Positions 1-64,000 of a DNA stretch of 64,000 nt are shown here, piece after piece. Under the pieces are notes generated by a model. It was not told where the DNA came from. It saw only the letters and a program-made list of their open reading frames with translations, and ran no database searches. The stretch is taken from contig NZ_JAPELY010000001.1 of NCBI RefSeq assembly GCF_026343295.1, forward strand, positions 310,001-374,000, in the 5' to 3' direction. How positions within the stretch are numbered: the first letter of the stretch is position 1; each line of letters begins with the position of its first letter. The translations under genes and the position numbers were made by a program. The stretch is from Streptomyces sp. NBC_00083 (GTDB taxonomy: Bacteria > Actinomycetota > Actinomycetes > Streptomycetales > Streptomycetaceae).

Positions 1-618
1 GGCAAGACGACCTTCGTCCTCCACCTCAACGGCATCCTCGAAGGCGGCGCGGGCTCGGTGACGGTGGCGGGGCTGCCCGTCGCCAAGAAGAACCTCGCGG
101 AGATCAGGCGCCGGGTCGGGATCGTCTTCCAGGACCCCGACGACCAGCTCTTCATGCCGACGGTGCGCGAGGACGTCGCGTTCGGTCCGGCGGCGTCCGG
201 GGTGCGCGGGGCGGAGCTGGAGGAGCGGGTGATGGGGGCGCTCGCGCGGGTCGGGATGGCGGAGTACGCGGACCGGCCTCCGCACCATCTGTCCTTCGGG
301 CAGCGGCGCAGGGTCGCTGTCGCGACGGTGCTCGCGATGTCCCCGGAGATCCTGGTCCTGGACGAGCCGTCGTCAAACCTCGACCCGGCGTCGCGGCGTG
401 AACTGGCGGACATTCTGCGGGAGTTGGATGTGACGGTGCTCATGGTGACCCATGACCTGCCGTATGCGCTGGAGCTCTGCGAGCGGGCGGTGATTCTGAG
501 TGAGGGGGTCATTGCGGCGGACGGGGCGACGGGGGATGTCCTGTCGGACGCGGCGCTGATGCGGGCGCATCGCCTGGAGCTCCCCTTCGGCTTCGACCCG
601 ACCCGAGCCGCGCGCTGA
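1..618 (+). CDS. ABC transporter ATP-binding protein, CbiO/EcfA type (5' end missing)
   Basis: ATPase subunit of an energy-coupling-factor or cobalt/nickel-type importer; it powers uptake at the cytoplasmic face of the membrane. The window opens inside the Walker A motif (GKTT are the first residues), so about 40 N-terminal residues lie off the left edge. Visible in order: Q-loop (VFQDPDDQLF), signature motif LSFGQRRR (F replaces the usual G), Walker B (ILVLDEPSSNLDP) and switch His (VTHDL). The QDPDDQLF stretch is typical of CbiO/EcfA rather than other ABC ATPases. The partner permease and substrate-binding genes must lie upstream, so the substrate cannot be told. Confidence 0.9.
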   Translation, partial: GKTTFVLHLNGILEGGAGSVTVAGLPVAKKNLAEIRRRVGIVFQDPDDQLFMPTVREDVAFGPAASGVRGAELEERVMGALARVGMAEYADRPPHHLSFGQRRRVAVATVLAMSPEILVLDEPSSNLDPASRRELADILRELDVTVLMVTHDLPYALELCERAVILSEGVIAADGATGDVLSDAALMRAHRLELPFGFDPTRAAR

Positions 619-1264
619 CCCAGCGCCCTTGGGTTGCCCTCGGCAGGGTGCCCAGCACTGGCATCCCTCCTCCCCCTTGGCAGGGTGCCTGGCATCTTCA
701 GCCCGTCCGGCGTTTGAGGACGAGCGCGCCCTTTCAGCCGGTCCGGCGTTTGAGGACGAGCGCCTTTCGGGCGCGAACGGCGTCTGGGGCGGAGCCCCAG
801 GCTCCTGAACCTCAGCCGTCCACAACCCCCGGAGGGTTTCGGGAAGGGGTGGGGTGGGGCCTCCCGGGGTCTGGGGCGGAGCCCCAGCAACCCCGGCTTT
901 CGTCTGCGGACCGTGCCCGCGTCTCGCGCAGTTCCCCGCGCCCCTAGTAGGGCACCCGGAGCCGCAGCCCGCAGCCCGCAGCCCGCGCCCACCGCGGCGG
1001 AGCCGCGCGAAAGGCACAGCCCCGCGCCCCTGAAGACGTAGGGCACCCGGAGTCGCAGCCACGGCCCGCGCCCACCGCGGCGGAGCCGCGCAAACGGCAC
1101 AGCCCCGCGCCCCTGAAGACGTAGGGCACCCGGCGTCGCAGCCCGCAGCCCGCGCCCACCGCGGCGGAGCCGCGCAATGGGTGCAGACCGCCCCTGGTGG
1201 GGCACCCGGCATCGGGCACCATGGTGGGGGTGCCGGATGGCGCCGCGCAGCGAGGGAGCGGATC
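619..1264. repeat. Gene-free region of mosaic intergenic repeats
   Basis: A 646-base gap with no supported gene. It carries three module types seen in many other gaps of this window. Module A is GTCCGGCGTTTGAGGACGAG followed by a GGTCTGGGGCGGAGCCCC hairpin; it lies around 697-880, with the short core doubled at 707 and 740. Module B is TCGCGCAGTTCCCCGCGCCC, near 924-944. Module C is the CACCGCGGCGGAGCCGCGC palindrome with a flanking GTAGGGCACCCGG, repeated in tandem from 947. Short open frames across it only translate the repeats. Confidence 0.8.
947..1210. repeat. Tandem array of module C repeats (83-91 bp period)
   Basis: GTAGGGCACCCGG begins units at 947, 1038 and 1121, with a degenerate fourth start near 1197. 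Each unit holds the palindromic core CACCGCGGCGGAGCCGCGC and ends with CCCCGCGCCCCT. The periods are 91 and 83 bases. Variation between units is mainly in the run of GCAGCCC triplet-like copies. Confidence 0.8.
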
Positions 1265-2428
1265 GTGGTCGACGTACAGGGCGCCGTAGCACCGGGCTAC
1301 GAACCGATCCGGGACGCCTTCGTGCGCAACTTCACGCAGCGAGGCGAGCGCGGCGCAGCCGTGGCCGCGTACCGCGACGGCCGGAAGGTCGTGGACCTCT
1401 GGGCCGGCACGAAGGACGTGGACGGCACGGCCAACTGGGCGCTCGACACCGCCCAGATCGTCCGCTCGGCCACCAAGGGCGTGGCCGCGGCCGTCCCCCT
1501 CCTCCTCCACCAGCGCGGCCGCCTCGACCTGGACGCCCCGGTCTCCACGTACTGGCCCGAGTTCAAGGCCGCCGGCAAGGACCGCACCCTCGTACGCCAC
1601 CTCCTGGCCCACCGCGCGGGCGTCCCCGCACTCGACCGCCCGCTGACCCCCGCGCAGGCGGCCGACGGTGAGTCGGGCCCGGCCGCGGTCGCCGCGCAGG
1701 CCCCGTTCTGGGAGCCCGGCACCGCGCACGGCTACCACGCGCAGACGTACAGCTGGCTCCTGGCCGAACTGGTCCGGCGGGTCACCGGCCGCACCACCGG
1801 CCGCTGGGCCGCCGAGGAGATAGCCGGGCCGCTCGGCCTGGACTTCTGGATGGGCGTGCCCGCCACCGAGGCGCACCGGGTGGGCCGGGTCGGCCCCGTC
1901 GAGCCCCCCGAGGACGGCGCGGGCGCGCTCCGGCTGCGCCCCAAGCGGAACGTCGCCGAGGCATACGCCGACCCGGACTCGCTGACCCGGCGCGCGTTCG
2001 GCGCGATCGACCCGCTGCCCGACGAGAACGACCCCGCCTACCGCGCCGCCGAACTCCCCGCGTCCGCCGGGATCTCCACCGCCCGCGCCCTGGCCCGTTT
2101 CTACGCCGCCACGATCGGCGAAGTGGACGGCGGGGAGCGCCTGTTCGCGCCCGCCACGCTCACCCTGGCCCGCACCGAGGAGAGCGCGGGGCCGGACCGG
2201 GTCCTGGTCGTGAACACCCGCTTCGGCCTCGGCTACATGCTGCACGGCCCGGCGTCCCCGCTGCTCGCCCCCGGCTCGTTCGGACACCCCGGCCGCGGCG
2301 GCTCGCTCGGCTTCGCCGACCCCGAGTCGGGCATCGCGTTCGGCTATGTGACCAACGGGCTGCAGAGGGGCGTCACCGCCGATCCCCGTGCCCAGGCCCT
2401 GGTGCGGGCGCTACGTTCGACCCTATGA
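1265..2428 (+). CDS. Serine hydrolase of the beta-lactamase / class C esterase fold
   Basis: 387-residue protein related to EstB-type esterases, PBP4* and class C beta-lactamases. The nucleophile motif S-x-x-K is SATK (near residue 63), and HPGRGGS near the C-terminus takes the place of the KTG box. Substrate unknown: carboxylesterase or lactone hydrolase are the usual activities of non-secreted members. There is no signal peptide, so it is probably cytosolic. The GTG at 1265 was chosen because GAGGGAG (1252-1258) precedes it by six bases; an in-frame ATG further upstream lies in repeat sequence. Its stop overlaps the start of the next gene (ATGA), so the two are co-translated. Confidence 0.85.
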   Translation: MVDVQGAVAPGYEPIRDAFVRNFTQRGERGAAVAAYRDGRKVVDLWAGTKDVDGTANWALDTAQIVRSATKGVAAAVPLLLHQRGRLDLDAPVSTYWPEFKAAGKDRTLVRHLLAHRAGVPALDRPLTPAQAADGESGPAAVAAQAPFWEPGTAHGYHAQTYSWLLAELVRRVTGRTTGRWAAEEIAGPLGLDFWMGVPATEAHRVGRVGPVEPPEDGAGALRLRPKRNVAEAYADPDSLTRRAFGAIDPLPDENDPAYRAAELPASAGISTARALARFYAATIGEVDGGERLFAPATLTLARTEESAGPDRVLVVNTRFGLGYMLHGPASPLLAPGSFGHPGRGGSLGFADPESGIAFGYVTNGLQRGVTADPRAQALVRALRSTL

Positions 2429-3219
2429 CGCATCCTCAGACGGCCCCGGGCATCGCACGCTTCCACGGACACACCGCGCTCGTCACGGGCGCGGGGCGCG
2501 GCATCGGCGCCGCCATCGCCCGCAGACTGACCGACGAGGGCGCGCGCGTCCTCGTCGCGGACATCGACGTGGCGGGCGCGGAGGCCGTCGCGGCGGAGCT
2601 GAAGGGGGCCGTCGCCCGGCACTGCGACGTCGCGTCCCGCGCCTCGGTGGAGGCCGCGGTGGCCTTCGCGGCGGAGGAGTTCGGGCGGCTCGACGTCCTC
2701 GTCAACAACGCGTACTCCTGCACTCCGGACGCCGCGCGCTTCGAGGACGAGGACGACGGGGAGTGGGCGCGCGACCTGGATGTCACCCTCACCGGTGCCT
2801 TCCGGTGCGCACGTGCCGCGCTGCCGCTCCTGGCGGCGTCCGGGCGGGGCGCGATCGTGAACATCGGCTCGGTCAACGGGGAGCAGGACTTCGGCAACCA
2901 CGCCTACAGCGCGGCCAAGGCGGGCCTCGCCTCCCTGACCCGTACGCTCGCCGGGGACGCGGCGCCGCGCGGGGTGCGCGTCAATCTCGTGCACCCCGGC
3001 ACGATCCGGACGCCTGCCTGGGCCGACCGCGCGGACCAGCTGGACCGGCTGTCCGTGGCCTACCCGCTCGGCCGGGTGGGCGAGCCCGAGGACATCGCGG
3101 CGGCGGTCGCCTTCCTCGCCTCGGCCGACGCGGCGTGGGTGACGGGGACGACCCTGCGCGTCGACGGCGGTCTGCTCGCCGTCAACACGGGCTTCCGGGC
3201 TGTCGCGGAGGAGGGTTAA
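2425..3219 (+). CDS. SDR family NAD(P)-dependent oxidoreductase
   Basis: 264-residue classical short-chain dehydrogenase/reductase. Visible motifs: Rossmann TGAGRGIG, the NNAYS element (usually NNAG), the catalytic serine in NIGSVNG, Y-x-x-x-K as YSAAK, and a C-terminal VDGG typical of the FabG-like branch. The start ATG overlaps the TGA of the upstream serine hydrolase, so hydrolase and dehydrogenase probably act on the same metabolite (for example ester cleavage then alcohol oxidation; inferred). The substrate is unknown. The next gene is convergent. Confidence 0.92.
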   Translation: MTHPQTAPGIARFHGHTALVTGAGRGIGAAIARRLTDEGARVLVADIDVAGAEAVAAELKGAVARHCDVASRASVEAAVAFAAEEFGRLDVLVNNAYSCTPDAARFEDEDDGEWARDLDVTLTGAFRCARAALPLLAASGRGAIVNIGSVNGEQDFGNHAYSAAKAGLASLTRTLAGDAAPRGVRVNLVHPGTIRTPAWADRADQLDRLSVAYPLGRVGEPEDIAAAVAFLASADAAWVTGTTLRVDGGLLAVNTGFRAVAEEG

Positions 3220-3229
3220 CTCCTCCGGC

Positions 3230-3414
3230 GCCGGGCGGCATGCGCACCCTCAGCCTGTCCGGCGTTTGAGGACGAGCGCCTTTCGGGCGCGAACGGGGTC
3301 TGGGGCGGAGCCCCGGCCGCCCCGCTTTCGTCTGCGGATCGTGCCCGCGTCTCGCGCAGTTCCCCGCGCCCCTGAGGTACTTGGTGCCGGGCGGCACGGG
3401 AAAGCTGGGCGGGG
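3230..3414. repeat. Intergenic repeat modules A and B between convergent genes
   Basis: A single copy of module A (GTCCGGCGTTTGAGGACGAG near 3258, then GGTCTGGGGCGGAGCCCC near 3300) is followed by module B (CGCGCAGTTCCCCGCGCCCC near 3353). It sits between the stops of the SDR gene and the leftward monooxygenase gene, where a bidirectional terminator would be expected. Confidence 0.8.
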
Positions 3415-4749
3415 TTATTCCCCCGTGTCGCGGAAGACCGCGTCCCGCAGCCACCCGCTGTGCGCCGCGGTCCGCAGGACCCCGCGGAACAGCGTCCGGG
3501 CCAGCCGGTTGTCGGAGGCCGCGGAGCGCGTCGTGCGCAGCGACCTCATGACCGCTTCGGCACCGTACGCGCGCATCTCGCTCTCGTACGCCGCGATCGC
3601 CCGCACCGGATCGCGGCGCCGGGCGAGGAGCCGGCTCAGGAGGCGCGCGTCGCGCAGGGCGGTGGTCGCGCCGCTGCCGCCGAGCGCGGGCATGCCGTGG
3701 ATCGCGTCACCGAGCAGCGTGACGGGTCCCGGCGTCCAGGCGTCGACCGGCGCCAGGGCGAGCATCCGTACCGGCACCACCGTCTCCGGGTCCGCCTCGG
3801 CGACCAGGCGGACCAGTGCCGGATGCCAGTCGGCGATCCGCTCGGCGACCACCGCGCGCAGCGCCTTGCCGTCGAGGTGCGCCACCTCCCTGGGGAAGGT
3901 GGCGGCCTTGGCGACGTACGTCCACACCAGGTGGGAGCGGGTGCGGGCGAGCAGCGGTCCGCCCGCGTAGAGGCCGAGGTCCGCGGCGGCGCCCGCGCTC
4001 CGCGCGAAGCCCCCGCGCCACCCGGCCGCCGTGACGTGCCGGGCGGTGCAGAACATCGCGTCGGAGCGCGGCGTGAGGACGGAGGTCGACGCGGCGGTCA
4101 GGGGCTCGGGCAGTTCGTCGGCGCGCGCGCCGGTCAGTTCGAGGCTGCCGGTGACGGCGAGCACCAGGGTGTCGGCGCGCACCGCGTGCGGCAGGAGCTG
4201 GCCGCGGACCCGGGAGTCGGCTCCGTCCGCGCCGGCGAGGAGGTCGCCGTAGGCGGTCGACCCGTCGGCGAAGTGCGCGCGGATGCCGCCGCCCATGCCG
4301 CCCGCGCCGTCGCCCTCGGTGTGCTCGTACCGCGTGAACTCCCGGTCGTAGTGGACCAGATGACCGTCGAGGCCCGTCAGCAGGATCCGGCGCAGGGCGC
4401 GGGCGCTCGTCGAGTGCGTGGAGTGCTGGGGCGCGGCGCCCGCGGCCGGCTGGGGCAGGACGAGCAGCTCCCGCAGCCGCTCGGTGACGAACGCGGAGCG
4501 CCCGCCGCCCTCCGCGCCCGCGGTGAACTCCTCCCACGCCTCCGGCGGCAGGCACGCGTACAGTGCCCGCGCGCCCTGCGGGCCGATGCGGACGCGGTGG
4601 TCGTCGCCGTCGGCGTCGTCGCGGTCGTCGAGGCGGGCCGGGCCGCGCTCGTACACCGCGAATCCGAGGCCGGCCTTGCGCAGTCCCTGAGCCAGACAGA
4701 GCCCCCCGATGCCGCCGCCGATGATCAGGACGTGCGGTGTGCCGGTCAT
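3415..4749 (-). CDS. FAD-dependent monooxygenase (PHBH-type)
   Basis: 444-residue flavoprotein of the UbiH/PHBH family; members hydroxylate aromatic or polyketide substrates using NAD(P)H and O2. N-terminal FAD-binding GGGIGG (VLIIGGGIGGLCLAQGL), the DG motif (GADGADSRVRG, residues ~185-195) and the second FAD contact GDAIHG near residue 345 are all present. The ATG at 4749 was preferred because AAGGGGG precedes it. The neighbouring leftward gene is an exporter (46-base gap), a common pairing in small detoxification or tailoring operons. Substrate unknown. Confidence 0.88.
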   Translation of the reverse strand: MTGTPHVLIIGGGIGGLCLAQGLRKAGLGFAVYERGPARLDDRDDADGDDHRVRIGPQGARALYACLPPEAWEEFTAGAEGGGRSAFVTERLRELLVLPQPAAGAAPQHSTHSTSARALRRILLTGLDGHLVHYDREFTRYEHTEGDGAGGMGGGIRAHFADGSTAYGDLLAGADGADSRVRGQLLPHAVRADTLVLAVTGSLELTGARADELPEPLTAASTSVLTPRSDAMFCTARHVTAAGWRGGFARSAGAAADLGLYAGGPLLARTRSHLVWTYVAKAATFPREVAHLDGKALRAVVAERIADWHPALVRLVAEADPETVVPVRMLALAPVDAWTPGPVTLLGDAIHGMPALGGSGATTALRDARLLSRLLARRRDPVRAIAAYESEMRAYGAEAVMRSLRTTRSAASDNRLARTLFRGVLRTAAHSGWLRDAVFRDTGE

Positions 4750-4795
4750 GGCGCCCCCTTCGTCGAGGCGCAACCTAGCGTGGGGCGGCCGGGTG

Positions 4796-5641
4796 TCAAC
4801 CCGCCCGCAGCATCAGGCCGATGCCCACCACGAGCAGGGCCGCCGCGGCGATCCGCGGGGCGCCGAAGCGTTCCTTGAAGAAGACCGCGCCGATCGCCGC
4901 GCCCACGATGATCGACGATTCGCGCAGCGCGGCGACCGGGGCGAGCGGCGCCCTGGTCTGCGCCCACAGGACGAGCCCGTAGGCGATGACGGAGAGGGTC
5001 GCGCCGAGCAGGCCGCGCGCCGCGAACGGACGCAGCTGCGCGCCCAGTTGACGGCCGCGCGCGTACAGGGCGTAGGCGGGGATCGCGAGCCCCTGGAGGA
5101 TCATCAGCCAGGCGATGTAGCCGAACGAGGAGCCCGAGGCGCGCACCCCGACGCCGTCGACGACGGTGTATCCGGCGATGGCGAGCCCGGTGGCGAGGGC
5201 CGCGAGGATGGCGGCCCAGGGCGGCCGCGTGCCGCGCAGACCCCACAGCGCGACCCCGACGAGCCCGGCGCACGAGACCGCCACGCCCGCCGTCTGCCAG
5301 GGGCTCGGCATCTCGTGCACGAACACCGCGGCGAGCACGGTCACCACCAGCGGCGCGGTGCCGCGCGCGATCGGGTACATCTGCCCGAAGTCGCCCAGCG
5401 AGAACGAGCGCATCAGCAGCAGCATGTACGTGACGTGCAGCACCGCGGAGACCAGCAGGTACGGCCGGGCGCCGGCGGCGGGCAGCGACACGAACGGCAG
5501 CGCGAGCAGGCCGATCAGCGCGCCGCCGCCCCCTATCAGGGTGAACGAGAGGAGCTGGTCCTTGAGGTGGTGGGCGAGCGCGTTCCAGCCCGCGTGCGTG
5601 ACGGCGGCGAGCAGCACCGCGCAGGTGACGGTCACGGTCAT
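4796..5641 (-). CDS. EamA/DMT family transporter
   Basis: 281-residue integral membrane protein with about ten hydrophobic segments arranged as two EamA repeats; the second starts near residue 150. The family exports small metabolites, amino acids or sugars. It is read leftward just upstream of the FAD monooxygenase and could share its transcript. Specificity cannot be inferred. The start ATG at 5641 gives a first membrane helix immediately after the N-terminus. Confidence 0.88.
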   Translation of the reverse strand: MTVTVTCAVLLAAVTHAGWNALAHHLKDQLLSFTLIGGGGALIGLLALPFVSLPAAGARPYLLVSAVLHVTYMLLLMRSFSLGDFGQMYPIARGTAPLVVTVLAAVFVHEMPSPWQTAGVAVSCAGLVGVALWGLRGTRPPWAAILAALATGLAIAGYTVVDGVGVRASGSSFGYIAWLMILQGLAIPAYALYARGRQLGAQLRPFAARGLLGATLSVIAYGLVLWAQTRAPLAPVAALRESSIIVGAAIGAVFFKERFGAPRIAAAALLVVGIGLMLRAG

Positions 5642-5754
5642 GGGCGCCGCCCGCCTTCGCCGGCGGGGTGTTCCGATGCGTTCATGGCCCGCACGCTAGT
5701 TGTCCGTGTACGGGCCATACGATCCGGGGTTCGACGCCGCCCACCGGGCCGGGA

Positions 5755-7380
5755 TCAGCCCGCCCGGAGCACCTGCGCCACGATGGGCCCCGCCGCGTCG
5801 CCGCCGTGCCCGCCGGACTGGACCAGGCCCGCGGCCGCGAGGTCGTCGCTGTACGCGGCGAACCAGCTGTCCGACTTGTTCTGCCCGTCCTTCTCGGCGG
5901 AGCCGGTCTTGGCGCCCTTGTCGCCGTGCACCCCGCTCATAGCCTGGGTGGCGGTGCCGTACGACGCGGTCGCGGTGAGGTGCATCATCTTGCGCAGCTG
6001 GGCGTCGATGCCCGCGGGCAGCGGGGAGGCCTGGGCCAGGGCGCGGCCGTCGAGCGACTGCGGCACGATCACCGGCTGGCGGAAGCGGCCCGACTGCGCG
6101 GTGGCGGCGATGGACGCCATGTCGAGCGGGCTCATCTGCACCTTGCCCTGTCCGATGTACGCGGCCGCCGTCTCGGCGCCCTCGGACGCGGGCACGCTGC
6201 CGTCGAAGGACGGCACGCCGACCTTCCAGTCCTGGCCGATGCCGAAGTAGCTGGACGCGACCCGGCCGAGCGCGCCGTTGTCCTTCACGTCGTCGACCTT
6301 CTTGATGAAGGCGGTGTTGCAGGACTTGGCGAAGCTCTTCGAGAACGGCTGGTCGGTGAGGGAGAAGTTGTCCAGGTTGTGGAAGGTGACGCCCTGCCAC
6401 ACCACGCTGGAGGGGCACTCGGCCGGCTGGTCCGCGGAGACCTGGCCCTTCTCGATCAGCATCGCCGCCGTGACGATCTTCATCGTCGAGCCGGGGGCGA
6501 CCCGGCCCTGGAGCGAGGCGGGGAACGCGTCGGTCCGGTTGTCCGCCACCGCCCGTATCTCCCCGGTGCTCGGCTTCACGGCGACCACCGACGACTCGCC
6601 GAAGCGCTTCACCGCGTTCTCCGCCGCGGCCTGCACATCCGCGTCGAGGGTCGTCTTCAGCTTGCCGGGGGAGCCCTTCTGGAGGGTGATCAGGGTGCGC
6701 GCAGGGGTGTTGGCGCCCTTGATCTGGAGCTCGATGCCGGCCGTGCCGTTCACCTTCGCGCCGTACTTCTCGCGCAGACCGTCCAGGATCGCCCCGAGCG
6801 AGGGGTACTTCTCCTTGGTCAGCGGGCGGTCCTTGTAGTCGACGGCCTCGATCTCGGGGTTGGCCGCCCCGCCCGTCACCAGGTGCTCGCCCGCCTTCAG
6901 CTGCGGGTGCAGTACCGCGGGCTGCCAGTCGACCAGCGGCTTGAACGTGGACTGGCCGCGCACGACGGTCAGTTGGGAGGCGTACGACAGCGGAGCCGTC
7001 TTGCCCTCGAAGGAGACCTGGGCCTTCACCGTGTACGGCACGACCGCCCCGCTGGGCGTGCCCGGCGTGACCACGACGTCGGTGATGTGCGCGTCGTCGC
7101 GGTACCCGGTCAGGGCCGTCGCGGCCACCGACTGGTTGTTGGTCAGCGCGCCGGCGGCGGCCGTGTCCCCCTTCGCCCACGCCTGAAGGAAGGCGGTGGA
7201 CGTCTCCTTGATCTCGTCCGCGCTCAGCGGGCCGGTGCGGGCCGGCGCGTTCTGGGTGCGGCTCTGCGTGGAGCCGGAGCCCCCGTCGCCGCCCACCAGC
7301 GTGTAGCCCCCGTACGCCACGCCGCCGGCGACCACCACGAACACTCCGCCTGCGATGGCGACCTTCGCTCCACTGCGCAT
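5755..7380 (-). CDS. Penicillin-binding transpeptidase (class B-like, MecA_N/NTF2-like N-terminal domain)
   Basis: 541-residue membrane-anchored D,D-transpeptidase that cross-links peptidoglycan outside the cell. An N-terminal signal anchor (residues ~7-28) is followed by an NTF2-like MecA_N domain, a dimerisation region and the transpeptidase domain. The active-site triad is intact: STMK (S-x-x-K), SCN (S-x-N, in KSCNTAF) and KTG (AKTGSAEK). The organisation matches the PBPs encoded beside pmt in other streptomycetes. A 26-bp perfect palindrome lies 30 bases upstream of the start. It may contribute to beta-lactam tolerance, as MecA_N proteins sometimes do (inferred). Confidence 0.93.
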   Translation of the reverse strand: MRSGAKVAIAGGVFVVVAGGVAYGGYTLVGGDGGSGSTQSRTQNAPARTGPLSADEIKETSTAFLQAWAKGDTAAAGALTNNQSVAATALTGYRDDAHITDVVVTPGTPSGAVVPYTVKAQVSFEGKTAPLSYASQLTVVRGQSTFKPLVDWQPAVLHPQLKAGEHLVTGGAANPEIEAVDYKDRPLTKEKYPSLGAILDGLREKYGAKVNGTAGIELQIKGANTPARTLITLQKGSPGKLKTTLDADVQAAAENAVKRFGESSVVAVKPSTGEIRAVADNRTDAFPASLQGRVAPGSTMKIVTAAMLIEKGQVSADQPAECPSSVVWQGVTFHNLDNFSLTDQPFSKSFAKSCNTAFIKKVDDVKDNGALGRVASSYFGIGQDWKVGVPSFDGSVPASEGAETAAAYIGQGKVQMSPLDMASIAATAQSGRFRQPVIVPQSLDGRALAQASPLPAGIDAQLRKMMHLTATASYGTATQAMSGVHGDKGAKTGSAEKDGQNKSDSWFAAYSDDLAAAGLVQSGGHGGDAAGPIVAQVLRAG

Positions 7381-7410
7381 CCCGCAGTTCCCCTCCCCAG
7401 GAGTCCCCCG

Positions 7411-7436
7411 AACCCCTTGAACGCGTTCAAGGGGTT
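7411..7436. promoter_or_regulatory. 26-bp perfect palindrome upstream of the PBP gene
   Basis: The arm AACCCCTTGAACG is followed directly by its exact reverse complement CGTTCAAGGGGTT, giving a symmetric 26-mer with no spacer. It lies between the pmt stop and the PBP start, 30 bases from the ATG. The absence of a loop and of a following T-tract argues against a terminator; the central ACGCGT with symmetric flanks resembles a LacI-type operator. The regulator is unknown. Confidence 0.5.
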
Positions 7437-7514
7437 ACTTGCGGGTGACTCTACGGGACGACACCGACAGCGGGACCGGCAGTTGTCCCAACGGTTACCG
7501 GAACGCGACCGGTG

Positions 7515-9338
7515 TCACACCCAGCTGTCCAGCCACATCCGGCTGCGCCAGGCGTCCACGGGGATCGCCGCGCCGGTGTAGATCGGCCAGAAGTAGATGA
7601 AGTTCCACACGATCAGGAGCACCAGCACCCCCGCGCCGATCGCCCCCACCGCGCGCCTGCGCTCCCCGGCGCCGAACCCCGGCTCCGCCGGAGCGGCCGC
7701 GCCGCCCGTCCCCGGGGACGGCCCGATGATCGCGCCGATCATCATCGCCACCGCCAGACACAGGAACGGCACGAAGACGACCGCGTAGAAGAAGAAGATC
7801 GTCCGCTCCTGGTACAGGAACCAGGGCAGGTATCCGGCGCCGATGCCGCACGCGATCGCGCCGGCCCGCCAGTCCCGCCGGAAGATCCAGCGCCACAGGA
7901 CGTACAGGAGCGCGAAGCAGCCGGCCCACCACAGCAGCGGGGTGCCGAGCGCGAGGACCTCGGAGGCGCACTTGCCGGCCGCGTCCGAGGGGCAGCCGCC
8001 GGTGCCGGGGCTCGGGCTCTCGTAGTAGTACGAGACGGGCCGGCCGTCGACCAGCCAGCTCCACGGGTTCGACTGGTAGGTGTGGCCCTCGGTGAGGCCG
8101 ACGTGGAAGCTGTAGACCTCGGTCTCGTAGTGCCAGAAGCTGCGCAGCGACGCGGGCACCCAACTCATGTCGAACTGCGGCAGGTTGTTGATGGTGCCGA
8201 TGACGGGGAGCTTGATGTGGTCGGGGGAGAGGCCCGCGCGGCCGTCCGCCCAGTGCCGCCCGTACCCCTTGTCGGTGACGAACCAGCCCGTCCACGACAC
8301 CATGTACGTGACGATCGCGACCGGCACGGTGGAGAGGAACGCCCAGAACGCGTCCCGGCGCAGGACCGCCCGGTAGGGGCTGACCGCGCCCGCCGTGCGC
8401 CGCGCGCCCACGTCCCACAGGACGGCCATCACGCAGAAGAAGACCAGGATGTAGATGCCGTTCCACTTGGTGCCGCAGGCCAGGCCCAGCATCAGGCCGG
8501 CCGCGATCCGCCAGGGCCGCCACCCGAACCGCAGGCCCGCCGCGATCTCCGCGTCGGGGCGCAGCTGCCCGTCCTCGTCCTCGGGCAGCGCCGCCGCGAG
8601 TCTGGCTCTCGTACGGTCGCGGTCGACCAGGAGGCAGCCGAAGGCGGCCACGACGAAGAACATCAGGACGGTGTCGAGCAGCGCGGTGCGGCTCATCACG
8701 AAGTGCAGTCCGTCGACCGCGAGCAGGGTTCCCGCGAGGCAGCCGAGGAACGTCGAGCGGAACAGGCGCCGCCCGATCCGGCAGATCAGCAGCACCGACA
8801 GGGTGCCGAGCACGGCCACCATGAAGCGCCAGCCGAACGGGGTGAAGCCGAAGTGGAACAGCTTCTCGCCGATGCCGATCACGTACTTGCCGACCGGCGG
8901 GTGCACCACATAGCCGGGTGCGGTCGGCACCGGGACCTGGTCCGGATGGTCGAGGATCGCCTTGTCGACGTCCTTCGGCCAGTCGCCCTCGTAGCCGTGG
9001 TTGATGAGCGCCCAGGCGTCCTTGGCGTAGTACGTCTCGTCGAATATCACCGCGTGCGGGGAGCCGAGGCCCCAGAACCGCATGATCCCGGCGACCAGCG
9101 TGACCAGGAGCGGTCCTCCCCACGCCGACCAGCGCACGATGCGCGCCCCCCACAGCGGGGGGACGCCGAGCACCGTCCACAGCTGTCCCGGGGGCCGCGT
9201 GAACGGCGGCACCAGACGCTCCCGCAGTCCGGTTCTCGGCCGCACGACATGGCCGAACCGGCGCATGCGGTGCTGCCAGGAGGGCGGGTCTTCCCCGGCG
9301 TCGTGGCCCGGCAGGGTCGGTGGCGCAGTACTGGTCAC
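7515..9338 (-). CDS. pmt: Dolichyl-phosphate-mannose--protein O-mannosyltransferase
   Basis: 607-residue polytopic GT39 enzyme that transfers mannose from polyprenyl-phosphate-mannose to Ser/Thr of exported proteins at the outer face of the membrane. The acidic DE motif of the first external loop is visible in VIFDETYYAKDAW (about residue 100), followed by many hydrophobic helices and the C-terminal PMT_4TM region. In S. coelicolor, Pmt glycosylates cell-surface proteins and is needed for phiC31 infection (established knowledge). The GTG start at 9338 lies six bases after a TACGAT box on this strand, so the mRNA may be leaderless. Divergent from rsmI. Confidence 0.93.
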   Translation of the reverse strand: MTSTAPPTLPGHDAGEDPPSWQHRMRRFGHVVRPRTGLRERLVPPFTRPPGQLWTVLGVPPLWGARIVRWSAWGGPLLVTLVAGIMRFWGLGSPHAVIFDETYYAKDAWALINHGYEGDWPKDVDKAILDHPDQVPVPTAPGYVVHPPVGKYVIGIGEKLFHFGFTPFGWRFMVAVLGTLSVLLICRIGRRLFRSTFLGCLAGTLLAVDGLHFVMSRTALLDTVLMFFVVAAFGCLLVDRDRTRARLAAALPEDEDGQLRPDAEIAAGLRFGWRPWRIAAGLMLGLACGTKWNGIYILVFFCVMAVLWDVGARRTAGAVSPYRAVLRRDAFWAFLSTVPVAIVTYMVSWTGWFVTDKGYGRHWADGRAGLSPDHIKLPVIGTINNLPQFDMSWVPASLRSFWHYETEVYSFHVGLTEGHTYQSNPWSWLVDGRPVSYYYESPSPGTGGCPSDAAGKCASEVLALGTPLLWWAGCFALLYVLWRWIFRRDWRAGAIACGIGAGYLPWFLYQERTIFFFYAVVFVPFLCLAVAMMIGAIIGPSPGTGGAAAPAEPGFGAGERRRAVGAIGAGVLVLLIVWNFIYFWPIYTGAAIPVDAWRSRMWLDSWV

Positions 9339-9423
9339 CGCGCCATCGTAGGGAACTCACCTATGGGAGTCCCGTGGCCGGGCCCGGCGACCTCGGCCCC
9401 GGCGGGCTGCGAGGATGGTCGGT
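9339..9423. promoter_or_regulatory. Divergent promoter region of pmt and rsmI
   Basis: An 85-base gap between two divergent starts. On the minus strand TACGAT (9345-9350) ends six bases before the pmt GTG. On the plus strand GAGGAT (9410-9415) could serve either as a ribosome-binding site or as part of a -10 box for rsmI. No clear -35 hexamer is visible for either. Confidence 0.4.
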
Positions 9424-10302
9424 GTGACAGGAACACTCGTACTCGCAGGCACTCCCATCGGTGACACCGCGGACGCCCCGCCGCGGCTCGCCGCCGAGCT
9501 GGAGCGGGCCGATGTCGTCGCCGCCGAGGACACCCGGCGGCTTCGCCGGCTCACCCAGGCGCTCGGGGTGCACACCCAGGGGCGGGTGGTGTCGTACTTC
9601 GAGGGCAACGAGTCGGCGCGCACGCCGGAGCTGGTCGAGGCGCTCGAAGGGGGCGCGCGGGTGCTGCTCGTCACCGACGCCGGCATGCCCTCGGTCTCCG
9701 ACCCCGGCTACCGCCTGGTCGCGGCCTGCGTCGAGAAGGACATCAAGGTCACGGCGGTGCCGGGCCCCTCGGCGGTGCTGACCGCGCTCGCCCTGTCCGG
9801 GCTCCCGGTGGACCGCTTCTGCTTCGAGGGGTTCCTGCCGCGCAAGGCCGGCGAGCGCCTCGGGCGGCTGCGCGAGGTCGCCGACGAGCGCCGCACCCTC
9901 GTCTACTTCGAGGCCCCGCACCGCCTCGACGACACCCTCGCCGCGATGGCCGAGGTGTTCGGCGCCGAGCGGCGCGCGGCCGTGTGCCGGGAGCTGACCA
10001 AGACGTACGAGGAGGTCAAGCGCGGCCCCCTCAAGGACCTCGCGGCGTGGGCGGCCGAGGGGGTGCGCGGCGAGATCACCGTGGTGGTCGAGGGCGCCCC
10101 CGACACCGGGCCCGCCGACCTGGACGCGGCCGAGCTGGTGCGGCGGGTGCAGGTGCGCGAGGAGGCGGGGGAGCGGCGCAAGGAGGCCATCGCGGCCGTC
10201 GCCGTCGAGACCGGTCTACCCAAGCGGGAGGTCTTCGACGCGGTGGTGGCGGCAAAGAACGCGGCACGTCAGAGCCCTGCGGACGGTAAAGGACTATCGT
10301 AA
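9424..10302 (+). CDS. rsmI: 16S rRNA (cytidine(1402)-2'-O)-methyltransferase
   Basis: 292-residue SAM-dependent enzyme that 2'-O-methylates C1402 of 16S rRNA, with RsmH acting on the same nucleotide. Tetrapyrrole-methylase fold: N-terminal LAGTPIGDTADAP, AAEDTRRLRRL and the VTDAGMPSVSDPGYRLV SAM-site loop, then the EAPHRL segment and a C-terminal helical extension. GTG at 9424 is preferred over the ATG at 9415 because GAGGA (9410-9414) abuts the latter but is correctly spaced for the former. Divergent from pmt, an arrangement kept across Streptomyces (from memory). Confidence 0.95.
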   Translation: MTGTLVLAGTPIGDTADAPPRLAAELERADVVAAEDTRRLRRLTQALGVHTQGRVVSYFEGNESARTPELVEALEGGARVLLVTDAGMPSVSDPGYRLVAACVEKDIKVTAVPGPSAVLTALALSGLPVDRFCFEGFLPRKAGERLGRLREVADERRTLVYFEAPHRLDDTLAAMAEVFGAERRAAVCRELTKTYEEVKRGPLKDLAAWAAEGVRGEITVVVEGAPDTGPADLDAAELVRRVQVREEAGERRKEAIAAVAVETGLPKREVFDAVVAAKNAARQSPADGKGLS

Positions 10303-10494
10303 AAAGTAAAACGCAGGCCGTGCGCCAGGGCGGGTAAAAGGACGCAGCTCTAGGAAAGGCCAAGTCCACGCCAACTCTCGACAGCACCTGATGCGTTTTG
10401 GCAGCGAAAGGCGTCTCCTGGATCGGGGAACCTTTCGCCCCCGCTCGCAAGAGCGCTCGCAAGAGCTTGTCCAGCGGACAAGAGGAGCCGGCAC
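10303..10494 (+). ncRNA. Candidate structured 5' leader RNA of the zinc-ribbon gene
   Basis: The gap has an unusual density of exact complementary segments. AAAACGCA (10308-10315) pairs with TGCGTTTT (10392-10399). Inside this closing stem, GGCG (10329-10332) pairs with CGCC (10369-10372) and GGAC (10340-10343) with GTCC (10364-10367). GCGAAAGG (10404-10411) pairs with CCTTTCGC (10431-10438). Two successive GCTC-GCAA-GAGC hairpins with GNRA tetraloops follow (10443-10454, 10455-10466). A CTTGTCC-AGC-GGACAAG hairpin (10466-10482) runs into the AGAGGAG ribosome-binding site (10481-10487). This could be a riboswitch, an attenuator or a stable leader. I do not recognise a known class. Confidence 0.45.
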
Positions 10495-10887
10495 ATGAGT
10501 GAGATCGCTGAGACCACGGCACACGAGGCGTATGCCTTCGCGTGCATGAGGTGTGGATACGGCTGGGAACAGGCGTACGAGATAGAGCACCACGTAGACG
10601 CCACGGGCCAGGCGTTCGTCATATACAAGGCCAATGGCGACCGGGTGCCCTCCCCGCTGTCCTCCCCCACCTGCCTCAACTGCGGCGGACACGTGGTGCG
10701 CATCATGCGCTCCGGACGGGTGTCCTCGGCCCAGCAGGGGATGATCCAGCACCGCGCGCCCGCTCCCGCACAGCCCGCACCCGCCCCCCAGGACGGGGCC
10801 GCGCCGCACGACGGGACCGATGCCGCCGTGAAGCCGGAGCACCACTGGCACCTGTCGGACCTCCTCCACCCCTTCCACCGGAAGTAG
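10495..10887 (+). CDS. Hypothetical zinc-ribbon-like protein
   Basis: 130-residue soluble protein, not recognised by function. Two cysteine pairs, CMRCG (residues ~17-21) and CLNCGG (~59-64), could coordinate one zinc ion in a zinc-ribbon fold. The rest is a low-complexity Ala/Pro linker and a His-rich C-terminal segment (HHWHLSDLLHPFH) that could add metal contacts. AGAGGAG precedes the ATG by seven bases, and the 190-base leader upstream is highly structured. Conserved as a small hypothetical gene between rsmI and tatD in streptomycetes (from memory). Confidence 0.8.
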   Translation: MSEIAETTAHEAYAFACMRCGYGWEQAYEIEHHVDATGQAFVIYKANGDRVPSPLSSPTCLNCGGHVVRIMRSGRVSSAQQGMIQHRAPAPAQPAPAPQDGAAPHDGTDAAVKPEHHWHLSDLLHPFHRK

Positions 10888-10937
10888 CCCGGACGCCTAC
10901 GAGGGGCGCGCGCGAGCGGCACGGCGCGCCCCTTTCG

Positions 10938-10943
10938 TAGGAT
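10938..10943 (+). promoter_or_regulatory. -10 box TAGGAT directly before tatD (leaderless)
   Basis: TAGGAT fits the Streptomyces TANNNT -10 consensus and ends seven bases before the ATG at 10951, so transcription should start at or next to the start codon. No Shine-Dalgarno sequence precedes the ATG. No good -35 is visible. Confidence 0.5.
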
Positions 10944-10950
10944 CGGCCGT

Positions 10951-11823
10951 ATGAGTGCCGCAAAAGATGCCCCGCCACCGCTGCCCGAGCCCCTCGGCGT
11001 GACGGTGGCCGATTCGCACACCCACCTGGACATGCAGGACGGGACGGTCGAACAGGCCCTGGATAAGGCCGCGGCCGTCGGCGTCACCACCGTGGTCCAG
11101 GTGGGCTGCGATGTGAAGGGCTCCCAGTGGGCCGCGGAGACCGCCGAGGCGTACGCGGCCGTCCACGCCGCCGTGGCCCTGCACCCCAACGAGGCGCCCC
11201 GCATCGTCCATGGCGACCCGGACGGCTGGTCCCGGCAGGGCGCGCGCGGCCCCGGCGGTGACGGCGCCCTCGACGAGGCGCTCGCCGAGATCGAGCGGCT
11301 CGCGGCGCTCCCCTGGGTCAAGGGCGTCGGCGAGACCGGCCTCGACTACTTCCGTACGGGTCCCGAGGGCAAGGACGCCCAGGAGCGGTCCTTCCGGGCG
11401 CACATCGAGATCGCCAAGCGCCGGAACAAGGCGCTCGTCATCCACGATCGCGACGCGCACGCCGATGTGCTCCGCATTCTGCGCGAAGAAGGCGCACCCG
11501 AACGCACCGTCTTCCACTGTTATTCCGGCGACGCGGAAATGGCCGAACTCTGCGCGAAATCCGGGTACTTCATGTCCTTCGCGGGAAACGTGACCTTCAA
11601 AAACGCCCAGCCGCTGCGCGACGCGCTCGCGGTCGCGCCGCTGGAGCTCGTTCTGGTGGAGACGGATGCGCCGTTCCTCACGCCGGCGCCGTACCGCGGA
11701 CGGCCCAATGCGCCGTATCTCATTCCGGTCACAGTGCGCGCCATGGCGGCGGTGCGGGGCATCGGCGAAGACGCGCTGGCTGCGGCGATCGCGGACAACA
11801 CCGCGCGCGCGTTTGATTACTGA
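10951..11823 (+). CDS. tatD: TatD family metal-dependent hydrolase (DNase)
   Basis: 290-residue TIM-barrel hydrolase of the TatD family, 3'-5' exonucleases or AP endonucleases in DNA repair and degradation. Metal ligands are visible: HTHLD (DSHTHLDMQ, residues ~23-31), GETGLDY (~129), HDRDAH (~167), the HCYSG segment and ETDAPFL (~232). All expected metal-binding residues are present, so it should be active. The start has no ribosome-binding site but sits just after a -10 box. It is followed by a GC hairpin. Confidence 0.93.
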   Translation: MSAAKDAPPPLPEPLGVTVADSHTHLDMQDGTVEQALDKAAAVGVTTVVQVGCDVKGSQWAAETAEAYAAVHAAVALHPNEAPRIVHGDPDGWSRQGARGPGGDGALDEALAEIERLAALPWVKGVGETGLDYFRTGPEGKDAQERSFRAHIEIAKRRNKALVIHDRDAHADVLRILREEGAPERTVFHCYSGDAEMAELCAKSGYFMSFAGNVTFKNAQPLRDALAVAPLELVLVETDAPFLTPAPYRGRPNAPYLIPVTVRAMAAVRGIGEDALAAAIADNTARAFDY

Positions 11824-11836
11824 GAGATAACGAATT

Positions 11837-11858
11837 CCGGCCGCCGCGGGGCGGCCGG
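11837..11858 (+). terminator. Hairpin after tatD
   Basis: CCGGCCGC (11837-11844), six-base loop, GCGGCCGG (11851-11858), 14 bases after the tatD stop. There is no T-tract, as is common for Streptomyces terminators. Confidence 0.55.
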
Positions 11859-11969
11859 AGGCGTCGCACAGGGTAGTGCCACGACACTGCGTAGTCGAGT
11901 TGCTTTGGAGAGTGACCGCCGCTCCGCTAGTGTCCCGGCCCGCACCATCGGACCGGACCCTGGAGCGTC

Positions 11970-13304
11970 GTGAGCAATCCGCAGGGCAGTCACCGCGCCG
12001 CACGCGGCGGTCAGGACGGTTACGCGCGTGCGTACGCCGACCTCGACACCCAGATCGCCCCTCTCCCCCTCGCCCCCCTGCCCGGCGCCTCCTTCCCCGG
12101 CGCCCCGCTGCCCGTGCCCGAGCCGCGCGCACCCGAGGGGCCGCGCCGGGGCGCGGACGGCGCCGGGCGGGCCGGGGCGCGGCGCGCCGCGCGGCGCCGC
12201 AGGTCATCGGGGGCGCCCGGACTGCGCCGGCTCATCCCGCAGGCCCTGGTCGTGGCGTTCCTCGCGGGCGGCACCTCCGCGTTCCTGGTCAGCGACAAGG
12301 CGGTGAAGCTCACCGTCGACGGCGTGCCCCGCACCATGCACACCTTCGCCGACAGCGTCGAGGAGCTCCTCGACGACGAGCACGTACCGGTCGGCGCGCA
12401 CGACATCGTGGCGCCGGGCCGGGACGCCGAACTCGCCGCCGGGGACGAGGTCGTGGTCCGGTACGGCCGCCCCGTGCAGCTCACCCTCGACGGGCAGCGC
12501 CGCCAGGTGTGGACGACGGCCGACACCGTGGAGGGCGCCCTGCGCCAGCTCGGCGTGCGCGCCGAGGGCGCCTACCTGTCGGCGTCCCGCTCCTCGGCGA
12601 TCGGCCGCGCGGGCCTCGCCCTCGACGTCCGCACCGAACGCTCGCTGACCTTCCTCGCGGACGGCCGCGAACACACCCTGCGCACCAACGCGGCCACCGT
12701 CGCCGAGGCGCTGGACGAGGCGGGCATCGCGCTCCAGGGCCAGGACACCACCTCCGTCGCGCCCTCGTCGTTCCCGCGCGACGGACAGACCGTCACGGTC
12801 ATGCGGATCAGCGGCACCAAGGAGGTGCGCGAGGAGCCCATCCCGTTCCGGGTCGAGAAGACCAAGGACGCGACGCTCTTCGCGGGCACCCAGGTCGTGG
12901 CCCGTCAGGGCAGGCCCGGCGCGCGCCGCGTCACGTACGCGCTGCGGACCGTCAACGGCGTCCGGCAGAAGCCGAAGAAGATCGCCGAGGAGATCGTCCG
13001 GGCGCCCGTCACGCAGCAGGTCAAGGTCGGCACCAAGGCGCTGCCGGCGTCGGTGGGCGGCGCCGACCACCTCAACTGGAGCGGCCTCGCGCACTGCGAG
13101 TCCGGCGGCCGGCCGCGCGCCCTCGACCCGTCGGGGACGTACGGCGGCCTCTACCAGTTCGACCCGGGTACCTGGCACGCGCTCGGCGGCAGCGGCCGGG
13201 CGGAGCAGGCACCGGCCGGGGAGCAGACGTTCCGGGCGAAGAAGCTCTTCGTGAGCCGGGGGTCGAGTCCGTGGCCGCACTGCGGCCGTAGGCTGTATCG
13301 GTGA
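11970..13304 (+). CDS. rpfB: Resuscitation-promoting factor RpfB
   Basis: 444-residue cell-wall-acting muralytic protein that cleaves peptidoglycan to promote germination and resuscitation. After a disordered cytoplasmic tail, one membrane segment (residues ~88-107) anchors it. Three DUF348 repeats (~110-280), a G5 domain (~285-365) and the C-terminal lysozyme-like Rpf domain (~370-444) follow. The catalytic Glu is in AHCESGG. The start is GTG at 11970. Its TGA overlaps the ksgA GTG, the rpfB-ksgA-ispE order known in actinobacteria. Confidence 0.95.
13289..13294 (+). promoter_or_regulatory. -10 box TAGGCT inside the end of rpfB, before ksgA
   Basis: TAGGCT ends six bases before the ksgA GTG at 13301 and lies within the last codons of rpfB. 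It could drive an independent leaderless ksgA transcript. No ribosome-binding site is visible for ksgA. Confidence 0.45.
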
Positions 13305-14170
13305 GCACCACTGAGCCCGACGCGCTTCTTACCCCCGCCGACGTCCGCGAACTGGCCGCAGCGCTTGGCGTACGCCCCACCAAGCAGCGCGGCCAGAACT
13401 TCGTCATCGACGCCAACACGGTCCGCCGGATCGTCCGGACCGCCGGGGTCCGCCCCGACGACGTGGCGGTGGAGGTGGGGCCGGGTCTCGGCTCGCTGAC
13501 CCTGGCGCTCCTGGAGGCGGCGGACCGGGTCGTGGCGGTGGAGATCGACGACGTACTGGCGGCGGCGCTCCCCGCGACGATCGCGGCCCGCATGCCGACC
13601 CGGGCCGACCGCTTCTCGCTCGTCCACTGCGACGCGATGCAGGTCCAGGAGCTCCCGGGCCCGCCGCCCACCGCCCTGGTGGCCAACCTCCCCTACAACG
13701 TGGCGGTCCCGGTCCTCCTGCACATGCTGGGCCGTTTCCCGAGCATCGAGCGCACCCTGGTCATGGTCCAGGCGGAGGTCGCGGACCGCCTCGCGGCGAA
13801 GCCGGGCAACAAGGTGTACGGGGTGCCGTCGGTGAAGGCGAACTGGTACGCGGACGTGAAGCGGGCGGGGTCGATCGGGCGGAACGTGTTCTGGCCCGCG
13901 CCGAACGTCGACTCGGGGTTGGTCTCCCTGGTGCGCCGGTCCGCCCCGGTCGCGACGACCGCGTCGAAGGCGGAGGTCTTCGCGGTCGTCGACGCGGCGT
14001 TCGCGCAACGCCGCAAGACCCTGCGGGCGGCGCTGTCCGGCTGGGCGGGGTCGCCTGCGGCGGCGGAGGCGGCGCTGGTGGGAGCGGGGGTCTCTCCGCA
14101 GGCGCGGGGTGAATCCCTCACGGTGGAGGAATTCGCCGCCATCGCCGAAAACAACCCCGCGCGCGGTTAG
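13301..14170 (+). CDS. rsmA: 16S rRNA (adenine(1518)-N6/adenine(1519)-N6)-dimethyltransferase
   Basis: 289-residue KsgA/RsmA enzyme that dimethylates two adenines in the 3' loop of 16S rRNA late in 30S assembly. SAM-binding motif [16 protein letters not shown] (~residues 57-71), the acidic motif VAVEIDD, and the catalytic NLPYN (~residue 130) are intact. The GQNF motif near the N-terminus ([10 protein letters not shown]) is a KsgA family hallmark. The GTG start overlaps the rpfB stop by four bases. Followed by a repeat-filled gap rather than directly by ispE. Confidence 0.96.
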
Positions 14171-14644
14171 CCCCGCCCCCGAACTTCTCGCTGCCGGGCG
14201 GCATGGGCATTTTCAGCCTGTCCGGCGTTTGAGGACGAGCGCCTTTCGGGCGCGAACGGGGTCTGGGGCGGAGCCCCAGGCAACCCCGCCTTCGGCTGCG
14301 GACCGTGCTCGCGTCTCGCGCAGTTCCCCGCGCCCCTGGGTGGGCTGCTCTTGGCGGGATGCCCAGCTTCGGCATCTTCAGCCCGTCCGGCGATTGAGGA
14401 CGAGCGCCCTTTAGGCGCGTTCGGGGTCTGGGGCGGAGCCCCGGGCACGCCGTTTTCGCCTGCGGTCCGTGGGTGGCTGGTCGCGCAGTTCCCCGCGCCC
14501 CTGGGTGGGCTGCTCTTGGCGGGATGCCCAGCTTCGGCATCTTCAGCCCGTCCGGCGTTTGAGGACGAGCGCCGTTCAGGCGCGTTCGGGGTCTGGGGCG
14601 GAGCCCCGGGGGCTGGGTGGGGGAAGATGGGCGGGTCCGCACCT
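14171..14644. repeat. Three tandem copies of the A+B intergenic repeat
   Basis: GTCCGGCG(T/A)TTGAGGACGAG occurs near 14220, 14385 and 14549, each followed by GGTCTGGGGCGGAGCCCC. Module B (CGCAGTTCCCCGCGCCCCTGG) lies between them. The second and third units share an almost identical stretch of over 100 bases (TGGGTGGGCTGCTCTTGGCG onward), indicating recent duplication. No gene is supported here. Confidence 0.85.
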
Positions 14645-14659
14645 GAAGGAGTTCGCCCC

Positions 14660-15562
14660 GTGAAGCCCCGTACCGTCACCACCCGCACCCCCGCCAAGGT
14701 CAACGCCCAGCTCGGCGTGGGTCCCGCGCGGTCGGACGGGTTTCACGACCTCGCCAACGTCTTCCTCGCGGTCGGCCTCTACGACACCGTCACCGTGACC
14801 CCCGCCGAGACGCTCCGCGTGACCTGCACCGGACCGGACGCCGACCAGGTCCCGCTCGACCGGACCAACCTCGCCGCCCGCGCCGCCGAGCTCCTCGCCG
14901 CCCGCCACGGCATCGAGCCCCACGTGCACATCCACATCGACAAGGACATCCCCGTCGCGGGCGGCATGGCCGGCGGCAGCGCGGACGGCGCCGGCGCACT
15001 CCTCGCCTGCGACGCCCTGTGGGGTACGAACGCCTCCCGCGTCGAACTCCTCGACATCTGCGCCGAGTTGGGCAGCGACGTCCCGTTCGGTCTCGTCGGC
15101 GGCGCAGCCCTCGGCACCGGGCGCGGCGAGAAGCTGGCCCCCCTGGAGGTCGGCGGCACCTTCCACTGGGTCTTCGCCGTGGCCGACGGCGGGCTCTCCA
15201 CCCCCGCCGTCTACCGCGAGTTCGACCGGCTCACCCCCGCCGCCCCCGACCCCGCCGCCTCGCCCGACCTCCTCGACGCGCTGCGCACCGGCGACGCCAA
15301 GGCGCTCGCGGCCACGCTCAGCAACGACCTCCAGGCCGCCGCACTCTCCCTGCGCCCCGCCCTCGCCGACACCCTCGCGGCGGGCACCGCGGCCGGCGCG
15401 CTCGCCGCCCTGGTCTCGGGTTCGGGCCCCACCACTGCGTTCCTGTGCGCCGACGCGGAAACCGCCGACACCGTCGCCGCCGCCCTCACGACGTCCGGCA
15501 CGTGCCGCACGGCGCGGACCGCCACGTCACCGGCCCCCGGCGCCACGGTAGTCCCCGCGTAA
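14660..15562 (+). CDS. ispE: 4-diphosphocytidyl-2-C-methyl-D-erythritol kinase
   Basis: 300-residue GHMP kinase of the MEP isoprenoid pathway; it phosphorylates CDP-methylerythritol at the 2-hydroxyl. N-terminal RTPAKVNAQLGVG and the GHMP ATP loop PVAGGMAGGSADGAGALL (~residues 96-113) are clear. A C-terminal GSGPTTAFLC motif completes the family pattern. GTG at 14660 was chosen because a strong GAAGGAG (14645-14651) lies eight bases upstream; the frame stays open further upstream only through repeat sequence. Confidence 0.96.
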   Translation: MKPRTVTTRTPAKVNAQLGVGPARSDGFHDLANVFLAVGLYDTVTVTPAETLRVTCTGPDADQVPLDRTNLAARAAELLAARHGIEPHVHIHIDKDIPVAGGMAGGSADGAGALLACDALWGTNASRVELLDICAELGSDVPFGLVGGAALGTGRGEKLAPLEVGGTFHWVFAVADGGLSTPAVYREFDRLTPAAPDPAASPDLLDALRTGDAKALAATLSNDLQAAALSLRPALADTLAAGTAAGALAALVSGSGPTTAFLCADAETADTVAAALTTSGTCRTARTATSPAPGATVVPA

Positions 15563-15591
15563 CCGAACCCCCTCTCACACGCCGAGCCCCC

Positions 15592-17946
15592 TCACCGCCC
15601 CAGCGCCACCAGCCCCTTCGTCGTCGTGCCGTAGACCCGGCCGCCGCCGGCCCAGATCGGGGTTCGGGTGGCGAGCACGCCGCCGCTCAGTTCGTACTTC
15701 CAGCGCGCCTTGCCGTCCTGCGCGTCAAGTGCCCACAGGATGGCGCCCGTTGTGACGTACACCGTGTCGTCGGCGTACTCGACGGCCACGTCGACGCCCG
15801 TCGTCATGGGCAGCGAACCCGCCCACCGCACCGCGCCGCTGCCCGCGTCGAAGGCATACACGAACGCGTGGAGCTTGTAGTCGGGGGCGACGCCGTAGAC
15901 CGTGCGGCCGTCCGGCGCGGCCACCACGGACTGGAAGGGGACCGCGGGGGACTTCCACGCGATCTGGCCGGTGTCCGGGTCCAGGACGTACAGCCGGTCC
16001 GACAGGTAGAGGAACCGGCCCCCCGCCGAGCTGTGCCGGCCGTCGCGCCACGGGGCGAGGCCCCCCTCGATCATGACGGAGGCCTTCGCGTCCCCGTCGC
16101 CGGGCGAGGGCTGGTCCCACACCGCCTTCCCTCGCGCGGTGGTGTCGAGGCCGGCCATGGTCCGCGCGCTGCCGTCCGTGTTGCTGCTCGCCCACAGCAG
16201 TCGCTTGCCGGATGAGGGCACGTACAGCTTGCCCTGGCCGTACGAGGTGTCCGTGATCAGCGTGCGCCAGCGGATCGACCGGGTCGCCGGGTCCACGGCC
16301 CACAGGGCCATGCCCGACTTGATGGTGACGGGCGACTTGGGGTCGTTCGGCGTCGCGACCGTCGCCGACGTCTGGCCGGTGACGTACAGCAGGCCGTCGA
16401 GGACGCCGACCACCGCCATCGAGTACATCAGCTTGTCCGGTGACGGCAGGGTCCACGCGATCTTGCCGGTGTCGAGGGACACGGCCCGCAGCTCGTGCTG
16501 GAGCGCGCCCGCACCGGTCGCGGCGGCCGTGAACAGCAGCCCGTTCGCGATCGCGGCCGGGGCGCCGGTGAGGTTGGGGCCCGGCTGGGCCGACGCGTTG
16601 TCCAGCGGGCCCCATGCGGGTCGGCCCGTGGCGTCGAAGGCGGCCAGGTGTTTGCCGCCCACCGCGACCACCGTCCCCGCGCCGCCCGTTCCGCCCGCGC
16701 CCGTTCCGCCCGCCCCCGCGGCCCCGCCCCCGCCGACGATCTGCGTGAGCGGCTCCGCGACGGCCGCCGACCACAGCTCCTTCGCCACCACAGTCGTGTC
16801 CAGCGGGCGCAGCGGGTCGGTCAGGGCGGGGGCCGAGGAGGACGGCTTCGCGTCGCCCGCCGCCTTCGACGTGCCGCCGCCCAGCCACAGCCCGAGCCCC
16901 ACCCCGCCGCCCGCGAGCGCCGCCGCACCCCCGGCGAGGCCGAGCACCAGCCTGCGGCGGCCGAGGAGGGAGGCGCCCGAGGGGGCGGTGGAGGGTGGAG
17001 CGTCGTCAGGAACCGGCGGCGGCAGCGGGGGAGTCGCGGGCAGGCGTACGGTCCCCGCCTCCTGGTGCGGGGTCAGCACCGCCGCCGCCCGCTCGATCGC
17101 CGCGGTCACCGCGGGCGGCAGCCACGCCCCGGCCGTCGGCACGGCCCCCTCCCGCTCCACGAACGCGACCAGTTGGCGCGGGGTGGGCCGGTCGGCCGGG
17201 TCCTTCGCGAGGCAGGCCGCCACCATCAGGCGCAGATCCTCCGGCACCGCCGACAGGTCCGGCTCGTCGCGCACCACCCGCCGCAGCACGTCCGACACAT
17301 CGCCGCCACCGAAGAGCCCCGAGCCGCGCGCGGCGAACGCCAGGGTCGCGCCCAGCGAGAACACGTCGCTCGCCGGGGTCAGCGGGCGCGCCATGGCCTG
17401 CTCGGGCGACATGTACTCCGGCGTGCCGAGCACCATGCCCGTCGCGGTGAGCGCCGTGCCGTCGGCGGCCCGAGCGATGCCGAAGTCGATGACGTACGGA
17501 CCGTCGAGGGCGAGCAGCACGTTGCCCGGTTTGAGGTCGCGGTGGGTGAGGCCCGCCGCGTGGATCGCGGCCAGCGACTCGGCGATCCCGGCGGTCAGCG
17601 CCCGCAGCGTGCCCGGCGGCAGCGGACCACCGGCCGCCACGGCCTCGCCCAGCGAGACGCCCGGCACGAACGCCGTTGCCAGCCAAGGGAGTTGACCGTC
17701 CGGGTCGGCGTCGACCACCGGCGCCGTGAAGGCCCCCGACACCGAACGCGCCGCCGCCACCTCCACCCGGAAGCGGTCCCGGAACCCGGCGTCACCGGCC
17801 AGCTCGGGGCGGATCACCTTCACCGCGACGGTGCGTCCGCCCGCCGACCGGCCCAGGTACACCGCGCCCATGCCGCCCGCGCCGAGCCGCCCCAGCAGTA
17901 CGTACGGGCCGATCCTGGGCGGGTCGGAAGGGTCCAACTGCTCCAT
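15592..17946 (-). CDS. Serine/threonine protein kinase with C-terminal PQQ-type beta-propeller
   Basis: 784-residue transmembrane kinase. N-terminal Hanks kinase domain (~10-265) has the Gly-rich loop LGRLGAGGMGAVYLG, VAVKVIRP lysine, HRDLKPGN catalytic loop, DFG in VIDFGIARA and GTPEYMSPEQ. A Pro-rich linker, one membrane segment (~RLVLGLAGGAAALAGGG) and a Gly/Ala-rich spacer lead to an extracytoplasmic PQQ-repeat propeller (~445-784), probably a ligand sensor. The start at 17946 begins MEQLDPSDPP; longer frames upstream lie inside the previous gene. It follows a paralogous kinase with a two-base gap. Confidence 0.92.
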   Translation of the reverse strand: MEQLDPSDPPRIGPYVLLGRLGAGGMGAVYLGRSAGGRTVAVKVIRPELAGDAGFRDRFRVEVAAARSVSGAFTAPVVDADPDGQLPWLATAFVPGVSLGEAVAAGGPLPPGTLRALTAGIAESLAAIHAAGLTHRDLKPGNVLLALDGPYVIDFGIARAADGTALTATGMVLGTPEYMSPEQAMARPLTPASDVFSLGATLAFAARGSGLFGGGDVSDVLRRVVRDEPDLSAVPEDLRLMVAACLAKDPADRPTPRQLVAFVEREGAVPTAGAWLPPAVTAAIERAAAVLTPHQEAGTVRLPATPPLPPPVPDDAPPSTAPSGASLLGRRRLVLGLAGGAAALAGGGVGLGLWLGGGTSKAAGDAKPSSSAPALTDPLRPLDTTVVAKELWSAAVAEPLTQIVGGGGAAGAGGTGAGGTGGAGTVVAVGGKHLAAFDATGRPAWGPLDNASAQPGPNLTGAPAAIANGLLFTAAATGAGALQHELRAVSLDTGKIAWTLPSPDKLMYSMAVVGVLDGLLYVTGQTSATVATPNDPKSPVTIKSGMALWAVDPATRSIRWRTLITDTSYGQGKLYVPSSGKRLLWASSNTDGSARTMAGLDTTARGKAVWDQPSPGDGDAKASVMIEGGLAPWRDGRHSSAGGRFLYLSDRLYVLDPDTGQIAWKSPAVPFQSVVAAPDGRTVYGVAPDYKLHAFVYAFDAGSGAVRWAGSLPMTTGVDVAVEYADDTVYVTTGAILWALDAQDGKARWKYELSGGVLATRTPIWAGGGRVYGTTTKGLVALGR

Positions 17947-17948
17947 GG

Positions 17949-20189
17949 TCAGGCTCCGTTCGCGTGCAGGGCGGCGACCGTCGTGGCGGCCGTGTCGGAG
18001 ATGCACAGGCGGCCGTCGCCGGCGGCCCAGGCGAGGTTCGCGGGGTCCGTTCCCCGCAGGCCCGTGTACTTCCACAGCGGTCTGCCGTCGGCCGGGTCGC
18101 AGGCCCACACCACCGCCGTGGAGTCCATCCGGTACAGGGTCTTATCGGCGTACAGGAGCCGGGCGCGCACGGTGGAGCTCTTGGTGCCGTCGAGCGGCAG
18201 CGGCGCCGTCCAGCGCTTGGTGCCGTTCGCGGTGTCCAGGGCGGCCAGGGTGAGCCCGCCGTCGCCGTCGGCGAGCAGGGCGTACAGCACGCTGCCGTCG
18301 GGGTTGGCGGCCACGACACCGCCGCGCAGGGCCGCGCCCTCCACCCCCGGCATGCTCCACACCTTCTTGCCGGTCGCCGGGTCGAGGACGGTCAGCGTGC
18401 CGGAGGTGTCCACCACGACGCCGTACCGGCCCACCGCGCCGACCGCCGCGCTCGTCACGCTCTGCGTCCAGGCCTCGGCGCCCTTCGCGTCCAGCCCCTT
18501 CAGGTGTCCGGTGTCGCCGATCAGCATCCGGTCGCCGGCCGGCGGCAGCGCGAAGTGCGCCAGGAGCGGCTCACCGCCGTGGAACCACGCGGTCTTGCGC
18601 GAGGCGAGGTCCAGCGCCCAGATGCCGTAGCCGGTGGGGGTGGCGGCGCTGCCCGCGGTACGCAGCATGACGGCCACGTACGCCTTGCCGTCCCGGATGC
18701 CGGGCAGGAACATGGCGCCCATGGTCGGCGGTGTGTCGAGCCCGGCCGTCCACACGTCCTTGCCGTCGCTCAGGCCGAGCCCGAGCACCGTGCTGCGGAA
18801 GCTCAGGTCCGCCGCCGTCGGCGCCGCCAGCGCGGCGACGTACAGCCGGCCGCCGTCGACCGCCGCGATGGCCTTGGGCGTGGGGCCCTGCACGGAGAAC
18901 TGCACGCCGTGGTCGGGGCCCTTGACGCTCCACCGCGTACGGCCCTGGTCGTCGAGCCCCCAGATCTCGTTGAGGGACACGCACGCCACCACCCCGCCCG
19001 CGGAGACCACCTGCGGGCACGTCGCGGGCTGCTTCACCTGCCAGGCGACCTTGGCCTCGGTGACGTCGTTCCCCGACGGGCGGCTGCGGGCCCCCGCCGG
19101 GCGGCCCGACACCCCGGAGGACGCGCCGCCGTCCGACCCCGATCCGTCTCCGTTCAACGCGACCGCCGTGCCGACCCCGGCCGCCGCGAGCGCCCCGGCG
19201 GCCAGGCCCAGGATCAGGTTCCGCCGACCGGGCCCCCGGCCGGACGACCCGCCGCGAAGGTCCTGGGTCGGCGGGTCGAGGACCCGGGTCGGCTCGGGTG
19301 CGGGCAGCGCGGTCATGACGGCCCGCACCGCGAGGACGTCCGCCGCGACCGCCCCGGGGAGCCAGCCCTCGTGCGGGGACGTGCGGTCGCCCCGCTCCAC
19401 GAAGTCGATCACCTCGCGCGGCGTGGGCCGCTCCCGGGGCTCCTTCGCCAGACACCGCGCGATCAGCGGACGCAGCTCCGGCGGCAGCGCGTCCAGGTCC
19501 GGCTCGGTGTGGACGACCCGGAACAGCACCCCGGCCGCCGCGCCGCCGTCCCCGAACGGGCTGCGCCCGCCCGCCGCGAACGCCACCGTCGAGCCCAGCG
19601 CGAACAGATCGCTCGCCGCCGTCAGCGGCTGTCCCGTCGCCTGCTCGGGCGACATGTACGGCGCCGAGCCGATGACCGCGCCGGTCGAGGTGAGCGCCGT
19701 GCCGTCGGTGGCCCGCGCGATGCCGAAGTCGATGACGCGCGGCCCGTCGAGCGCGAGCAGGACGTTGCCCGGCTTGAGGTCGCGGTGGATCACCCGGGCG
19801 CCGTGCACGGCGGTCAGCGCCTCCGCGAGCCCCGCCGTCAGCATCAGCAGCGCGTCCTTCGGCAGCGGGCCGTGCGCCGCGACCGCCTCGTGCAGCGAGA
19901 CCCCGACCACGAACGCGGTCGCCATCCACGGCACGTCGGCGTCCGTGTCGGCGTCCAGGACCGGCGCGGTGAACGCGCCCGACACTCGCCGCGCCGCCGC
20001 GACCTCCCGCCGGAACCGGTCCCGGAACCCGGCGTCGTTCGCCAGCTCCGGCCGCACCACCTTCACCGCGACCGTCCGTCCCCCGGCCGACCGGCCCAGG
20101 TACACCGCGCCCATCCCGCCCGCGCCGAGCCGCCCCACCAGCGCGTACGGTCCGGCCGTGCGCGGATCGGCATCGCCAAGACGCTGCAT
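17949..20189 (-). CDS. Serine/threonine protein kinase with PQQ-type beta-propeller (paralogue)
   Basis: 746-residue protein of the same build as its downstream neighbour: kinase domain (~15-270) with LGAGGMGAVYLGRSAGGRTVAVKV, IHRDLKPGNVLLALDGPRVIDFGIARA and APYMSPEQATG, then a membrane segment (RNLILGLAAGALAAAGVGTAVAL) and a PQQ-like propeller. All catalytic residues are present. The kinase domains of the two genes are near-identical in long stretches, so this is a tandem duplication whose sensor domains have diverged. ATG at 20189 was chosen; GGGGGAGG lies 12 bases upstream, and a second start at 20216-20219 cannot be excluded. Confidence 0.92.
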   Translation of the reverse strand: MQRLGDADPRTAGPYALVGRLGAGGMGAVYLGRSAGGRTVAVKVVRPELANDAGFRDRFRREVAAARRVSGAFTAPVLDADTDADVPWMATAFVVGVSLHEAVAAHGPLPKDALLMLTAGLAEALTAVHGARVIHRDLKPGNVLLALDGPRVIDFGIARATDGTALTSTGAVIGSAPYMSPEQATGQPLTAASDLFALGSTVAFAAGGRSPFGDGGAAAGVLFRVVHTEPDLDALPPELRPLIARCLAKEPRERPTPREVIDFVERGDRTSPHEGWLPGAVAADVLAVRAVMTALPAPEPTRVLDPPTQDLRGGSSGRGPGRRNLILGLAAGALAAAGVGTAVALNGDGSGSDGGASSGVSGRPAGARSRPSGNDVTEAKVAWQVKQPATCPQVVSAGGVVACVSLNEIWGLDDQGRTRWSVKGPDHGVQFSVQGPTPKAIAAVDGGRLYVAALAAPTAADLSFRSTVLGLGLSDGKDVWTAGLDTPPTMGAMFLPGIRDGKAYVAVMLRTAGSAATPTGYGIWALDLASRKTAWFHGGEPLLAHFALPPAGDRMLIGDTGHLKGLDAKGAEAWTQSVTSAAVGAVGRYGVVVDTSGTLTVLDPATGKKVWSMPGVEGAALRGGVVAANPDGSVLYALLADGDGGLTLAALDTANGTKRWTAPLPLDGTKSSTVRARLLYADKTLYRMDSTAVVWACDPADGRPLWKYTGLRGTDPANLAWAAGDGRLCISDTAATTVAALHANGA

Positions 20190-20303
20190 CGAAAGCCCCA
20201 CCCTCCCCCGGATCATCACAGGCTAGGGGAGACGCACCGGCCGGGGCCATCGTTCCCCGCACAGCGTCAATTCAGCTCTGCGGGGCGGGAGTTGCCGGGG
20301 AGG

Positions 20304-20606
20304 TCAGCCCCGGTGCGCCGCGACGAACGCGGTCCACGCCTCACTGGAGAGGGCGAGGTGGGGGCGGGCCTTGTCCTTCGAGTCCCGCACATGAACCGTG
20401 GCGGGACAGACGGCCACCTCGACGCAGCTGTCGCCTTCGGTGCCGCTGTAACTCGACTTGTGCCAGCCGAGGGCGACCTCGACGCAGTCGTCGCCTTGGG
20501 TGCCGCTGTAGCTCGACTTGTGCCATTCGAGGGCGACTTCGACGCAGCTGTCGCCCTGCGTGCCGCTGAAGCTGCTCTTGAACCAGGTGAGTTCGGGGGT
20601 GCTCAT
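20304..20606 (-). CDS. DUF397 protein with triplicated N-terminal motif
   Basis: 100-residue protein of the DUF397 family, partners of DUF5753/HTH regulators (WhiJ-like systems) in Streptomyces development. A normal DUF397 has one W-x-K-S-S-Y-S-G-x-x-G-x-C-V-E-V-A block followed by VRDSKDxxGPxL and AWxxF. Here that block occurs three times (residues 8-27, 28-47, 48-67) before a single VHVRDSK...LALSSEAWTAFV tail. The start codon overlaps the stop of the upstream HTH gene (ATGA), so the two are translationally coupled. The paired arrangement suggests it modulates the regulator's activity. Confidence 0.9.
   Translation of the reverse strand: MSTPELTWFKSSFSGTQGDSCVEVALEWHKSSYSGTQGDDCVEVALGWHKSSYSGTEGDSCVEVAVCPATVHVRDSKDKARPHLALSSEAWTAFVAAHRG
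20406..20585 (-). repeat. In-frame 60-bp tandem triplication within the DUF397 gene
   Basis: Three exact-length 60-base units, each encoding 20 residues of the form W-x-KSS-x-SGT-x-GD-x-CVEVA. The units differ at scattered positions, mostly silent or conservative (Y/F, D/S, Q/E), so the array is not a sequencing artefact of identical copies. Confidence 0.9.
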
Positions 20607-21454
20607 AGGGCTCCTCGGATCTGCTCCAACAGGCCCCGCGACTTGGTTGAGTTGAGAGCCTGCGATCGCAGTGTGTCATAAGCCTGCTGGAGTGGGACTA
20701 CCTCTTTTCGATCGCTGATCAACCTGCCGTTGCGCTGCCCTTCCGAGTACGCATAGCGCTTTCCGTCAGGCCCCTCCAGCAGTTGCAAGGGTCCGTCCAA
20801 ACATGCGTGCAGCTCGCAGCCGAGGGGCATGACCTGGAGCGTCACATTGCGAGGCTTCGTGCTCTCCAGCACGTGGTCCAGCATGCTGACCGTGATGTCC
20901 CGGCCACCCAGGCGCTCGCGGAACACGGCCTCGGACACGATGAAGCTGAACGGCACGTTCGGCCGTTCCCGGAGCAACCGCTGGCGCTCCATCCGCGCGT
21001 CGAGCTGCCTCGCGACCTGCCCGTCCGTGAGGGGCGGCACCGCGTTCTCGAACAGCGTGCGCGCATACGCCTCCGACTGCAAAAGCCCCGGCACCATCCG
21101 GCACTCGTAGGTGCAGAGGCTCACCGCCGTACGCTCGCGCCGCGCCCACTCCCTGAACCACGCCGCAAGCCCCGGCTGCCGCGTCAGATGCCCGTACGCC
21201 CGCCGAAGCGCCCCCGTATTGCCAAGGGCAACCTCCGCGCGCTCCACGAACTCCTCGTCCGGCATGCGGCGGCCCTGCTCGACCGATTCCACCGTGTGTT
21301 TGGAGAAGCGGACCAGCGTCGCGAAGGCGTCGCGCGTGAGGCCGGCGTGTTCGCGCAGGCCCTGCACGAACGCCCCGAACGTCTTGAGGCTGTCGGACGG
21401 CACGGGTTCGCCCGCACCCGCGCCGCCCCCGCCCCGTTCACAGTCGTCGGTCAT
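20603..21454 (-). CDS. XRE-type HTH regulator with DUF5753 domain (WhiJ-like)
   Basis: 283-residue DNA-binding regulator. An N-terminal helix-turn-helix (~residues 25-85: LREHAGLTRDAFATLVRFSKHTVESVEQGRRMP) is followed by DUF5753 (~100-275; the YECRMVPGLLQSEAYARTLF signature). These proteins are encoded next to DUF397 partners and, in WhiJ-type systems, control antibiotic production and sporulation. GGAAGG lies about ten bases before the ATG. It is divergent from the ABC-F gene, and a perfect 11-bp inverted repeat in the shared promoter region could be its operator. Confidence 0.92.
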   Translation of the reverse strand: MTDDCERGGGGAGAGEPVPSDSLKTFGAFVQGLREHAGLTRDAFATLVRFSKHTVESVEQGRRMPDEEFVERAEVALGNTGALRRAYGHLTRQPGLAAWFREWARRERTAVSLCTYECRMVPGLLQSEAYARTLFENAVPPLTDGQVARQLDARMERQRLLRERPNVPFSFIVSEAVFRERLGGRDITVSMLDHVLESTKPRNVTLQVMPLGCELHACLDGPLQLLEGPDGKRYAYSEGQRNGRLISDRKEVVPLQQAYDTLRSQALNSTKSRGLLEQIRGAL

Positions 21455-21536
21455 GTGCCGCCGCCTTCCGGTGAGTTGATCTCCCCGCTCAACTCACCCA
21501 GGGTGACGGTTCGTGACCGTACCGTCCACCCTCCGT

Positions 21537-21563
21537 GTCCGTACGCTCGCTCAGCGTACGGAC
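21537..21563. promoter_or_regulatory. Perfect inverted repeat in the HTH / ABC-F divergent promoter
   Basis: GTCCGTACGCT (21537-21547), spacer CGCTC, AGCGTACGGAC (21553-21563). It lies 83 bases upstream of the HTH start and 61 bases before the ABC-F start. It may be an operator for the HTH regulator or another factor. It has no U-tract and no upstream gene end, so a terminator is unlikely. Confidence 0.5.
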
Positions 21564-21624
21564 CGCTGCTGTCGGTAGCTGCGACTACTCTGGATGACGA
21601 TCCATCCCCGCGCTCAGGAGTGAA

Positions 21625-23430
21625 ATGGCCGTCAACCTGGTCAATGTCGAGGCAGTCAGCAAGGTGTACGGGACCCGTGCCCTGCTCGACGGCGTTTCCC
21701 TCGGCGTCTCCGAGGGGGACCGGATCGGGGTCGTCGGGCGCAACGGCGACGGCAAGACCACCCTCATCCGGATGCTCGCGCAGCTGGAGGAGCCGGACAC
21801 GGGCCGGGTCACGCACGTGGGCGGGCTCCAGCTCGGCGTGCTCACCCAGCACGACTCGCTCGACCCGAAGGCCACGATCCGGCACGAGGTCATCGGCGAC
21901 CTCGCCGACCACGAGTGGGCCGGCAACGCCAAGATCCGCGACGTGCTGACGGGCCTGTTCGGCGGGCTCGACCTGCCGGGGTTCGCGCAGGGGCTCGACA
22001 CGGTGATCGCGCCGCTGTCCGGTGGCGAGCGGCGCCGCATCGCGCTCGCGAAGCTGCTGATCGGCGAGCCCGACCTGATCATCCTCGACGAGCCCACCAA
22101 CCATCTCGACGTCGAGGGCATCAGCTGGCTGGCCCGCCACCTCCAGGCGCGGCGCTCGGCCCTCGTGTGCGTCACCCACGACCGGTGGTTCCTCGACCAG
22201 GTCTGCACCCGCATGTGGGACGTGCAGCGCGGCTCGGTCTTCGAGTACGAGGGCGGCTACTCCGACTACGTCTTCGCGCGCGCCGAGCGCGACCGCATCG
22301 CCGCCACCGAAGAGGTCAAGCGGCAGAACCTGATGCGCAAGGAGCTGGCCTGGCTGCGCCGCGGCGCCCCGGCCCGCACCTCCAAGCCGCGCTACCGCAT
22401 CGAGGCCGCCAACGAGCTGATCGCCGACGTGCCGCCGCCGCGCGACACCAGCGAGCTGATGAAGTTCGCCAATGCGCGGCTCGGCAAGACCGTCTTCGAG
22501 CTGGAGGACGTGACCGTACAGGCCGGCGAGAAGCTGCTGCTCAAGCACTTGACCTGGCAGCTCGGCCCCGGCGACCGCATCGGCCTGGTCGGCGTGAACG
22601 GCGCGGGCAAGACGTCGCTGCTCCGCGCCCTGACCGAGGCCTGGAACACCGGCGGCGAGGCGCAGCCCGCCGCGGGCAAGGTCGTCGTCGGCAAGACCGT
22701 ACGGCTCGCCTACCTCTCGCAGGACGTGGCCGAACTGCCGCCCGCCCTGCGGGTGTTGGAAGCGGTGCAGCAGATCCGCGACCGGGTCGACCTGGGCAAG
22801 GGCCGCGAGATGACCGCGGGCCAGCTGTGCGAGCAGTTCGGCTTCGCGAAGGAGAAGCAGTGGACGCCGGTCGGTGACCTCTCCGGTGGTGAGCGCCGCC
22901 GCCTCCAGCTGCTGCGCCTGCTGATGGACGAGCCGAACGTGCTCTTCCTCGACGAGCCCACCAACGACCTCGACATCGAGACGCTGACCCAGCTCGAAGA
23001 CCTCCTCGACGGCTGGCCCGGCTCCATGGTCGTCATCTCCCACGACCGGTTCTTCATCGAGCGCACCACCGACCACGTGTGGGCGCTGCTCGGCGACGCC
23101 ACGCTGCGGATGCTGCCGCGCGGCATCGACGAGTACCTGGAGCGCAGGCAGCGGATGATCGAGTCCGCGCCGGCCCCGGTGGCGTCCTTCGCCGCCAAGG
23201 CCGCGCCCGCTGTCTCCGCGCAGGACGCGCGGGCCGCGAAGAAGGAGCTCCAGAAGGTCGAGCGGCAGCTCAACAAGATCTCCGACCGCGAGACCAGTCT
23301 GCATGCGCAAATCGCTGATAACGCCACGGACTTCGGGAAGGTGGCCAAGCTCGACGCCGAGCTGCGCGAACTGATCGTCGAGCGGGACGAGTTGGAGATG
23401 CGCTGGCTCGAACTGGCCGAGGAGGCCTGA
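21625..23430 (+). CDS. ABC-F family ATPase
   Basis: 601-residue soluble protein with two ABC domains and no membrane segment, the ABC-F design that acts on ribosomes (translation factor or antibiotic protection). Walker A motifs are GRNGDGKTTL (~residue 38) and GVNGAGKTSL (~325); signatures are LSGGERRRI and LSGGERRRL; Walker B segments are IILDEPTNHLD and LFLDEPTNDLD. The P-site-tRNA-interaction linker lies at ~235-275. A C-terminal coiled coil (~530-600) ends the protein. AGGAG lies six bases before the ATG. Probably housekeeping (Uup/EttA-like) rather than resistance. Confidence 0.94.
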   Translation: MAVNLVNVEAVSKVYGTRALLDGVSLGVSEGDRIGVVGRNGDGKTTLIRMLAQLEEPDTGRVTHVGGLQLGVLTQHDSLDPKATIRHEVIGDLADHEWAGNAKIRDVLTGLFGGLDLPGFAQGLDTVIAPLSGGERRRIALAKLLIGEPDLIILDEPTNHLDVEGISWLARHLQARRSALVCVTHDRWFLDQVCTRMWDVQRGSVFEYEGGYSDYVFARAERDRIAATEEVKRQNLMRKELAWLRRGAPARTSKPRYRIEAANELIADVPPPRDTSELMKFANARLGKTVFELEDVTVQAGEKLLLKHLTWQLGPGDRIGLVGVNGAGKTSLLRALTEAWNTGGEAQPAAGKVVVGKTVRLAYLSQDVAELPPALRVLEAVQQIRDRVDLGKGREMTAGQLCEQFGFAKEKQWTPVGDLSGGERRRLQLLRLLMDEPNVLFLDEPTNDLDIETLTQLEDLLDGWPGSMVVISHDRFFIERTTDHVWALLGDATLRMLPRGIDEYLERRQRMIESAPAPVASFAAKAAPAVSAQDARAAKKELQKVERQLNKISDRETSLHAQIADNATDFGKVAKLDAELRELIVERDELEMRWLELAEEA

Positions 23431-23496
23431 CACACATACCCGTACGTACGTCTTGCGGCGCTTGCGTAGAGACGGCGTACAGAGTCCATAACGGCA

Positions 23497-23548
23497 GCAT
23501 CACGGGCCGGTTCTCCCTTGGGAACAGGGGTGGACCGGCCCGTGGTGC
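23497..23548 (+). terminator. Terminator hairpin after the ABC-F gene
   Basis: CACGGGCCGGT (23501-23511) pairs exactly with ACCGGCCCGTG (23534-23544), and the stem extends by four more pairs to 23497/23548, one of them a wobble. The loop is 22 bases. Located 66 bases after the ABC-F stop and before the next gene's promoter. Confidence 0.7.
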
Positions 23549-23627
23549 GCGCTGCTCCGAGTGATAGAAAGTAGCTCCGTTCGACTGACGTAAAGACGCA
23601 AAGACGCAAATTCGGGGGTATCTCGCT

Positions 23628-25487
23628 GTGACCCAGCCGCCCAGTTCTCAGCCACCGCAGGGGGGCTTCGGGGCACCGCAGGACAAGCCCCAGGGCCCCC
23701 CTGCCCAGCCGCAGGGACCGCCGCCGCAGCCGCCGCAGATGCCGGCCGCGCCGCCCACGCCGCCCGCGCAGCCGCCGCAGATGCCGCCGGCCGCGCCGCA
23801 GCCCGGCTACGGAACCCCGCAGCCCGCGCCGGGTTACGGCTATCCGCAGACGGCCCCGGGCCAGCCGGGTTACGGCTACCCCCAGACGGCGCCGGGCCAG
23901 CCCGGTTACGGCTATCCGCAGGCGGGCGCGCAGGGCGGACCGTACGCCCAGACCCAGCAGGGCGGCTACGGCTACCCGGGCCAGCCGCCGTACCCGGGCG
24001 GGCCGGTGCCTCCGCAGGGTGACGGCGGCAAGAACCCCTTCAAGGGCAAGCCCGCGGTGATCGTGGCCGCGGCGGTCGCGGCCCTCCTCGTCATCGGCGG
24101 CGGCGTGTACTTCGCGACGAGCGGCAGCGACGGCGGCAAGAAGCCCGTCGCCGACACGAGCCACAGCGCCGTACCGAGCGGTTCCGCCTCGGTCGACCAG
24201 GGCGACGGCAAGGGCAACGGGCGCGGCGACGGCAGCGACGACCTCAACTCCGGGGCCAAGGCCGGCGACGCGAAGGTCTGGCTGCACGAGAACGACACCC
24301 CGCTGCCGCAGGGCGGCGCCGACCAGTACGGCCCGTGGGCGCTCGGCGACACCGTCGTCAAGGCCATGTACAAGGAGATCGTCGGCTACGCGGTGGCCGA
24401 CGGCAAGCAGAAGTGGTCGGTGCCGTTGGACACCCCGATCTGCGGGGCGGCGCCGAAGCCCACCGCGGACGGCAAGGTCGTGCTCGGCGTCCAGGAGAAC
24501 AACACCAAGGACGCCAAGTGCAACCAGCTCCAGCTGGTCGACCTGGCCACGGGCAAGCTCGGCTGGAAGGTGCAGGTCCAGGCCGAGGGCCTCTTCGACT
24601 CCATGGTCAGCCTCGACCTGGCCATCAGCGGCAACACCGTGGCGGTGTCCCGCATGGGCGGCGCGAGCGGCTACTCGATGACGGACGGCAAGAAGGTCTT
24701 CGGCAACCCGAAGACCGGCAACTGCCACCCCGAGGCGTACGCGGGCGGCACCAAGCTCATCGCCGTGAGCAGCTGCACCGACCCCAACAACAACGACCTG
24801 GACGCCCCGTCGTCGGAGGTCCTCCAGGAGGTGGACCCGGCCACCGGCAAGGCCAAGTGGAGCTTCCAGTACGACAAGGGCTGGACCGTCGCCCGCGTCT
24901 ACTCCATGGACCCGCTGGTCGTGTACGCCACCAACAGGGACAAGAAGGCGTCGAACATCTCCGCCTTCGGCCCGGACGGCAAGCTCCGCTCGTCGGTCAA
25001 GACCAAGTCGTCGCTCACCGCCAACTGCGTGGGCCTGGGCATCGTCGAGCGTTCGCTCGGCGGCTGCTGGGGCGTGACGGCCGACGCCAACACCCTCTAC
25101 ATGGCGACCGAGGGCAAGGACAGCGGCGAGCTGGGTGTCGGCCGCAGCAACGAGGTCGTCGCCTTCGACCTCAACTCCGGTGCGGAGAAGTGGCACGCGG
25201 CGGCGCCCAAGGGCCGCACGATGGAGCCGCTCGCCCTGGAGAACGGCAAGCTCACGCTCTACGTGGAGCCCGGCGTCGAGGAAGCGGCCTCCATCGCGTC
25301 GCTCCCGCTGACCGGCGGCACCCCGCAGATCACGATGCAGAGCCCGACATCGGCCGGCTCGACCGAACGCAACTTCTACGACCCCGCGGCCGCGTGGGTC
25401 GGCGGACGGTTCTTCCTCATGAACACCATGGTGAAGGGCCCCAAGGGCGACAACAAGGACAACTCCATCCTGTCCTTCGGCAAGTGA
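23628..25487 (+). CDS. Membrane-anchored PQQ-type beta-propeller protein with Pro/Gly/Tyr-rich cytoplasmic tail
   Basis: 619-residue protein, function unknown. Residues 1-140 form a Pro/Gln-rich tail containing [12 protein letters not shown] repeats. One membrane helix follows (~143-164), then a Gly/Ser/Asp linker and an extracytoplasmic PQQ-like propeller (~205-619) with recurring blocks such as [10 protein letters not shown] and ATGKAKWSF. The layout mirrors the sensor half of the kinase-PQQ proteins upstream, without a kinase. The GTG start lies 11 bases after TTCGGGGG. It may be a surface sensor or a scaffold. Confidence 0.88.
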
Positions 25488-25539
25488 CGCCCCAACTCCC
25501 CGTCTCCGCGCCCTTCTTGAAGCCAGAGGTCACCACAGC

Positions 25540-27441
25540 ATGAGCCAGCCACCCCAACCGCCCCAGCCCCCGCAGCAGCCCAATGACGCGCCCAAGGGGT
25601 TCGGCGCCCCGCAGGAGCCCCCGGCGTCCGGCTTCGGCGCGCCCCAGCAGCCCCCGGCCGGCGGCTACGGCACGCCTGCTCCGCCGCCGCCCGCCGGGCC
25701 GCCGAGCACCCCGCCGCCCGCGGGGCCCCCGGCCTACGGCTACCCGCAGACGCCCCCGCAGCAGCCGGGCTACGGCTACCCCAACACCCCGCCGCAGCAG
25801 CCGGGTTACGGCTATCCGAACGCCGCGCCGCAGCAGCCGGGTTACGGCTACCCGGGCCAGCCCGGCCAGCCGCCCACCCAGCCGATGCAGCCGGGACAGC
25901 CCGGCTACGGCTACCCGGGCCAGCCGCCGACCCAGCCCATGCAGCCGCAGTACGGAACGCCGGGCGCGCCCGGCCCCGGCGGCCCCGGAGGCGGCAAGAA
26001 GCCCAACACCCAGCTCATGATCATCATCGCGGCGGTCGTCGCGGTGGCCCTGATCGTCGGCGGCGGCATCTGGTACGCCACCGGCAAGGACGACGGCAAG
26101 AGCGAGGCCAAGACGGGCGACACCGGCGGCGCCAAGGGCGACGGCGGCAGCGCGACCGGAGGCGGCGGCAAGGAGAAGGCGCCCGCCAACACCTCCGCCA
26201 AGGTGCTCTTCCAGACCCCCCAGCCCAAGGTCACCGACCTCACCTCGGTGCACGGCTCCTGGCTCACCGACAAGGTGTACGTCAAGGCCGGCGTCAAGCA
26301 GATCGTCGGCTACGACCCCGCCAAGGGCACCCCGCTCTGGACGCTCCCGCTGACCGGCAACGTCTGCGAGGCCAGCTCGCACGCCTCCGCCGACGGCAAG
26401 ACCGCGTTCGCCTTCGAGAGCACGGAGAGCGGCTCCAAGTACCCCTCCTGCACCGAGGTCGCGGCCCTCGACCTGAACACCGGCAAACTGCTGTGGCAGG
26501 CCGACGTCAAGGGCGCCAGCGGCGACCGCAAGTCCCGCTTCGACGAGATCACCGTGGGCGCCGGAACCGTCGCCGCGGGCGGACTCGACGGCGGTGCGGC
26601 CTGGGACCTGACCACCGGCAAGGAGCTGTGGAAGCCCACCACCACGGCCGACCAGTGCAAGGACGTCGGCTACGGCGGCGGTGACGCGCTCGTGGCGGTC
26701 CGCAAGTGCGGCGACTACGACAAGCCCACCATCAACGTGCAGACCCTCGACCCGAAGACCGGTCAGCCCACCTCCACGTACAAGATGATGCCGGGCATCG
26801 ACTACGCCCACATCGTCTCCAGCAAGCCCCTGGTGCTCGCCGCCGACGTCGGCGACAGCGCGGGCGACGGCAGCGGGATCTCCGACTTCTTCTCCGTCGA
26901 CGACAAGACGGGCAAGCTGCTCGCCCGCATCCCGGCGCCCGGCGACAAGTACTCCGCCAGCTGCGACAGCACCTCCGTCGAGAAGTGCACGATGGTCGTC
27001 GCCGGCAACGGCAAGCTGTACGTGCCGACCGAGGAGCACGACAACGCCGGCGGCACCGGCTCCATCGGCCGCACCAACGAGATCATCGCCTTCGACCTCA
27101 CCACGGGCCAGCCCGTGCCCGGCAAGGCCGACGCCGGTGACGGCTACACGGCGTACCCGCTGCGCATGGACGGCAACAACGTCATCGCGTACAAGGAGGG
27201 CCCGTACGACAAGGGCAGCCAGGTCGTCAGCATCGACGGGGGCAGCCTCAAGTCGACGCTGCTCCTGGAGAACCCGGCCGAGCGGTCCGTACGCGACGCG
27301 ATCCAGTCCTTCTCCGGGAAGTACGCCGACATCCTGTACGGCAACGGGCGGCTGTACCTGGGCGCCCAGCTCCTGAGCAAGCCGTACTCCGACAGCGACT
27401 CCGAGAAGAAGTTCCTGTTCATGGCGACCGGCACGAGCTGA
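25540..27441 (+). CDS. Membrane-anchored PQQ-type beta-propeller protein (paralogue)
   Basis: 633-residue tandem paralogue of the preceding gene: Pro-rich tail with at least four GYGYP(N/G) repeats (~1-155), one membrane helix (~158-181), an acidic/Gly linker, and a PQQ-like propeller with repeats such as [10 protein letters not shown] and TTGKELWKP. Several Cys residues in the propeller could form disulfides, in keeping with an external location. It begins 52 bases after its neighbour and ends at a strong hairpin, so the two form an operon. Function unknown. Confidence 0.88.
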
Positions 27442-27471
27442 TCCGGGACCGGCGCGAGCCGCGGTCCGCAC

Positions 27472-27507
27472 GGGGCGGGAAGAGGGCGTGCGCCCCCTTC
27501 CCGCCCC
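27472..27507 (+). terminator. Terminator hairpin after the PQQ-propeller pair
   Basis: GGGGCGGGAAG (27472-27482) pairs exactly with CTTCCCGCCCC (27497-27507), with further partial pairing in the 14-base loop. It lies 30 bases after the stop. Confidence 0.75.
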
Positions 27508-27644
27508 GCGCACTTCCTCAACCGGTCCCGCATGCCGGAGAATTCGGCCTTCCGGGGGCATCTCTCCGGTAAGCGGAGCGTGACGTCGAACAAGCGTGTA
27601 GCTTGCCGGGGCAAGAGGGGCGGGCCGGGGATGGGGGTAGCTCG

Positions 27645-28310
27645 ATGGGCGTGCGGCTCATGGTGGTCGACGACCACCGGCTGCTCGCCGAGGCACTCGC
27701 CTCGGCGCTGAAACTACGAGGCCACCGGGTGCTCGCCGCGACGGCTCCGGTCGCCGGCGCGGCCGAGCTGGTGGTGAGCCGGGCGCCGGAGGTCTGCCTC
27801 CTCGGCACGGCCTCGCCCGCCGAGCCGGGGGTGTTCGACCCGATCGTGCGGATCAAGCGGGAACGGCCTCAGGTCGCGGTGGTGGTGCTGGGTCCGGTGC
27901 CGAACCCGCGGGGGATCGCGGCGGCGTTCGCGGCGGGGGCCTCCGGGTACGTGCGGCACGACGAGCGCATCGAGGGCGTCGAGCGGGCGATGGCCAAGGC
28001 TCGGGCGGGGGAGGCGGCGGTCGCGCCGCAGCTCCTCCAGGGCGCGTTCGCCGAACTCCTCAACCCCGCGGCCCAGCCGGACGACGAGGGGCAGCGGCTC
28101 CTGTCGTTGCTCACGCCTCGGGAGGTGGAGGTGCTGGTGCGGGTGGCCGACGGGGAGGATACGCGGGTGATCGCGGCGGGGATGGGGATCGCGCCCTCCA
28201 CGGCGCGCACGCATGTCCAGCGGGTGCTGATGAAGCTGGGCGTCGGCTCCCGCCTGGAGGCGGCCGCCCTGGCCGCCAGAACCGGCCTCCTGGACCGAGC
28301 CACACCCTGA
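27645..28310 (+). CDS. LuxR-type response regulator with degenerate receiver domain
   Basis: 221-residue NarL/FixJ-type protein. The receiver (~1-120) keeps the N-terminal acidic pair (VVDDHR), but the usual phospho-acceptor Asp is replaced by Gly (EVCLLGTASP instead of xxLLDxxMP), and the conserved Lys near its end is Arg (GYVRHDE). It is therefore unlikely to be activated by phosphorylation. The C-terminal LuxR HTH (~152-215: LTPREVEVLVRVADGEDTRVIAAGMGIAPSTARTHVQRVLMKLG) is intact. No sensor kinase adjoins it. ATG at 27645 was chosen over upstream in-frame ATG codons because the receiver begins at once. Confidence 0.9.
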   Translation: MGVRLMVVDDHRLLAEALASALKLRGHRVLAATAPVAGAAELVVSRAPEVCLLGTASPAEPGVFDPIVRIKRERPQVAVVVLGPVPNPRGIAAAFAAGASGYVRHDERIEGVERAMAKARAGEAAVAPQLLQGAFAELLNPAAQPDDEGQRLLSLLTPREVEVLVRVADGEDTRVIAAGMGIAPSTARTHVQRVLMKLGVGSRLEAAALAARTGLLDRATP

Positions 28311-28700
28311 CCCCTGACGCGGGGTGCCCTACAGGGGCGCGGGGCTGCACCTTCTGCGCGGCTCCGCCGCGGTGGGCGTGGGTCGCGGGTGCGATGCCGG
28401 GTCACCTACTAGGGGCGCGGGGAACTGCGCGGGTGCCCCAGCACGGTCCGCACCCGAAGTGCGGCGGGGTCACTGGGGCTCCGCCCCAGGCCCCGGGATG
28501 CCCCACCCCGCCCCTTCCCGAAACCCTCCGGGGGTGGTGAACGGGCTGGGGTCCAGACTCCTGGGGCTCTGCCCCAGACCCCGTTCGCGCCCGAAAGGCG
28601 CTCGTCCTCAATCGCCGGACGGGCTGGGGAGGTGCATGCCGCCCGGCACCGATCCCGCCAGGGGCGCGGGGAACTGCGCGAGACGGGGAGGGCCTTTCGG
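28311..28700. repeat. Intergenic repeat cluster (modules C, B, A; inverted orientation)
   Basis: About 400 bases between a rightward and a leftward gene. A module C half (GCGCGGCTCCGCCGCGGTGGGC near 28357) is followed by module B in reverse (GGGGCGCGGGGAACTGCGCG near 28411 and 28662) and module A in reverse (GCTCGTCCTCAATCGCCGG near 28600). The orientation is opposite to that of the copies after rightward-only gaps. No gene is supported. Confidence 0.8.
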
Positions 28701-28711
28701 CTGGGCCGGGG

Positions 28712-28987
28712 TCAGGGGGTCTCGGGGTCCGGCGGAGCCAGGGGGCGGAGTTTCAGCCACGTCAGGAAGAAGACGCCGAGCGCCAGCATCCCCAGGCCCG
28801 TCCACAGGTTGATGTTGATCCCCTGCGCTTTCTTGAGGTCCGCGTCGGACGCCATCACCCCGGCCACCGTCACGATCACCCCGTACAGGGTGAACAACCC
28901 CCCGATGATCCGACGGATGTCGAACAGCCGCGCCGCAGACGCCGACTTCCGCTCCAACTCCGTTACCTCGTCGTGCAGTTCGGACAT
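28712..28987 (-). CDS. Small two-helix membrane protein beside the SSS transporter
   Basis: 91-residue hypothetical protein. A charged N-terminal helix (SELHDEVTELERKSASAARLFDIRR) precedes two membrane segments (~29-48 and ~60-80). Encoded directly downstream of the SSS symporter in the same direction (51-base gap), so it may be a small accessory subunit. GGAG in the repeat-rich spacer is the only visible ribosome-binding site. The same small gene accompanies SSS transporters in other streptomycetes (from memory). Confidence 0.8.
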   Translation of the reverse strand: MSELHDEVTELERKSASAARLFDIRRIIGGLFTLYGVIVTVAGVMASDADLKKAQGININLWTGLGMLALGVFFLTWLKLRPLAPPDPETP

Positions 28988-28998
28988 TGCGTTGACTC

Positions 28999-29021
28999 CA
29001 GTCAGTCAGTCAGTCAGTCAG
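28999..29021. repeat. CAGT tetranucleotide tract
   Basis: Five CAGT units plus CAG, in the short spacer between the SSS symporter stop and the start of its small downstream partner. The tract abuts the putative ribosome-binding site of the latter. Simple-sequence tracts like this are uncommon in high-GC chromosomes. Confidence 0.9.
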
Positions 29022-29038
29022 GCGGTCAGCAGGGGGCT

Positions 29039-30709
29039 TCAGAACGAGTACGGGACATAGCACAGCGCGGCCAGCGCAATCGCGCCCCAGCCCAGCAGCG
29101 CCGGCCGCCGGTACCACGCGCTGTCGCCCTCGGCGGGCGGCTCCTCGATGCCGGGGGACTTCGTCCCGTACACCAGGCCCGCCAGCTCCGCCGCCGGCTT
29201 CGGCGCGGTGAAGAGCGTGACCGCCACCATCACCACCGCGCCGGCCACGAACCCGACGATCGCGGAGACGAAGTTCGCGCCCTGGTCGGTCGGGATCGAG
29301 ATCACGCCCTGCTTGTAGATCCAGAAGTAGTTGACCATCGCGGCCGACGTCCCCGCGAAGAGCCCCCACACCCCGGACTTCACCGACGCCCGCTTCCAGA
29401 ACATGCCGATCACGAAGACCACGAACATCGGCACGTTGAAGAAGGAGAACAGCGTCTGGAGGTAGCCCATGATGTTGGAGAAGGACGACGCGATGAAGGC
29501 CGTGCCGATCGAGGCGAGGACACCGATCGCCGTGATCAGGCGGCCGAACCGCAGGTAGTAAGCGTCCGGCCGGTCCTTCTTCACGTACTTGGCCCAGATG
29601 TCGTACGTGAACACGGTGTTGAAGGACGACACGTTCGCCGCCATGCCCGCCATGAACGCCGCGAGCAGACCGGTCACCGCGATGCCGAGCACACCGTTGG
29701 GCAGCAGGTCCTGCATCAGGAGCGGGATCGCGTCGTTGTACGTGAGCGACGAGCCCGGGGTGCCGATCTTCGGGACGAGGACGGCCGCGACCAGACCCGG
29801 GATCATCACCAGGAACACGATGAACATCTTGGGGAAGGCGGCGATCAGCGGGGTCCGCCGGGCCGCGCTGAGGTTCTTGGCGGAGAGCGCGCGCTGCACC
29901 TCGGCGAAGTTGGTGGTCCAGTAGCCGAAGGAGAGCACGAAGCCGAGGCCGAGCACGATCGTCAGCCAGTTCGCACCGAGCGGGTTGGACTCGCCGATGC
30001 CGGTGCCGCCCCACGCGGAGAGGAAGTTGTGGCCGTGGCTGGCCTTGAGCGAGCCGGTCAGGCCGTCCCAGCCGCCGACGCGCTTGAGGCCGAGGATGGT
30101 CAGGGGTATCAGCGCGGCCAGGATCACGAAGAACTGGAGCACCTCGTTGTAGATCGCCGAGGAGAGCCCGCCGATGGTGATGTAGGCGAGCACGAAGAGC
30201 CCGGCGACCACGATCGCCACCCACTGCGGCCAGCCGAGCAGCGCCTCCACGACGATCGACAGGGCGTACAGGTTGACGCCCGCGATCAGCACCGCGGCGA
30301 ACGCGAAGAGCGCCGACGCCAGCAGGTGCGCCGACTTGTCGAAGCGCTGGAGCAGGAACTCCGGCACCGAGCGCACCTTCGAGCCGTAGTAGAACGGCAT
30401 CATCACGAGCCCGAGGAAGACCATCGCCGGGATCGCGCCGATCCAGTACCAGTGCACGACCGCCACGCCGTACTGGGCGCTGGTCGCGGACATGCCCAGG
30501 ATCTCGGTCGCGCCGAGGTTGGCGGCCACGAACGCGAGCCCGGTCACCCAGGCCGGCAGCGAACGGCCCGAGAGGAAGAAGTCGAGGCTGGTCTTCACGC
30601 TGGCGCGGGCGGCGAAGCCGATGCCCAGGACGACGATGAAGTAGATCGCCAAAATCGTGTAGTCGAGCCCATTGGTGGGGAGCCGGAGCCCCGCGGCCAG
30701 AGATTGCAT
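29039..30709 (-). CDS. Sodium:solute symporter (SSS family), probably sugar
   Basis: 556-residue polytopic SSS-family transporter coupling Na+ entry to solute uptake. About 13-14 hydrophobic helices; an SSS signature-like stretch (AVLIAGVNLYALSIVVEALLGWPQWVAI) and the segment GMSATSAQYGVAVVHWYWIGAIPAM are characteristic of the SGLT/VSGLT-like branch. It is divergent from galT with a shared 246-base control region, so galactose is the likely substrate (inferred from context). The ATG at 30709 has only a weak GGG upstream. Confidence 0.9.
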   Translation of the reverse strand: MQSLAAGLRLPTNGLDYTILAIYFIVVLGIGFAARASVKTSLDFFLSGRSLPAWVTGLAFVAANLGATEILGMSATSAQYGVAVVHWYWIGAIPAMVFLGLVMMPFYYGSKVRSVPEFLLQRFDKSAHLLASALFAFAAVLIAGVNLYALSIVVEALLGWPQWVAIVVAGLFVLAYITIGGLSSAIYNEVLQFFVILAALIPLTILGLKRVGGWDGLTGSLKASHGHNFLSAWGGTGIGESNPLGANWLTIVLGLGFVLSFGYWTTNFAEVQRALSAKNLSAARRTPLIAAFPKMFIVFLVMIPGLVAAVLVPKIGTPGSSLTYNDAIPLLMQDLLPNGVLGIAVTGLLAAFMAGMAANVSSFNTVFTYDIWAKYVKKDRPDAYYLRFGRLITAIGVLASIGTAFIASSFSNIMGYLQTLFSFFNVPMFVVFVIGMFWKRASVKSGVWGLFAGTSAAMVNYFWIYKQGVISIPTDQGANFVSAIVGFVAGAVVMVAVTLFTAPKPAAELAGLVYGTKSPGIEEPPAEGDSAWYRRPALLGWGAIALAALCYVPYSF

Positions 30710-30955
30710 GCGTACCCGCTTCGTCGCGCTTACCGATCCGGTCGTGCTGATCCGGACGTACCGATCCGGGACGGGAACCTACGCCTCGATGTTCAGAAAC
30801 TGAACACTTTTGATGAGATTGTTTGTTTGATTGTGATCGGGCGTGGGTCCGCAGGTCGGCCTGCCGCCGTTCGCGTGGTCTCGTGCAGGGCCATTGACGG
30901 TGACTGTTGGCTTGTGGTTTGTTGTGTGCGATTCTGTTGGATGGTGGAGGTTCAG
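30710..30955. promoter_or_regulatory. Divergent control region of the SSS gene and the gal operon (galP1-like)
   Basis: Positioned like the galactose-inducible, glucose-sensitive galP1 promoter of the Streptomyces gal operon (established for S. lividans/coelicolor). It holds a perfect palindrome GTTCAG-AAA-CTGAAC (30791-30805), a T/G-rich stretch with TTTGATGAG and TTTGATTGTGATCG repeats (30810-30840), two direct CCGATCCGG copies near 30733 and 30761, and TTGACG (30894-30899) as a possible -35. GTGGAGG (30944-30950) is the galT ribosome-binding site. The -10 could not be assigned. Confidence 0.6.
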
Positions 30956-32008
30956 GTGAAGAAGACGTCGACCCGGCTCGCCGACGGTCGTGAGCTGCTC
31001 TACTACGACGCGCGGGACGACCTGGTGCGGGACGAGAGCGACCGCCGCCCGCTCGACCCGGTGTCCACCGCGTCCGAGCTGCGCCGCGACCCGCTGCTCG
31101 GCGACACCGTGGTCGTCGCCTCGCACCGCCAGGGCCGCACCTATCTGCCGCCCGCCGACGCCTGCCCCCTGTGCCCCTCGCGCGAGGGCCTCGACAGCGA
31201 GATCCCGGCCGCCGACTACGACGTCGTCGTCTTCGAGAACCGCTTCCCCTCCCTCGCCGGCGACTCCGGACGCTGCGAGGTCGTCTGCTTCACCCCCGAC
31301 CACGACGCCTCCTTCGCCGACCTCACCGAGGAGCAGGCCGCCCTCGTCCTGGAGGCCTGGACCGACCGCACCGCCGACCTCGCCGAACTCCCGCAGGTGG
31401 AGCAGGTGTTCTGCTTCGAGAACCGCGGCGCCGAGATCGGCGTCACCCTCGGCCACCCGCACGGCCAGATCTACGGCTACCCCTTCACCACCCCCCGCAC
31501 CGCCCTCATGCTCCGCTCGCTCGCCGAACACCGCGAGCGCACCGGCGGCAACCTCTTCGACGACGTGGTCCGGCGCGAGCTCGCCGACGGCGAACGGGTG
31601 GTTCTGGAGGGCGAACACTGGGTCGCGTTCGTGCCGTACGCCGCGCACTGGCCCTACGAGGTCCATCTGCACCCCAAGCGGCGCGTCCCCGACCTGCGCG
31701 CCCTCGACGACGGCGCGCGCACAGAGTTCCCACAGATCTACCTGGAACTCTTGAGGCGCTTCGACCGGATCTTCGGCCCCGGCGAGCCGCCCACCCCCTA
31801 CATCTCCGCCTGGCACCAGGCGCCGTTCCGGGGCGAGGGAGCCGTCGACCGCGAGGAGTTCGGGCTCCATCTGGAGCTTTTCACCATCCGACGTACTTCC
31901 GGCAAGCTGAAGTACCTCGCCGGTTCCGAATCCGGCATGAACGTGTTCATCAACGACGTGCCGCCGGAGACCGCGGCCGAGCGACTGCGAGAGGTGGCAA
32001 GCACGTGA
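30956..32008 (+). CDS. galT: Galactose-1-phosphate uridylyltransferase
   Basis: 350-residue enzyme of the Leloir pathway: exchanges UMP between UDP-glucose and galactose-1-phosphate. The catalytic H-P-H motif sits in [16 protein letters not shown] (~residues 162-177), with upstream CPLCPS zinc-ligand cysteines (~66) and [11 protein letters not shown] at 30956 was chosen because GTGGAGG ends five bases before it; an ATG at 30941 would place the ribosome-binding site inside the gene. The stop overlaps the galE start (GTGA). Confidence 0.96.
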
Positions 32009-32976
32009 GCAAGTACCTGGTGACGGGCGGCGCGGGGTATGTGGGCAGCGTGGTGGCGGCCCACCTCGTCGAGGCCGGCCACGACGTGAGCGTCCTCGAC
32101 GACCTCTCCACGGGCTTCCGCGCAGCCGTCCCGGCCGGCGCCGCCTTCATCGAGGGCCGCGTCCAGGACGCCGCGCGGTGGCTCGACCCCTCCTTCGACG
32201 CGGTCCTCCACTTCGCGGCGTTCTCGCAGGTCGGCGAGTCGGTCGCGGTGCCCGAGAAGTACTGGGCCAACAACGTCGGCGGCACCATGGCGCTGCTCGC
32301 CGCGATGCGGGAGGCGGGCGTGCGCCGCCTCGTCTTCTCCTCCACGGCGGCCACCTACGGCGAACCCGCCTCGGTCCCCGTCACCGAGACCGCGCCCACC
32401 GCGCCGACCAGCCCCTACGGCGCGTCCAAGCTCGCCGTCGACCACATGATCGCGGGGGAGTGCGCCGCGCACGGCCTCGCCGCGGTGTCGCTGCGCTACT
32501 TCAACGTGGCGGGCGCGTACGGCACGTGCGGCGAACGCCACGCGCCGGAATCCCACCTGATCCCGCTCGTCCTCCAAGTGGCCCTGGGGGAAAGGGAGTT
32601 CATCTCCGTATACGGTGACGACTACCCGACCCCCGACGGCACCTGCGTGCGCGACTACATCCACGTGGCGGACCTCGCCGAGGCGCACCTCCTCGCCCTC
32701 GACGCGGCGACCCCCGGCGACCACCTCGTCTGCAACCTGGGCAACGGCAACGGGTTCTCCGTGCGCGAGGTCATCGAGACCGTCCGCAAGGTCACCGGCC
32801 ATGAGATCCCCGAGGTCGTCGCGGGCCGCCGCGGCGGCGACCCGGCGGTCCTCGTCGCCTCCGCGCTGCGCGCCCACGACCGGCTCGGCTGGCGGCCCAC
32901 CCGCGCGGACCTCGCCGGGATCATCGCGGACGCCTGGGCGTTCGCACGCACCGTGCGGGGGGCCCGCGATGAGTGA
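32005..32976 (+). CDS. galE: UDP-glucose 4-epimerase
   Basis: 323-residue extended SDR that interconverts UDP-galactose and UDP-glucose with bound NAD+. TGGAGYVGS Rossmann motif at the N-terminus, the FSSTAATYG serine region (~residue 111) and Y-x-x-x-K as YGASK (~137) are intact. The GTG start overlaps the galT stop by four bases; the end overlaps galK by eight. Middle gene of a galT-galE-galK operon. Confidence 0.96.
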
Positions 32977-34114
32977 GGTGGCGCTCGCCTTCCGGGAGTT
33001 GTACGGGTACGAGCCGGACGGGGTGTGGGCGGCGCCCGGCCGGGTCAACCTCATCGGCGAATACACCGACTTCAACGAGGGCTTCGTCATGCCGCTCGCG
33101 CTGCCGCACACCGCGGTGGCGGCGGTCGCCCTGCGCAGCGACGGGGTGCTGCGGCTCCACTCGGCCGACATCGAAGGCCCGGTCGTGGAGTTGCGCACCG
33201 ACGAGCTGGAGCCGCGGTCGGGGGCGGGCTGGGCGGCGTACCCGGCGGGCGTGGTGTGGGCGCTGCGCGAGGCGGGCCACGACGTGAAGGGCGCGGACGT
33301 CCACCTCACGTCCACGGTGCCGACGGGGGCGGGGCTCTCGTCGTCGGCGGCGCTGGAGGTGGTGACGGCGCTGGCCCTGCGCGACCTGCTGGAACTCCCG
33401 CTCTCCATGGCGGAGTTGGCGTCGCTCGCGCAACGGGCGGAGAACGCCTTCGTCGGCGTGCCCTGCGGAATCATGGACCAGACGGCGTCGGCGTGCTGCG
33501 CCGAGGGCCACGTCCTGCACCTGGACGCTCGTGATCTGACCCGGCGTCAGATCCCCTTCGACCTGCCCGCGCACGGGCTGCGGCTCCTCGTCGTCGACAC
33601 GCGGGTGCAGCACGCCCTCGGTGACGGCGCGTACGCCGAGCGGCGCGCCGGCTGTGAGCGGGGCGCGCGGGAGCTGGGTGTACGGACCCTGCGCGAACTG
33701 TCCTCCGCGCGACTGCCCGACGCGCTGCGCGAGCTGTCCTCGCCGACGGTGCGGGGCTATGTGCGGCACGTGGTGAGCGACAACGAGCGGGTCGCGCGGG
33801 TCGCGGGGCTGCTCGCCGCGGGCGACGTCCGGGGGGTGGGCCCGGTCCTCACCGAGGGCCACGCCTCCCTGCGGGACGATCTGCGGGTGTCCTGCGCTGA
33901 GCTGGATCTGGTGGTGGGGACGGCGGTCGGTGCGGGGGCGTTGGGGGCGCGGATGACGGGTGGGGGGTTCGGGGGGTCGGCGATCGTGCTCGTGGAGACG
34001 GCGGGGGTCCAGCGGGTCTCGGCCGCGCTGAACTCCGCGTTCGCCTCGGCGTCCCTGACCCCGCCCCGCCTCTTCGAAGCGACCCCGTCCCGGGGAGCCC
34101 ACCAACTTCTGTGA
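32969..34114 (+). CDS. galK: Galactokinase
   Basis: 381-residue GHMP kinase that phosphorylates galactose at C1. The galactokinase signature reads [15 protein letters not shown], with Tyr where most family members have His (GEHTDYN). The ATP loop [14 protein letters not shown] (~residue 116) and C-terminal [13 protein letters not shown] are present. The start ATG at 32969 lies inside galE (eight-base overlap), so it is probably translated by coupling. Last gene of the operon, followed by a repeat cluster. Confidence 0.95.
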
Positions 34115-34580
34115 GGGCGCTGCCCCCGGCCCCGTTTTCGTCTGCGGACCGTGCTGGCGTCTCGCGCAGTTCCCCGCGCCCCTGGGTGGGTGGGCCTTGG
34201 CAGGGTGCCGATCTCGAGCATCTTCAGCCCGTCCGGCGATTGAGGACGAGCGCCCTTAAGGCGCGACACGGGGTCTGGGGCGGAGCCCCGGGCAACCCCG
34301 CTTTCGGGTGCGGATCGTGCTCGCGTCTGGCGCAGTTCCCCGCGCCCCTAGTAGGGCACCCGGAGTCGAGCTCCCTGCTCGCGCCCACCGCGGCGGAGCC
34401 GCGCGAGAGACACAGCCCCGCGCCCCTGGGTGGGTGGGCCTTGGCGGCATGCCCAGCATCGGCAACCTCAGCTCGTCCGGCTCTTCGGCCCCGGCCTGTG
34501 GAGGCCACCTCAGCCCGTCCGGCGATTGAGGACGAGCGCCCTTAAGGCGCGACACGGGGGCTGGGGCGGAGCCCCGGGGG
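34115..34580. repeat. Intergenic repeat cluster after galK (modules A, B, C)
   Basis: 466 bases between convergent galK and a GNAT gene, with no supported gene. Module A cores (GTCCGGCGATTGAGGACGAG) lie near 34230 and 34517, each with GGGGCGGAGCCCC; module B lies near 34162 and 34330; a module C palindrome (CACCGCGGCGGAGCCGCGCG) near 34386. The two A copies share a longer flanking match (CGCCCTTAAGGCGCGACACGG). Confidence 0.82.
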
Positions 34581-35024
34581 TTAGGGGAGGGGCTTGGTCA
34601 GGGTGTATTCGGTTACGCCCGGGGGGTAGTCGGGGATCGCCGCCACGACCTCGTACCCCCGTCTGCGGTAAAACTCCGGCGCCTGGAAGTCCCACGTCTC
34701 CACCCGGGAGAACACACAGCCCCGCTCGGAGCGCGCCAACTCCTCCGCAGAAGAGAGGAGTTGGCTGCCCAGCCCCGCCGCCCGCAACCCCGCGTCGACC
34801 CACAGCAGGTCCACATGGAGCCAACCCGCCCAGGTGCGCCCCACCAGACCCCCCGCCACAAGCCCCGCCTCGTTCAACCCCCAGACCTGAAGCGGCACTT
34901 CCCGCTCCGCCGGAGTCCCCCGCATCGCCCGCAGCACCGGCGAGCGCTCGGTGTTGGTGTCGCGCAGCCGCCGTTGCAGCTCCACCTGACGGTCCTTGTC
35001 CACTTCTGTCTCGATACGAAACAT
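34581..35024 (-). CDS. GNAT family N-acetyltransferase
   Basis: 147-residue acetyltransferase with an acetyl-CoA-binding loop AGLGSQLLSSAEELARSERG (Q/R-x-x-G-x-G/A variant: RAAGLGSQLL, ~residues 87-96) and the C-terminal ETWDFQAPEFYRRRGYEVV segment common in the family. The substrate is unknown. ATG at 35024 was chosen because AAGGTGAG precedes it; an in-frame start six codons upstream would remove that spacing. Convergent with galK. Confidence 0.88.
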   Translation of the reverse strand: MFRIETEVDKDRQVELQRRLRDTNTERSPVLRAMRGTPAEREVPLQVWGLNEAGLVAGGLVGRTWAGWLHVDLLWVDAGLRAAGLGSQLLSSAEELARSERGCVFSRVETWDFQAPEFYRRRGYEVVAAIPDYPPGVTEYTLTKPLP

Positions 35025-35287
35025 GGAACTCACCTTAAACATCTGCGTACGCCACGTAGCCGTCCGGGTTCAAACAGTTCTGCAAAGTGCCTTCCCCGCA
35101 CCGCCGACGGCCCTACGCTGATGCACAACACCGGTGGGGGCCGGTGTTGATCAGGGGGCGAGACAGTCGGGTACGTCGCCCGGGGTGGGGTACTACTCAG
35201 TGCATGGCGGCGGCCGTGCGTCTGTGGTGATCCCGGCTCCGGGCGCCGTACCCGTACCGGTCCGTCCTCCGACCCTGGGGGTGTCAC

Positions 35288-36055
35288 TTGGTACGGATCC
35301 GAGTTCTCGTGGTGGACGACCATCGCATCTTCGCCGAGTCGCTCGCCGCGGCCCTGGCGGCGGAGCCCGACGTGGACGTGGCCGCGGCCGGCAGCGGCCC
35401 CGCCGCGCTGCGCTGCCTGGAGCGGGGCGCGGCCGAGGGCCGCAGGTTCGACGTGATGCTCGTCGACGCCGACCTGGGCGCGTCCGCCACGGTCCCGGTG
35501 GCCCGCGCGGTCCCCGACGGCGGCGGCGCGGACGGGCTCGTGGACGGCATCTCGCTGGTCGCGGGCGTCCGCGCGGGCCAGCCCGCGGTGCGTACCGTCG
35601 TCCTCGCCGAGAAGGACGACCCGCGCCGCGCGGCGCTCGCGCTCCAGGCCGGCGCGTGCGGCTGGGTCGCCAAGGACTGCTCCCTGCAACGGCTGCTCGC
35701 CGTGATCCGGGGCGTCCTGCGCGACGAGACGCATCTGCCGCCCGCGCTGCTCACCGGCGTCCTGCGGGAGCTGACGGCCGCGCGCAAGCACCGTACGGAA
35801 TCGGAGCGGCTCGTCGAGTCGCTCACCCCGCGCGAGCGCGAGGTGCTGCGCTGCATGGTGGCCGGGCTCGGCCGGAAGGCGGTCGCCGAGCGGCTGTTCC
35901 TGTCCCCGCACACCGTACGGACCCATATGCAGAACGTGCTCGGCAAGCTGGGCGTGCACTCCACCCTGGCCGCCGTCGCCCTGGCCCGCCGGGCGGGTGT
36001 GGGCCCCGCCGACCTAGCCGGGGATGTTGTCGAACGGGGCGGTCAACTGGCGTAG
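35288..36055 (+). CDS. LuxR-type response regulator (TTG start)
   Basis: 255-residue NarL/FixJ-type regulator. The receiver (~1-150) has VVDDHR and a phospho-acceptor Asp in DVMLVDADLG; the conserved Lys is kept (GWVAKD). It carries an insertion of about 20 residues after the Asp (SATVPVARAVPDGGGADGLVDG). The LuxR HTH is at ~175-240 (LTPREREVLRCMVAGLGRKAVAERLFLSPHTVRTHMQNVLGKLG). The TTG at 35288 is the only start that keeps the first strand, and GGGGGTG precedes it. No kinase adjoins it. Its last 42 bases overlap the end of the convergent tamR. Confidence 0.88.
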   Translation: MVRIRVLVVDDHRIFAESLAAALAAEPDVDVAAAGSGPAALRCLERGAAEGRRFDVMLVDADLGASATVPVARAVPDGGGADGLVDGISLVAGVRAGQPAVRTVVLAEKDDPRRAALALQAGACGWVAKDCSLQRLLAVIRGVLRDETHLPPALLTGVLRELTAARKHRTESERLVESLTPREREVLRCMVAGLGRKAVAERLFLSPHTVRTHMQNVLGKLGVHSTLAAVALARRAGVGPADLAGDVVERGGQLA

Positions 36056-36511
36056 CAGCGCCGCCAGTTCACCCCGCTGCTGGCGGCTGAGCTCGCCGAG
36101 GATGGCCCGCTCCTGTTCGAGGAGGCCGGCGAGCGCCTGGTCGGCGCGGTCGCGGCCCTCGGGGGTGAGCCGCACGAGCACCCCGCGGCGGTCACTGGGG
36201 TCGGGCAGCCGCTCGACCAGGCCCTTCTTGGCGAGCCTGTCGATCCGGTTGGTCATGGTGCCCGAGGTGACCAGGGTCTGGGTCAGGAGCTGACCCGGCG
36301 AGAGCTGGTAGGGCGCGCCCGCGCGCCGCAGCGACGTCAGGACGTCGAACTCCCAGGGCTCCAGGCTGTGCTCGGAGAAGGCGAGCCTGCGGGCCCGGTC
36401 GAGATGCCGGGCCAGCCTGCTGACCCGGCTGAGGACCTCAAGCGGTTCCACGTCGAGGTCCGGGCGCTCTCGGCGCCATGCTGCGACCAGTCGGTCGACC
36501 TCGTCCTCCAT
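36014..36511 (-). CDS. tamR: MarR family regulator TamR
   Basis: 165-residue winged-helix repressor. The central wHTH (~60-125: EFDVLTSLRRAGAPYQLSPGQLLTQTLVTSGTMTNRIDRLAKKGLVERLPDPSDRRGVLVRLTPEG) is typical of the HucR/TamR branch. In S. coelicolor TamR represses the divergent trans-aconitate methyltransferase gene and responds to citrate, aconitate and isocitrate (established knowledge). The same divergent layout is present here, with a 14-bp palindrome between the genes. ATG at 36511 (MEDEVDRLV) was chosen; a longer frame would run into the promoter. Confidence 0.92.
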   Translation of the reverse strand: MEDEVDRLVAAWRRERPDLDVEPLEVLSRVSRLARHLDRARRLAFSEHSLEPWEFDVLTSLRRAGAPYQLSPGQLLTQTLVTSGTMTNRIDRLAKKGLVERLPDPSDRRGVLVRLTPEGRDRADQALAGLLEQERAILGELSRQQRGELAALLRQLTAPFDNIPG

Positions 36512-36546
36512 GTCGATCAGTGTAGAGGGTCCCTCGACGTGAAGTC

Positions 36547-36560
36547 TCTTGACGTCAAGA
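36547..36560. promoter_or_regulatory. TamR operator palindrome
   Basis: TCTTGACGTCAAGA is a perfect 14-bp palindrome in the 131-base region between divergent tamR and tam, 36 bases upstream of the tamR ATG. TTGAC-type palindromes are the usual MarR/TamR site. The adjacent TATATAT (36560-36566) is the most AT-rich stretch nearby and may hold a -10 box. Confidence 0.75.
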
Positions 36561-36642
36561 TATATATCGAGCCACCATTGGGCATGGAGGGGCCGGGACC
36601 CTGTTCCGCTTCGCTCAGCCGTACCTGCAAGGGGGCTCGAAC

Positions 36643-37491
36643 ATGTATTCCGATTCATCGTCGACCGCACCATCAGGGCCGCCGGTCTGGGACCCGCAGC
36701 AGTATCTGCGCCACGCCGGCCACCGCACCCGCCCGTTCCTCGACCTGCTCGCCCGCATACCCGACCTGCCGTCGGCCGACGGGCTCTCACCCCGGATAGC
36801 CGACCTCGGCTGCGGCCCCGGCAATGTCACCGTCCGCCTCGCCGACCGCTGGCCCGACGCCCGCATCACCGGCTTCGACCTCTCCCCGCAGATGCTCGCG
36901 CAGGCCGACAAGGACTACGCCGGCACCACCGCGGGCGGCGGCTGGCTCGACTTCCAGGTCGCCGACGCCGCGCACTGGGTGCCCGGCGAACCGTACGACC
37001 TGATCGTCTCCAACGCGGCCCTGCAATGGGTGCCCAACCACCCCGATTCCTTCCCCGCCTGGATCGACGGGCTCGCCCCCGGCGGCACCTTCGCCTTCCA
37101 GGTGCCGGGCAATTTCACCTCGCCCAGCCACGCCATCCTCGCCGAACTCTGCGACTCCCCGCGCTGGCGCAGCCGCCTCGACGACCACGGCCGGCGCTAC
37201 GTCCATATCCTCGAACCCGCCGACTACCTCACCAAGCTCGCCGATCTCGGCTGCGAGACCGATGCCTGGGAAACCGTCTACTGCCAGCTGCTCACCGGCC
37301 AGGACCCCGTCCTCGACTGGGTGAAGGGCACCGCCCTGCGCCCCGTGCTCACCGCCCTCGACGGGGACCAGGAGGCCATTGACGCCTTGCTCACCGAATA
37401 TCGCGACCGGCTCCGCGAGGCCTACCCGCCGGGCCCGCACGGCACGGTCTTCCCCTTCCGCCGCATCTTCGCCGTCGCCAGGAAGAAGTAG
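36643..37491 (+). CDS. tam: Trans-aconitate 2-methyltransferase
   Basis: 282-residue SAM-dependent methyltransferase that esterifies trans-aconitate, relieving inhibition of aconitase. Class I motif IADLGCGPGNVT (~residues 52-63), acidic motif ITGFDLS and post-motif VSNAALQWVPNH are clear; the WDPQQYLRHAGHRTRPFLDLL N-terminus is specific to Tam. AAGGGGG lies seven bases before the ATG. Divergent from tamR, as in S. coelicolor. Confidence 0.95.
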   Translation: MYSDSSSTAPSGPPVWDPQQYLRHAGHRTRPFLDLLARIPDLPSADGLSPRIADLGCGPGNVTVRLADRWPDARITGFDLSPQMLAQADKDYAGTTAGGGWLDFQVADAAHWVPGEPYDLIVSNAALQWVPNHPDSFPAWIDGLAPGGTFAFQVPGNFTSPSHAILAELCDSPRWRSRLDDHGRRYVHILEPADYLTKLADLGCETDAWETVYCQLLTGQDPVLDWVKGTALRPVLTALDGDQEAIDALLTEYRDRLREAYPPGPHGTVFPFRRIFAVARKK

Positions 37492-37524
37492 GCCGGGACG
37501 CGGGGGAGAAGGAGAGGCCCGGCG

Positions 37525-37902
37525 ATGCTCGCCGCTGTCGACCACGTTCAACTCGCCGCCCCGCCGGGCAGCGAGCCACTGCTGAGGGCGTACTACGAGG
37601 ACGTGCTCGGCATGACGGAGATCCCCAAGCCGCCGCCGCTCGCGGCCCGCGGCGGCTGCTGGTTCCAGTACGGGAGCGTCCAGCTCCACCTGGGCGTTGA
37701 GGAGGAGTTCCGGCCCGCTAAGAAGGCCCACCCCGGGCTCCGCGTCACCGCGATCGAGGCGTACGCCCGCCGTCTGGAAGGGCACGGCGCCCCGGTCGTG
37801 TGGGACGAGAACCTCCCGGGCCACCGGCGGTTCTACTCCGAGGACCCGGTCGGCAACCGCCTGGAGTTCCTGGAGCCGCTGCCGCCGTCGGCGCGGGCCT
37901 GA
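37525..37902 (+). CDS. VOC family (glyoxalase/dioxygenase-fold) protein
   Basis: 125-residue protein of the vicinal-oxygen-chelate fold: two beta-alpha-beta-beta-beta modules starting VDHVQLAAPPG and ending GNRLEFLEP. Possible metal ligands are His in VDHVQL, His in VQLHLGVE and Glu in RLEFLEP. The reaction is unknown (glyoxalase-like, resistance-like or epimerase). It starts 33 bases after tam behind GGAGAAGGAGAGG and probably shares its transcript. A 15-bp hairpin follows. Confidence 0.88.
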   Translation: MLAAVDHVQLAAPPGSEPLLRAYYEDVLGMTEIPKPPPLAARGGCWFQYGSVQLHLGVEEEFRPAKKAHPGLRVTAIEAYARRLEGHGAPVVWDENLPGHRRFYSEDPVGNRLEFLEPLPPSARA

Positions 37903-37910
37903 AACGGGGA

Positions 37911-37945
37911 GCGCCCCGCCCCCTCACGACGAGGGGGCGGGGCGC
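37911..37945. terminator. Bidirectional terminator between the VOC and VCBS genes
   Basis: GCGCCCCGCCCCCTC (37911-37925), five-base loop, GAGGGGGCGGGGCGC (37931-37945): a perfect 15-bp stem between convergent genes, 8 bases after the VOC stop and 20 bases beyond the VCBS stop. Confidence 0.85.
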
Positions 37946-37965
37946 CCGGTACCGCTGGGGTCGGC

Positions 37966-39696
37966 CTAGTAGATGCCGTACTTGTAGGTGTTCCAGCCGA
38001 AGCCGATCTTCACCCGGCTGTTGAAGCCGCCGGAACCGTTGGAGTCGTAACGCCACAGGTTGCCGGAGGAGTCCACCGCGACGATGTCGGAACGGCCGTC
38101 GCCGGTCAGGTCGCCGGGAGCGGCGATCATCTTCGCGCCGTACATGTTCCAGCCCGTGCCGATCTTGACCCGGCCCTTGAACGGGGCCTTGGCGTTGCCG
38201 GTGCCCGCGTACAGGTAGAGGGTGCCGTCGGGGGTACGGGCCAGCAGGTCCGCCAGGCCGTCGCCGTTGACGTCACCGGCGCCGAAGAGCTTGTCGTACG
38301 CGTTCCAGCCGGCGCCGATGTCGATGCGCGAGTACACGCCGGTGGCCTGGCCGTTGCCCGGGTACAGGTACAGGTGGCCGTTGCCGCCCTGGCGGGCGAT
38401 CAGGTCGCCGTTGCCCTCACCGGTGAGGTCGCCCACACCGATCACGGTGTTGTAGATGTTCCAGCCGCCGCCGAGCTGGTTGCCGTTGACGTAGAGCTCG
38501 CCGGCACCATCGAGGAAGAGCAGGCTGGCCCAGCGGTCGCTGACATCGAGCGAGGAGGGGGCGGCGAGGTAGGGGACGCCGTCCCAGTCACCGGCGGTGC
38601 CGGGGGAGACCGCCGACAGGTAGCCGTCGCCCTGGCCCCAGTAGTAGTTGAGGGCTCCGGCGCCGGTGAGGCCGTACAGCTCCTGCTTGCCGTAGGCCGG
38701 GTTGCCGCCCGACCCGGTGAGCTGGGCGGACTGCCATCCCTTGCCCATGGCCAGGCGGGAGTTGAGCTGGCCGTCGGAGTTCGAGCCGTAGAACCAGAGC
38801 TGCCCCGACAGGTCGCGGCCGACCAGGTCGCCCTTGCCGTCTCCGTTCAGGTCGTCGACGCCGAGGATCTGGTTGTACGTGTTCCAGCCCCAGCCGACCT
38901 TCACGCCCGCCTTCAGCGGGTCCGCGGCGTTGCCGGTGCCCGCGTAGAAGTACAGGTCGCCGCTGGGCGTACGGCCGTAGACGTCGCCGATGCCGTCGCC
39001 GTTCACGTCGTTGGCGCCGACGATCTGGTCGAACATGTTCCAGCTGCTGCCGACCTTCTTGCCGGCCGAGAACGGGGCGTTCAGGTCGCCCGTGCCCGCG
39101 TACAGGTAGAGGTCACCGCCGGGGGTGCGGGCCAGCAGGTCGTTGTGGCCGTCACCGGTGAGGTCGGCGGCCGAGACGACCTTGTTGAACATGTTCCAGC
39201 CGGAGCCGGACCAGCCGCTGGAGTAGATGCCGGAGCTGGTGACGTCCGCGTGCAGCGTCAGGACGCCGGTCGGGGACAGGTCGAGCACCTCGGGGGAGGT
39301 GCCGCCGCCCAGGTCACCGGGGAGGATCAGGTCCTTGTAGGAGCCGAGGGTGTTGTAGAACTCGGGGTTCTGGGCGCTCCGCCAGTCCTCCCAGTACAGC
39401 TTGTTGTTGGGCTCACGGGCGAGCATGTCGGACTCCCCGTCGCCGCCCAGGTCGAAGCGGGGCTTCGCCACGCCGGTGACGGCCGCGCCGGCCGCGAGGG
39501 ACCGCTGCTTCGCCTTGAGCGGGGCCTTGGTGTGGGGCAGCGTCGCCGACGGGTTGATCGTGGGCTTCGGCGTCGAAACGGGGCCGTGCGGTCCCGCCGG
39601 AGCGGTGTCGGCCGAGGCCGGACCGGCGAGCAGCATGCCCGCCGACAGGACGATGGCGGTGCAGGCCGCGAGGCGGCTCGCGCGCTTGGTGCGCAC
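37966..39696 (-). CDS. Secreted FG-GAP/VCBS-repeat protein
   Basis: About 576 residues. The N-terminus is a clear Sec signal peptide (RTKRASR, hydrophobic LAACTAIVLSAGMLLAG, cleavage after PASA). The mature protein is an array of VCBS/FG-GAP repeats of ~45-50 residues with the pattern GDLTGDGxxDLLARTPxGxLYLYAGTG, whose DxxGDGxxD loops bind calcium, forming a beta-propeller. Function unknown: cell-surface or exported binding protein. GTG at 39696 fits GGGGGGA 12 bases upstream; the ATG at 39717 is an alternative. Confidence 0.88.
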   Translation of the reverse strand: MRTKRASRLAACTAIVLSAGMLLAGPASADTAPAGPHGPVSTPKPTINPSATLPHTKAPLKAKQRSLAAGAAVTGVAKPRFDLGGDGESDMLAREPNNKLYWEDWRSAQNPEFYNTLGSYKDLILPGDLGGGTSPEVLDLSPTGVLTLHADVTSSGIYSSGWSGSGWNMFNKVVSAADLTGDGHNDLLARTPGGDLYLYAGTGDLNAPFSAGKKVGSSWNMFDQIVGANDVNGDGIGDVYGRTPSGDLYFYAGTGNAADPLKAGVKVGWGWNTYNQILGVDDLNGDGKGDLVGRDLSGQLWFYGSNSDGQLNSRLAMGKGWQSAQLTGSGGNPAYGKQELYGLTGAGALNYYWGQGDGYLSAVSPGTAGDWDGVPYLAAPSSLDVSDRWASLLFLDGAGELYVNGNQLGGGWNIYNTVIGVGDLTGEGNGDLIARQGGNGHLYLYPGNGQATGVYSRIDIGAGWNAYDKLFGAGDVNGDGLADLLARTPDGTLYLYAGTGNAKAPFKGRVKIGTGWNMYGAKMIAAPGDLTGDGRSDIVAVDSSGNLWRYDSNGSGGFNSRVKIGFGWNTYKYGIY

Positions 39697-39991
39697 AGAG
39701 GACAAAATTCCCCCCATGGGAATAAGCGGGTAGACCCGGGGGGAACCAAGTCGCTGCGTATGCGTCGTCGCGTGGGCGCGCTGAAAGGAGCGCGGCACAT
39801 GCACCCCGACGGCCTGTACGGCGTTCCGTACGGCAGTCATGGGTGAGGGCACGCGAGGAAAGGCGAAAATCCCCCCCGGGATTGTGCGTGAAGACTACCG
39901 CTGATTCTTGTGCAGTTGAAGTGAAAATTGTGGCCCGAGTTGAACGATCTCGGCCGAGGAGGCATCAAAGAAGAAACGGCGGGGTAACGAA

Positions 39992-40741
39992 TCAGCTTTT
40001 ACGGTGCCCTATGAGACGCGGTTTCGGTTCAAGACCGTCCAAACCGTGCCAGGCCAGATTGACCAGGTGAGCGGCGACTTCCGCTTTCTTCGGCTTCCGC
40101 ACGTCCAGCCACCACTGGCCGGTGAGCGCGACCATGCCGACCAGCGCCTGCGCGTACAGCGGCGCCAGTTTCGCGTCGAATCCACGGGCCTTGAACTCCA
40201 GGCCCAGAATGTCCTCGACCTGGGTGGCGATGTCGGAGATCAGGGAAGCGAACGTTCCGGTCGACTGGGCCACCGGGGAGTCGCGCACCAGAATGCGGAA
40301 TCCGTCCGTATACGTCTCGATGTAGTCGAGCAGCGCGAATGCCGCCTGCTCCAGGAGCTCCCGCGGATGGCCCGCGGTCAGCGCGCCCGTCACGCCGTCG
40401 AGCAGTGAGCGCATCTCCCGGTCCACGACCACCGCGTACAGGCCCTCCTTGCCGCCGAAGTGCTCGTACACCACCGGCTTGGAGACCCCGGCCTTCGCCG
40501 CGATCTCCTCCACCGAGGTGCCCTCGAAGCCCTTCTCGGCGAAGAGTGTGCGACCGATGTCCAGCAATTGCTCGCGGCGCTCGGCCCCGGTCATCCGGGT
40601 CCTGCGGGTGCGCCGTGGCTTCTCGGCCGAGCCGGAGGCCCCGGCCGAGCCGCGGCCGGCGGCCCTTGCCGAGCCGCCGGTGGAACCAGTGGTGCTGGTG
40701 GTACGGGTGGTGCTGGAGTCGGTCGCCACGTCGTCCATCAT
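39992..40741 (-). CDS. TetR family regulator of the desaturase operon
   Basis: 249-residue TetR protein. A Ser/Thr/Gly-rich disordered tail (~1-48) precedes the HTH (~52-98: RREQLLDIGRTLFAEKGFEGTSVEEIAAKAGVSKPVVYEHFGGKEGLY). A helical ligand-binding domain follows. The start ATG overlaps the stop of the upstream desaturase gene, so regulator and desaturase are co-transcribed. This suggests a fatty-acid or acyl-CoA-responsive repressor of membrane-lipid desaturation, as for DesT-like proteins (inferred). The second Met (40738) is an equally possible start. Confidence 0.9.
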   Translation of the reverse strand: MMDDVATDSSTTRTTSTTGSTGGSARAAGRGSAGASGSAEKPRRTRRTRMTGAERREQLLDIGRTLFAEKGFEGTSVEEIAAKAGVSKPVVYEHFGGKEGLYAVVVDREMRSLLDGVTGALTAGHPRELLEQAAFALLDYIETYTDGFRILVRDSPVAQSTGTFASLISDIATQVEDILGLEFKARGFDAKLAPLYAQALVGMVALTGQWWLDVRKPKKAEVAAHLVNLAWHGLDGLEPKPRLIGHRKS

Positions 40742-41733
40742 GCCGCCTCGGCGGCCTTCTCCTTGCGCCGGGACCGGCCGCCCTCATTCCGCTTGGAGTC
40801 GATCCGGGCCGCGCTCGGCCAGCGCACGTCGTACGCCAGACCCAGCTGCTCGCACCAGCGGATGATCCGCGCGCTGGAGTCGAGCTGCCCCCGCATCACC
40901 CCGTGCCGGGCCGATGTCGGGTCCGCGTGGTGCAGGTTGTGCCACGACTCGCCGCACGACAGGACCGCGAGCCACCACACGTTGCCGCTGCGGTCGCGCG
41001 ACTTGAAGGGACGCTTGCCCACCGCGTGACAGATCGAGTTGATCGACCACGTCACATGGTGCAGCAACGCCACCCGCACCAGGGAGCCCCAGAAGAACCC
41101 CGTGAACGCCCCCCACCACGACATCGTCGCCAGGCCTCCCACCAGCGGCGGGATCGCGAGCGACAGGATCGTCCACCACACGAAGTCACGCGAGATGCGG
41201 CGGATCGCAGGGTCGGCCAGAAGATCCGGCGCGTACTTCTCCTGCGACGTCTGCTCCTCGTCGAACATCCATGCGATGTGCGCCCACCACAGGCCCTTCA
41301 TCAGGGCCGGCAGCGTCTCGCCGAAACGCCACGGCGAATGCGGGTCGCCCTCGGCGTCCGAGAACTTGTGGTGCCTGCGGTGATCGGCGACCCAGCGCAC
41401 CAGCGGCCCCTCGACCGCCATGGACCCCGCGACCGCCATCGCGATCCGCAGCGGCCGCTTCGCCTTGAACGAACCGTGCGTGAAATAGCGGTGGAAGCCG
41501 ATCGTGATGCCGTGGCAGCCCAGGTAGTACATGAAGACGAGGAGGCCGATGTCGAGCCAGCTGACGCCCCAGCCCCAGGCGAGCGGCACCGCCGCGACCA
41601 GGGCCACGAACGGCACCGTGATGAAGAACAGCAGGGCGATCTGTTCGATGGAGCGTTTGCTCTCGCCGCCCAGCGTCGCGGACGGAGGGGGAGATCCGTC
41701 CGGAGACTTGAGCAGATCGGGACTGGTGGTCAT
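40738..41733 (-). CDS. Fatty acid (acyl-CoA/acyl-lipid) desaturase
   Basis: 331-residue membrane di-iron desaturase that introduces a cis double bond (delta-9 type) into acyl chains. The three histidine boxes are intact: HRYFTH (~78), HRRHH (~116) and HNLHH (~265). Four hydrophobic helices surround them (ALLFFITVPFVALVAAVPL and others). ATG at 41733 follows GGGGG by eight bases; the longer upstream frame crosses the promoter region. First gene of a desaturase-TetR operon, divergent from ppc. Confidence 0.94.
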   Translation of the reverse strand: MTTSPDLLKSPDGSPPPSATLGGESKRSIEQIALLFFITVPFVALVAAVPLAWGWGVSWLDIGLLVFMYYLGCHGITIGFHRYFTHGSFKAKRPLRIAMAVAGSMAVEGPLVRWVADHRRHHKFSDAEGDPHSPWRFGETLPALMKGLWWAHIAWMFDEEQTSQEKYAPDLLADPAIRRISRDFVWWTILSLAIPPLVGGLATMSWWGAFTGFFWGSLVRVALLHHVTWSINSICHAVGKRPFKSRDRSGNVWWLAVLSCGESWHNLHHADPTSARHGVMRGQLDSSARIIRWCEQLGLAYDVRWPSAARIDSKRNEGGRSRRKEKAAEAA

Positions 41734-41792
41734 GGGGAGTACCCCCGGCAGGGTGAGGAAAACGAGCGGATTCGCCCGGCTACGGGTGCGTA

Positions 41793-41810
41793 ACCTACGG
41801 CAACGTAAGT
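41793..41810. promoter_or_regulatory. Imperfect inverted repeat upstream of the desaturase
   Basis: ACCTACG-GCAA-CGTAAGT (one mismatch in 7-bp arms), 60 bases upstream of the desaturase ATG in the divergent desaturase/ppc gap. It is the best candidate operator for the co-encoded TetR regulator. Confidence 0.4.
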
Positions 41811-41950
41811 ATGGCAGTGCCGTGGCCGGGGACAAGAGCCCGTGACGGCGGGGCGGAATGGGACACCTATCCTGGGTGTCGTCGGACAGCGCGGTCCGCA
41901 AGCCTCCAGAACCCTCCAGACGTGCTCAAACACTGCAAGGAGCCGCACCT

Positions 41951-44680
<2,730 letters not shown>

Positions 44681-44687
44681 CCCACCA

Positions 44688-44713
44688 GGGCGGAGCCCCC
44701 CGGGGCTCCGCCC
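44688..44713 (+). terminator. Terminator hairpin after ppc
   Basis: GGGCGGAGCCCC (44688-44699) and GGGGCTCCGCCC (44702-44713) form a perfect 12-bp stem with a two-base spacer. The arms match the hairpin core of the module A intergenic repeat, here without the rest of the module. Confidence 0.75.
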
Positions 44714-44759
44714 CCCACCCCGCTCGGCGCCGTGCCGGGTGCCCCGCAGGGGCGCGGGG

Positions 44760-45227
44760 CTACAGGGCGATGAAGGTCCAGGCCATGGTCGCCGCGCCCA
44801 GCAGGCCCACCGCCCACGCCGTCCGCGGCATCCGCAGACCCCCGGCCACCAGCAGGGAGGCCAGCAGGAGCGCCCCCGCCAGGGGGAGCCAGGCGTACAG
44901 GAAGCCCGCCGTGCCGCTGCGTACCGCCTGGGTCGTGCCGGGCTTCAGGACCACCGGCAGGTGATCGCCCCGCTCCGCCGCCACCGACTCGGGAATCGTC
45001 ACCCGCGCGTGCGGCGCCGAGTCGCCGACGGGCGCGAAGGGCCCGGCGCAGACGTCGTCCGCGCAGCCCGTCACCGTCAGCGTCCCGTGGTCGCGGCCCT
45101 TCGCGAGGACCACGTGCTGGGCCGTGCCCCACGACGACCAGAACCCGGCGACCACGAGCACCGCGACGACCAGGGCCGACGCTGCCCGCCGCACAAACAT
45201 CAGGAAGGTACGGCTCCGCTTCACCAT
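44760..45227 (-). CDS. Hypothetical membrane protein with extracytoplasmic domain
   Basis: 155-residue protein with an N-terminal membrane helix (~14-33), an external domain of about 70 residues containing a CADDVCAGP cysteine pair, and two C-terminal helices (~108-128 and ~133-152). The cysteine pair probably forms a disulfide outside the cell. Function unknown. AGGA lies nine bases before the ATG at 45227. It follows pth in the same direction with a 75-base gap. Confidence 0.78.
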   Translation of the reverse strand: MVKRSRTFLMFVRRAASALVVAVLVVAGFWSSWGTAQHVVLAKGRDHGTLTVTGCADDVCAGPFAPVGDSAPHARVTIPESVAAERGDHLPVVLKPGTTQAVRSGTAGFLYAWLPLAGALLLASLLVAGGLRMPRTAWAVGLLGAATMAWTFIAL

Positions 45228-45302
45228 GGGGCGCGATCCTGACGCCCCTGACCGCGAACGGTCAAACCGGGGGCGCCGGTTCACCCCCCAAAAGGAGCCT
45301 TG

Positions 45303-45902
45303 TCAGGAGTTGTACGTCGTCTGGGCCCGCTCCAGGCCCTCGATCACCAGCGCCTCGGCCGCGTCCGCCGCCCGGTCCACGAAGTAACCCAGCTCCTTGC
45401 GCTCCGTCGAGGAGAAGTCCTTCAGGACGAAGTCCGCCACCTGCATCCGCCCCGGCGGACGCCCGATCCCGAACCGCACCCGGTGATAGTCCGGACCCAG
45501 CGACTTCGTGATCGACTTCAGACCGTTGTGCCCGTTGTCCCCGCCGCCCAGCTTCAGCCGCAGCACCCCGTAATCGATGTCCAACTCGTCATGGACCGCG
45601 ACGATGTTGGCGACCGGCACCTTGTAGAAATCGCGCAGCGCCGTCACCGGACCGCCCGACAGGTTCATGTACGACAGCGGCTTCGCCAGCACCACCCGGC
45701 GGTTCAGCGGCCCCGGCGGACCGATCCGCCCCTCCACGACCTGCGCCCGCGCCTTGTGCGCCTTGAACCGGCCGCCCATGCGCTCCGCCAGCAGGTCCAC
45801 GGCCATGAACCCGACGTTGTGCCGGTTCGCCGCGTACTCGGGCCCCGGATTGCCCAGGCCCACGATGAGCCAGGGCGCGTTCGCGTGGTCGGTCGTCGTC
45901 AT
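45303..45902 (-). CDS. pth: Peptidyl-tRNA hydrolase
   Basis: 199-residue enzyme that releases peptides from dropped-off peptidyl-tRNA. [18 protein letters not shown] at the N-terminus holds the catalytic His (NRHNVG, ~residue 31) and substrate Asn residues; [11 protein letters not shown] and [10 protein letters not shown] are also conserved. GAGGAG lies ten bases before the ATG at 45902. It follows rplY, separated by a strong terminator, the usual rplY-pth order. Confidence 0.96.
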
Positions 45903-45966
45903 GGGGGCTGCGTCTCCTCGGTCACGTACAGCGGGAACAACACGTACAGCAAACACGTGCACAGAA

Positions 45967-46004
45967 AAACGGGGCGGCGGGCCACGTGTGGCCCGCCGCC
46001 CCGT
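45967..46004 (-). terminator. Intrinsic terminator after rplY
   Basis: AACGGGGCGGCGGGCCAC (45967-45984) and its exact complement (45987-46004) form an 18-bp stem with a two-base gap. Read on the minus strand it is followed by TTTTCTG, a short U-tract. It sits 45 bases after the rplY stop and may limit read-through into pth. Confidence 0.9.
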
Positions 46005-46048
46005 TCAAGACCCGTGCCCGGCACGGAATCTCAGGCAGAGCGTGCGGC

Positions 46049-46636
46049 TCAGGCCTCGGCGCCCTCGGCGGCCTCGGTCTCGGCAGCCGGCTCCTCGGCC
46101 TGAGCCGACAGGATCTGGATGACGACGGCCTCGGGGTCGGTGGCCAGGGTGGTGCCCGACGGCAGCTTGATGTCCTTGGCGTGGATCGCCGCGCCGGCCT
46201 CAAGGCCCTCGATGGAGACGGTGACCGAGGTCGGGATGTGGGTGGCCTCGGCCTCGACGGAGAGCGTGTTCAGCACGTTCTCGACGAGGAAGCTGCCCGG
46301 AGCCAGGTCGCCCTCGGTCTCCACGGCAACCTCGACCGTGACCTTCTCGCCCTTCTTGACGAGCAGCAGGTCGACGTGGACCAGGTAACCCTTGATGGCG
46401 TCACGCTGGACGGCCTTCGGGATCGCGAGCTCGGTCTTGCCGTCGATGTCCAGGGAGAGCAGGACGTTCGCCGTACGCAGCGCGAGCAGCAGCTCGTGGC
46501 CCGGCAGGGTCACGTGGACCGGCTCGGTGCCGTGACCGTAGATGACGCCGGGAACCTTGTTCTCGCGGCGGATGGTGCGCGCAGCACCCTTGCCGAAGCT
46601 CGAACGGACGTCGGCGGCAATCTTGACCTCGGACAT
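46049..46636 (-). CDS. rplY: 50S ribosomal protein L25 (general stress protein Ctc type)
   Basis: 195-residue long-form L25 (Ctc/TL5). The N-terminal L25 domain (~1-92: KIAADVRSSFGKGAARTIRRENKVPGVIYG) binds 5S rRNA; the C-terminal beta domain (~98-180) is typical of the long bacterial form; a Glu/Ala-rich tail ends it. GAGGAG lies seven bases before the ATG at 46636. Divergent from a LysR gene and upstream of pth. Confidence 0.95.
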   Translation of the reverse strand: MSEVKIAADVRSSFGKGAARTIRRENKVPGVIYGHGTEPVHVTLPGHELLLALRTANVLLSLDIDGKTELAIPKAVQRDAIKGYLVHVDLLLVKKGEKVTVEVAVETEGDLAPGSFLVENVLNTLSVEAEATHIPTSVTVSIEGLEAGAAIHAKDIKLPSGTTLATDPEAVVIQILSAQAEEPAAETEAAEGAEA

Positions 46637-46724
46637 GTGCACTCCTCGTAGAAGGTGAAACCAAAAAAAAGGGGGTCACCCGGCCACGACTGGCCTGCTA
46701 CGAAGAGCGCGTCGATAACGGACC

Positions 46725-46743
46725 GCCGTACCTCAGGTACGGC
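46725..46743. promoter_or_regulatory. Small hairpin in the rplY / LysR intergenic region
   Basis: GCCGTACC-TCA-GGTACGGC is a perfect 8-bp stem with a three-base loop, about 90 bases upstream of the rplY start. It could be part of a structured rplY leader or an operator. Confidence 0.35.
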
Positions 46744-46829
46744 CTCCCTCGCCGAGCAACTGCCCCAGACTACCCGGCGACCCCCCGACGACCCAATTGG
46801 ATCAATCCCGGGCCGGGGGCAGGCAGCCG

Positions 46830-46865
46830 CCTATCGGGTCGGTACGGATAGGCATTCCCCTATCC
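46830..46865. promoter_or_regulatory. Candidate LysR-type binding sites before the LysR gene
   Basis: Three alternating half-sites: CCTATC (46830-46835), GGATAGG (46846-46852) and CCTATCC (46859-46865). The last two form a perfect 7-bp inverted repeat with a six-base spacer, ending ten bases before the LysR ATG. This suggests autoregulation; the last half-site also overlaps a TATCCT -10-like hexamer (46861-46866). Confidence 0.45.
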
Positions 46866-46874
46866 TTGCTGCTC

Positions 46875-47825
46875 ATGGACCTGCTGCTGCACCTCAGGTA
46901 CTTCCGCACCGTCGCCGAAGAACAGCACTTCGGCCGCGCCGCCGAACGCCTGCGCGTCGCCCAGCCCTCCCTCTCGCAGCGCATCCAGCGCCTCGAACGC
47001 GAACTCGGCGTCCGCCTCCTCGACCGCGGCCGCACCGGCGCCACCCTCACCCCCGCCGGCCGCCTCGTCCTCGCCGAAACCCACACCCTGCTCGACGCCG
47101 CCGACCGGCTGCGCACCCTCGTCGGCCGCGTCCAGGGCGGCGCCGCCGGCACCCTGCGCGCCGCCGTACCGCCCCAGCTCGGCGGCGCCACCGTCGCCGC
47201 CCTCCTCACCGCCTACCGCGACCGCAGCCCCGGCGGCACCCTCGACCTGCGCGAACTCACCACCGCCGAGCAGACCGCCGAACTCACCGCGGGCACCCTC
47301 GACGCCGGCATCGTCCGCCACCCCTGCCCCGCCACCGGCCTCGGCTTCGGCCCCCAGCTCCACCAGCCGCTCGGCGCGCTCCTCGCCGCCGACGACCCCC
47401 TCGCCCAGCACCCCGAGATCGACGTACGCGACCTCGACGGCCGCGAGCTCCTCCTCTTCCCCCGCCCCACCGCCCCCGCCCTCCACGACGAAACCCTCAC
47501 CGCCTGCGCCCGCCACGGCTGCACCCCCGGCGCCGTACGCGAGGTCACCGGCAGCGAGTTCACCCACGCCCTCATCCTGTCCGGCACCCACGTCGTCGCC
47601 CTCGTGCCCCGGCCCGCCCCCGAACCCGGCACCACCTGGCGCCCGTTGCGCGGCACCCCCCTCACCTGGCGCACCTCCACCGCGTGGCCCGCAGGACGCG
47701 ACGGACCCGCCGTCCGCCTGTTCACCGAAGCGGCCCACGACGTCCTGCGCGACCACGCCGGGCTCGTCCCCACCGCCCCCCAACGGCGCCTGTTCCCCCG
47801 CCCCGCATCGGAGTTCCCGCTGTGA
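46875..47825 (+). CDS. LysR family transcriptional regulator
   Basis: 316-residue LTTR. N-terminal winged HTH (~1-60: LRYFRTVAEEQHFGRAAERLRVAQPSLSQRIQRLERELGVRLLDR) and a periplasmic-binding-like effector domain (~90-300). The start lies just after an inverted-repeat array that is probably its own operator. The stop overlaps the start of the beta-lactamase-like gene (GTGA), unlike the divergent ampR/bla layout. Effector unknown. Confidence 0.93.
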   Translation: MDLLLHLRYFRTVAEEQHFGRAAERLRVAQPSLSQRIQRLERELGVRLLDRGRTGATLTPAGRLVLAETHTLLDAADRLRTLVGRVQGGAAGTLRAAVPPQLGGATVAALLTAYRDRSPGGTLDLRELTTAEQTAELTAGTLDAGIVRHPCPATGLGFGPQLHQPLGALLAADDPLAQHPEIDVRDLDGRELLLFPRPTAPALHDETLTACARHGCTPGAVREVTGSEFTHALILSGTHVVALVPRPAPEPGTTWRPLRGTPLTWRTSTAWPAGRDGPAVRLFTEAAHDVLRDHAGLVPTAPQRRLFPRPASEFPL

Positions 47826-48730
47826 CCGTGAACATCCCCGGCCCCGGCCCCGGCCCCGTACGCGGCCGCATCACCGCCGCCTTCACCGACGCCGGGACCA
47901 CCGGAGCGCTCTGCGCCACCGACATCGACACCGGCGACACCGTCGCGCTGGGCGCCGACACCCCCGTCTCCACCGCCAGCGTCCACAAGCTGTGCCTCGT
48001 CGCCACCCTCTACCGCGAAGCAGCCGCCGGCCGCCTCGACCCCGCCGCGCCCCTCGACATCCCCGCCGAAGGCCGCGCCCCCGGACCCACCGGGCTCGCC
48101 GTCATGCGCGACGCCGCCCGGCTCTCCGCACGCGACCTCGCCTCGCTCGCCATCGCCGTCAGCGACAACGCGGCGGCGGACGTCCTCTGGGCGTACGTCG
48201 GCCTCGACACCGTCAACGCGACCATGCGCGCCCTCGGCCTGACCCGCACCGTCGCCGTCCACGACCAGGCGGCCCTCTACGCGACGATGCTCACCGACGC
48301 CGGCTCCGGCGGACCCGCCGCCCTCGTCGACCCCGCCGCCGTAGCCCGCCTCACCGTCCTCGACCCCGCCCGCACCAACCGCTCCACCCCGCGCGAAATG
48401 GCCGCCCTGCTCCGCGCGGTCTGGCGCGACGAGGTGTGCGGCGGGGTGTGGGGCGACGAACTCCGCGCCGTCCTCGGCGTCCAGGCCTGGAGCCACCGGC
48501 TCGCCTCCGGCTTCCCCTTCGACGACGTACGCGTCAGCGGCAAGACGGGATCGCTGCCGACGCAGCGGCACGAGGCGGGGGTCGTGGAGTACCCCGACGG
48601 CGGGCGGTACGCCGTCGCCGTCTTCACCCGGGCTGCGTCCACGGCGGCGACGTTGCCGGCGGCGGATGCGGCGGTGGGCCGTGCGGCGCGCATCGCGGTA
48701 GACGCCCTACGAGCCCGCCCCTCGCACTAG
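47822..48730 (+). CDS. Class A beta-lactamase-like serine hydrolase without signal peptide
   Basis: 302-residue protein of the class A beta-lactamase fold: S-x-x-K as SVHK (~residue 52), S-D-N as VSDNAAADVLW (~120) and K-T-G as SGKTGSLP (~242). There is no export signal, and the N-terminus (TVNIPGPGPGPVRG) is not hydrophobic, so it is probably cytosolic and may not be a true antibiotic-resistance enzyme. The clear E-x-x-L-N motif of Ambler 166-170 is not evident. The GTG start overlaps the LysR stop. Confidence 0.88.
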   Translation: MTVNIPGPGPGPVRGRITAAFTDAGTTGALCATDIDTGDTVALGADTPVSTASVHKLCLVATLYREAAAGRLDPAAPLDIPAEGRAPGPTGLAVMRDAARLSARDLASLAIAVSDNAAADVLWAYVGLDTVNATMRALGLTRTVAVHDQAALYATMLTDAGSGGPAALVDPAAVARLTVLDPARTNRSTPREMAALLRAVWRDEVCGGVWGDELRAVLGVQAWSHRLASGFPFDDVRVSGKTGSLPTQRHEAGVVEYPDGGRYAVAVFTRAASTAATLPAADAAVGRAARIAVDALRARPSH

Positions 48731-48945
48731 CCCAACCCCGCGGGGGCCCGCGCCCCAACCCGCTTTCGTCTGCGGGGGCGCGCCCCCAACCCCGCCTTAC
48801 GTCTGCAGACCGTGCTGGGGCACCCGCGCAGTTCCCCGCGCCCCTAGTAGGGCACCCGGCACCGAGCCCATCGCCCGCGCCCACCGCGGCGGAGCCGCGC
48901 AGAGGGGGGGCAGTCCCGCGGCGCTGATAGGGCGCCCGGCATGGG
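48731..48945. repeat. Intergenic repeat remnants between convergent genes
   Basis: A short run of modules: TTTCGTCTGCGG with GGCGCGCCCCCAACCCC, module B (CGCGCAGTTCCCCGCGCCCC near 48827) and a module C palindrome (CACCGCGGCGGAGCCGCGC near 48882). No gene is supported in the 268-base gap. Confidence 0.75.
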
Positions 48946-48946
48946 G

Positions 48947-48979
48947 AAGGGCCGCGTCCACCTGCTCGGCGCGGCCCTT
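48947..48979 (-). terminator. Hairpin after prs
   Basis: AAGGGCCGCG (48947-48956), 13-base loop, CGCGGCCCTT (48970-48979); 20 bases beyond the stop of the leftward prs gene. Confidence 0.65.
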
Positions 48980-48998
48980 CACTCCGTACAGCTACGTG

Positions 48999-49973
48999 CT
49001 AGTTCTCCTCGAAGAGGCTCGTGACCGAACCGTCCTCGAACACCTCACGCACCGCCCGAGCGATCGACGGCGCGATGGACAGCACCGTGATCTTGTCGAG
49101 CTCCAGGTCCGACGGGTCGGGCAGCGTGTTCGTGAAGACGAACTCGCTCACCTTCGAGTTCTTCAGACGGTCCGCCGCCGGCCCCGACAGGATCCCGTGC
49201 GTCGCCGTCACGATGACATCCTCCGCACCGTGCGCGAACAACGCGTCCGCCGCGGCGCAGATCGTGCCACCCGTGTCGATCATGTCGTCGACCAGGACGC
49301 AGACGCGGCCCTTCACGTCACCGACGACCTCGTGCACCGTCACCGTGTTCGCGATGTCCTTGTCACGGCGCTTGTGCACGATCGCCAGCGGCGCGTCCAG
49401 ACGGTCGCACCAGCGGTCGGCGACCCGGACACGACCGGCGTCCGGAGACACGATCGTCAGCTTCGAGCGGTCGACCTTCGCACCCACGTAGTCCGCGAGG
49501 ACCGGAAGGGCGGTGAGGTGGTCCACCGGGCCGTCGAAGAAGCCCTGGATCTGGTCCGTGTGCAGATCGACCGTGAGGATGCGGTCCGCACCCGCGGTCT
49601 TCAGGAGGTCCGCGACCAGACGCGCCGAGATCGGCTCGCGGCCCTTGTGCTTCTTGTCCTGACGGGCATAGCCGTAGGACGGGATGATCACGGTGATGGA
49701 CCGCGCCGACGCCCGCTTCAGGGCGTCGATCATGATCAGCTGTTCCATGATCCACTTATTGATCGGAGCCGTGTGGCTCTGGATCAGGAAGCAGTCCGCA
49801 CCACGCGCCGACTCCTGGAAACGAACGTAGATCTCACCGTTCGCGAAGTCGAAGGCCTTCGTCGGCACGAGGCCCACACCCAACTGGTGTGCAACCTCCT
49901 CGGCCAGCTCGGGGTGGGCGCGGCCGGAGAAGAGCATCAGCTTCTTCTCGCCGGTCGTCTTGATCCCGGTCAC
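48999..49973 (-). CDS. prs: Ribose-phosphate pyrophosphokinase
   Basis: 324-residue PRPP synthase, feeding nucleotide, His and Trp synthesis. N-terminal MLFSGRAHPELAEEVA, the ATP-flexible-loop region GYARQDKKHKGREPISARLVADLL, VDLHTDQIQGFFDGPVDHL and the PRPP loop DDMIDTGGT are all intact. The start is GTG at 49973 behind GAGGAG. It is immediately downstream of glmU (117-base gap, same strand), a conserved pairing. Confidence 0.97.
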   Translation of the reverse strand: MTGIKTTGEKKLMLFSGRAHPELAEEVAHQLGVGLVPTKAFDFANGEIYVRFQESARGADCFLIQSHTAPINKWIMEQLIMIDALKRASARSITVIIPSYGYARQDKKHKGREPISARLVADLLKTAGADRILTVDLHTDQIQGFFDGPVDHLTALPVLADYVGAKVDRSKLTIVSPDAGRVRVADRWCDRLDAPLAIVHKRRDKDIANTVTVHEVVGDVKGRVCVLVDDMIDTGGTICAAADALFAHGAEDVIVTATHGILSGPAADRLKNSKVSEFVFTNTLPDPSDLELDKITVLSIAPSIARAVREVFEDGSVTSLFEEN

Positions 49974-50090
49974 AGCACAGTCTCCTCAGACAAGTTCGAT
50001 GCTGCTGCACCCGCGCGGTCCCTCTCGCCGCGAGCCAGCCGAATATGTGCACCTATCACGGTAGCCCGTGAAAGACGCGCCCGAATCCGG

Positions 50091-51539
50091 TCAGTTCTCG
50101 CCAACCGGCTGCTCGGCCGCAGCCTGAGCGGCCTGCGCGGCGGCACTTCCCGGACGCTTGCGCTCCACCCAACCCTCGATATTCCGCTGCTGGCCCCGGG
50201 CCACGGCCAGCGAACCCGCCGGCACGTCCTTCGTGATCACCGAACCGGCGGCGGTGTAAGCACCGTCCCCGACTGTGACGGGCGCAACAAACATGTTGTC
50301 CGAACCCGTCTTGCAATGTGAGCCGATCGTCGTGTGGTGCTTCGACTCACCGTCGTAGTTCACGAACACACTGGCCGCGCCGATATTCGTGTACTCGCCG
50401 ATCGTCGCGTCCCCGACGTACGACAGGTGCGGAACCTTGGTCCCCTCACCGATCGTCGCGTTCTTCGTCTCGACGTACGTACCGATCTTGGCCTTCACGC
50501 CGAGCCGCGTACCCGGACGCAAATAGGCGAACGGACCGACCGTCGCGCCCTCGCCCACCTCCGAGTCGTACGACACCGCGTTGTCCATCCGCGCGTCCCG
50601 GCCCACCACCGTGTTGGTCAGCCGCGAGTTCGGACCGACCTCCGCGCCGGAAGCCAGATGCGTCGTACCGAGGAGCTGCGTCCCCGGGTGCACCACCGCG
50701 TCCTGCTCGAACGTCACCTGCACGTCCACGAACGTCGTCGCCGGGTCCACCACCGTCACGCCCGCGAGCATCGCCCGCTCCAGGAGACGGTCGTTCAGCA
50801 GCCGGCGCGCCTCCGCCAGCTGCACCCGGTTGTTGATCCCGAGGATCTCCCGGAAGTCCCCCGCCAGCGACGCGCCCACCCGGTGCCCCGCCTCCCGCAG
50901 GATCCCGAGAACGTCCGTCAGGTACTCCTCGCCCTGGCTGTTGTCCGTACGCACCTTGCCCAGCGCGTCCGCGAGGAGCGCGCCGTCGAACGCGAACACA
51001 CCGGAGTTGATCTCACGGATCGCGCGCTGCGCGTCGGTCGCGTCCTTGTGCTCGACGATCGCGGTGACCGCGCCCGACGCGTCGTCCCGCACGATGCGGC
51101 CGTAGCCGGTCGAGTCGGCGACCTCGGCGGTCAGCACGGTGACGGCGTTGCGCTCCGACTCGTGCGTACGGGCCAGCTCGGCCAGCGTGGCGCCGGTCAG
51201 GAGCGGGGTGTCGCCGCACACCACGACGACCGTGCCCTCGATGGACTGGCCCAGCTCCTCCAGCGCCATCCGCACCGCGTGCCCGGTGCCGTTCTGCTCG
51301 TACTGGACGGCGGTGCGCACACCGGCGTCGACGGCACCCAGGTGCGCGGTGACCTGCTCACGGGCGTGGCCGACGACCACGACGAGGTGCTCGGGGTCGA
51401 GCTCACGGGAGGCTGCCACGACGTGGCCGACGAGCGAGCGCCCGCAGATCTCGTGCAGAACCTTGGGAGTGGCCGACTTCATGCGGGTGCCCTCACCCGC
51501 GGCGAGGACGACGACGGCGGCCGGGCGGGTTGCGCTCAC
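50091..51539 (-). CDS. glmU: Bifunctional GlcNAc-1-P uridyltransferase / glucosamine-1-P acetyltransferase
   Basis: 482-residue enzyme making UDP-GlcNAc for peptidoglycan. N-terminal uridyltransferase domain (~1-240; LAAGEGTRMKSATPKVLHEI and the GDTPLL metal site) and a C-terminal left-handed beta-helix acetyltransferase (~260-450; hexapeptide repeats, NATIGEGTKVPHLSYVGDATIGE, catalytic region KHHTTIG). The Gln/Ala-rich tail is longer than in E. coli. GTG at 51539 follows AAGGG by eight bases; longer frames run into the tRNA. Downstream of tRNA-Gln. Confidence 0.97.
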   Translation of the reverse strand: MSATRPAAVVVLAAGEGTRMKSATPKVLHEICGRSLVGHVVAASRELDPEHLVVVVGHAREQVTAHLGAVDAGVRTAVQYEQNGTGHAVRMALEELGQSIEGTVVVVCGDTPLLTGATLAELARTHESERNAVTVLTAEVADSTGYGRIVRDDASGAVTAIVEHKDATDAQRAIREINSGVFAFDGALLADALGKVRTDNSQGEEYLTDVLGILREAGHRVGASLAGDFREILGINNRVQLAEARRLLNDRLLERAMLAGVTVVDPATTFVDVQVTFEQDAVVHPGTQLLGTTHLASGAEVGPNSRLTNTVVGRDARMDNAVSYDSEVGEGATVGPFAYLRPGTRLGVKAKIGTYVETKNATIGEGTKVPHLSYVGDATIGEYTNIGAASVFVNYDGESKHHTTIGSHCKTGSDNMFVAPVTVGDGAYTAAGSVITKDVPAGSLAVARGQQRNIEGWVERKRPGSAAAQAAQAAAEQPVGEN

Positions 51540-51669
51540 GGAGGTGCCCTTCGGCTTCGGGGGGTGGACAACCGAAGGATACCGGGGGGTTTCGCGGATG
51601 AAATCGGGGTGGGGGGCGGTGAAATGCGGCGGGTCCTGACGAGAATCGCCAGGACCCGAAACCACGAAG

Positions 51670-51741
51670 CTCCCCCGCCAGGACTCGAACCCGGACATAG
51701 GGCACCAAAAGCCCCAGTGCTGCCAATTACACCACAGGGGA
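51670..51741 (-). tRNA. tRNA-Gln (anticodon UUG)
   Basis: 72-nt cloverleaf on the minus strand. The acceptor stem TCCCCTG/CGGGGGA is followed by discriminator G. The anticodon loop TTTTGGT gives anticodon TTG, and the T arm is CCGGG-TTCGAGT-CCTGG. The CCA end is not encoded (GAAGCTTCG context follows). It is read in the same direction as, and between, the HTH/LAGLIDADG-like gene (27-base gap) and glmU. Confidence 0.95.
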
Positions 51742-51768
51742 TGGAAACCGGCTAAACCGGACATTAGG

Positions 51769-52629
51769 TCAGGTCGCTGGATTGGCACTCAACACTATGC
51801 CGTACCAAGCGCCTTCCACGCGACGATAGAGGTCGGCACTCTTGGTCACATAGATCACCAAGCAGCCCTGATACGCCTCGGCGGTGTTCTTCCGCGAGGT
51901 GCGCGGGTTGTGCCTCTTGAGGGTGGCCCGCTGGAAGGCCGACGGGTCGACTCCGGCCAGACCGGCCCAGAACCGCTCGGCCCCGGCGACGTCCGCGGAC
52001 TCGTGAATGCTGACCCGGAAGCGCATCCGCTCGCGCGGGACCCCCAGGAGGCCGAGCCAGTCGAGGTAGACCTTGACCATGTTCGGGTCGCTGTTGACGA
52101 ACTGCAGCATCTCGCTGCGTCGGTACGTCTTGTCCTTGGCACCCTCGGCCCAGTAGAGCCCCACTCCGACGAGGAACAGCTCTCGATCCGAGAGCTCCCC
52201 TATCTCGTCCCGCGCGGCCGCCTTGATCCGCCTGCGCTCCTCCTCCTGGGACGCGCGCAGCCGCGCGAGCCCCTCGTTCATCAGGGCGCGCCGTTCCTCC
52301 TCGGAGTAGCGGGGCCGGGGCTTGGGGAGGTCGCGTACCCACAGGGATATGGAGCTCTTGGAGCAGCCGAGCTCGACCTGGATCTGGTCGTACGTCATGC
52401 CCTGGGCGCGTAATTCGCGCGCGCGGGCCCGGAGGTCGTCCCTCGCGTTCGGGCGCTTGGTCCACTCCGGCGGTGGCTCGCCCTTCACCAGCCGGTGGAG
52501 GAGGTCGTTGTTGTCGACGTGCAGCCGGTCGCGGATCTGGCGCAGGCTGAGCCCCTCGCGGCGCAGGGCGACGGCCTGGCGGCGGAGGCCCTCGAAGTCG
52601 GCGTATTTGCCGGGTGTGGTCGATGTCAT
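51769..52629 (-). CDS. HTH plus LAGLIDADG-like protein beside tRNA-Gln
   Basis: 286-residue protein of uncertain role. Two helix-turn-helix-like segments (~15-50, LRREGLSLRQIRDRLHVDNNDLLHRLV; ~64-100, LRAQGMTYDQIQVELGCSKSSISLWVRDLP) precede a basic coiled segment and a C-terminal domain (~148-280). ELFLVGVGLYWAEGAKDK and the following FVNSDPNMVKVYLDWL resemble the homing-endonuclease-like fold. It contains TTA at codon 73 (52411-52413), so translation should need the bldA tRNA. It ends 27 bases before tRNA-Gln. It could be a regulator or a domesticated endonuclease. Confidence 0.8.
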   Translation of the reverse strand: MTSTTPGKYADFEGLRRQAVALRREGLSLRQIRDRLHVDNNDLLHRLVKGEPPPEWTKRPNARDDLRARARELRAQGMTYDQIQVELGCSKSSISLWVRDLPKPRPRYSEEERRALMNEGLARLRASQEEERRRIKAAARDEIGELSDRELFLVGVGLYWAEGAKDKTYRRSEMLQFVNSDPNMVKVYLDWLGLLGVPRERMRFRVSIHESADVAGAERFWAGLAGVDPSAFQRATLKRHNPRTSRKNTAEAYQGCLVIYVTKSADLYRRVEGAWYGIVLSANPAT

Positions 52630-52781
52630 ACGGACACCGTTGTCCGCAATGCGGACGTCCGCTCGAAGAATCGGTGGATTCATTCCATCGTGGGATGGAC
52701 GGCGATTCCCGGCGTGTTCGAGGTGATTTCGTGCTGCCTGACCTGAGGAAAAGCCGAAGGAAAAACGTTCGCGCCCGCCCG

Positions 52782-52787
52782 TAGGCT
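52782..52787 (+). promoter_or_regulatory. -10 box TAGGCT before the sensor kinase (leaderless)
   Basis: TAGGCT ends seven bases before the ATG at 52795. The intervening GGGAGCC is too close to serve as a normal ribosome-binding site. No -35 is evident. Confidence 0.5.
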
Positions 52788-52794
52788 GGGAGCC

Positions 52795-54105
52795 ATGACC
52801 GCAACGGGGGCTTACCAGGAAGCCACGGGGTTGACCTCCCGTGGCTGGTGGTGGTGGGAGCGCAGGCGCAGCGCGGTGCTGGACGTCTCGCTCGGGGTGT
52901 TCTCCGCGCTGGAGTGCGCGCTGGAGGGGGTGAACTTCGCCGGGGACTCGGGGCTGCCGGTGCCGGCCGGGGTGCTGCTCGGGCTCGTGGCGGGGGCGTC
53001 GCTGGTGCTGCGGCGCCGGTGGCCGATCGCCGTGGTGCTGGTGTCGATCGCGGTGACCCCGGCCAGCATGGGTTTCATGCTGAGCGTGGTGGGGCTCTAC
53101 ACGCTGGCCGCGTCGGAGGTGCCGCGCCGGATCACGGCGGCGCTGGCGGGGATGTCGGTGGCGGGGACGTTCATCGTCACGTTCGTACGGATGCAGCAGA
53201 GCGTGGCGGGGGGCGATTACGACCCGGGGCGCTGGTACGTGCCGCTGGTGTCGGTGGTGATGTCGGTCGGCATCTCGGGTCCGCCGTTGTTGTACGGGCT
53301 CTATATAGGGGCGCGCCGGCGGCTGATGGAGTCGTTGCGGGAGCGCGCGGATTCGCTGGAGCGGGAGTTGTCGCTGCTCGCGGACCGGGCGGAGGAGCGG
53401 GCGGAGTGGGCGCGTACGGAGGAGCGGACGCGGATCGCCCGCGAGATGCATGACGTGGTGGCGCACCGGGTGTCGTTGATGGTGGTGCACGCGGCGGCGC
53501 TGCAGGCGGTGGCGCGCAAGGATCCGGAGAAGGCCGTGAAGAACGCGGCGCTCGTGGGCGACATGGGGCGTCAGGCGCTGACGGAGCTGCGGGAGATGCT
53601 CGGGGTGCTGCGGGCGGCCGATCAGCAGCCGGCGGCGCGGGTGGACGCGGTTCCGCTGGCGGCGGTGGGGGCGGCGGCCGCGGTGGCCGCGGCAGCCGCG
53701 GAGGAGGGGCCGTGTCTGGCGGACATCGAGGCGCTGGTGGAGCAGTCCCGGGAGGCCGGGATGGTGGTGGAGCTGGCGGTGCAGGGGGAGGCGCGGGGGT
53801 GTGAGGCGCTGGTGGAGCAGACCGCGTACCGGGTGGTGCAGGAGGCGCTGACCAACGTGCACAAGCATGCGGCGGGCGCGAAGGTGAGGGTGCGGCTCGC
53901 CTACCGGGAGGCGGAGGTGGCGATGCAGGTGGAGAACGGGCCTGCGGACGGGGGGACGGCGGATGCGGGGTTGCCGAGTGGGGGGAATGGGCTGGTGGGG
54001 ATGAGGGAGCGGGTGCTGGGGCTTGGCGGGGTGTTCGTGTCGGGTCCGACGGACGAGGGTGGCTTCCGCGTCTCGGCGATCCTCCCCGACCGTCGCCCCG
54101 ACTAG
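52795..54105 (+). CDS. Orphan sensor histidine kinase (HisKA_3 / NarL-partner type)
   Basis: 436-residue kinase. Four to five N-terminal membrane helices (~28-170), a coiled coil (~175-210), the HisKA_3 dimerisation domain with phospho-His 219 (IAREMHDVVAHRVSLM), and a HATPase_c domain (~335-430) with N-box EALTNVHKHA and G-box GNGLVGMRERV. Such kinases pair with NarL/LuxR regulators, but none adjoins. The two orphan LuxR-type regulators in this window, one with an intact receiver Asp, are possible partners. An Ala-rich insert (~285-300) precedes the ATPase domain. Confidence 0.92.
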   Translation: MTATGAYQEATGLTSRGWWWWERRRSAVLDVSLGVFSALECALEGVNFAGDSGLPVPAGVLLGLVAGASLVLRRRWPIAVVLVSIAVTPASMGFMLSVVGLYTLAASEVPRRITAALAGMSVAGTFIVTFVRMQQSVAGGDYDPGRWYVPLVSVVMSVGISGPPLLYGLYIGARRRLMESLRERADSLERELSLLADRAEERAEWARTEERTRIAREMHDVVAHRVSLMVVHAAALQAVARKDPEKAVKNAALVGDMGRQALTELREMLGVLRAADQQPAARVDAVPLAAVGAAAAVAAAAAEEGPCLADIEALVEQSREAGMVVELAVQGEARGCEALVEQTAYRVVQEALTNVHKHAAGAKVRVRLAYREAEVAMQVENGPADGGTADAGLPSGGNGLVGMRERVLGLGGVFVSGPTDEGGFRVSAILPDRRPD

Positions 54106-54540
54106 CCCTTTCCCGCGGTTCCGCCGCGGTGGGGGCGGGTGATCCGTTCGGTCCCGGGTGCCCTACAGGGGCGCGGGGCTGTGCCGTTTGCGCGGCTCCG
54201 CCGCGGTGGGCGCGGGCGGTGGGCTGCGGTGCCGGGTGCCCTACGTCTTTAGGGGCGCGGGGAACTGCGCGAGACGCGGGCACGGTCTGCAGACGAAAGC
54301 GGGGTTGCTGGGGCTCCGCCCCAGACCCCGGGGGATGCCCCACCCCACCCCTTCCCGAAACCCTCCGGGGGCGGGAAGAGGGGGCTGAGGTCCAGGCTCC
54401 TGGGGCTCCGCCCCAGACCCCGTTCGCGCCCGAAAGGCGCTCGTCCTCAAACGCCGGACGGGCTGAAAGGGCGCGCTCGTCCTCAAACGCCGGACAGGCT
54501 GAAGCGCGCTCGTCCTCCGCCGGGCGGGCTAAAGAGGACA
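54106..54540. repeat. Intergenic repeat cluster (C, C, B, A; inverted) before the SUKH locus
   Basis: About 435 bases between convergent genes. Module C halves (GCGGTTCCGCCGCGG near 54115; GCGCGGCTCCGCCGCGG near 54190), module B reversed (GGGGCGCGGGGAACTGCGCG near 54252), then module A reversed with the core GCTCGTCCTCAAACGCCGG near 54440 and 54475 and a truncated third copy near 54507. No gene is supported. Confidence 0.85.
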
Positions 54541-54544
54541 GGGT

Positions 54545-55033
54545 TCAGCCCGCTGTCAGGCGTACCGGCTGCGTGCCCGTGATCAGCGTGGACAGCGCGT
54601 GATCGATGTCCGCCCCGAGGTACCAGTCGCCCGTGTGATCGAGCGAGTACACCCGCCCCTCCGAGTCGATCGCGAGCACCGCCTGCTGATCGCCCTCCTC
54701 GCCGAGCGGAGCGATGTCCGTGTCGAGGGCCCGTCCGAGGTCGGCCAGGGTGCGGGCGAGGTGGAGGCCGGCGAGGGGGTCGAAGCGCAGGGCGGCCGGG
54801 GCGTTGCGGCGGCCGGGGCCCGGTGCGGTGAGGCGGAGGCCGCCGAATTCGGCCCAGGCCTCGACGGCCGCGGGGAAGACGGTGTGGCGGTGGCCCGCGG
54901 GCGAGGCGTGGCCGCGCAGCACGTCGGCCCAGGCCTCGGCCTGGCGGATGTCCCAGCGGCCGGGCTGCCAGCCGGCGGAGCGCAGGGCGGCGTCGACGGG
55001 GACGGGGAAGCGGGTGGTGGAGATGTCCGGCAT
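54545..55033 (-). CDS. SUKH-3 domain protein (immunity-type)
   Basis: 162-residue protein of the SUKH superfamily, class SUKH-3 (family call from sequence pattern). A-EAWADVLRGHA (~30-42), a central EFGGLRLT (~62-69; SUKH proteins typically carry a G-G-L motif here), and the C-terminal IDSEGRVYSLDHTGDWYLGADIDHALSTLI pattern. SUKH proteins neutralise nuclease or deaminase toxins in polymorphic toxin systems. It lies 41 bases downstream of the YwqJ-type deaminase gene in the same direction, the expected toxin-immunity pairing. Confidence 0.85.
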   Translation of the reverse strand: MPDISTTRFPVPVDAALRSAGWQPGRWDIRQAEAWADVLRGHASPAGHRHTVFPAAVEAWAEFGGLRLTAPGPGRRNAPAALRFDPLAGLHLARTLADLGRALDTDIAPLGEEGDQQAVLAIDSEGRVYSLDHTGDWYLGADIDHALSTLITGTQPVRLTAG

Positions 55034-55074
55034 CGGCCGCGGCCTTTCGGTGGGAGGGGGCGGGAGCGCCGGGT

Positions 55075-55860
55075 CTACGGTTCGACGCTGCGGACGCCGA
55101 AGTGGGCCAGGAGCGCGGTGCAGGAGCGGCAGGGCGGTGCGTAGCTGCCGTGGAGGGGGTCGCCGTCCTCGCGTATGCGGCGCGCGGTCAGCTTGGCGTG
55201 TTTGAGGGCGCGGCGGGCTTCGCCGTGGGTGAGGGGTTTGCGCTGGGCGCGTTTGGAGCGTCCCGTCTCGACGGCGGTCAAGTGCCGGGAGAGCAGGATC
55301 GCTTCGGGGCAGCGGCCGGTGAAGCGTTCGCGCTGGCCGCTGGTGAGGGTGTCGAGGTAGTCCTGGACGAGGGTGTGCAGGACGGGTGGCTGTTCGCCTT
55401 TGCCCGCGGTGCAGGTGAGGGTTTCGCCGCGTACGGAGAGCGCGGCGGCGATGGCGGGGAGGATGCCGTCGCGGCGGTGGCGGAGTAAGGGCGCGGCGGT
55501 GCCGGCCGTCGCGCTCCAGGTGAGGCGAGGATCACCGGCGGAGGCCGGGCCTCCGCGTGCCGTGCCCAGCGCCGTGCCTGACGCCGGTCCCGGTGCGGTG
55601 CCCAGCGCCGTCCCCGGCACCGGTCCTGTGCCAAGTGCCGACGCCTGCCCCGTACCCCGTGCCGTACCCGGCACCGGTCCTGTGCCAAGTGCCGACGCCT
55701 GCCCCGTACCCCGTGCCGTACCCGGCACCGGTCCCGTGCCCCGTGCCTGCCCCGGGGCCGTCCCTGGTGCCGGTCCCGGCGGGCTCGGGGTTCCCGGGGT
55801 GCCCCCCGGCGCCCCCGGCGCCCCCCGTGTCGCGGATGTTTCGTCTGCTGCGGTCTGCAT
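55075..55860 (-). CDS. YwqJ-type deaminase-domain protein with bldA (TTA) codon
   Basis: 261-residue protein. Residues 1-110 are low-complexity Gly/Thr/Pro/Ala and include two copies of GTGPVPGTARGTGQASAL (41-76). The C-terminal half (~112-255) carries the deaminase-fold pattern CPE (184-186, in GRCPEAILLSRHL) and PCRSC (243-247), the zinc site of YwqJ-type nucleic-acid deaminases. There is no signal peptide or toxin-delivery domain. Codon 125 is TTA (55486-55488). GGAGGA lies 11 bases before the ATG. Paired with SUKH-3 downstream; divergent from the WHH-SUKH gene. Confidence 0.85.
   Translation of the reverse strand: MQTAADETSATRGAPGAPGGTPGTPSPPGPAPGTAPGQARGTGPVPGTARGTGQASALGTGPVPGTARGTGQASALGTGPVPGTALGTAPGPASGTALGTARGGPASAGDPRLTWSATAGTAAPLLRHRRDGILPAIAAALSVRGETLTCTAGKGEQPPVLHTLVQDYLDTLTSGQRERFTGRCPEAILLSRHLTAVETGRSKRAQRKPLTHGEARRALKHAKLTARRIREDGDPLHGSYAPPCRSCTALLAHFGVRSVEP
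55615..55722. repeat. 54-bp in-frame tandem repeat in the YwqJ-type gene
   Basis: Two copies of a 54-base unit (55615-55668, 55669-55722), apparently identical, plus a partial third beginning CGGCACCGGTCC at 55723. They encode 18 residues each, in the disordered N-terminal half of the deaminase protein. Identity suggests recent duplication. Confidence 0.9.
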
Positions 55861-55979
55861 GGTGCTGGTGTTCCTCCCACTGGCGGCGGCTTCAGCCGCA
55901 CGTGTCAGCGCCCCCGAGTTGCGGGGACAGCCTGCCAAATGTGGGTGGTGGTACGGAAGCTGGGGCGCGATAAGCGACG

Positions 55980-56000
55980 TATCACCGGCGCAGGGTGATA
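55980..56000. promoter_or_regulatory. Inverted repeat in the divergent deaminase / WHH-SUKH promoter
   Basis: TATCACC (55980-55986), seven-base spacer, GGTGATA (55994-56000). A perfect repeat at the middle of the 251-base gap between the two divergent genes; it could co-regulate both arms. A TAGGCT -10-like box at 56060-56065 lies 46 bases upstream of the WHH-SUKH ATG. Confidence 0.45.
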
Positions 56001-56111
56001 TGTGCGTGACGGTTGGTGACCGGATCGCGGGGCCGGTTCCCGGTATTGCACCACCGCATAGGCTGGTCCTCACCAGCCGGACGCAGGAGTACGCAGCAGG
56101 GGGCAACCGCC

Positions 56112-57098
56112 ATGACGACAGGTCGGCTCGGGCAGCATGCCGCGCCACCGAACGCGGCCTACGCCGGGCAGGTCGTGCACTTCCCGGACCCGGTAAGGGC
56201 CGCCCGGCATCCCAGAGGGGTGCGGGTGGACGAGAACGGCTTCCCGGTCTTCTCCGCGTACGCCCGCGCGGCGGTGGAGATCGCCGAGCCGCCCGAGGGG
56301 TTCGGGGTGGACGAGCTACGCCTGACCGACTACGTGTCGGCGAACGCGGCGCTGGCCGCGTCGGGGCACGAGCTGTGGGACACGATCGCCGCGGTGGCGA
56401 CGCCGCACGGCTGGACGTGGCACCACGTGGCGGGCGGCCGCCGGCTGGAGCTGGTGCCGGTCGAGGTGAAGGCGCTGTTGCGGCACTTCGGCGGTCTGGC
56501 GACGGCGCAGGTCGAGCACGGCAAGCGGGGCACGCGTCCGTTGCAGGAGACGCGGCCCGCGCACTTCGGTCTGCCGAAGGGTTCGGTGGCGGTGTCGGAG
56601 TCCCAACTCCTCGGTGTCGAGGAGGACTTGGGGTACCGGCTGCCGGGTGCCTACCGTTCGTTCCTGAAGGCGGCGGGCGGCTGCGCCCCGGTCGGCGCGG
56701 CGCTCGACGCGGAGCTGGGGCTCCTGGTGGACCAGCCGTTCTTCACGGTGCGCGACGAGGCGGCCGTCAATGACCTCGTCTACATCAACAAGTGTCTGCG
56801 TGATCACCTCACCAAGGACTATCTCGGCGTCGCCTTCGTGCAGGGCGGGATCCTCGCCGTGAAGGTGCGCGGGGCCGCGACCGGTTCGGTGTGGTTCTGC
56901 GCGTACGACGACGCCCGGGACCAGGACGGGCTGAGTGTGAACGAGCGGGTGGAGCGGCTGCTGCTGCCCTGCGGTGACGACTTCGACGCGTTCCTGGCGC
57001 GACTCGCGGGCAATCCGCCGGAGCTGGAGACCGTGGCGAACCTGATGGTGGACGGCGGCTTCGCGCGCGTCGTCGAGACGACCTCGGTAGGGGAGTGA
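56112..57098 (+). CDS. WHH-type HNH nuclease domain fused to SUKH-1 (SMI1/KNR4) domain
   Basis: 328-residue protein with two parts. Residues ~36-130 match the HNH/ENDO VII 'WHH' toxin nuclease pattern: NGFPVFSAYA (42-51), DYVSANAA, TPHGWTWHH (W103 H104 H105), LELVP (112-116) and RHFGG (124-128). Residues ~160-303 are SUKH-1/SMI1-KNR4: SESQLLGVEEDLGYRLPGAYRSFLKAAGG, YINKCLRDHL, FDAFLARL. Public annotation usually calls such genes 'SMI1/KNR4 family' only. There is no secretion signal. AGGGGG precedes the ATG at 56112. The next gene follows with near-overlap. Confidence 0.82.
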   Translation: MTTGRLGQHAAPPNAAYAGQVVHFPDPVRAARHPRGVRVDENGFPVFSAYARAAVEIAEPPEGFGVDELRLTDYVSANAALAASGHELWDTIAAVATPHGWTWHHVAGGRRLELVPVEVKALLRHFGGLATAQVEHGKRGTRPLQETRPAHFGLPKGSVAVSESQLLGVEEDLGYRLPGAYRSFLKAAGGCAPVGAALDAELGLLVDQPFFTVRDEAAVNDLVYINKCLRDHLTKDYLGVAFVQGGILAVKVRGAATGSVWFCAYDDARDQDGLSVNERVERLLLPCGDDFDAFLARLAGNPPELETVANLMVDGGFARVVETTSVGE

Positions 57099-57106
57099 GC
57101 CGGCCG

Positions 57107-59881
57107 ATGGTGACTTTCGCTCAGGCGCAGGAGCGCGCGGAAGAGTGGATCAACGGCGATGTGCCCGCGTATCAGCACCGTGAGGTGCGGGTGCGGGAGT
57201 TCGAGCTGGGTTTCGTGGTGTGGGCCGAGGACCGGGAGAACGGGCCCTCGGTCGACGGTGGCGCGCAGCGCCTGGTGATCGCCCGGGACAGCGGGGACGC
57301 CTCGCTGTGGCCGGCGCTGCCGGTGGGTGAGGTGATCCGCCGGTACGAGGAGGAGTACGGGGTGCCCGAGAACGCGCCGGCGGCGCCGGAGCCTCCGGCA
57401 CGCATCGATCTGAACCAGACGTCGTTCCTGCTGAGCCCGCCGGAGTGGTTGCAGGAGGCGGCCGACCGGCTGGGCATCCCGGACCGGCGGGGCGAGGGCG
57501 CCGCCGCCTCCGGTGCGGCCGGCAGCCCCGCGGGGCCCGTGGGCGCCGCGCCGTCGGCGCCCGCCGAGCCCGCGTGGCCGGCCGCCGCCGCTTCCCCGTC
57601 CGGTTCCGCTTCCGGTTTGGGTGCGAGTGCGGGTGTGGGTGTGGGTGCGCCGCAGGGTCCGGGTTCCGGTGCGGACGTTTCCGCCGGGGCCACTCCTTGG
57701 GCCGGCACGGACACCAACGCCGGGTCGGACGACGGCTCGGTGCCGTTGCCCGCCACGGTGTACGCGCCCGCCCTGTCCGGTTCGGACGGTGCCGACGCGG
57801 CCCCGCCCAGGGTGCTGCCCGAGGCGAAGACGGCGCTGATGTCGGGCGGCAGCCAGCTGCCCCCGACCGCGGTCGCGCCCGCCTACGACCCGCAGCAGGG
57901 CGCGCAGGGCATGCCGGGTGCTCCGGCGCAGGGTGCGACCCCGCCGCCCGCGGCGCCGTCCGCGTACGACCCGCAGCCGGGCGCGACCCCGTCGCCCGTC
58001 GGGCCCGCGGCCCCGCCCGTCGCGCACCCCGCGCCCTCGGCCGCCGTGCCGCCGGGCGCCGGGGACATCGCGGACGCCGCGACCAGCAAGGCGGTCGGTC
58101 CGCCGCCGGGTGCGCGGGCCTCGCGCGGCGGGGGTTCGACGACTCCGCCGCCGCCCGGCGCGCCGGGAACTCCGGGTGCCCGTCCGGGCGTTCCCACGGC
58201 GGGCCCGGTGCCGGGTTCGACGCCGCCGCCGGGTGCGTCGAGCGGCGGCTATCTGCCCACGCAGCTCGTGTCGCAGCTCGGGCCGGAGGGGCAGGGGGCG
58301 CAGCCGCCCCGGCCGCCCGGCTCGCCGACCCCGCCGCCCGCGCGGGGCGACGTGCACCATGCCGCGACGATGTTCGCGGACCCGAGCCTCGGCGGTCAGT
58401 CGGGCCTCGCGGCGCCGGTGCCGCCGGGTCCGCCCGGTGCCCCTGTGCCGCCCGGCCCTCCGGGGGCCCCGGGCCGGCCGGGTGCTCCGGTGCCGCCCGC
58501 GCCTCCCGGTGTGCCGCAGACGCCGCCCGGCGGTGTGCACCATGCCGCGACGATGTTCGCCGACCCCGGCCACCTGGGCCCCGCGGGTCCCGGCGGGCCG
58601 GGCGTGCCGATGCCCCCGGGTCAGCCGGGAGCCCCGGGCGCGCCGCTGCCGCCCGGTCAGCCCGGTGCCCCGGGTGGGCCCGGTGCTCCGCTGCCGCCCG
58701 CCGCTCCCGGCGCGCCGGGTGCTCCCGGCGGCGGTGTGCACCACGCGGCCACGATGCTGGCGGGCCCCACGCCGATGGGTCCCGGGCAGATGGGTCCCGG
58801 TGGCGGGGTGCCGCAGCCTCCCGGGCCGCCCGGCATGCCGCCCGGTGGCGCGGTGCCGCAGCCGCCGCCCGCGTACGGCTATCCCCAGCAGCCCCCGGCG
58901 GGGCTGCCCACGGTGGGCCCCGGCTACCAGGCGGTGCTGCGCTACCGTGCGCCCGACGGCTCCGAGCAGCAGCTCATCCGCCGTTCGGCGCCGGGCATTC
59001 CGCACCCGGAGTGGCAGATCTTCCATGAGCTGCGGTCGATGAACGTGCCCGCGGACCACGTCCTCGAACTCCACACCGAGCTGGAGTCGTGCGAGCTGCC
59101 GGGCGGCTACTGCGCGCGGATGATCCGTGAGCAGTGGCCGCAGGTGCGGATCACGCATGTCGCCCCGTACGGCAAGGACCACGGCTCGCGCCGTCAGGGC
59201 GTGCAGCATCTGCTCACCCACCAGGGCGAGTTGGCGCAGGTCGCGGACGGGCCCGCCCGGCCGCAGCCGGTGCGGGCGCCGATTCCGGCGGTGCAGCCGG
59301 TGCCACCCCTGCCGCCGGAGGGAGTGGCGCACGAGCTGGCGGGCGCGTTCGGTGCGCAGGGCGTGTTCCGTTTCGACCAGCGCGCGGTGTCGCGTCAGGG
59401 CGTGCCGGAGGTCGTCGCGGTCACGCTGGTGTGGGCGGGGCTTCCGGTGGACCTGGGCCCGTTCTTCTGGGCGCAGGCCGTGCCGGGCCAGCCGGTGCCG
59501 ACGCTGGCGGAGCTCGCGCAGCAGCGCGGGGTGCAGCCGGCCGCGGACGCGGGTTCGTACCTGGTGATGGGCTCCGACTTCGGGCGGGCGATCTGTGTCC
59601 AGTACGGGACCGCGAACATCGTGGCGGTGCCGGTGGAGGCGGGGCCCGGCGGTCAGTCGGTGCCGCCGCAGTTCGTGAACTCGGGGCTGCCCGAGTTCGT
59701 ACGGTCCCTCGCGCTGCTCGGCCGGATGTGGCGGCTGCGGTTCGGACTCAACCCGGAGCAGGCGGGCCGCTGGACGGTCGACTTCCAGGCGCAGCTCGCG
59801 GCGCTCGACCCGGCGGCGCTGGCGTCGCCGGAGAGCTGGTGGTCGGTGCTGCTCGAGCAGATGTGGGACGGGCTGCTCTGA
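57107..59881 (+). CDS. Imm35-like / Pro-rich / nucleotide deaminase / SUKH-4 fusion protein
   Basis: 924-residue multidomain protein. Residues ~1-85 (TFAQAQERAEEWINGD...VIRRYEEEYG) resemble the YrhB/Imm35 immunity domain. A 500-residue Pro/Gly/Ala-rich linker holds three VHHAATM(F/L)A motifs. A nucleic-acid/nucleotide deaminase-like domain follows (~610-700) with H656-T-E658 and C662-x6-C669 in HTELESCELPGGYC. A SUKH-4-type domain ends it (~720-924: RQGVPEVV, GLPEFVRSLALLGRMW, WWSVLLEQMWDGL). No signal peptide. ATG at 57107 is preferred (GGGGAG 11 bases upstream); a GTG at 57095 overlaps the upstream stop. Confidence 0.82.
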   Translation: MVTFAQAQERAEEWINGDVPAYQHREVRVREFELGFVVWAEDRENGPSVDGGAQRLVIARDSGDASLWPALPVGEVIRRYEEEYGVPENAPAAPEPPARIDLNQTSFLLSPPEWLQEAADRLGIPDRRGEGAAASGAAGSPAGPVGAAPSAPAEPAWPAAAASPSGSASGLGASAGVGVGAPQGPGSGADVSAGATPWAGTDTNAGSDDGSVPLPATVYAPALSGSDGADAAPPRVLPEAKTALMSGGSQLPPTAVAPAYDPQQGAQGMPGAPAQGATPPPAAPSAYDPQPGATPSPVGPAAPPVAHPAPSAAVPPGAGDIADAATSKAVGPPPGARASRGGGSTTPPPPGAPGTPGARPGVPTAGPVPGSTPPPGASSGGYLPTQLVSQLGPEGQGAQPPRPPGSPTPPPARGDVHHAATMFADPSLGGQSGLAAPVPPGPPGAPVPPGPPGAPGRPGAPVPPAPPGVPQTPPGGVHHAATMFADPGHLGPAGPGGPGVPMPPGQPGAPGAPLPPGQPGAPGGPGAPLPPAAPGAPGAPGGGVHHAATMLAGPTPMGPGQMGPGGGVPQPPGPPGMPPGGAVPQPPPAYGYPQQPPAGLPTVGPGYQAVLRYRAPDGSEQQLIRRSAPGIPHPEWQIFHELRSMNVPADHVLELHTELESCELPGGYCARMIREQWPQVRITHVAPYGKDHGSRRQGVQHLLTHQGELAQVADGPARPQPVRAPIPAVQPVPPLPPEGVAHELAGAFGAQGVFRFDQRAVSRQGVPEVVAVTLVWAGLPVDLGPFFWAQAVPGQPVPTLAELAQQRGVQPAADAGSYLVMGSDFGRAICVQYGTANIVAVPVEAGPGGQSVPPQFVNSGLPEFVRSLALLGRMWRLRFGLNPEQAGRWTVDFQAQLAALDPAALASPESWWSVLLEQMWDGLL

Positions 59882-60145
59882 CCGCTGCCGCGGCCGTCGC
59901 TGCTGCCGTGGTCGTGGTCGTGTCGAGGCGCTCACCGCGCGGGTCGTGGTGGGCGCCTCGGCCGTTCCGGCGGCCGGTGCGGTGGTCGTTTCGGTGGTCG
60001 CTCCCCTCGTCCGTCGTCCCGCTTTCACGCGATGTCCCTTTCTGACGCCGATTGACGCATCCTTGACCGTGTCATGTGGGCGGAGTGTCGCCATATCGGC
60101 CCCTTCGTTTCGATCGGCCGGGGTGCGGGAGAGAGGGCTTTCGGG

Positions 60146-61039
60146 ATGAGCGCAGCATCGGTGCCGTCGTCGGCGCGGCCGTTCGGGACCGGCCGGGGTC
60201 GTGGCTACCGTCCCGACCAGGTCGACCCCGCGGTGGCCCGGCTCGTACGGGAGGCGGAGGCGGCGCGGGAGCGGGAGGCGCGGCTCGCCGTGCTCGCCGA
60301 CGAGCTGACCGAGCGTGCGGCGCGGCTGCGCGAGCAGGTCGCCGGGCTCGCGCCGCAGACGTACGAGGCGCTCGGCGGACAGGCCCGTGAGCTGTACGCG
60401 CTCTGCGCCGAGGAGGCCGACGAGCTGCGGGCCGCGGCGGAGGAGGCGGCGGCCGACGAGGTACGTGCCGCGGAGGATGCGGGCCGGGCGGCGCGGGACG
60501 CGGCGCGGGCGCACAGCGAGGCGGTGCTCGCCGACGCGCAGGAGTGGGCCGAGCGGCGGCTGCTCGCGGCCGGTACGGAGGCGGACGAGGTACGGGGCTC
60601 CGCGCGCGGCGAGGCGGAGCAGATGCGTACGGAGGCGGCCGGAGAGCTGGCCGCCGCGGTCCGCCGCTGCGAGGCGCAGCTGGCCGAGCTGGAGCGGGAC
60701 CATGCGGAGGCGCTGGTCGCGGAGGAACGCGAACGGGCGGCGCGCGAGGGGCAGTTGGAGGCGCGGGTCGCGGAGCTGACGCGTGCGGCGGAGGCGGCGC
60801 TCGACGGCGCGCGGCGTGGTTTCGCCGAGGCGGAGGAGGGTGCGCGGCGCGCGGAGGAGGCGGCGCAGGCGCGCGCGGACGAGCTGCTGGCGGAGGCGGG
60901 TGCGAGTGCGGGGCGGGTTGTGGGGGAGGCGGAGGGGGTGGTGGCTGAGCATGAGGTTGAGCGGGTGGCGATGCGGGCGCACATGGCGCACGTACGCGAC
61001 GCCCTGTCCTCCCTGACGGGCCGCCGCCCTTCGCCCTGA
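60146..61039 (+). CDS. Ala/Glu-rich coiled-coil protein ('cellulose-binding' type)
   Basis: 297-residue protein. After a short disordered N-terminus with GRGRGYRPDQVD, residues ~35-290 form an almost continuous Ala/Glu/Arg-rich coiled coil. Proteins of this type in Streptomyces are often annotated 'cellulose-binding protein' and relate to the DivIVA/FilP/Scy cytoskeletal coiled coils of hyphal tips; a structural rather than enzymatic role is likely. GAGAGGG lies nine bases before the ATG at 60146. The 264-base gap before it holds no gene, only GTGGTCGTGGTCGTG-type simple repeats and TTGAC motifs at 60052 and 60063. Confidence 0.83.
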   Translation: MSAASVPSSARPFGTGRGRGYRPDQVDPAVARLVREAEAAREREARLAVLADELTERAARLREQVAGLAPQTYEALGGQARELYALCAEEADELRAAAEEAAADEVRAAEDAGRAARDAARAHSEAVLADAQEWAERRLLAAGTEADEVRGSARGEAEQMRTEAAGELAAAVRRCEAQLAELERDHAEALVAEERERAAREGQLEARVAELTRAAEAALDGARRGFAEAEEGARRAEEAAQARADELLAEAGASAGRVVGEAEGVVAEHEVERVAMRAHMAHVRDALSSLTGRRPSP

Positions 61040-61560
61040 CGGGCCGCCCCCCTTTGCCCTGACGGGCCGCCCCCGAACCGCTCCAGTCCCTTCGGCCCCA
61101 TGCCCCCTTGCCCCCCTGCCCCTGGTCGGCACCGGCCGCAGACAGCCGACCGAGGGTGCCGGCCCGGCCCCTGAAGCTGCCTCCGCCTGCGGACCGTGCC
61201 CACGTCTCGCGCAGTTCCCCGCGCCCCTGAGGCCTCGTTTGTCTGCAGTCCGTGCGTGGTTGCTCGCGCAGTTCCCCGCGCCCCTGGCTACGCCGTGCGA
61301 ACCGGCATGCACAGTGCCCGCGCCCTTGGCACGTCGTGCGAACCGGCACGCACAGTGCCCGCGCCCCTGGCACGTCTTGCGCACCCGGCGTGCACAGCGC
61401 CCGGTCCCCTCACCCCGTCGACCACCGCCAGAGCTAAGGGGCGCGGGGAACTGCGCGAGCACCCCCCACCGGCTCGCGGTCGAAGTCGGGTTTTAGGGGC
61501 GCGGGGAACTGCGCGAATGCCGGGCACGGTTCGTAGGCGTACCTGCGGCGCACCCGCACC
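61040..61560. repeat. Intergenic repeat cluster with a 41-bp tandem array
   Basis: Gene-free. Module B cores (CGCAGTTCCCCGCGCCCC) occur near 61208 and 61267 and in reverse near 61438 and 61497. Between them a 41-base unit containing CGTGCGAACCGGC...CACAGTGCCCGCGCCC is repeated about three times (starts near 61294, 61335, 61376), the last copy diverged. GACGGGCCGCC repeats lie at 61016-61070. Confidence 0.8.
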
Positions 61561-61801
61561 CCCCGGACGGGAGCCCCTAGGGGGTGGGCCCTACTCCGGG
61601 GCAGGGGGCGGTCGTCCCGGCGGAGGAGGTGACGCGCCCCGCCCTCTCCTTACCTTGGTTTTAGGGGGAGCGAGCCCACCGGGCGGGGTGGGGAAAACCC
61701 CACCTCAAGACTGCGCTGGGCACCAGGGCGCAAGGCCCCGCGTTGCCCGAGACTCAAGACGTACGTCAGCGACTGGCTGAAAATGACCTAGGAGAATCAC
61801 C
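61561..61801 (+). promoter_or_regulatory. Upstream region of the ABC transporter operon
   Basis: A GC-rich region with a GGTGGGG-AAAA-CCCCACC hairpin (61687-61704), the palindrome GACGTACGTC (61756-61765) and a clear ribosome-binding site AGGAGAA before the GTG at 61802. AT-richer TTACCTTGGTTTTAGG (61650-61665) is the likeliest promoter location. No gene is supported. Confidence 0.45.
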
Positions 61802-62599
61802 GTGACAACGGCTGTGACCATTCCCCGGCACGGGGGCACCGGCGGCACCGGAGGACGTACGGCGGTCGCGGCTCGGGCGCGCCAGGTCGTGAAGGCGTAC
61901 GGGGCGGGGGAGACCCGGGTCGTGGCGCTCGATCACGTCGATGTCGACATAGCCCGGGGGCAGTTCACCGCGATCATGGGCCCGTCGGGCTCCGGCAAGT
62001 CCACGCTCATGCACTGCCTCGCCGGCCTCGACACCGTGACGAGCGGTCAGATCTACCTGGACGAGACCGAGATCACCGGCCTCAAGGACAAGAAGCTGAC
62101 CCAGCTGCGCCGGGACCGGATCGGGTTCATCTTCCAGGCGTTCAACCTGCTGCCGACGCTGAACGCGCTGGAGAACATCACGCTGCCGATGGACATCGCG
62201 GGCCGCAAGCCCGACGCGCAGTGGCTGGACCGGGTGGTGGAGACGGTGGGCCTCGCGGGGCGGCTCAAGCACCGGCCCACCCAGCTCTCCGGCGGCCAAC
62301 AGCAACGCGTCGCCGTGGCACGGGCGTTGGCGGCGCGGCCGGAGATCATCTTCGGTGACGAGCCGACCGGAAACCTCGACTCGCGGGCCGGCGCCGAGGT
62401 GCTCGGCTTCCTGCGCCAGTCCGTCGACGAGCTGGGTCAGACCATCGTGATGGTCACCCACGACCCGGTGGCCGCCTCCTACGCGGACCGGGTGCTCTAC
62501 CTCGCCGACGGCCGCATCGTCGACGAGATGCTCCGCCCCACCGCCGAGGCCGTCCTCGACCGGATGAAGGACTTCGACGCGCGGGGGCGTACGTCATGA
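61802..62599 (+). CDS. ABC transporter ATP-binding protein (MacB/LolD type)
   Basis: 265-residue ATPase of the FtsX/MacB-type ABC family. Walker [10 protein letters not shown] (~residue 60), Q-loop FQAFNLLP, signature [15 protein letters not shown], Walker [13 protein letters not shown] and switch His VTHDP are intact. The '[10 protein letters not shown]' and 'QAFNLLPTL' patterns are characteristic of MacB/LolD-like, not importer, ATPases. The stop overlaps the permease start (ATGA). Confidence 0.95.
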
Positions 62600-64000
62600 G
62601 CGTGCTCAAGACCTCGCTGCGCAACTTCCTCGCGCACAAGGGGCGGATGGCGCTGTCGGGCGTCGCGGTCCTGCTGTCCGTGGCGTTCGTCTGCGGCACG
62701 CTCGTCTTCACCGACACCATGAACACCACCTTCGACAAGCTGTTCGCGGCGACCTCGGCCGACGTGACCGTCAGCCCCAAGTCGGCCACCGCGGACGGCG
62801 CCCCGTCGCAGACGGGCAAGCCCGACGCACTGCCCGGCTCGCTCGTCGCCAAGGTCGCCAAGGTGCCCGGCGTGCGCACGGCGCAGGGCGCGGTCGGCAG
62901 CACCGGCGTCACCGTCGTCGACGCCAAGAACGAGAACGTGGGCTCCACCAACGGCGCCCCGACCATCGCCGGCAACTGGACCGACAACGACCTCAAGGCG
63001 ATGGAGATCACCTCGGGCCGTGCCCCGCGCGGGCCGACCGAGATGATGGTCGACGCCGACACCGCCGACAAGCACCACCTCAAGATCGGCGACGAGCTGC
63101 GCACCATCGCCGTCACCGGCGACTTCACCGCGAAGATCACCGGCATCGCCACCTTCAAGGTGACCAACCCCGGCGCGGCCGTCGTCTACTTCGACACCGC
63201 GACCGCGCAGCGTGAACTCCTCGGCGGCACCGGTCAGTTCACCCAGATCAACGTCACCGCGGCGGACGGCGTCAGCGACCCCCAGCTCAAGCGGGACGTG
63301 GCGGCGGCGCTCGGCTCGGGCCCGTACAAGCTCCAGACGGCGAAGGAGGCGGCGGACGACAGCCGCGCCAGTGTCGGCTCGTTCCTCGACGTCATGAAGT
63401 GGGCGATGCTCGGCTTCGCCCTGATCGCCTTCCTCGTCGGCATCTTCCTCATCGTCAACACGTTCTCGATGCTGGTCACCCAGCGCACCCGCGAGATCGG
63501 CCTGATGCGCGCCGTCGGCTCCAGCCGCAAGCAGGTCAACCGGTCCGTGCTGGTGGAGGCGCTGCTGCTCGGCGTGGTCGGCTCGCTCCTCGGGGTCGGC
63601 GCGGGCGTCGGTCTCGCGGTCGGTCTGATGAAGCTGATGGGCTCCATCGGCATGGAGCTGTCGACCGGCGACCTCACCGTGCGGTGGACGACGCCCGTCA
63701 TCGGGCTGGTCCTCGGCGTCGTGGTGACCGTCGTCGCCGCCTACGTCCCGGCCCGACGCGCGGGAAAGATCTCGCCGATGGCCGCGCTGCGGGACGCCGG
63801 CACCCCGGCCGACGGCAAGGCGGGCGCGATCCGTGCCGCCATCGGGCTCGTCCTGACCGGCGCGGGCACCGCCGCCCTGTTCGCCTCCGCCAACTCCTCG
63901 AAGGCGGCGGCCGGTTCGGGCCTGCTCGGGCTCGGCGTGGTGCTCACCCTGATCGGCTTCGTCGTCGTCGGACCGCTGCTCGCGGGCGGTGTGGTGCGGG
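62596..64000 (+). CDS. FtsX/MacB-type ABC permease (3' end missing)
   Basis: At least 468 residues, truncated by the window edge. N-terminal membrane helix (~18-38), a large extracytoplasmic MacB_PCD domain (~40-265), then FtsX helices (~270-295, VMKWAMLGFALIAFLVGIFLIVN; ~320-350; ~365-390) with the conserved TQRTREIGLMRAVGSS loop contacting the ATPase. A second hydrophobic block begins near residue 415, suggesting the tandem two-FtsX form common in actinobacteria. Probable mechanotransmission or export; cargo unknown. Confidence 0.93.
   Translation, partial: MSVLKTSLRNFLAHKGRMALSGVAVLLSVAFVCGTLVFTDTMNTTFDKLFAATSADVTVSPKSATADGAPSQTGKPDALPGSLVAKVAKVPGVRTAQGAVGSTGVTVVDAKNENVGSTNGAPTIAGNWTDNDLKAMEITSGRAPRGPTEMMVDADTADKHHLKIGDELRTIAVTGDFTAKITGIATFKVTNPGAAVVYFDTATAQRELLGGTGQFTQINVTAADGVSDPQLKRDVAAALGSGPYKLQTAKEAADDSRASVGSFLDVMKWAMLGFALIAFLVGIFLIVNTFSMLVTQRTREIGLMRAVGSSRKQVNRSVLVEALLLGVVGSLLGVGAGVGLAVGLMKLMGSIGMELSTGDLTVRWTTPVIGLVLGVVVTVVAAYVPARRAGKISPMAALRDAGTPADGKAGAIRAAIGLVLTGAGTAALFASANSSKAAAGSGLLGLGVVLTLIGFVVVGPLLAGGVVR

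What the first reader, a model, noticed from the sequence alone, without database searches (positions are those of the whole stretch)
57107..59881. Deaminase flanked on one chain by two different immunity-type domains
The order Imm35-like, 500-residue Pro-rich linker, nucleotide deaminase, SUKH-4 puts a candidate inhibitor on each side of the enzyme. The long flexible linker would let the N-terminal domain fold back on the deaminase or reach partners. The zinc motif reads H-T-E and C-x6-C (CELPGGYC), an unusual spacing compared with PCxxC.
Basis: partly seen in the sequence, partly recalled or inferred. Interest (0 to 1): 0.72.

Follow-up and report, generated by a model that had tools for sequence, protein, structure and literature searches.

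The report
Core Streptomyces toxin fused to antidote
Most streptomycete genomes examined carry this gene, in which a deaminase of a kind otherwise found as the tip of predicted injected bacterial toxins is joined on one chain to its usual antidote domain and sits beside two more toxin-antidote pairs, which suggests that an old weapon was tamed into a cell-internal tool.

Summary
The ORF is real: 57107-59881(+), 924 aa, Streptomyces. Residues 604-704 are an XOO_2897-type deaminase, 741-918 a SUKH-4 domain; the N-terminal domain is only marginally Imm35-like. C-x6-C is ordinary here.

The larger finding is the setting. In 4 of 4 polymorphic toxins examined this deaminase is C-terminal and the next gene is SUKH-4, so this chain fuses a cognate toxin-immunity pair. 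Beside it lie a fused WHH-nuclease/SUKH-1 gene and a YwqJ-deaminase/SUKH-3 pair. The three-pair locus is core and largely syntenic in the family, vertically inherited and under purifying selection. The linker carries conserved, mostly Thr-centred motifs. Best reading: a domesticated, cis-inhibited intracellular deaminase. Inhibition, trigger and substrate are inferred, not shown.

The parts
57107..59881 (+). fused gene: N-terminal domain - motif-bearing Pro/Gly/Ala linker - XOO_2897-type deaminase - SUKH-4 (924 aa + stop)
   Evidence: start codon at this place in the 72 named orthologs read, of 80
57107..57361 (+). N-terminal domain, residues 1-85; marginally Imm35-like; helix, four strands, helix in a low-confidence model
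57416..57466 (+). linker motif QTSFLLSPPEWLQEAAD (residues 104-120); [QEA]TSF[LM]L in 63 of 63 linkers
57695..57718 (+). linker motif PWAGTDTN (197-204); [PS]WAGTD in 51 of 63
57749..57781 (+). linker motif PATVYAPALSG (215-225); ATV[FY]A[PG] in 41 of 63
57827..57880 (+). linker motifs KTALMSGGS (241-249; class in 41 of 63) and LPPTAVAP (251-258; class in 23 of 63)
58064..58093 (+). linker motif DIADAATSKA (320-329); class in 52 of 63
58247..58279 (+). linker motif GYLPTQLVSQL (381-391); PTQLVS in 46 of 63
58352..58384 (+). VHHAATMFADP repeat 1 (416-426); motif class in 59 of 63 linkers, up to 5 copies
   Evidence: the core pattern was found at three places in the own genome, all in this gene
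58535..58567 (+). VHHAATMFADP repeat 2 (477-487)
58736..58768 (+). VHHAATMLAGP repeat 3 (544-554)
58916..59218 (+). XOO_2897-type deaminase domain, residues 604-704
   Evidence: E 3e-33; deaminase-fold matches
59003..59011 (+). catalytic HxE motif: H633-P634-E635 (not the HTE at 656-658)
59090..59113 (+). zinc cysteines C662 and C669 (C-x6-C)
59327..59860 (+). SUKH-4 immunity-type domain, residues 741-918
   Evidence: E 3e-49
56112..57098 (+). upstream partner gene: WHH/HNH nuclease domain (about 56394-56510) fused to SUKH-1 (about 56592-56999); 8 bases lie between its stop and the 57107 start
55075..55683 (-). divergent gene, part examined: YwqJ-type deaminase with CPE and PCRSC motifs, after a low-complexity N-terminal region (start codon uncertain)
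54545..55033 (-). SUKH-3 immunity-type gene, directly downstream of the YwqJ-type deaminase
56052..56065 (+). conserved TAGGCT-type -10 promoter-like element upstream of the WHH-SUKH-1 gene

Best explanation
The protein is a domesticated polymorphic-toxin module. A deaminase that elsewhere is the C-terminal tip of predicted RHS, HINT or T7SS-type toxins has been fused in frame with its usual immunity domain, SUKH-4, so that toxin and antidote can no longer be separated by secretion. It works inside the producing cell. Most likely SUKH-4 covers the deaminase active site in cis (or between two copies) and keeps it off. The N-terminal domain and the conserved, mostly Thr-centred motifs in the linker dock partners and carry the signal, perhaps phosphorylation, that lifts the inhibition; the deaminase then acts on the cell's own (or an invader's) nucleic acid or nucleotides. 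It belongs to a core locus of the family with two other toxin-fold/SUKH pairs: WHH-SUKH-1 fused, and YwqJ deaminase with SUKH-3 as neighbours. Shown here by computation: architecture, pairing in toxins, invariant catalytic set, purifying selection, vertical inheritance, conserved linker motifs. Inferred: cis-inhibition, phospho or partner control, cytoplasmic site of action, substrate.
For: Deaminase and SUKH-4 by Pfam. In 4 of 4 polymorphic toxins examined the same deaminase is C-terminal and the next gene is SUKH-4. Catalytic set H/E/C/C intact in 150 of 150 genus loci (147 distinct) and 58 of 58 scored family loci (2 of them from the genus); in 22 short-linker paralogs it is all kept (8) or lost with both Cys gone (14). 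Median dN/dS: deaminase 0.126, N-terminal domain 0.121, SUKH-4 0.185, WHH 0.163, SUKH-1 0.168; nearby ABC ATPase 0.113, kinase 0.305, coiled coil 0.554. Matches in 189 of 199 genus genomes, 183 at E 1e-150 or better, and 98 of 101 family genomes, four of these weak only; WHH-SUKH-1 in 97 of 101, YwqJ in 101 of 101. Order conserved in 66 of 69 and in 66 of 66 full-flank named loci. Pairwise distances track those of the flanking kinase, r 0.83 against a permutation maximum of 0.18. Linker motifs far above shuffles. Pfam shows no secretion domain in this protein, WHH-SUKH-1, SUKH-3 or the scanned part of YwqJ.
Against: No activity, inhibition or complex was tested. The structure model is poor (pLDDT 50, pTM 0.31), so the SUKH-4/deaminase interface is unseen. 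Nothing identifies the trigger, and no phosphosite data were found. Part of the paralog family kept N-domain, deaminase fold and SUKH-4 after losing the catalytic set (14 of 22), so the domain can have a non-catalytic use. One same-genus genome (L024) lacks the YwqJ/SUKH-3 pair in the 20 kb examined, 10 of 199 genus genomes gave no match, and genera g6 and g9 lack a clear copy of the fused gene, so it is not indispensable to the family. In 6 of 68 genus loci the N-domain and SUKH-4 are not in one open frame. No signal-peptide predictor was run.
Confidence: 0.6

Rival explanations
1. Cell-suicide guard: the fused toxin-antidote is a sensor. A phage product, or a competitor toxin that binds SUKH-4, pulls it off, the deaminase (and in parallel the WHH nuclease) is freed and the infected compartment dies.
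For: Same architecture as above; two of the three enzymes are fused to SUKH domains, and three different SUKH families sit in one locus; multicellular hyphae could afford compartment suicide (inference).
Against: Known defence systems tend to be patchy (recalled), whereas this one is core and vertically inherited; no PADLOC match in 5 proteins.
Confidence: 0.18
2. Pseudoenzyme or scaffold: deaminase fold and SUKH-4 serve only as binding surfaces in a regulatory complex organised by the N-domain and linker motifs.
For: 14 of 22 short-linker paralogs lost the catalytic set but keep the three folded parts; the N-domain is as constrained as the deaminase.
Against: In this gene the catalytic set is intact in all 208 orthologous loci scored, three of them duplicates; the two neighbouring enzymes also keep their motifs.
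Confidence: 0.14
3. Secreted or injected antibacterial effector that carries its own immunity domain.
For: The deaminase family is the tip of predicted toxins; some SUKH-toxin fusions are listed in PMC3482391 (table passages).
Against: Pfam shows no WXG100, RHS or HINT part and I see no signal peptide by eye (no predictor run); SUKH-4, not the toxin, is C-terminal; nearly all streptomycetes examined would share the immunity, so no kin discrimination.
Confidence: 0.06
4. Immunity decoy: the SUKH-4 part neutralises incoming XOO_2897 toxins and the deaminase part is a built-in template that keeps it folded.
For: SUKH-4 is the immunity family found beside this deaminase in toxins.
Against: A decoy would not need an invariant active site; orthologs are too alike (median identity of the deaminase 90.8%) to match fast-changing toxins.
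Confidence: 0.04

Closest known systems
XOO_2897-like deaminase toxins of polymorphic toxin systems (PF14440) with SUKH-4 immunity
   Same: Same deaminase family and same immunity family in the same order; HxE and two Cys aligned
   Different: Toxin and immunity are one chain; no trafficking domain by Pfam; core gene, not variable; N-domain and motif-bearing linker instead of RHS/HINT
SUKH-toxin fusions and polyimmunity proteins (PMC3482391, table and section passages seen)
   Same: That paper's table says of SUKH 'Shows fusions on occasions to toxins and immunity domains', so fusion as such is known
   Different: Occasional there; here three pairs with three SUKH families in one largely syntenic locus through a bacterial family
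DddA-type DNA cytosine deaminase toxins (SCP1.201 family; family name recalled)
   Same: Deaminase fold; DddA and DddB appear among the weak structural matches
   Different: Different deaminase family by HMM; substrate unknown here
Type II toxin-antitoxin modules (recalled, not searched)
   Same: Works like one: intracellular toxin held by a protein antidote (inferred)
   Different: Different folds; antidote covalently attached; core rather than mobile

Membership tests
XOO_2897-like deaminase (PF14440) | Match above the curated HMM cut-off | tested here: met
   114.3 bits against a cut-off of 27, residues 604-704
XOO_2897-like deaminase (PF14440) | HxE plus two zinc cysteines aligned with toxin members | tested here: met
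   H633-P-E635, C662, C669
XOO_2897-like deaminase (PF14440) | Deaminase fold | tested here: inconclusive
   Model pLDDT 50; Foldseek no match at E 0.001 or better, best APOBEC3H E 0.034; VIA-align, a second look at Foldseek's 1000 best chains: 36 of the first 37 rows are deaminase-fold proteins, best Z 7.8, rmsd 3.2, 82 aligned, under the Z 8 that the tool calls middling
XOO_2897-like deaminase (PF14440) | Deaminase activity | not testable with these tools
   No assay possible
SUKH-4 (PF14435) | Match above the curated HMM cut-off | tested here: met
   167.8 bits against 25.5, residues 741-918
SUKH-4 (PF14435) | Neutralises its toxin partner | not testable with these tools
   Only gene order supports pairing
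Imm35 (PF15567) | Match above the curated HMM cut-off | tested here: not met
   Window N-domain: no match up to E 10; 3 of 29 homologs match, best E 0.015
Polymorphic toxin | N-terminal trafficking domain and C-terminal toxin tip | tested here: not met
   No trafficking domain in Pfam; SUKH-4 is C-terminal, unlike 4 of 4 toxin relatives
Polymorphic toxin | Variable, patchy occurrence with a separate immunity gene | tested here: not met
   Matches in 189 of 199 and 98 of 101 genomes, conserved order, fused immunity
Known anti-phage defence systems (PADLOC-DB 2.0.0) | Match to a model | tested here: not met
   0 matches for 5 proteins of the locus (YwqJ: the part 55075-55683 only), E up to 1; absence from that library only

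The most novel reading that the evidence does not exclude
Streptomycetes run a built-in, signal-gated self-editing or self-damage module: three domesticated weapons (two deaminases and a nuclease), each restrained by a different SUKH domain, are released in their own hyphae by partner docking or phosphorylation at the linker motifs, to edit RNA, mutate DNA or kill a hyphal compartment during development or infection.
Probability: 0.25. Interest if true: 0.88.

Novelty: new variant of a known kind. Interest (0 to 1): 0.64.

Why it matters
Polymorphic toxins are known for rapid turnover. Here three of their enzyme families, each with its own SUKH partner, have become a vertically inherited core locus of a bacterial family, with active-site motifs intact in the loci scored. 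If active, it would be a native intracellular deaminase/nuclease system in the main antibiotic producers, and in principle a source of deaminases with built-in off switches. The genes are testable by simple gene removal in laboratory strains. Searches of the open-licence library by locus tag found no paper that names the presumed S. coelicolor genes SCO3115-SCO3118; supplements and subscription papers were not searched.

Tried and rejected
Rejected: 'HTE is the zinc motif'. I first counted it as such and saw apparent decay in other genera: 16 of 58 family loci altered. The alignment with four toxins showed that the true HxE is HPE; the recount gave 58 of 58 intact. The 'HTE' counts are therefore not evidence on catalysis.

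Rejected: secreted polymorphic toxin (no trafficking domain by Pfam, core distribution). Led nowhere: NCBIfam (no match for this protein), PADLOC, PDB sequence searches with profiles of the N-domain and of deaminase-SUKH-4 (0 matches each up to E 1), Foldseek and VIA-align with the N-domain model (no match at E 0.001; best Z 4.3), own-genome search for further N-domains (only this gene at E 0.01, with 150 of 442 first-look candidates scored, so not exhaustive). The structure predictions were limited by shallow alignments. The phospho-Thr docking idea rests on sequence only; resemblance to FHA or kinase motifs is recalled, not tested. Iyer 2011 and Zhang 2011 (NAR), the likely sources on deaminase toxins and SUKH, are not held, so whether they already show a Streptomyces fusion could not be checked.

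Full report
OBSERVATION. The ORF 57107-59881(+) encodes 924 residues. Pfam gives the XOO_2897-like deaminase at 604-704 and SUKH-4 at 741-918. Residues 1-85 form a conserved N-terminal domain; residues 86-600 are a Pro/Gly/Ala-rich linker. A low-confidence model (pLDDT 62.5) gives helix, four strands, helix without a convincing structural match. Eight bases separate the start from the stop of the upstream gene.

ZINC SITE CORRECTED. Aligning the domain with four polymorphic-toxin members puts the toxins' HAE, HSE, HSE and HTE over the window's H633-P-E635, at the start of the first helix of the model. The cysteines are C662 and C669. Over 150 genus loci (window included; 147 distinct, three genomes having been fetched twice) and the 58 scored of 60 family loci (2 of the 58 are from the genus), H/E/C/C are intact in all; the 'HTE' His or Glu is altered in 16 of the 58 (my earlier searches had counted HTE as catalytic, which was a mistake). 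In 22 short-linker paralogs the set is fully intact in 8; in the other 14 both Cys are lost together with His (7) or Glu (7). A further relative without a detected N-domain (L027) is intact. This all-or-none pattern supports the new assignment, although related loci are not independent and the 22 were taken from the best-scoring matches. C-x6-C is ordinary: the toxins have spacings of 5, 6, 6 and 3 (counted).

FOLD. The AlphaFold2 model of 601-924 is poor (pLDDT 49.8, pTM 0.31). Foldseek has no match at E 0.001; its best are APOBEC3H (E 0.034), with blasticidin S deaminase and DddA lower down. VIA-align, a second look at Foldseek's candidates, puts model residues 2-87 on cytidine deaminases (best Z 7.8, rmsd 3.2, 82 aligned; 36 of the first 37 rows are deaminase-fold proteins). 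This is suggestive, not proof; the SUKH part was not modelled reliably.

COGNATE PAIR. The four PF14440 matches outside the window's family are polymorphic toxins, all from one other family of the order: L026 with T7SS signal and RHS repeats, L028 and L033 with RHS, L029 with a pretoxin HINT domain. In each the deaminase is C-terminal and the next gene is SUKH-4: 4 of 4. The window chain therefore joins a toxin to the immunity family that accompanies it there, in the same order.

NEIGHBOURS. Upstream, 56112-57098(+) is a WHH nuclease fused to SUKH-1 (start ATG). On the other strand the part 55075-55683 is a YwqJ-type deaminase, directly followed by SUKH-3 at 54545-55033. So three enzymes of toxin families sit with three different SUKH families. 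The YwqJ C-x-E and P-C-x-x-C residues are invariant in 138 loci and W-H-H of the nuclease in 141 loci (a few duplicates), and they recur in the other genera looked at, except that the two g9 loci show no CxE in the YwqJ match.

DISTRIBUTION. Deaminase-SUKH-4: 189 of 199 genomes of the genus match at E 0.001, 183 of them at E 1e-150 or better; the six weaker ones include G001, whose match is a short-linker paralog; 10 have none, several of them fragmented assemblies (only part of the first-look candidates is scored per genome). Family: 98 of 101 genomes, 16 of 17 genera, but the four g9 genomes have only weak matches (2e-13 to 1e-16), so 94 of 101 are strong, two of these in pieces. WHH-SUKH-1: 97 of 101, three of these (g9) about 40% identical. 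YwqJ: 101 of 101. In the class sample 14 of 148 match, 11 of them from the genus; the other 3 of 137 are two short-linker paralogs that lost the catalytic set (G400, G410 = L263, L264) and one partial match. Gene order from SUKH-3 to SUKH-4 is complete in 66 of 69 genus loci (two misses cut by contig ends, one real) and in 66 of 66 named loci with full flanks, of 80 fetched. For one search I took 60 of the places listed plus nine loci, so well-scoring orthologs are over-represented; three genomes occur in both sets. In 20 loci from other genera, 18 have the fused gene, all 18 next to WHH-SUKH-1, and 16 of the 18 show all six modules in order, in several of them with some kilobases inserted between the divergent halves.

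SELECTION AND INHERITANCE. Median pairwise dN/dS (Nei-Gojobori, own script, pairs with dS 0.2-1): N-domain 0.121, deaminase 0.126, WHH 0.163, SUKH-1 0.168, SUKH-4 0.185, YwqJ 0.327, SUKH-3 0.329; nearby ABC ATPase 0.113, histidine kinase 0.305, coiled coil 0.554. GC-biased codon use makes the absolute values rough; YwqJ and SUKH-3 are no more constrained than the kinase. Pairwise distances of the deaminase correlate with those of the flanking kinase at r 0.83 (118 loci; maximum of 300 permutations 0.18). Vertical inheritance with purifying selection fits; polymorphic toxins would not be expected to behave so.

LINKER. In 63 linkers (371-858 residues; six of 68 loci dropped because of frame breaks) motifs recur: [QEA]TSF[LM]L in 63 of 63, PPEWL 62, DIADA.TS class 52, WAGTD 51, PTQLVS 46, ATV[FY]A 41, KT.L[ML] class 41, LPPTAV class 23, and A[AE]T[MV][LFV]A in 59 of 63 with up to 5 copies; in 100 shuffles of the linkers no motif exceeded 1 occurrence in total. 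Only 448 of 1656 linker Thr lie in these motifs. The AATM[LF]A[GD]P-type pattern occurs in the own genome three times, all here. Outside the genus the QTSFLL motif is the most persistent, 14 of 18; the AATM type is seen in 6 of 18 (counted). Docking or phosphorylation is my inference.

EXPRESSION HINT. Upstream of WHH-SUKH-1 a TAGGCT-type -10 element and the ribosome-binding region are nearly invariant over 138 genus loci, and the element recurs in most of the other genera shown. Assigning it to the vegetative sigma factor is recall.

LITERATURE. PMC3482391 (passages only) lists XOO2897 and YwqJ deaminases and WHH as SUKH-associated toxins and says SUKH is fused to toxins on occasion. By gene order the locus corresponds to S. 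coelicolor SCO3115-SCO3118: it lies between a coiled-coil gene (SCO3114, PMC2680258, passages) and an orphan kinase (SCO3119, PMC9739842, one table passage), with the ABC pair SCO3110-3111 (PMC3123327, passages) downstream; in L021 an ORF that I read as Mfd follows that pair. This mapping is inference. Searches by locus tag (SCO3110, 3111 and 3113-3119) found no paper that names SCO3115-SCO3118.

VERDICT. A domesticated toxin-antidote fusion in a core three-pair locus; cis-inhibition is likely but unproven.

Noticed in passing
L022, L067, L075, L078, L095, L099: In 6 of 68 genus loci the N-domain and SUKH-4 are not in one open frame across the GC-rich linker: sequencing errors, repeat slippage or real frameshifts.
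   Followed up: no
L030, L031, L253-L272: A short-linker paralog family (N-domain, deaminase, SUKH-4) in which 14 of the 22 loci examined have lost the catalytic set: pseudo-deaminases that keep the architecture.
   Followed up: partly
L031:6599-6910: A small ORF that encodes only the N-terminal-type domain follows a short-linker paralog; L030 and L257 show a second such match after the paralog too.
   Followed up: no
L220, L221 (genus g9): No fused deaminase; instead tandem WHH-SUKH-1 relatives, 29-40% identical, with a SUKH-3-like match nearby.
   Followed up: no
window 60074-61039: Downstream coiled-coil gene, weakly DivIVA-like, fast-evolving (dN/dS 0.55) yet kept in place; by order the counterpart of SCO3114.
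   Followed up: partly
window 55928-55941: A second conserved non-coding block (CAGCCTGCCAAATG) in the divergent intergenic region, perhaps the YwqJ promoter.
   Followed up: no
window 54241-54486 and 61239-61496: Translations of ORFs on both sides of the locus repeat 'AQFPAPL', which suggests copies of an intergenic GC-rich repeat.
   Followed up: no
window 56819-61462 (-): A 1547-aa ORF antisense to the fused gene; it looks like a by-product of GC-rich codon use, not a gene.
   Followed up: no
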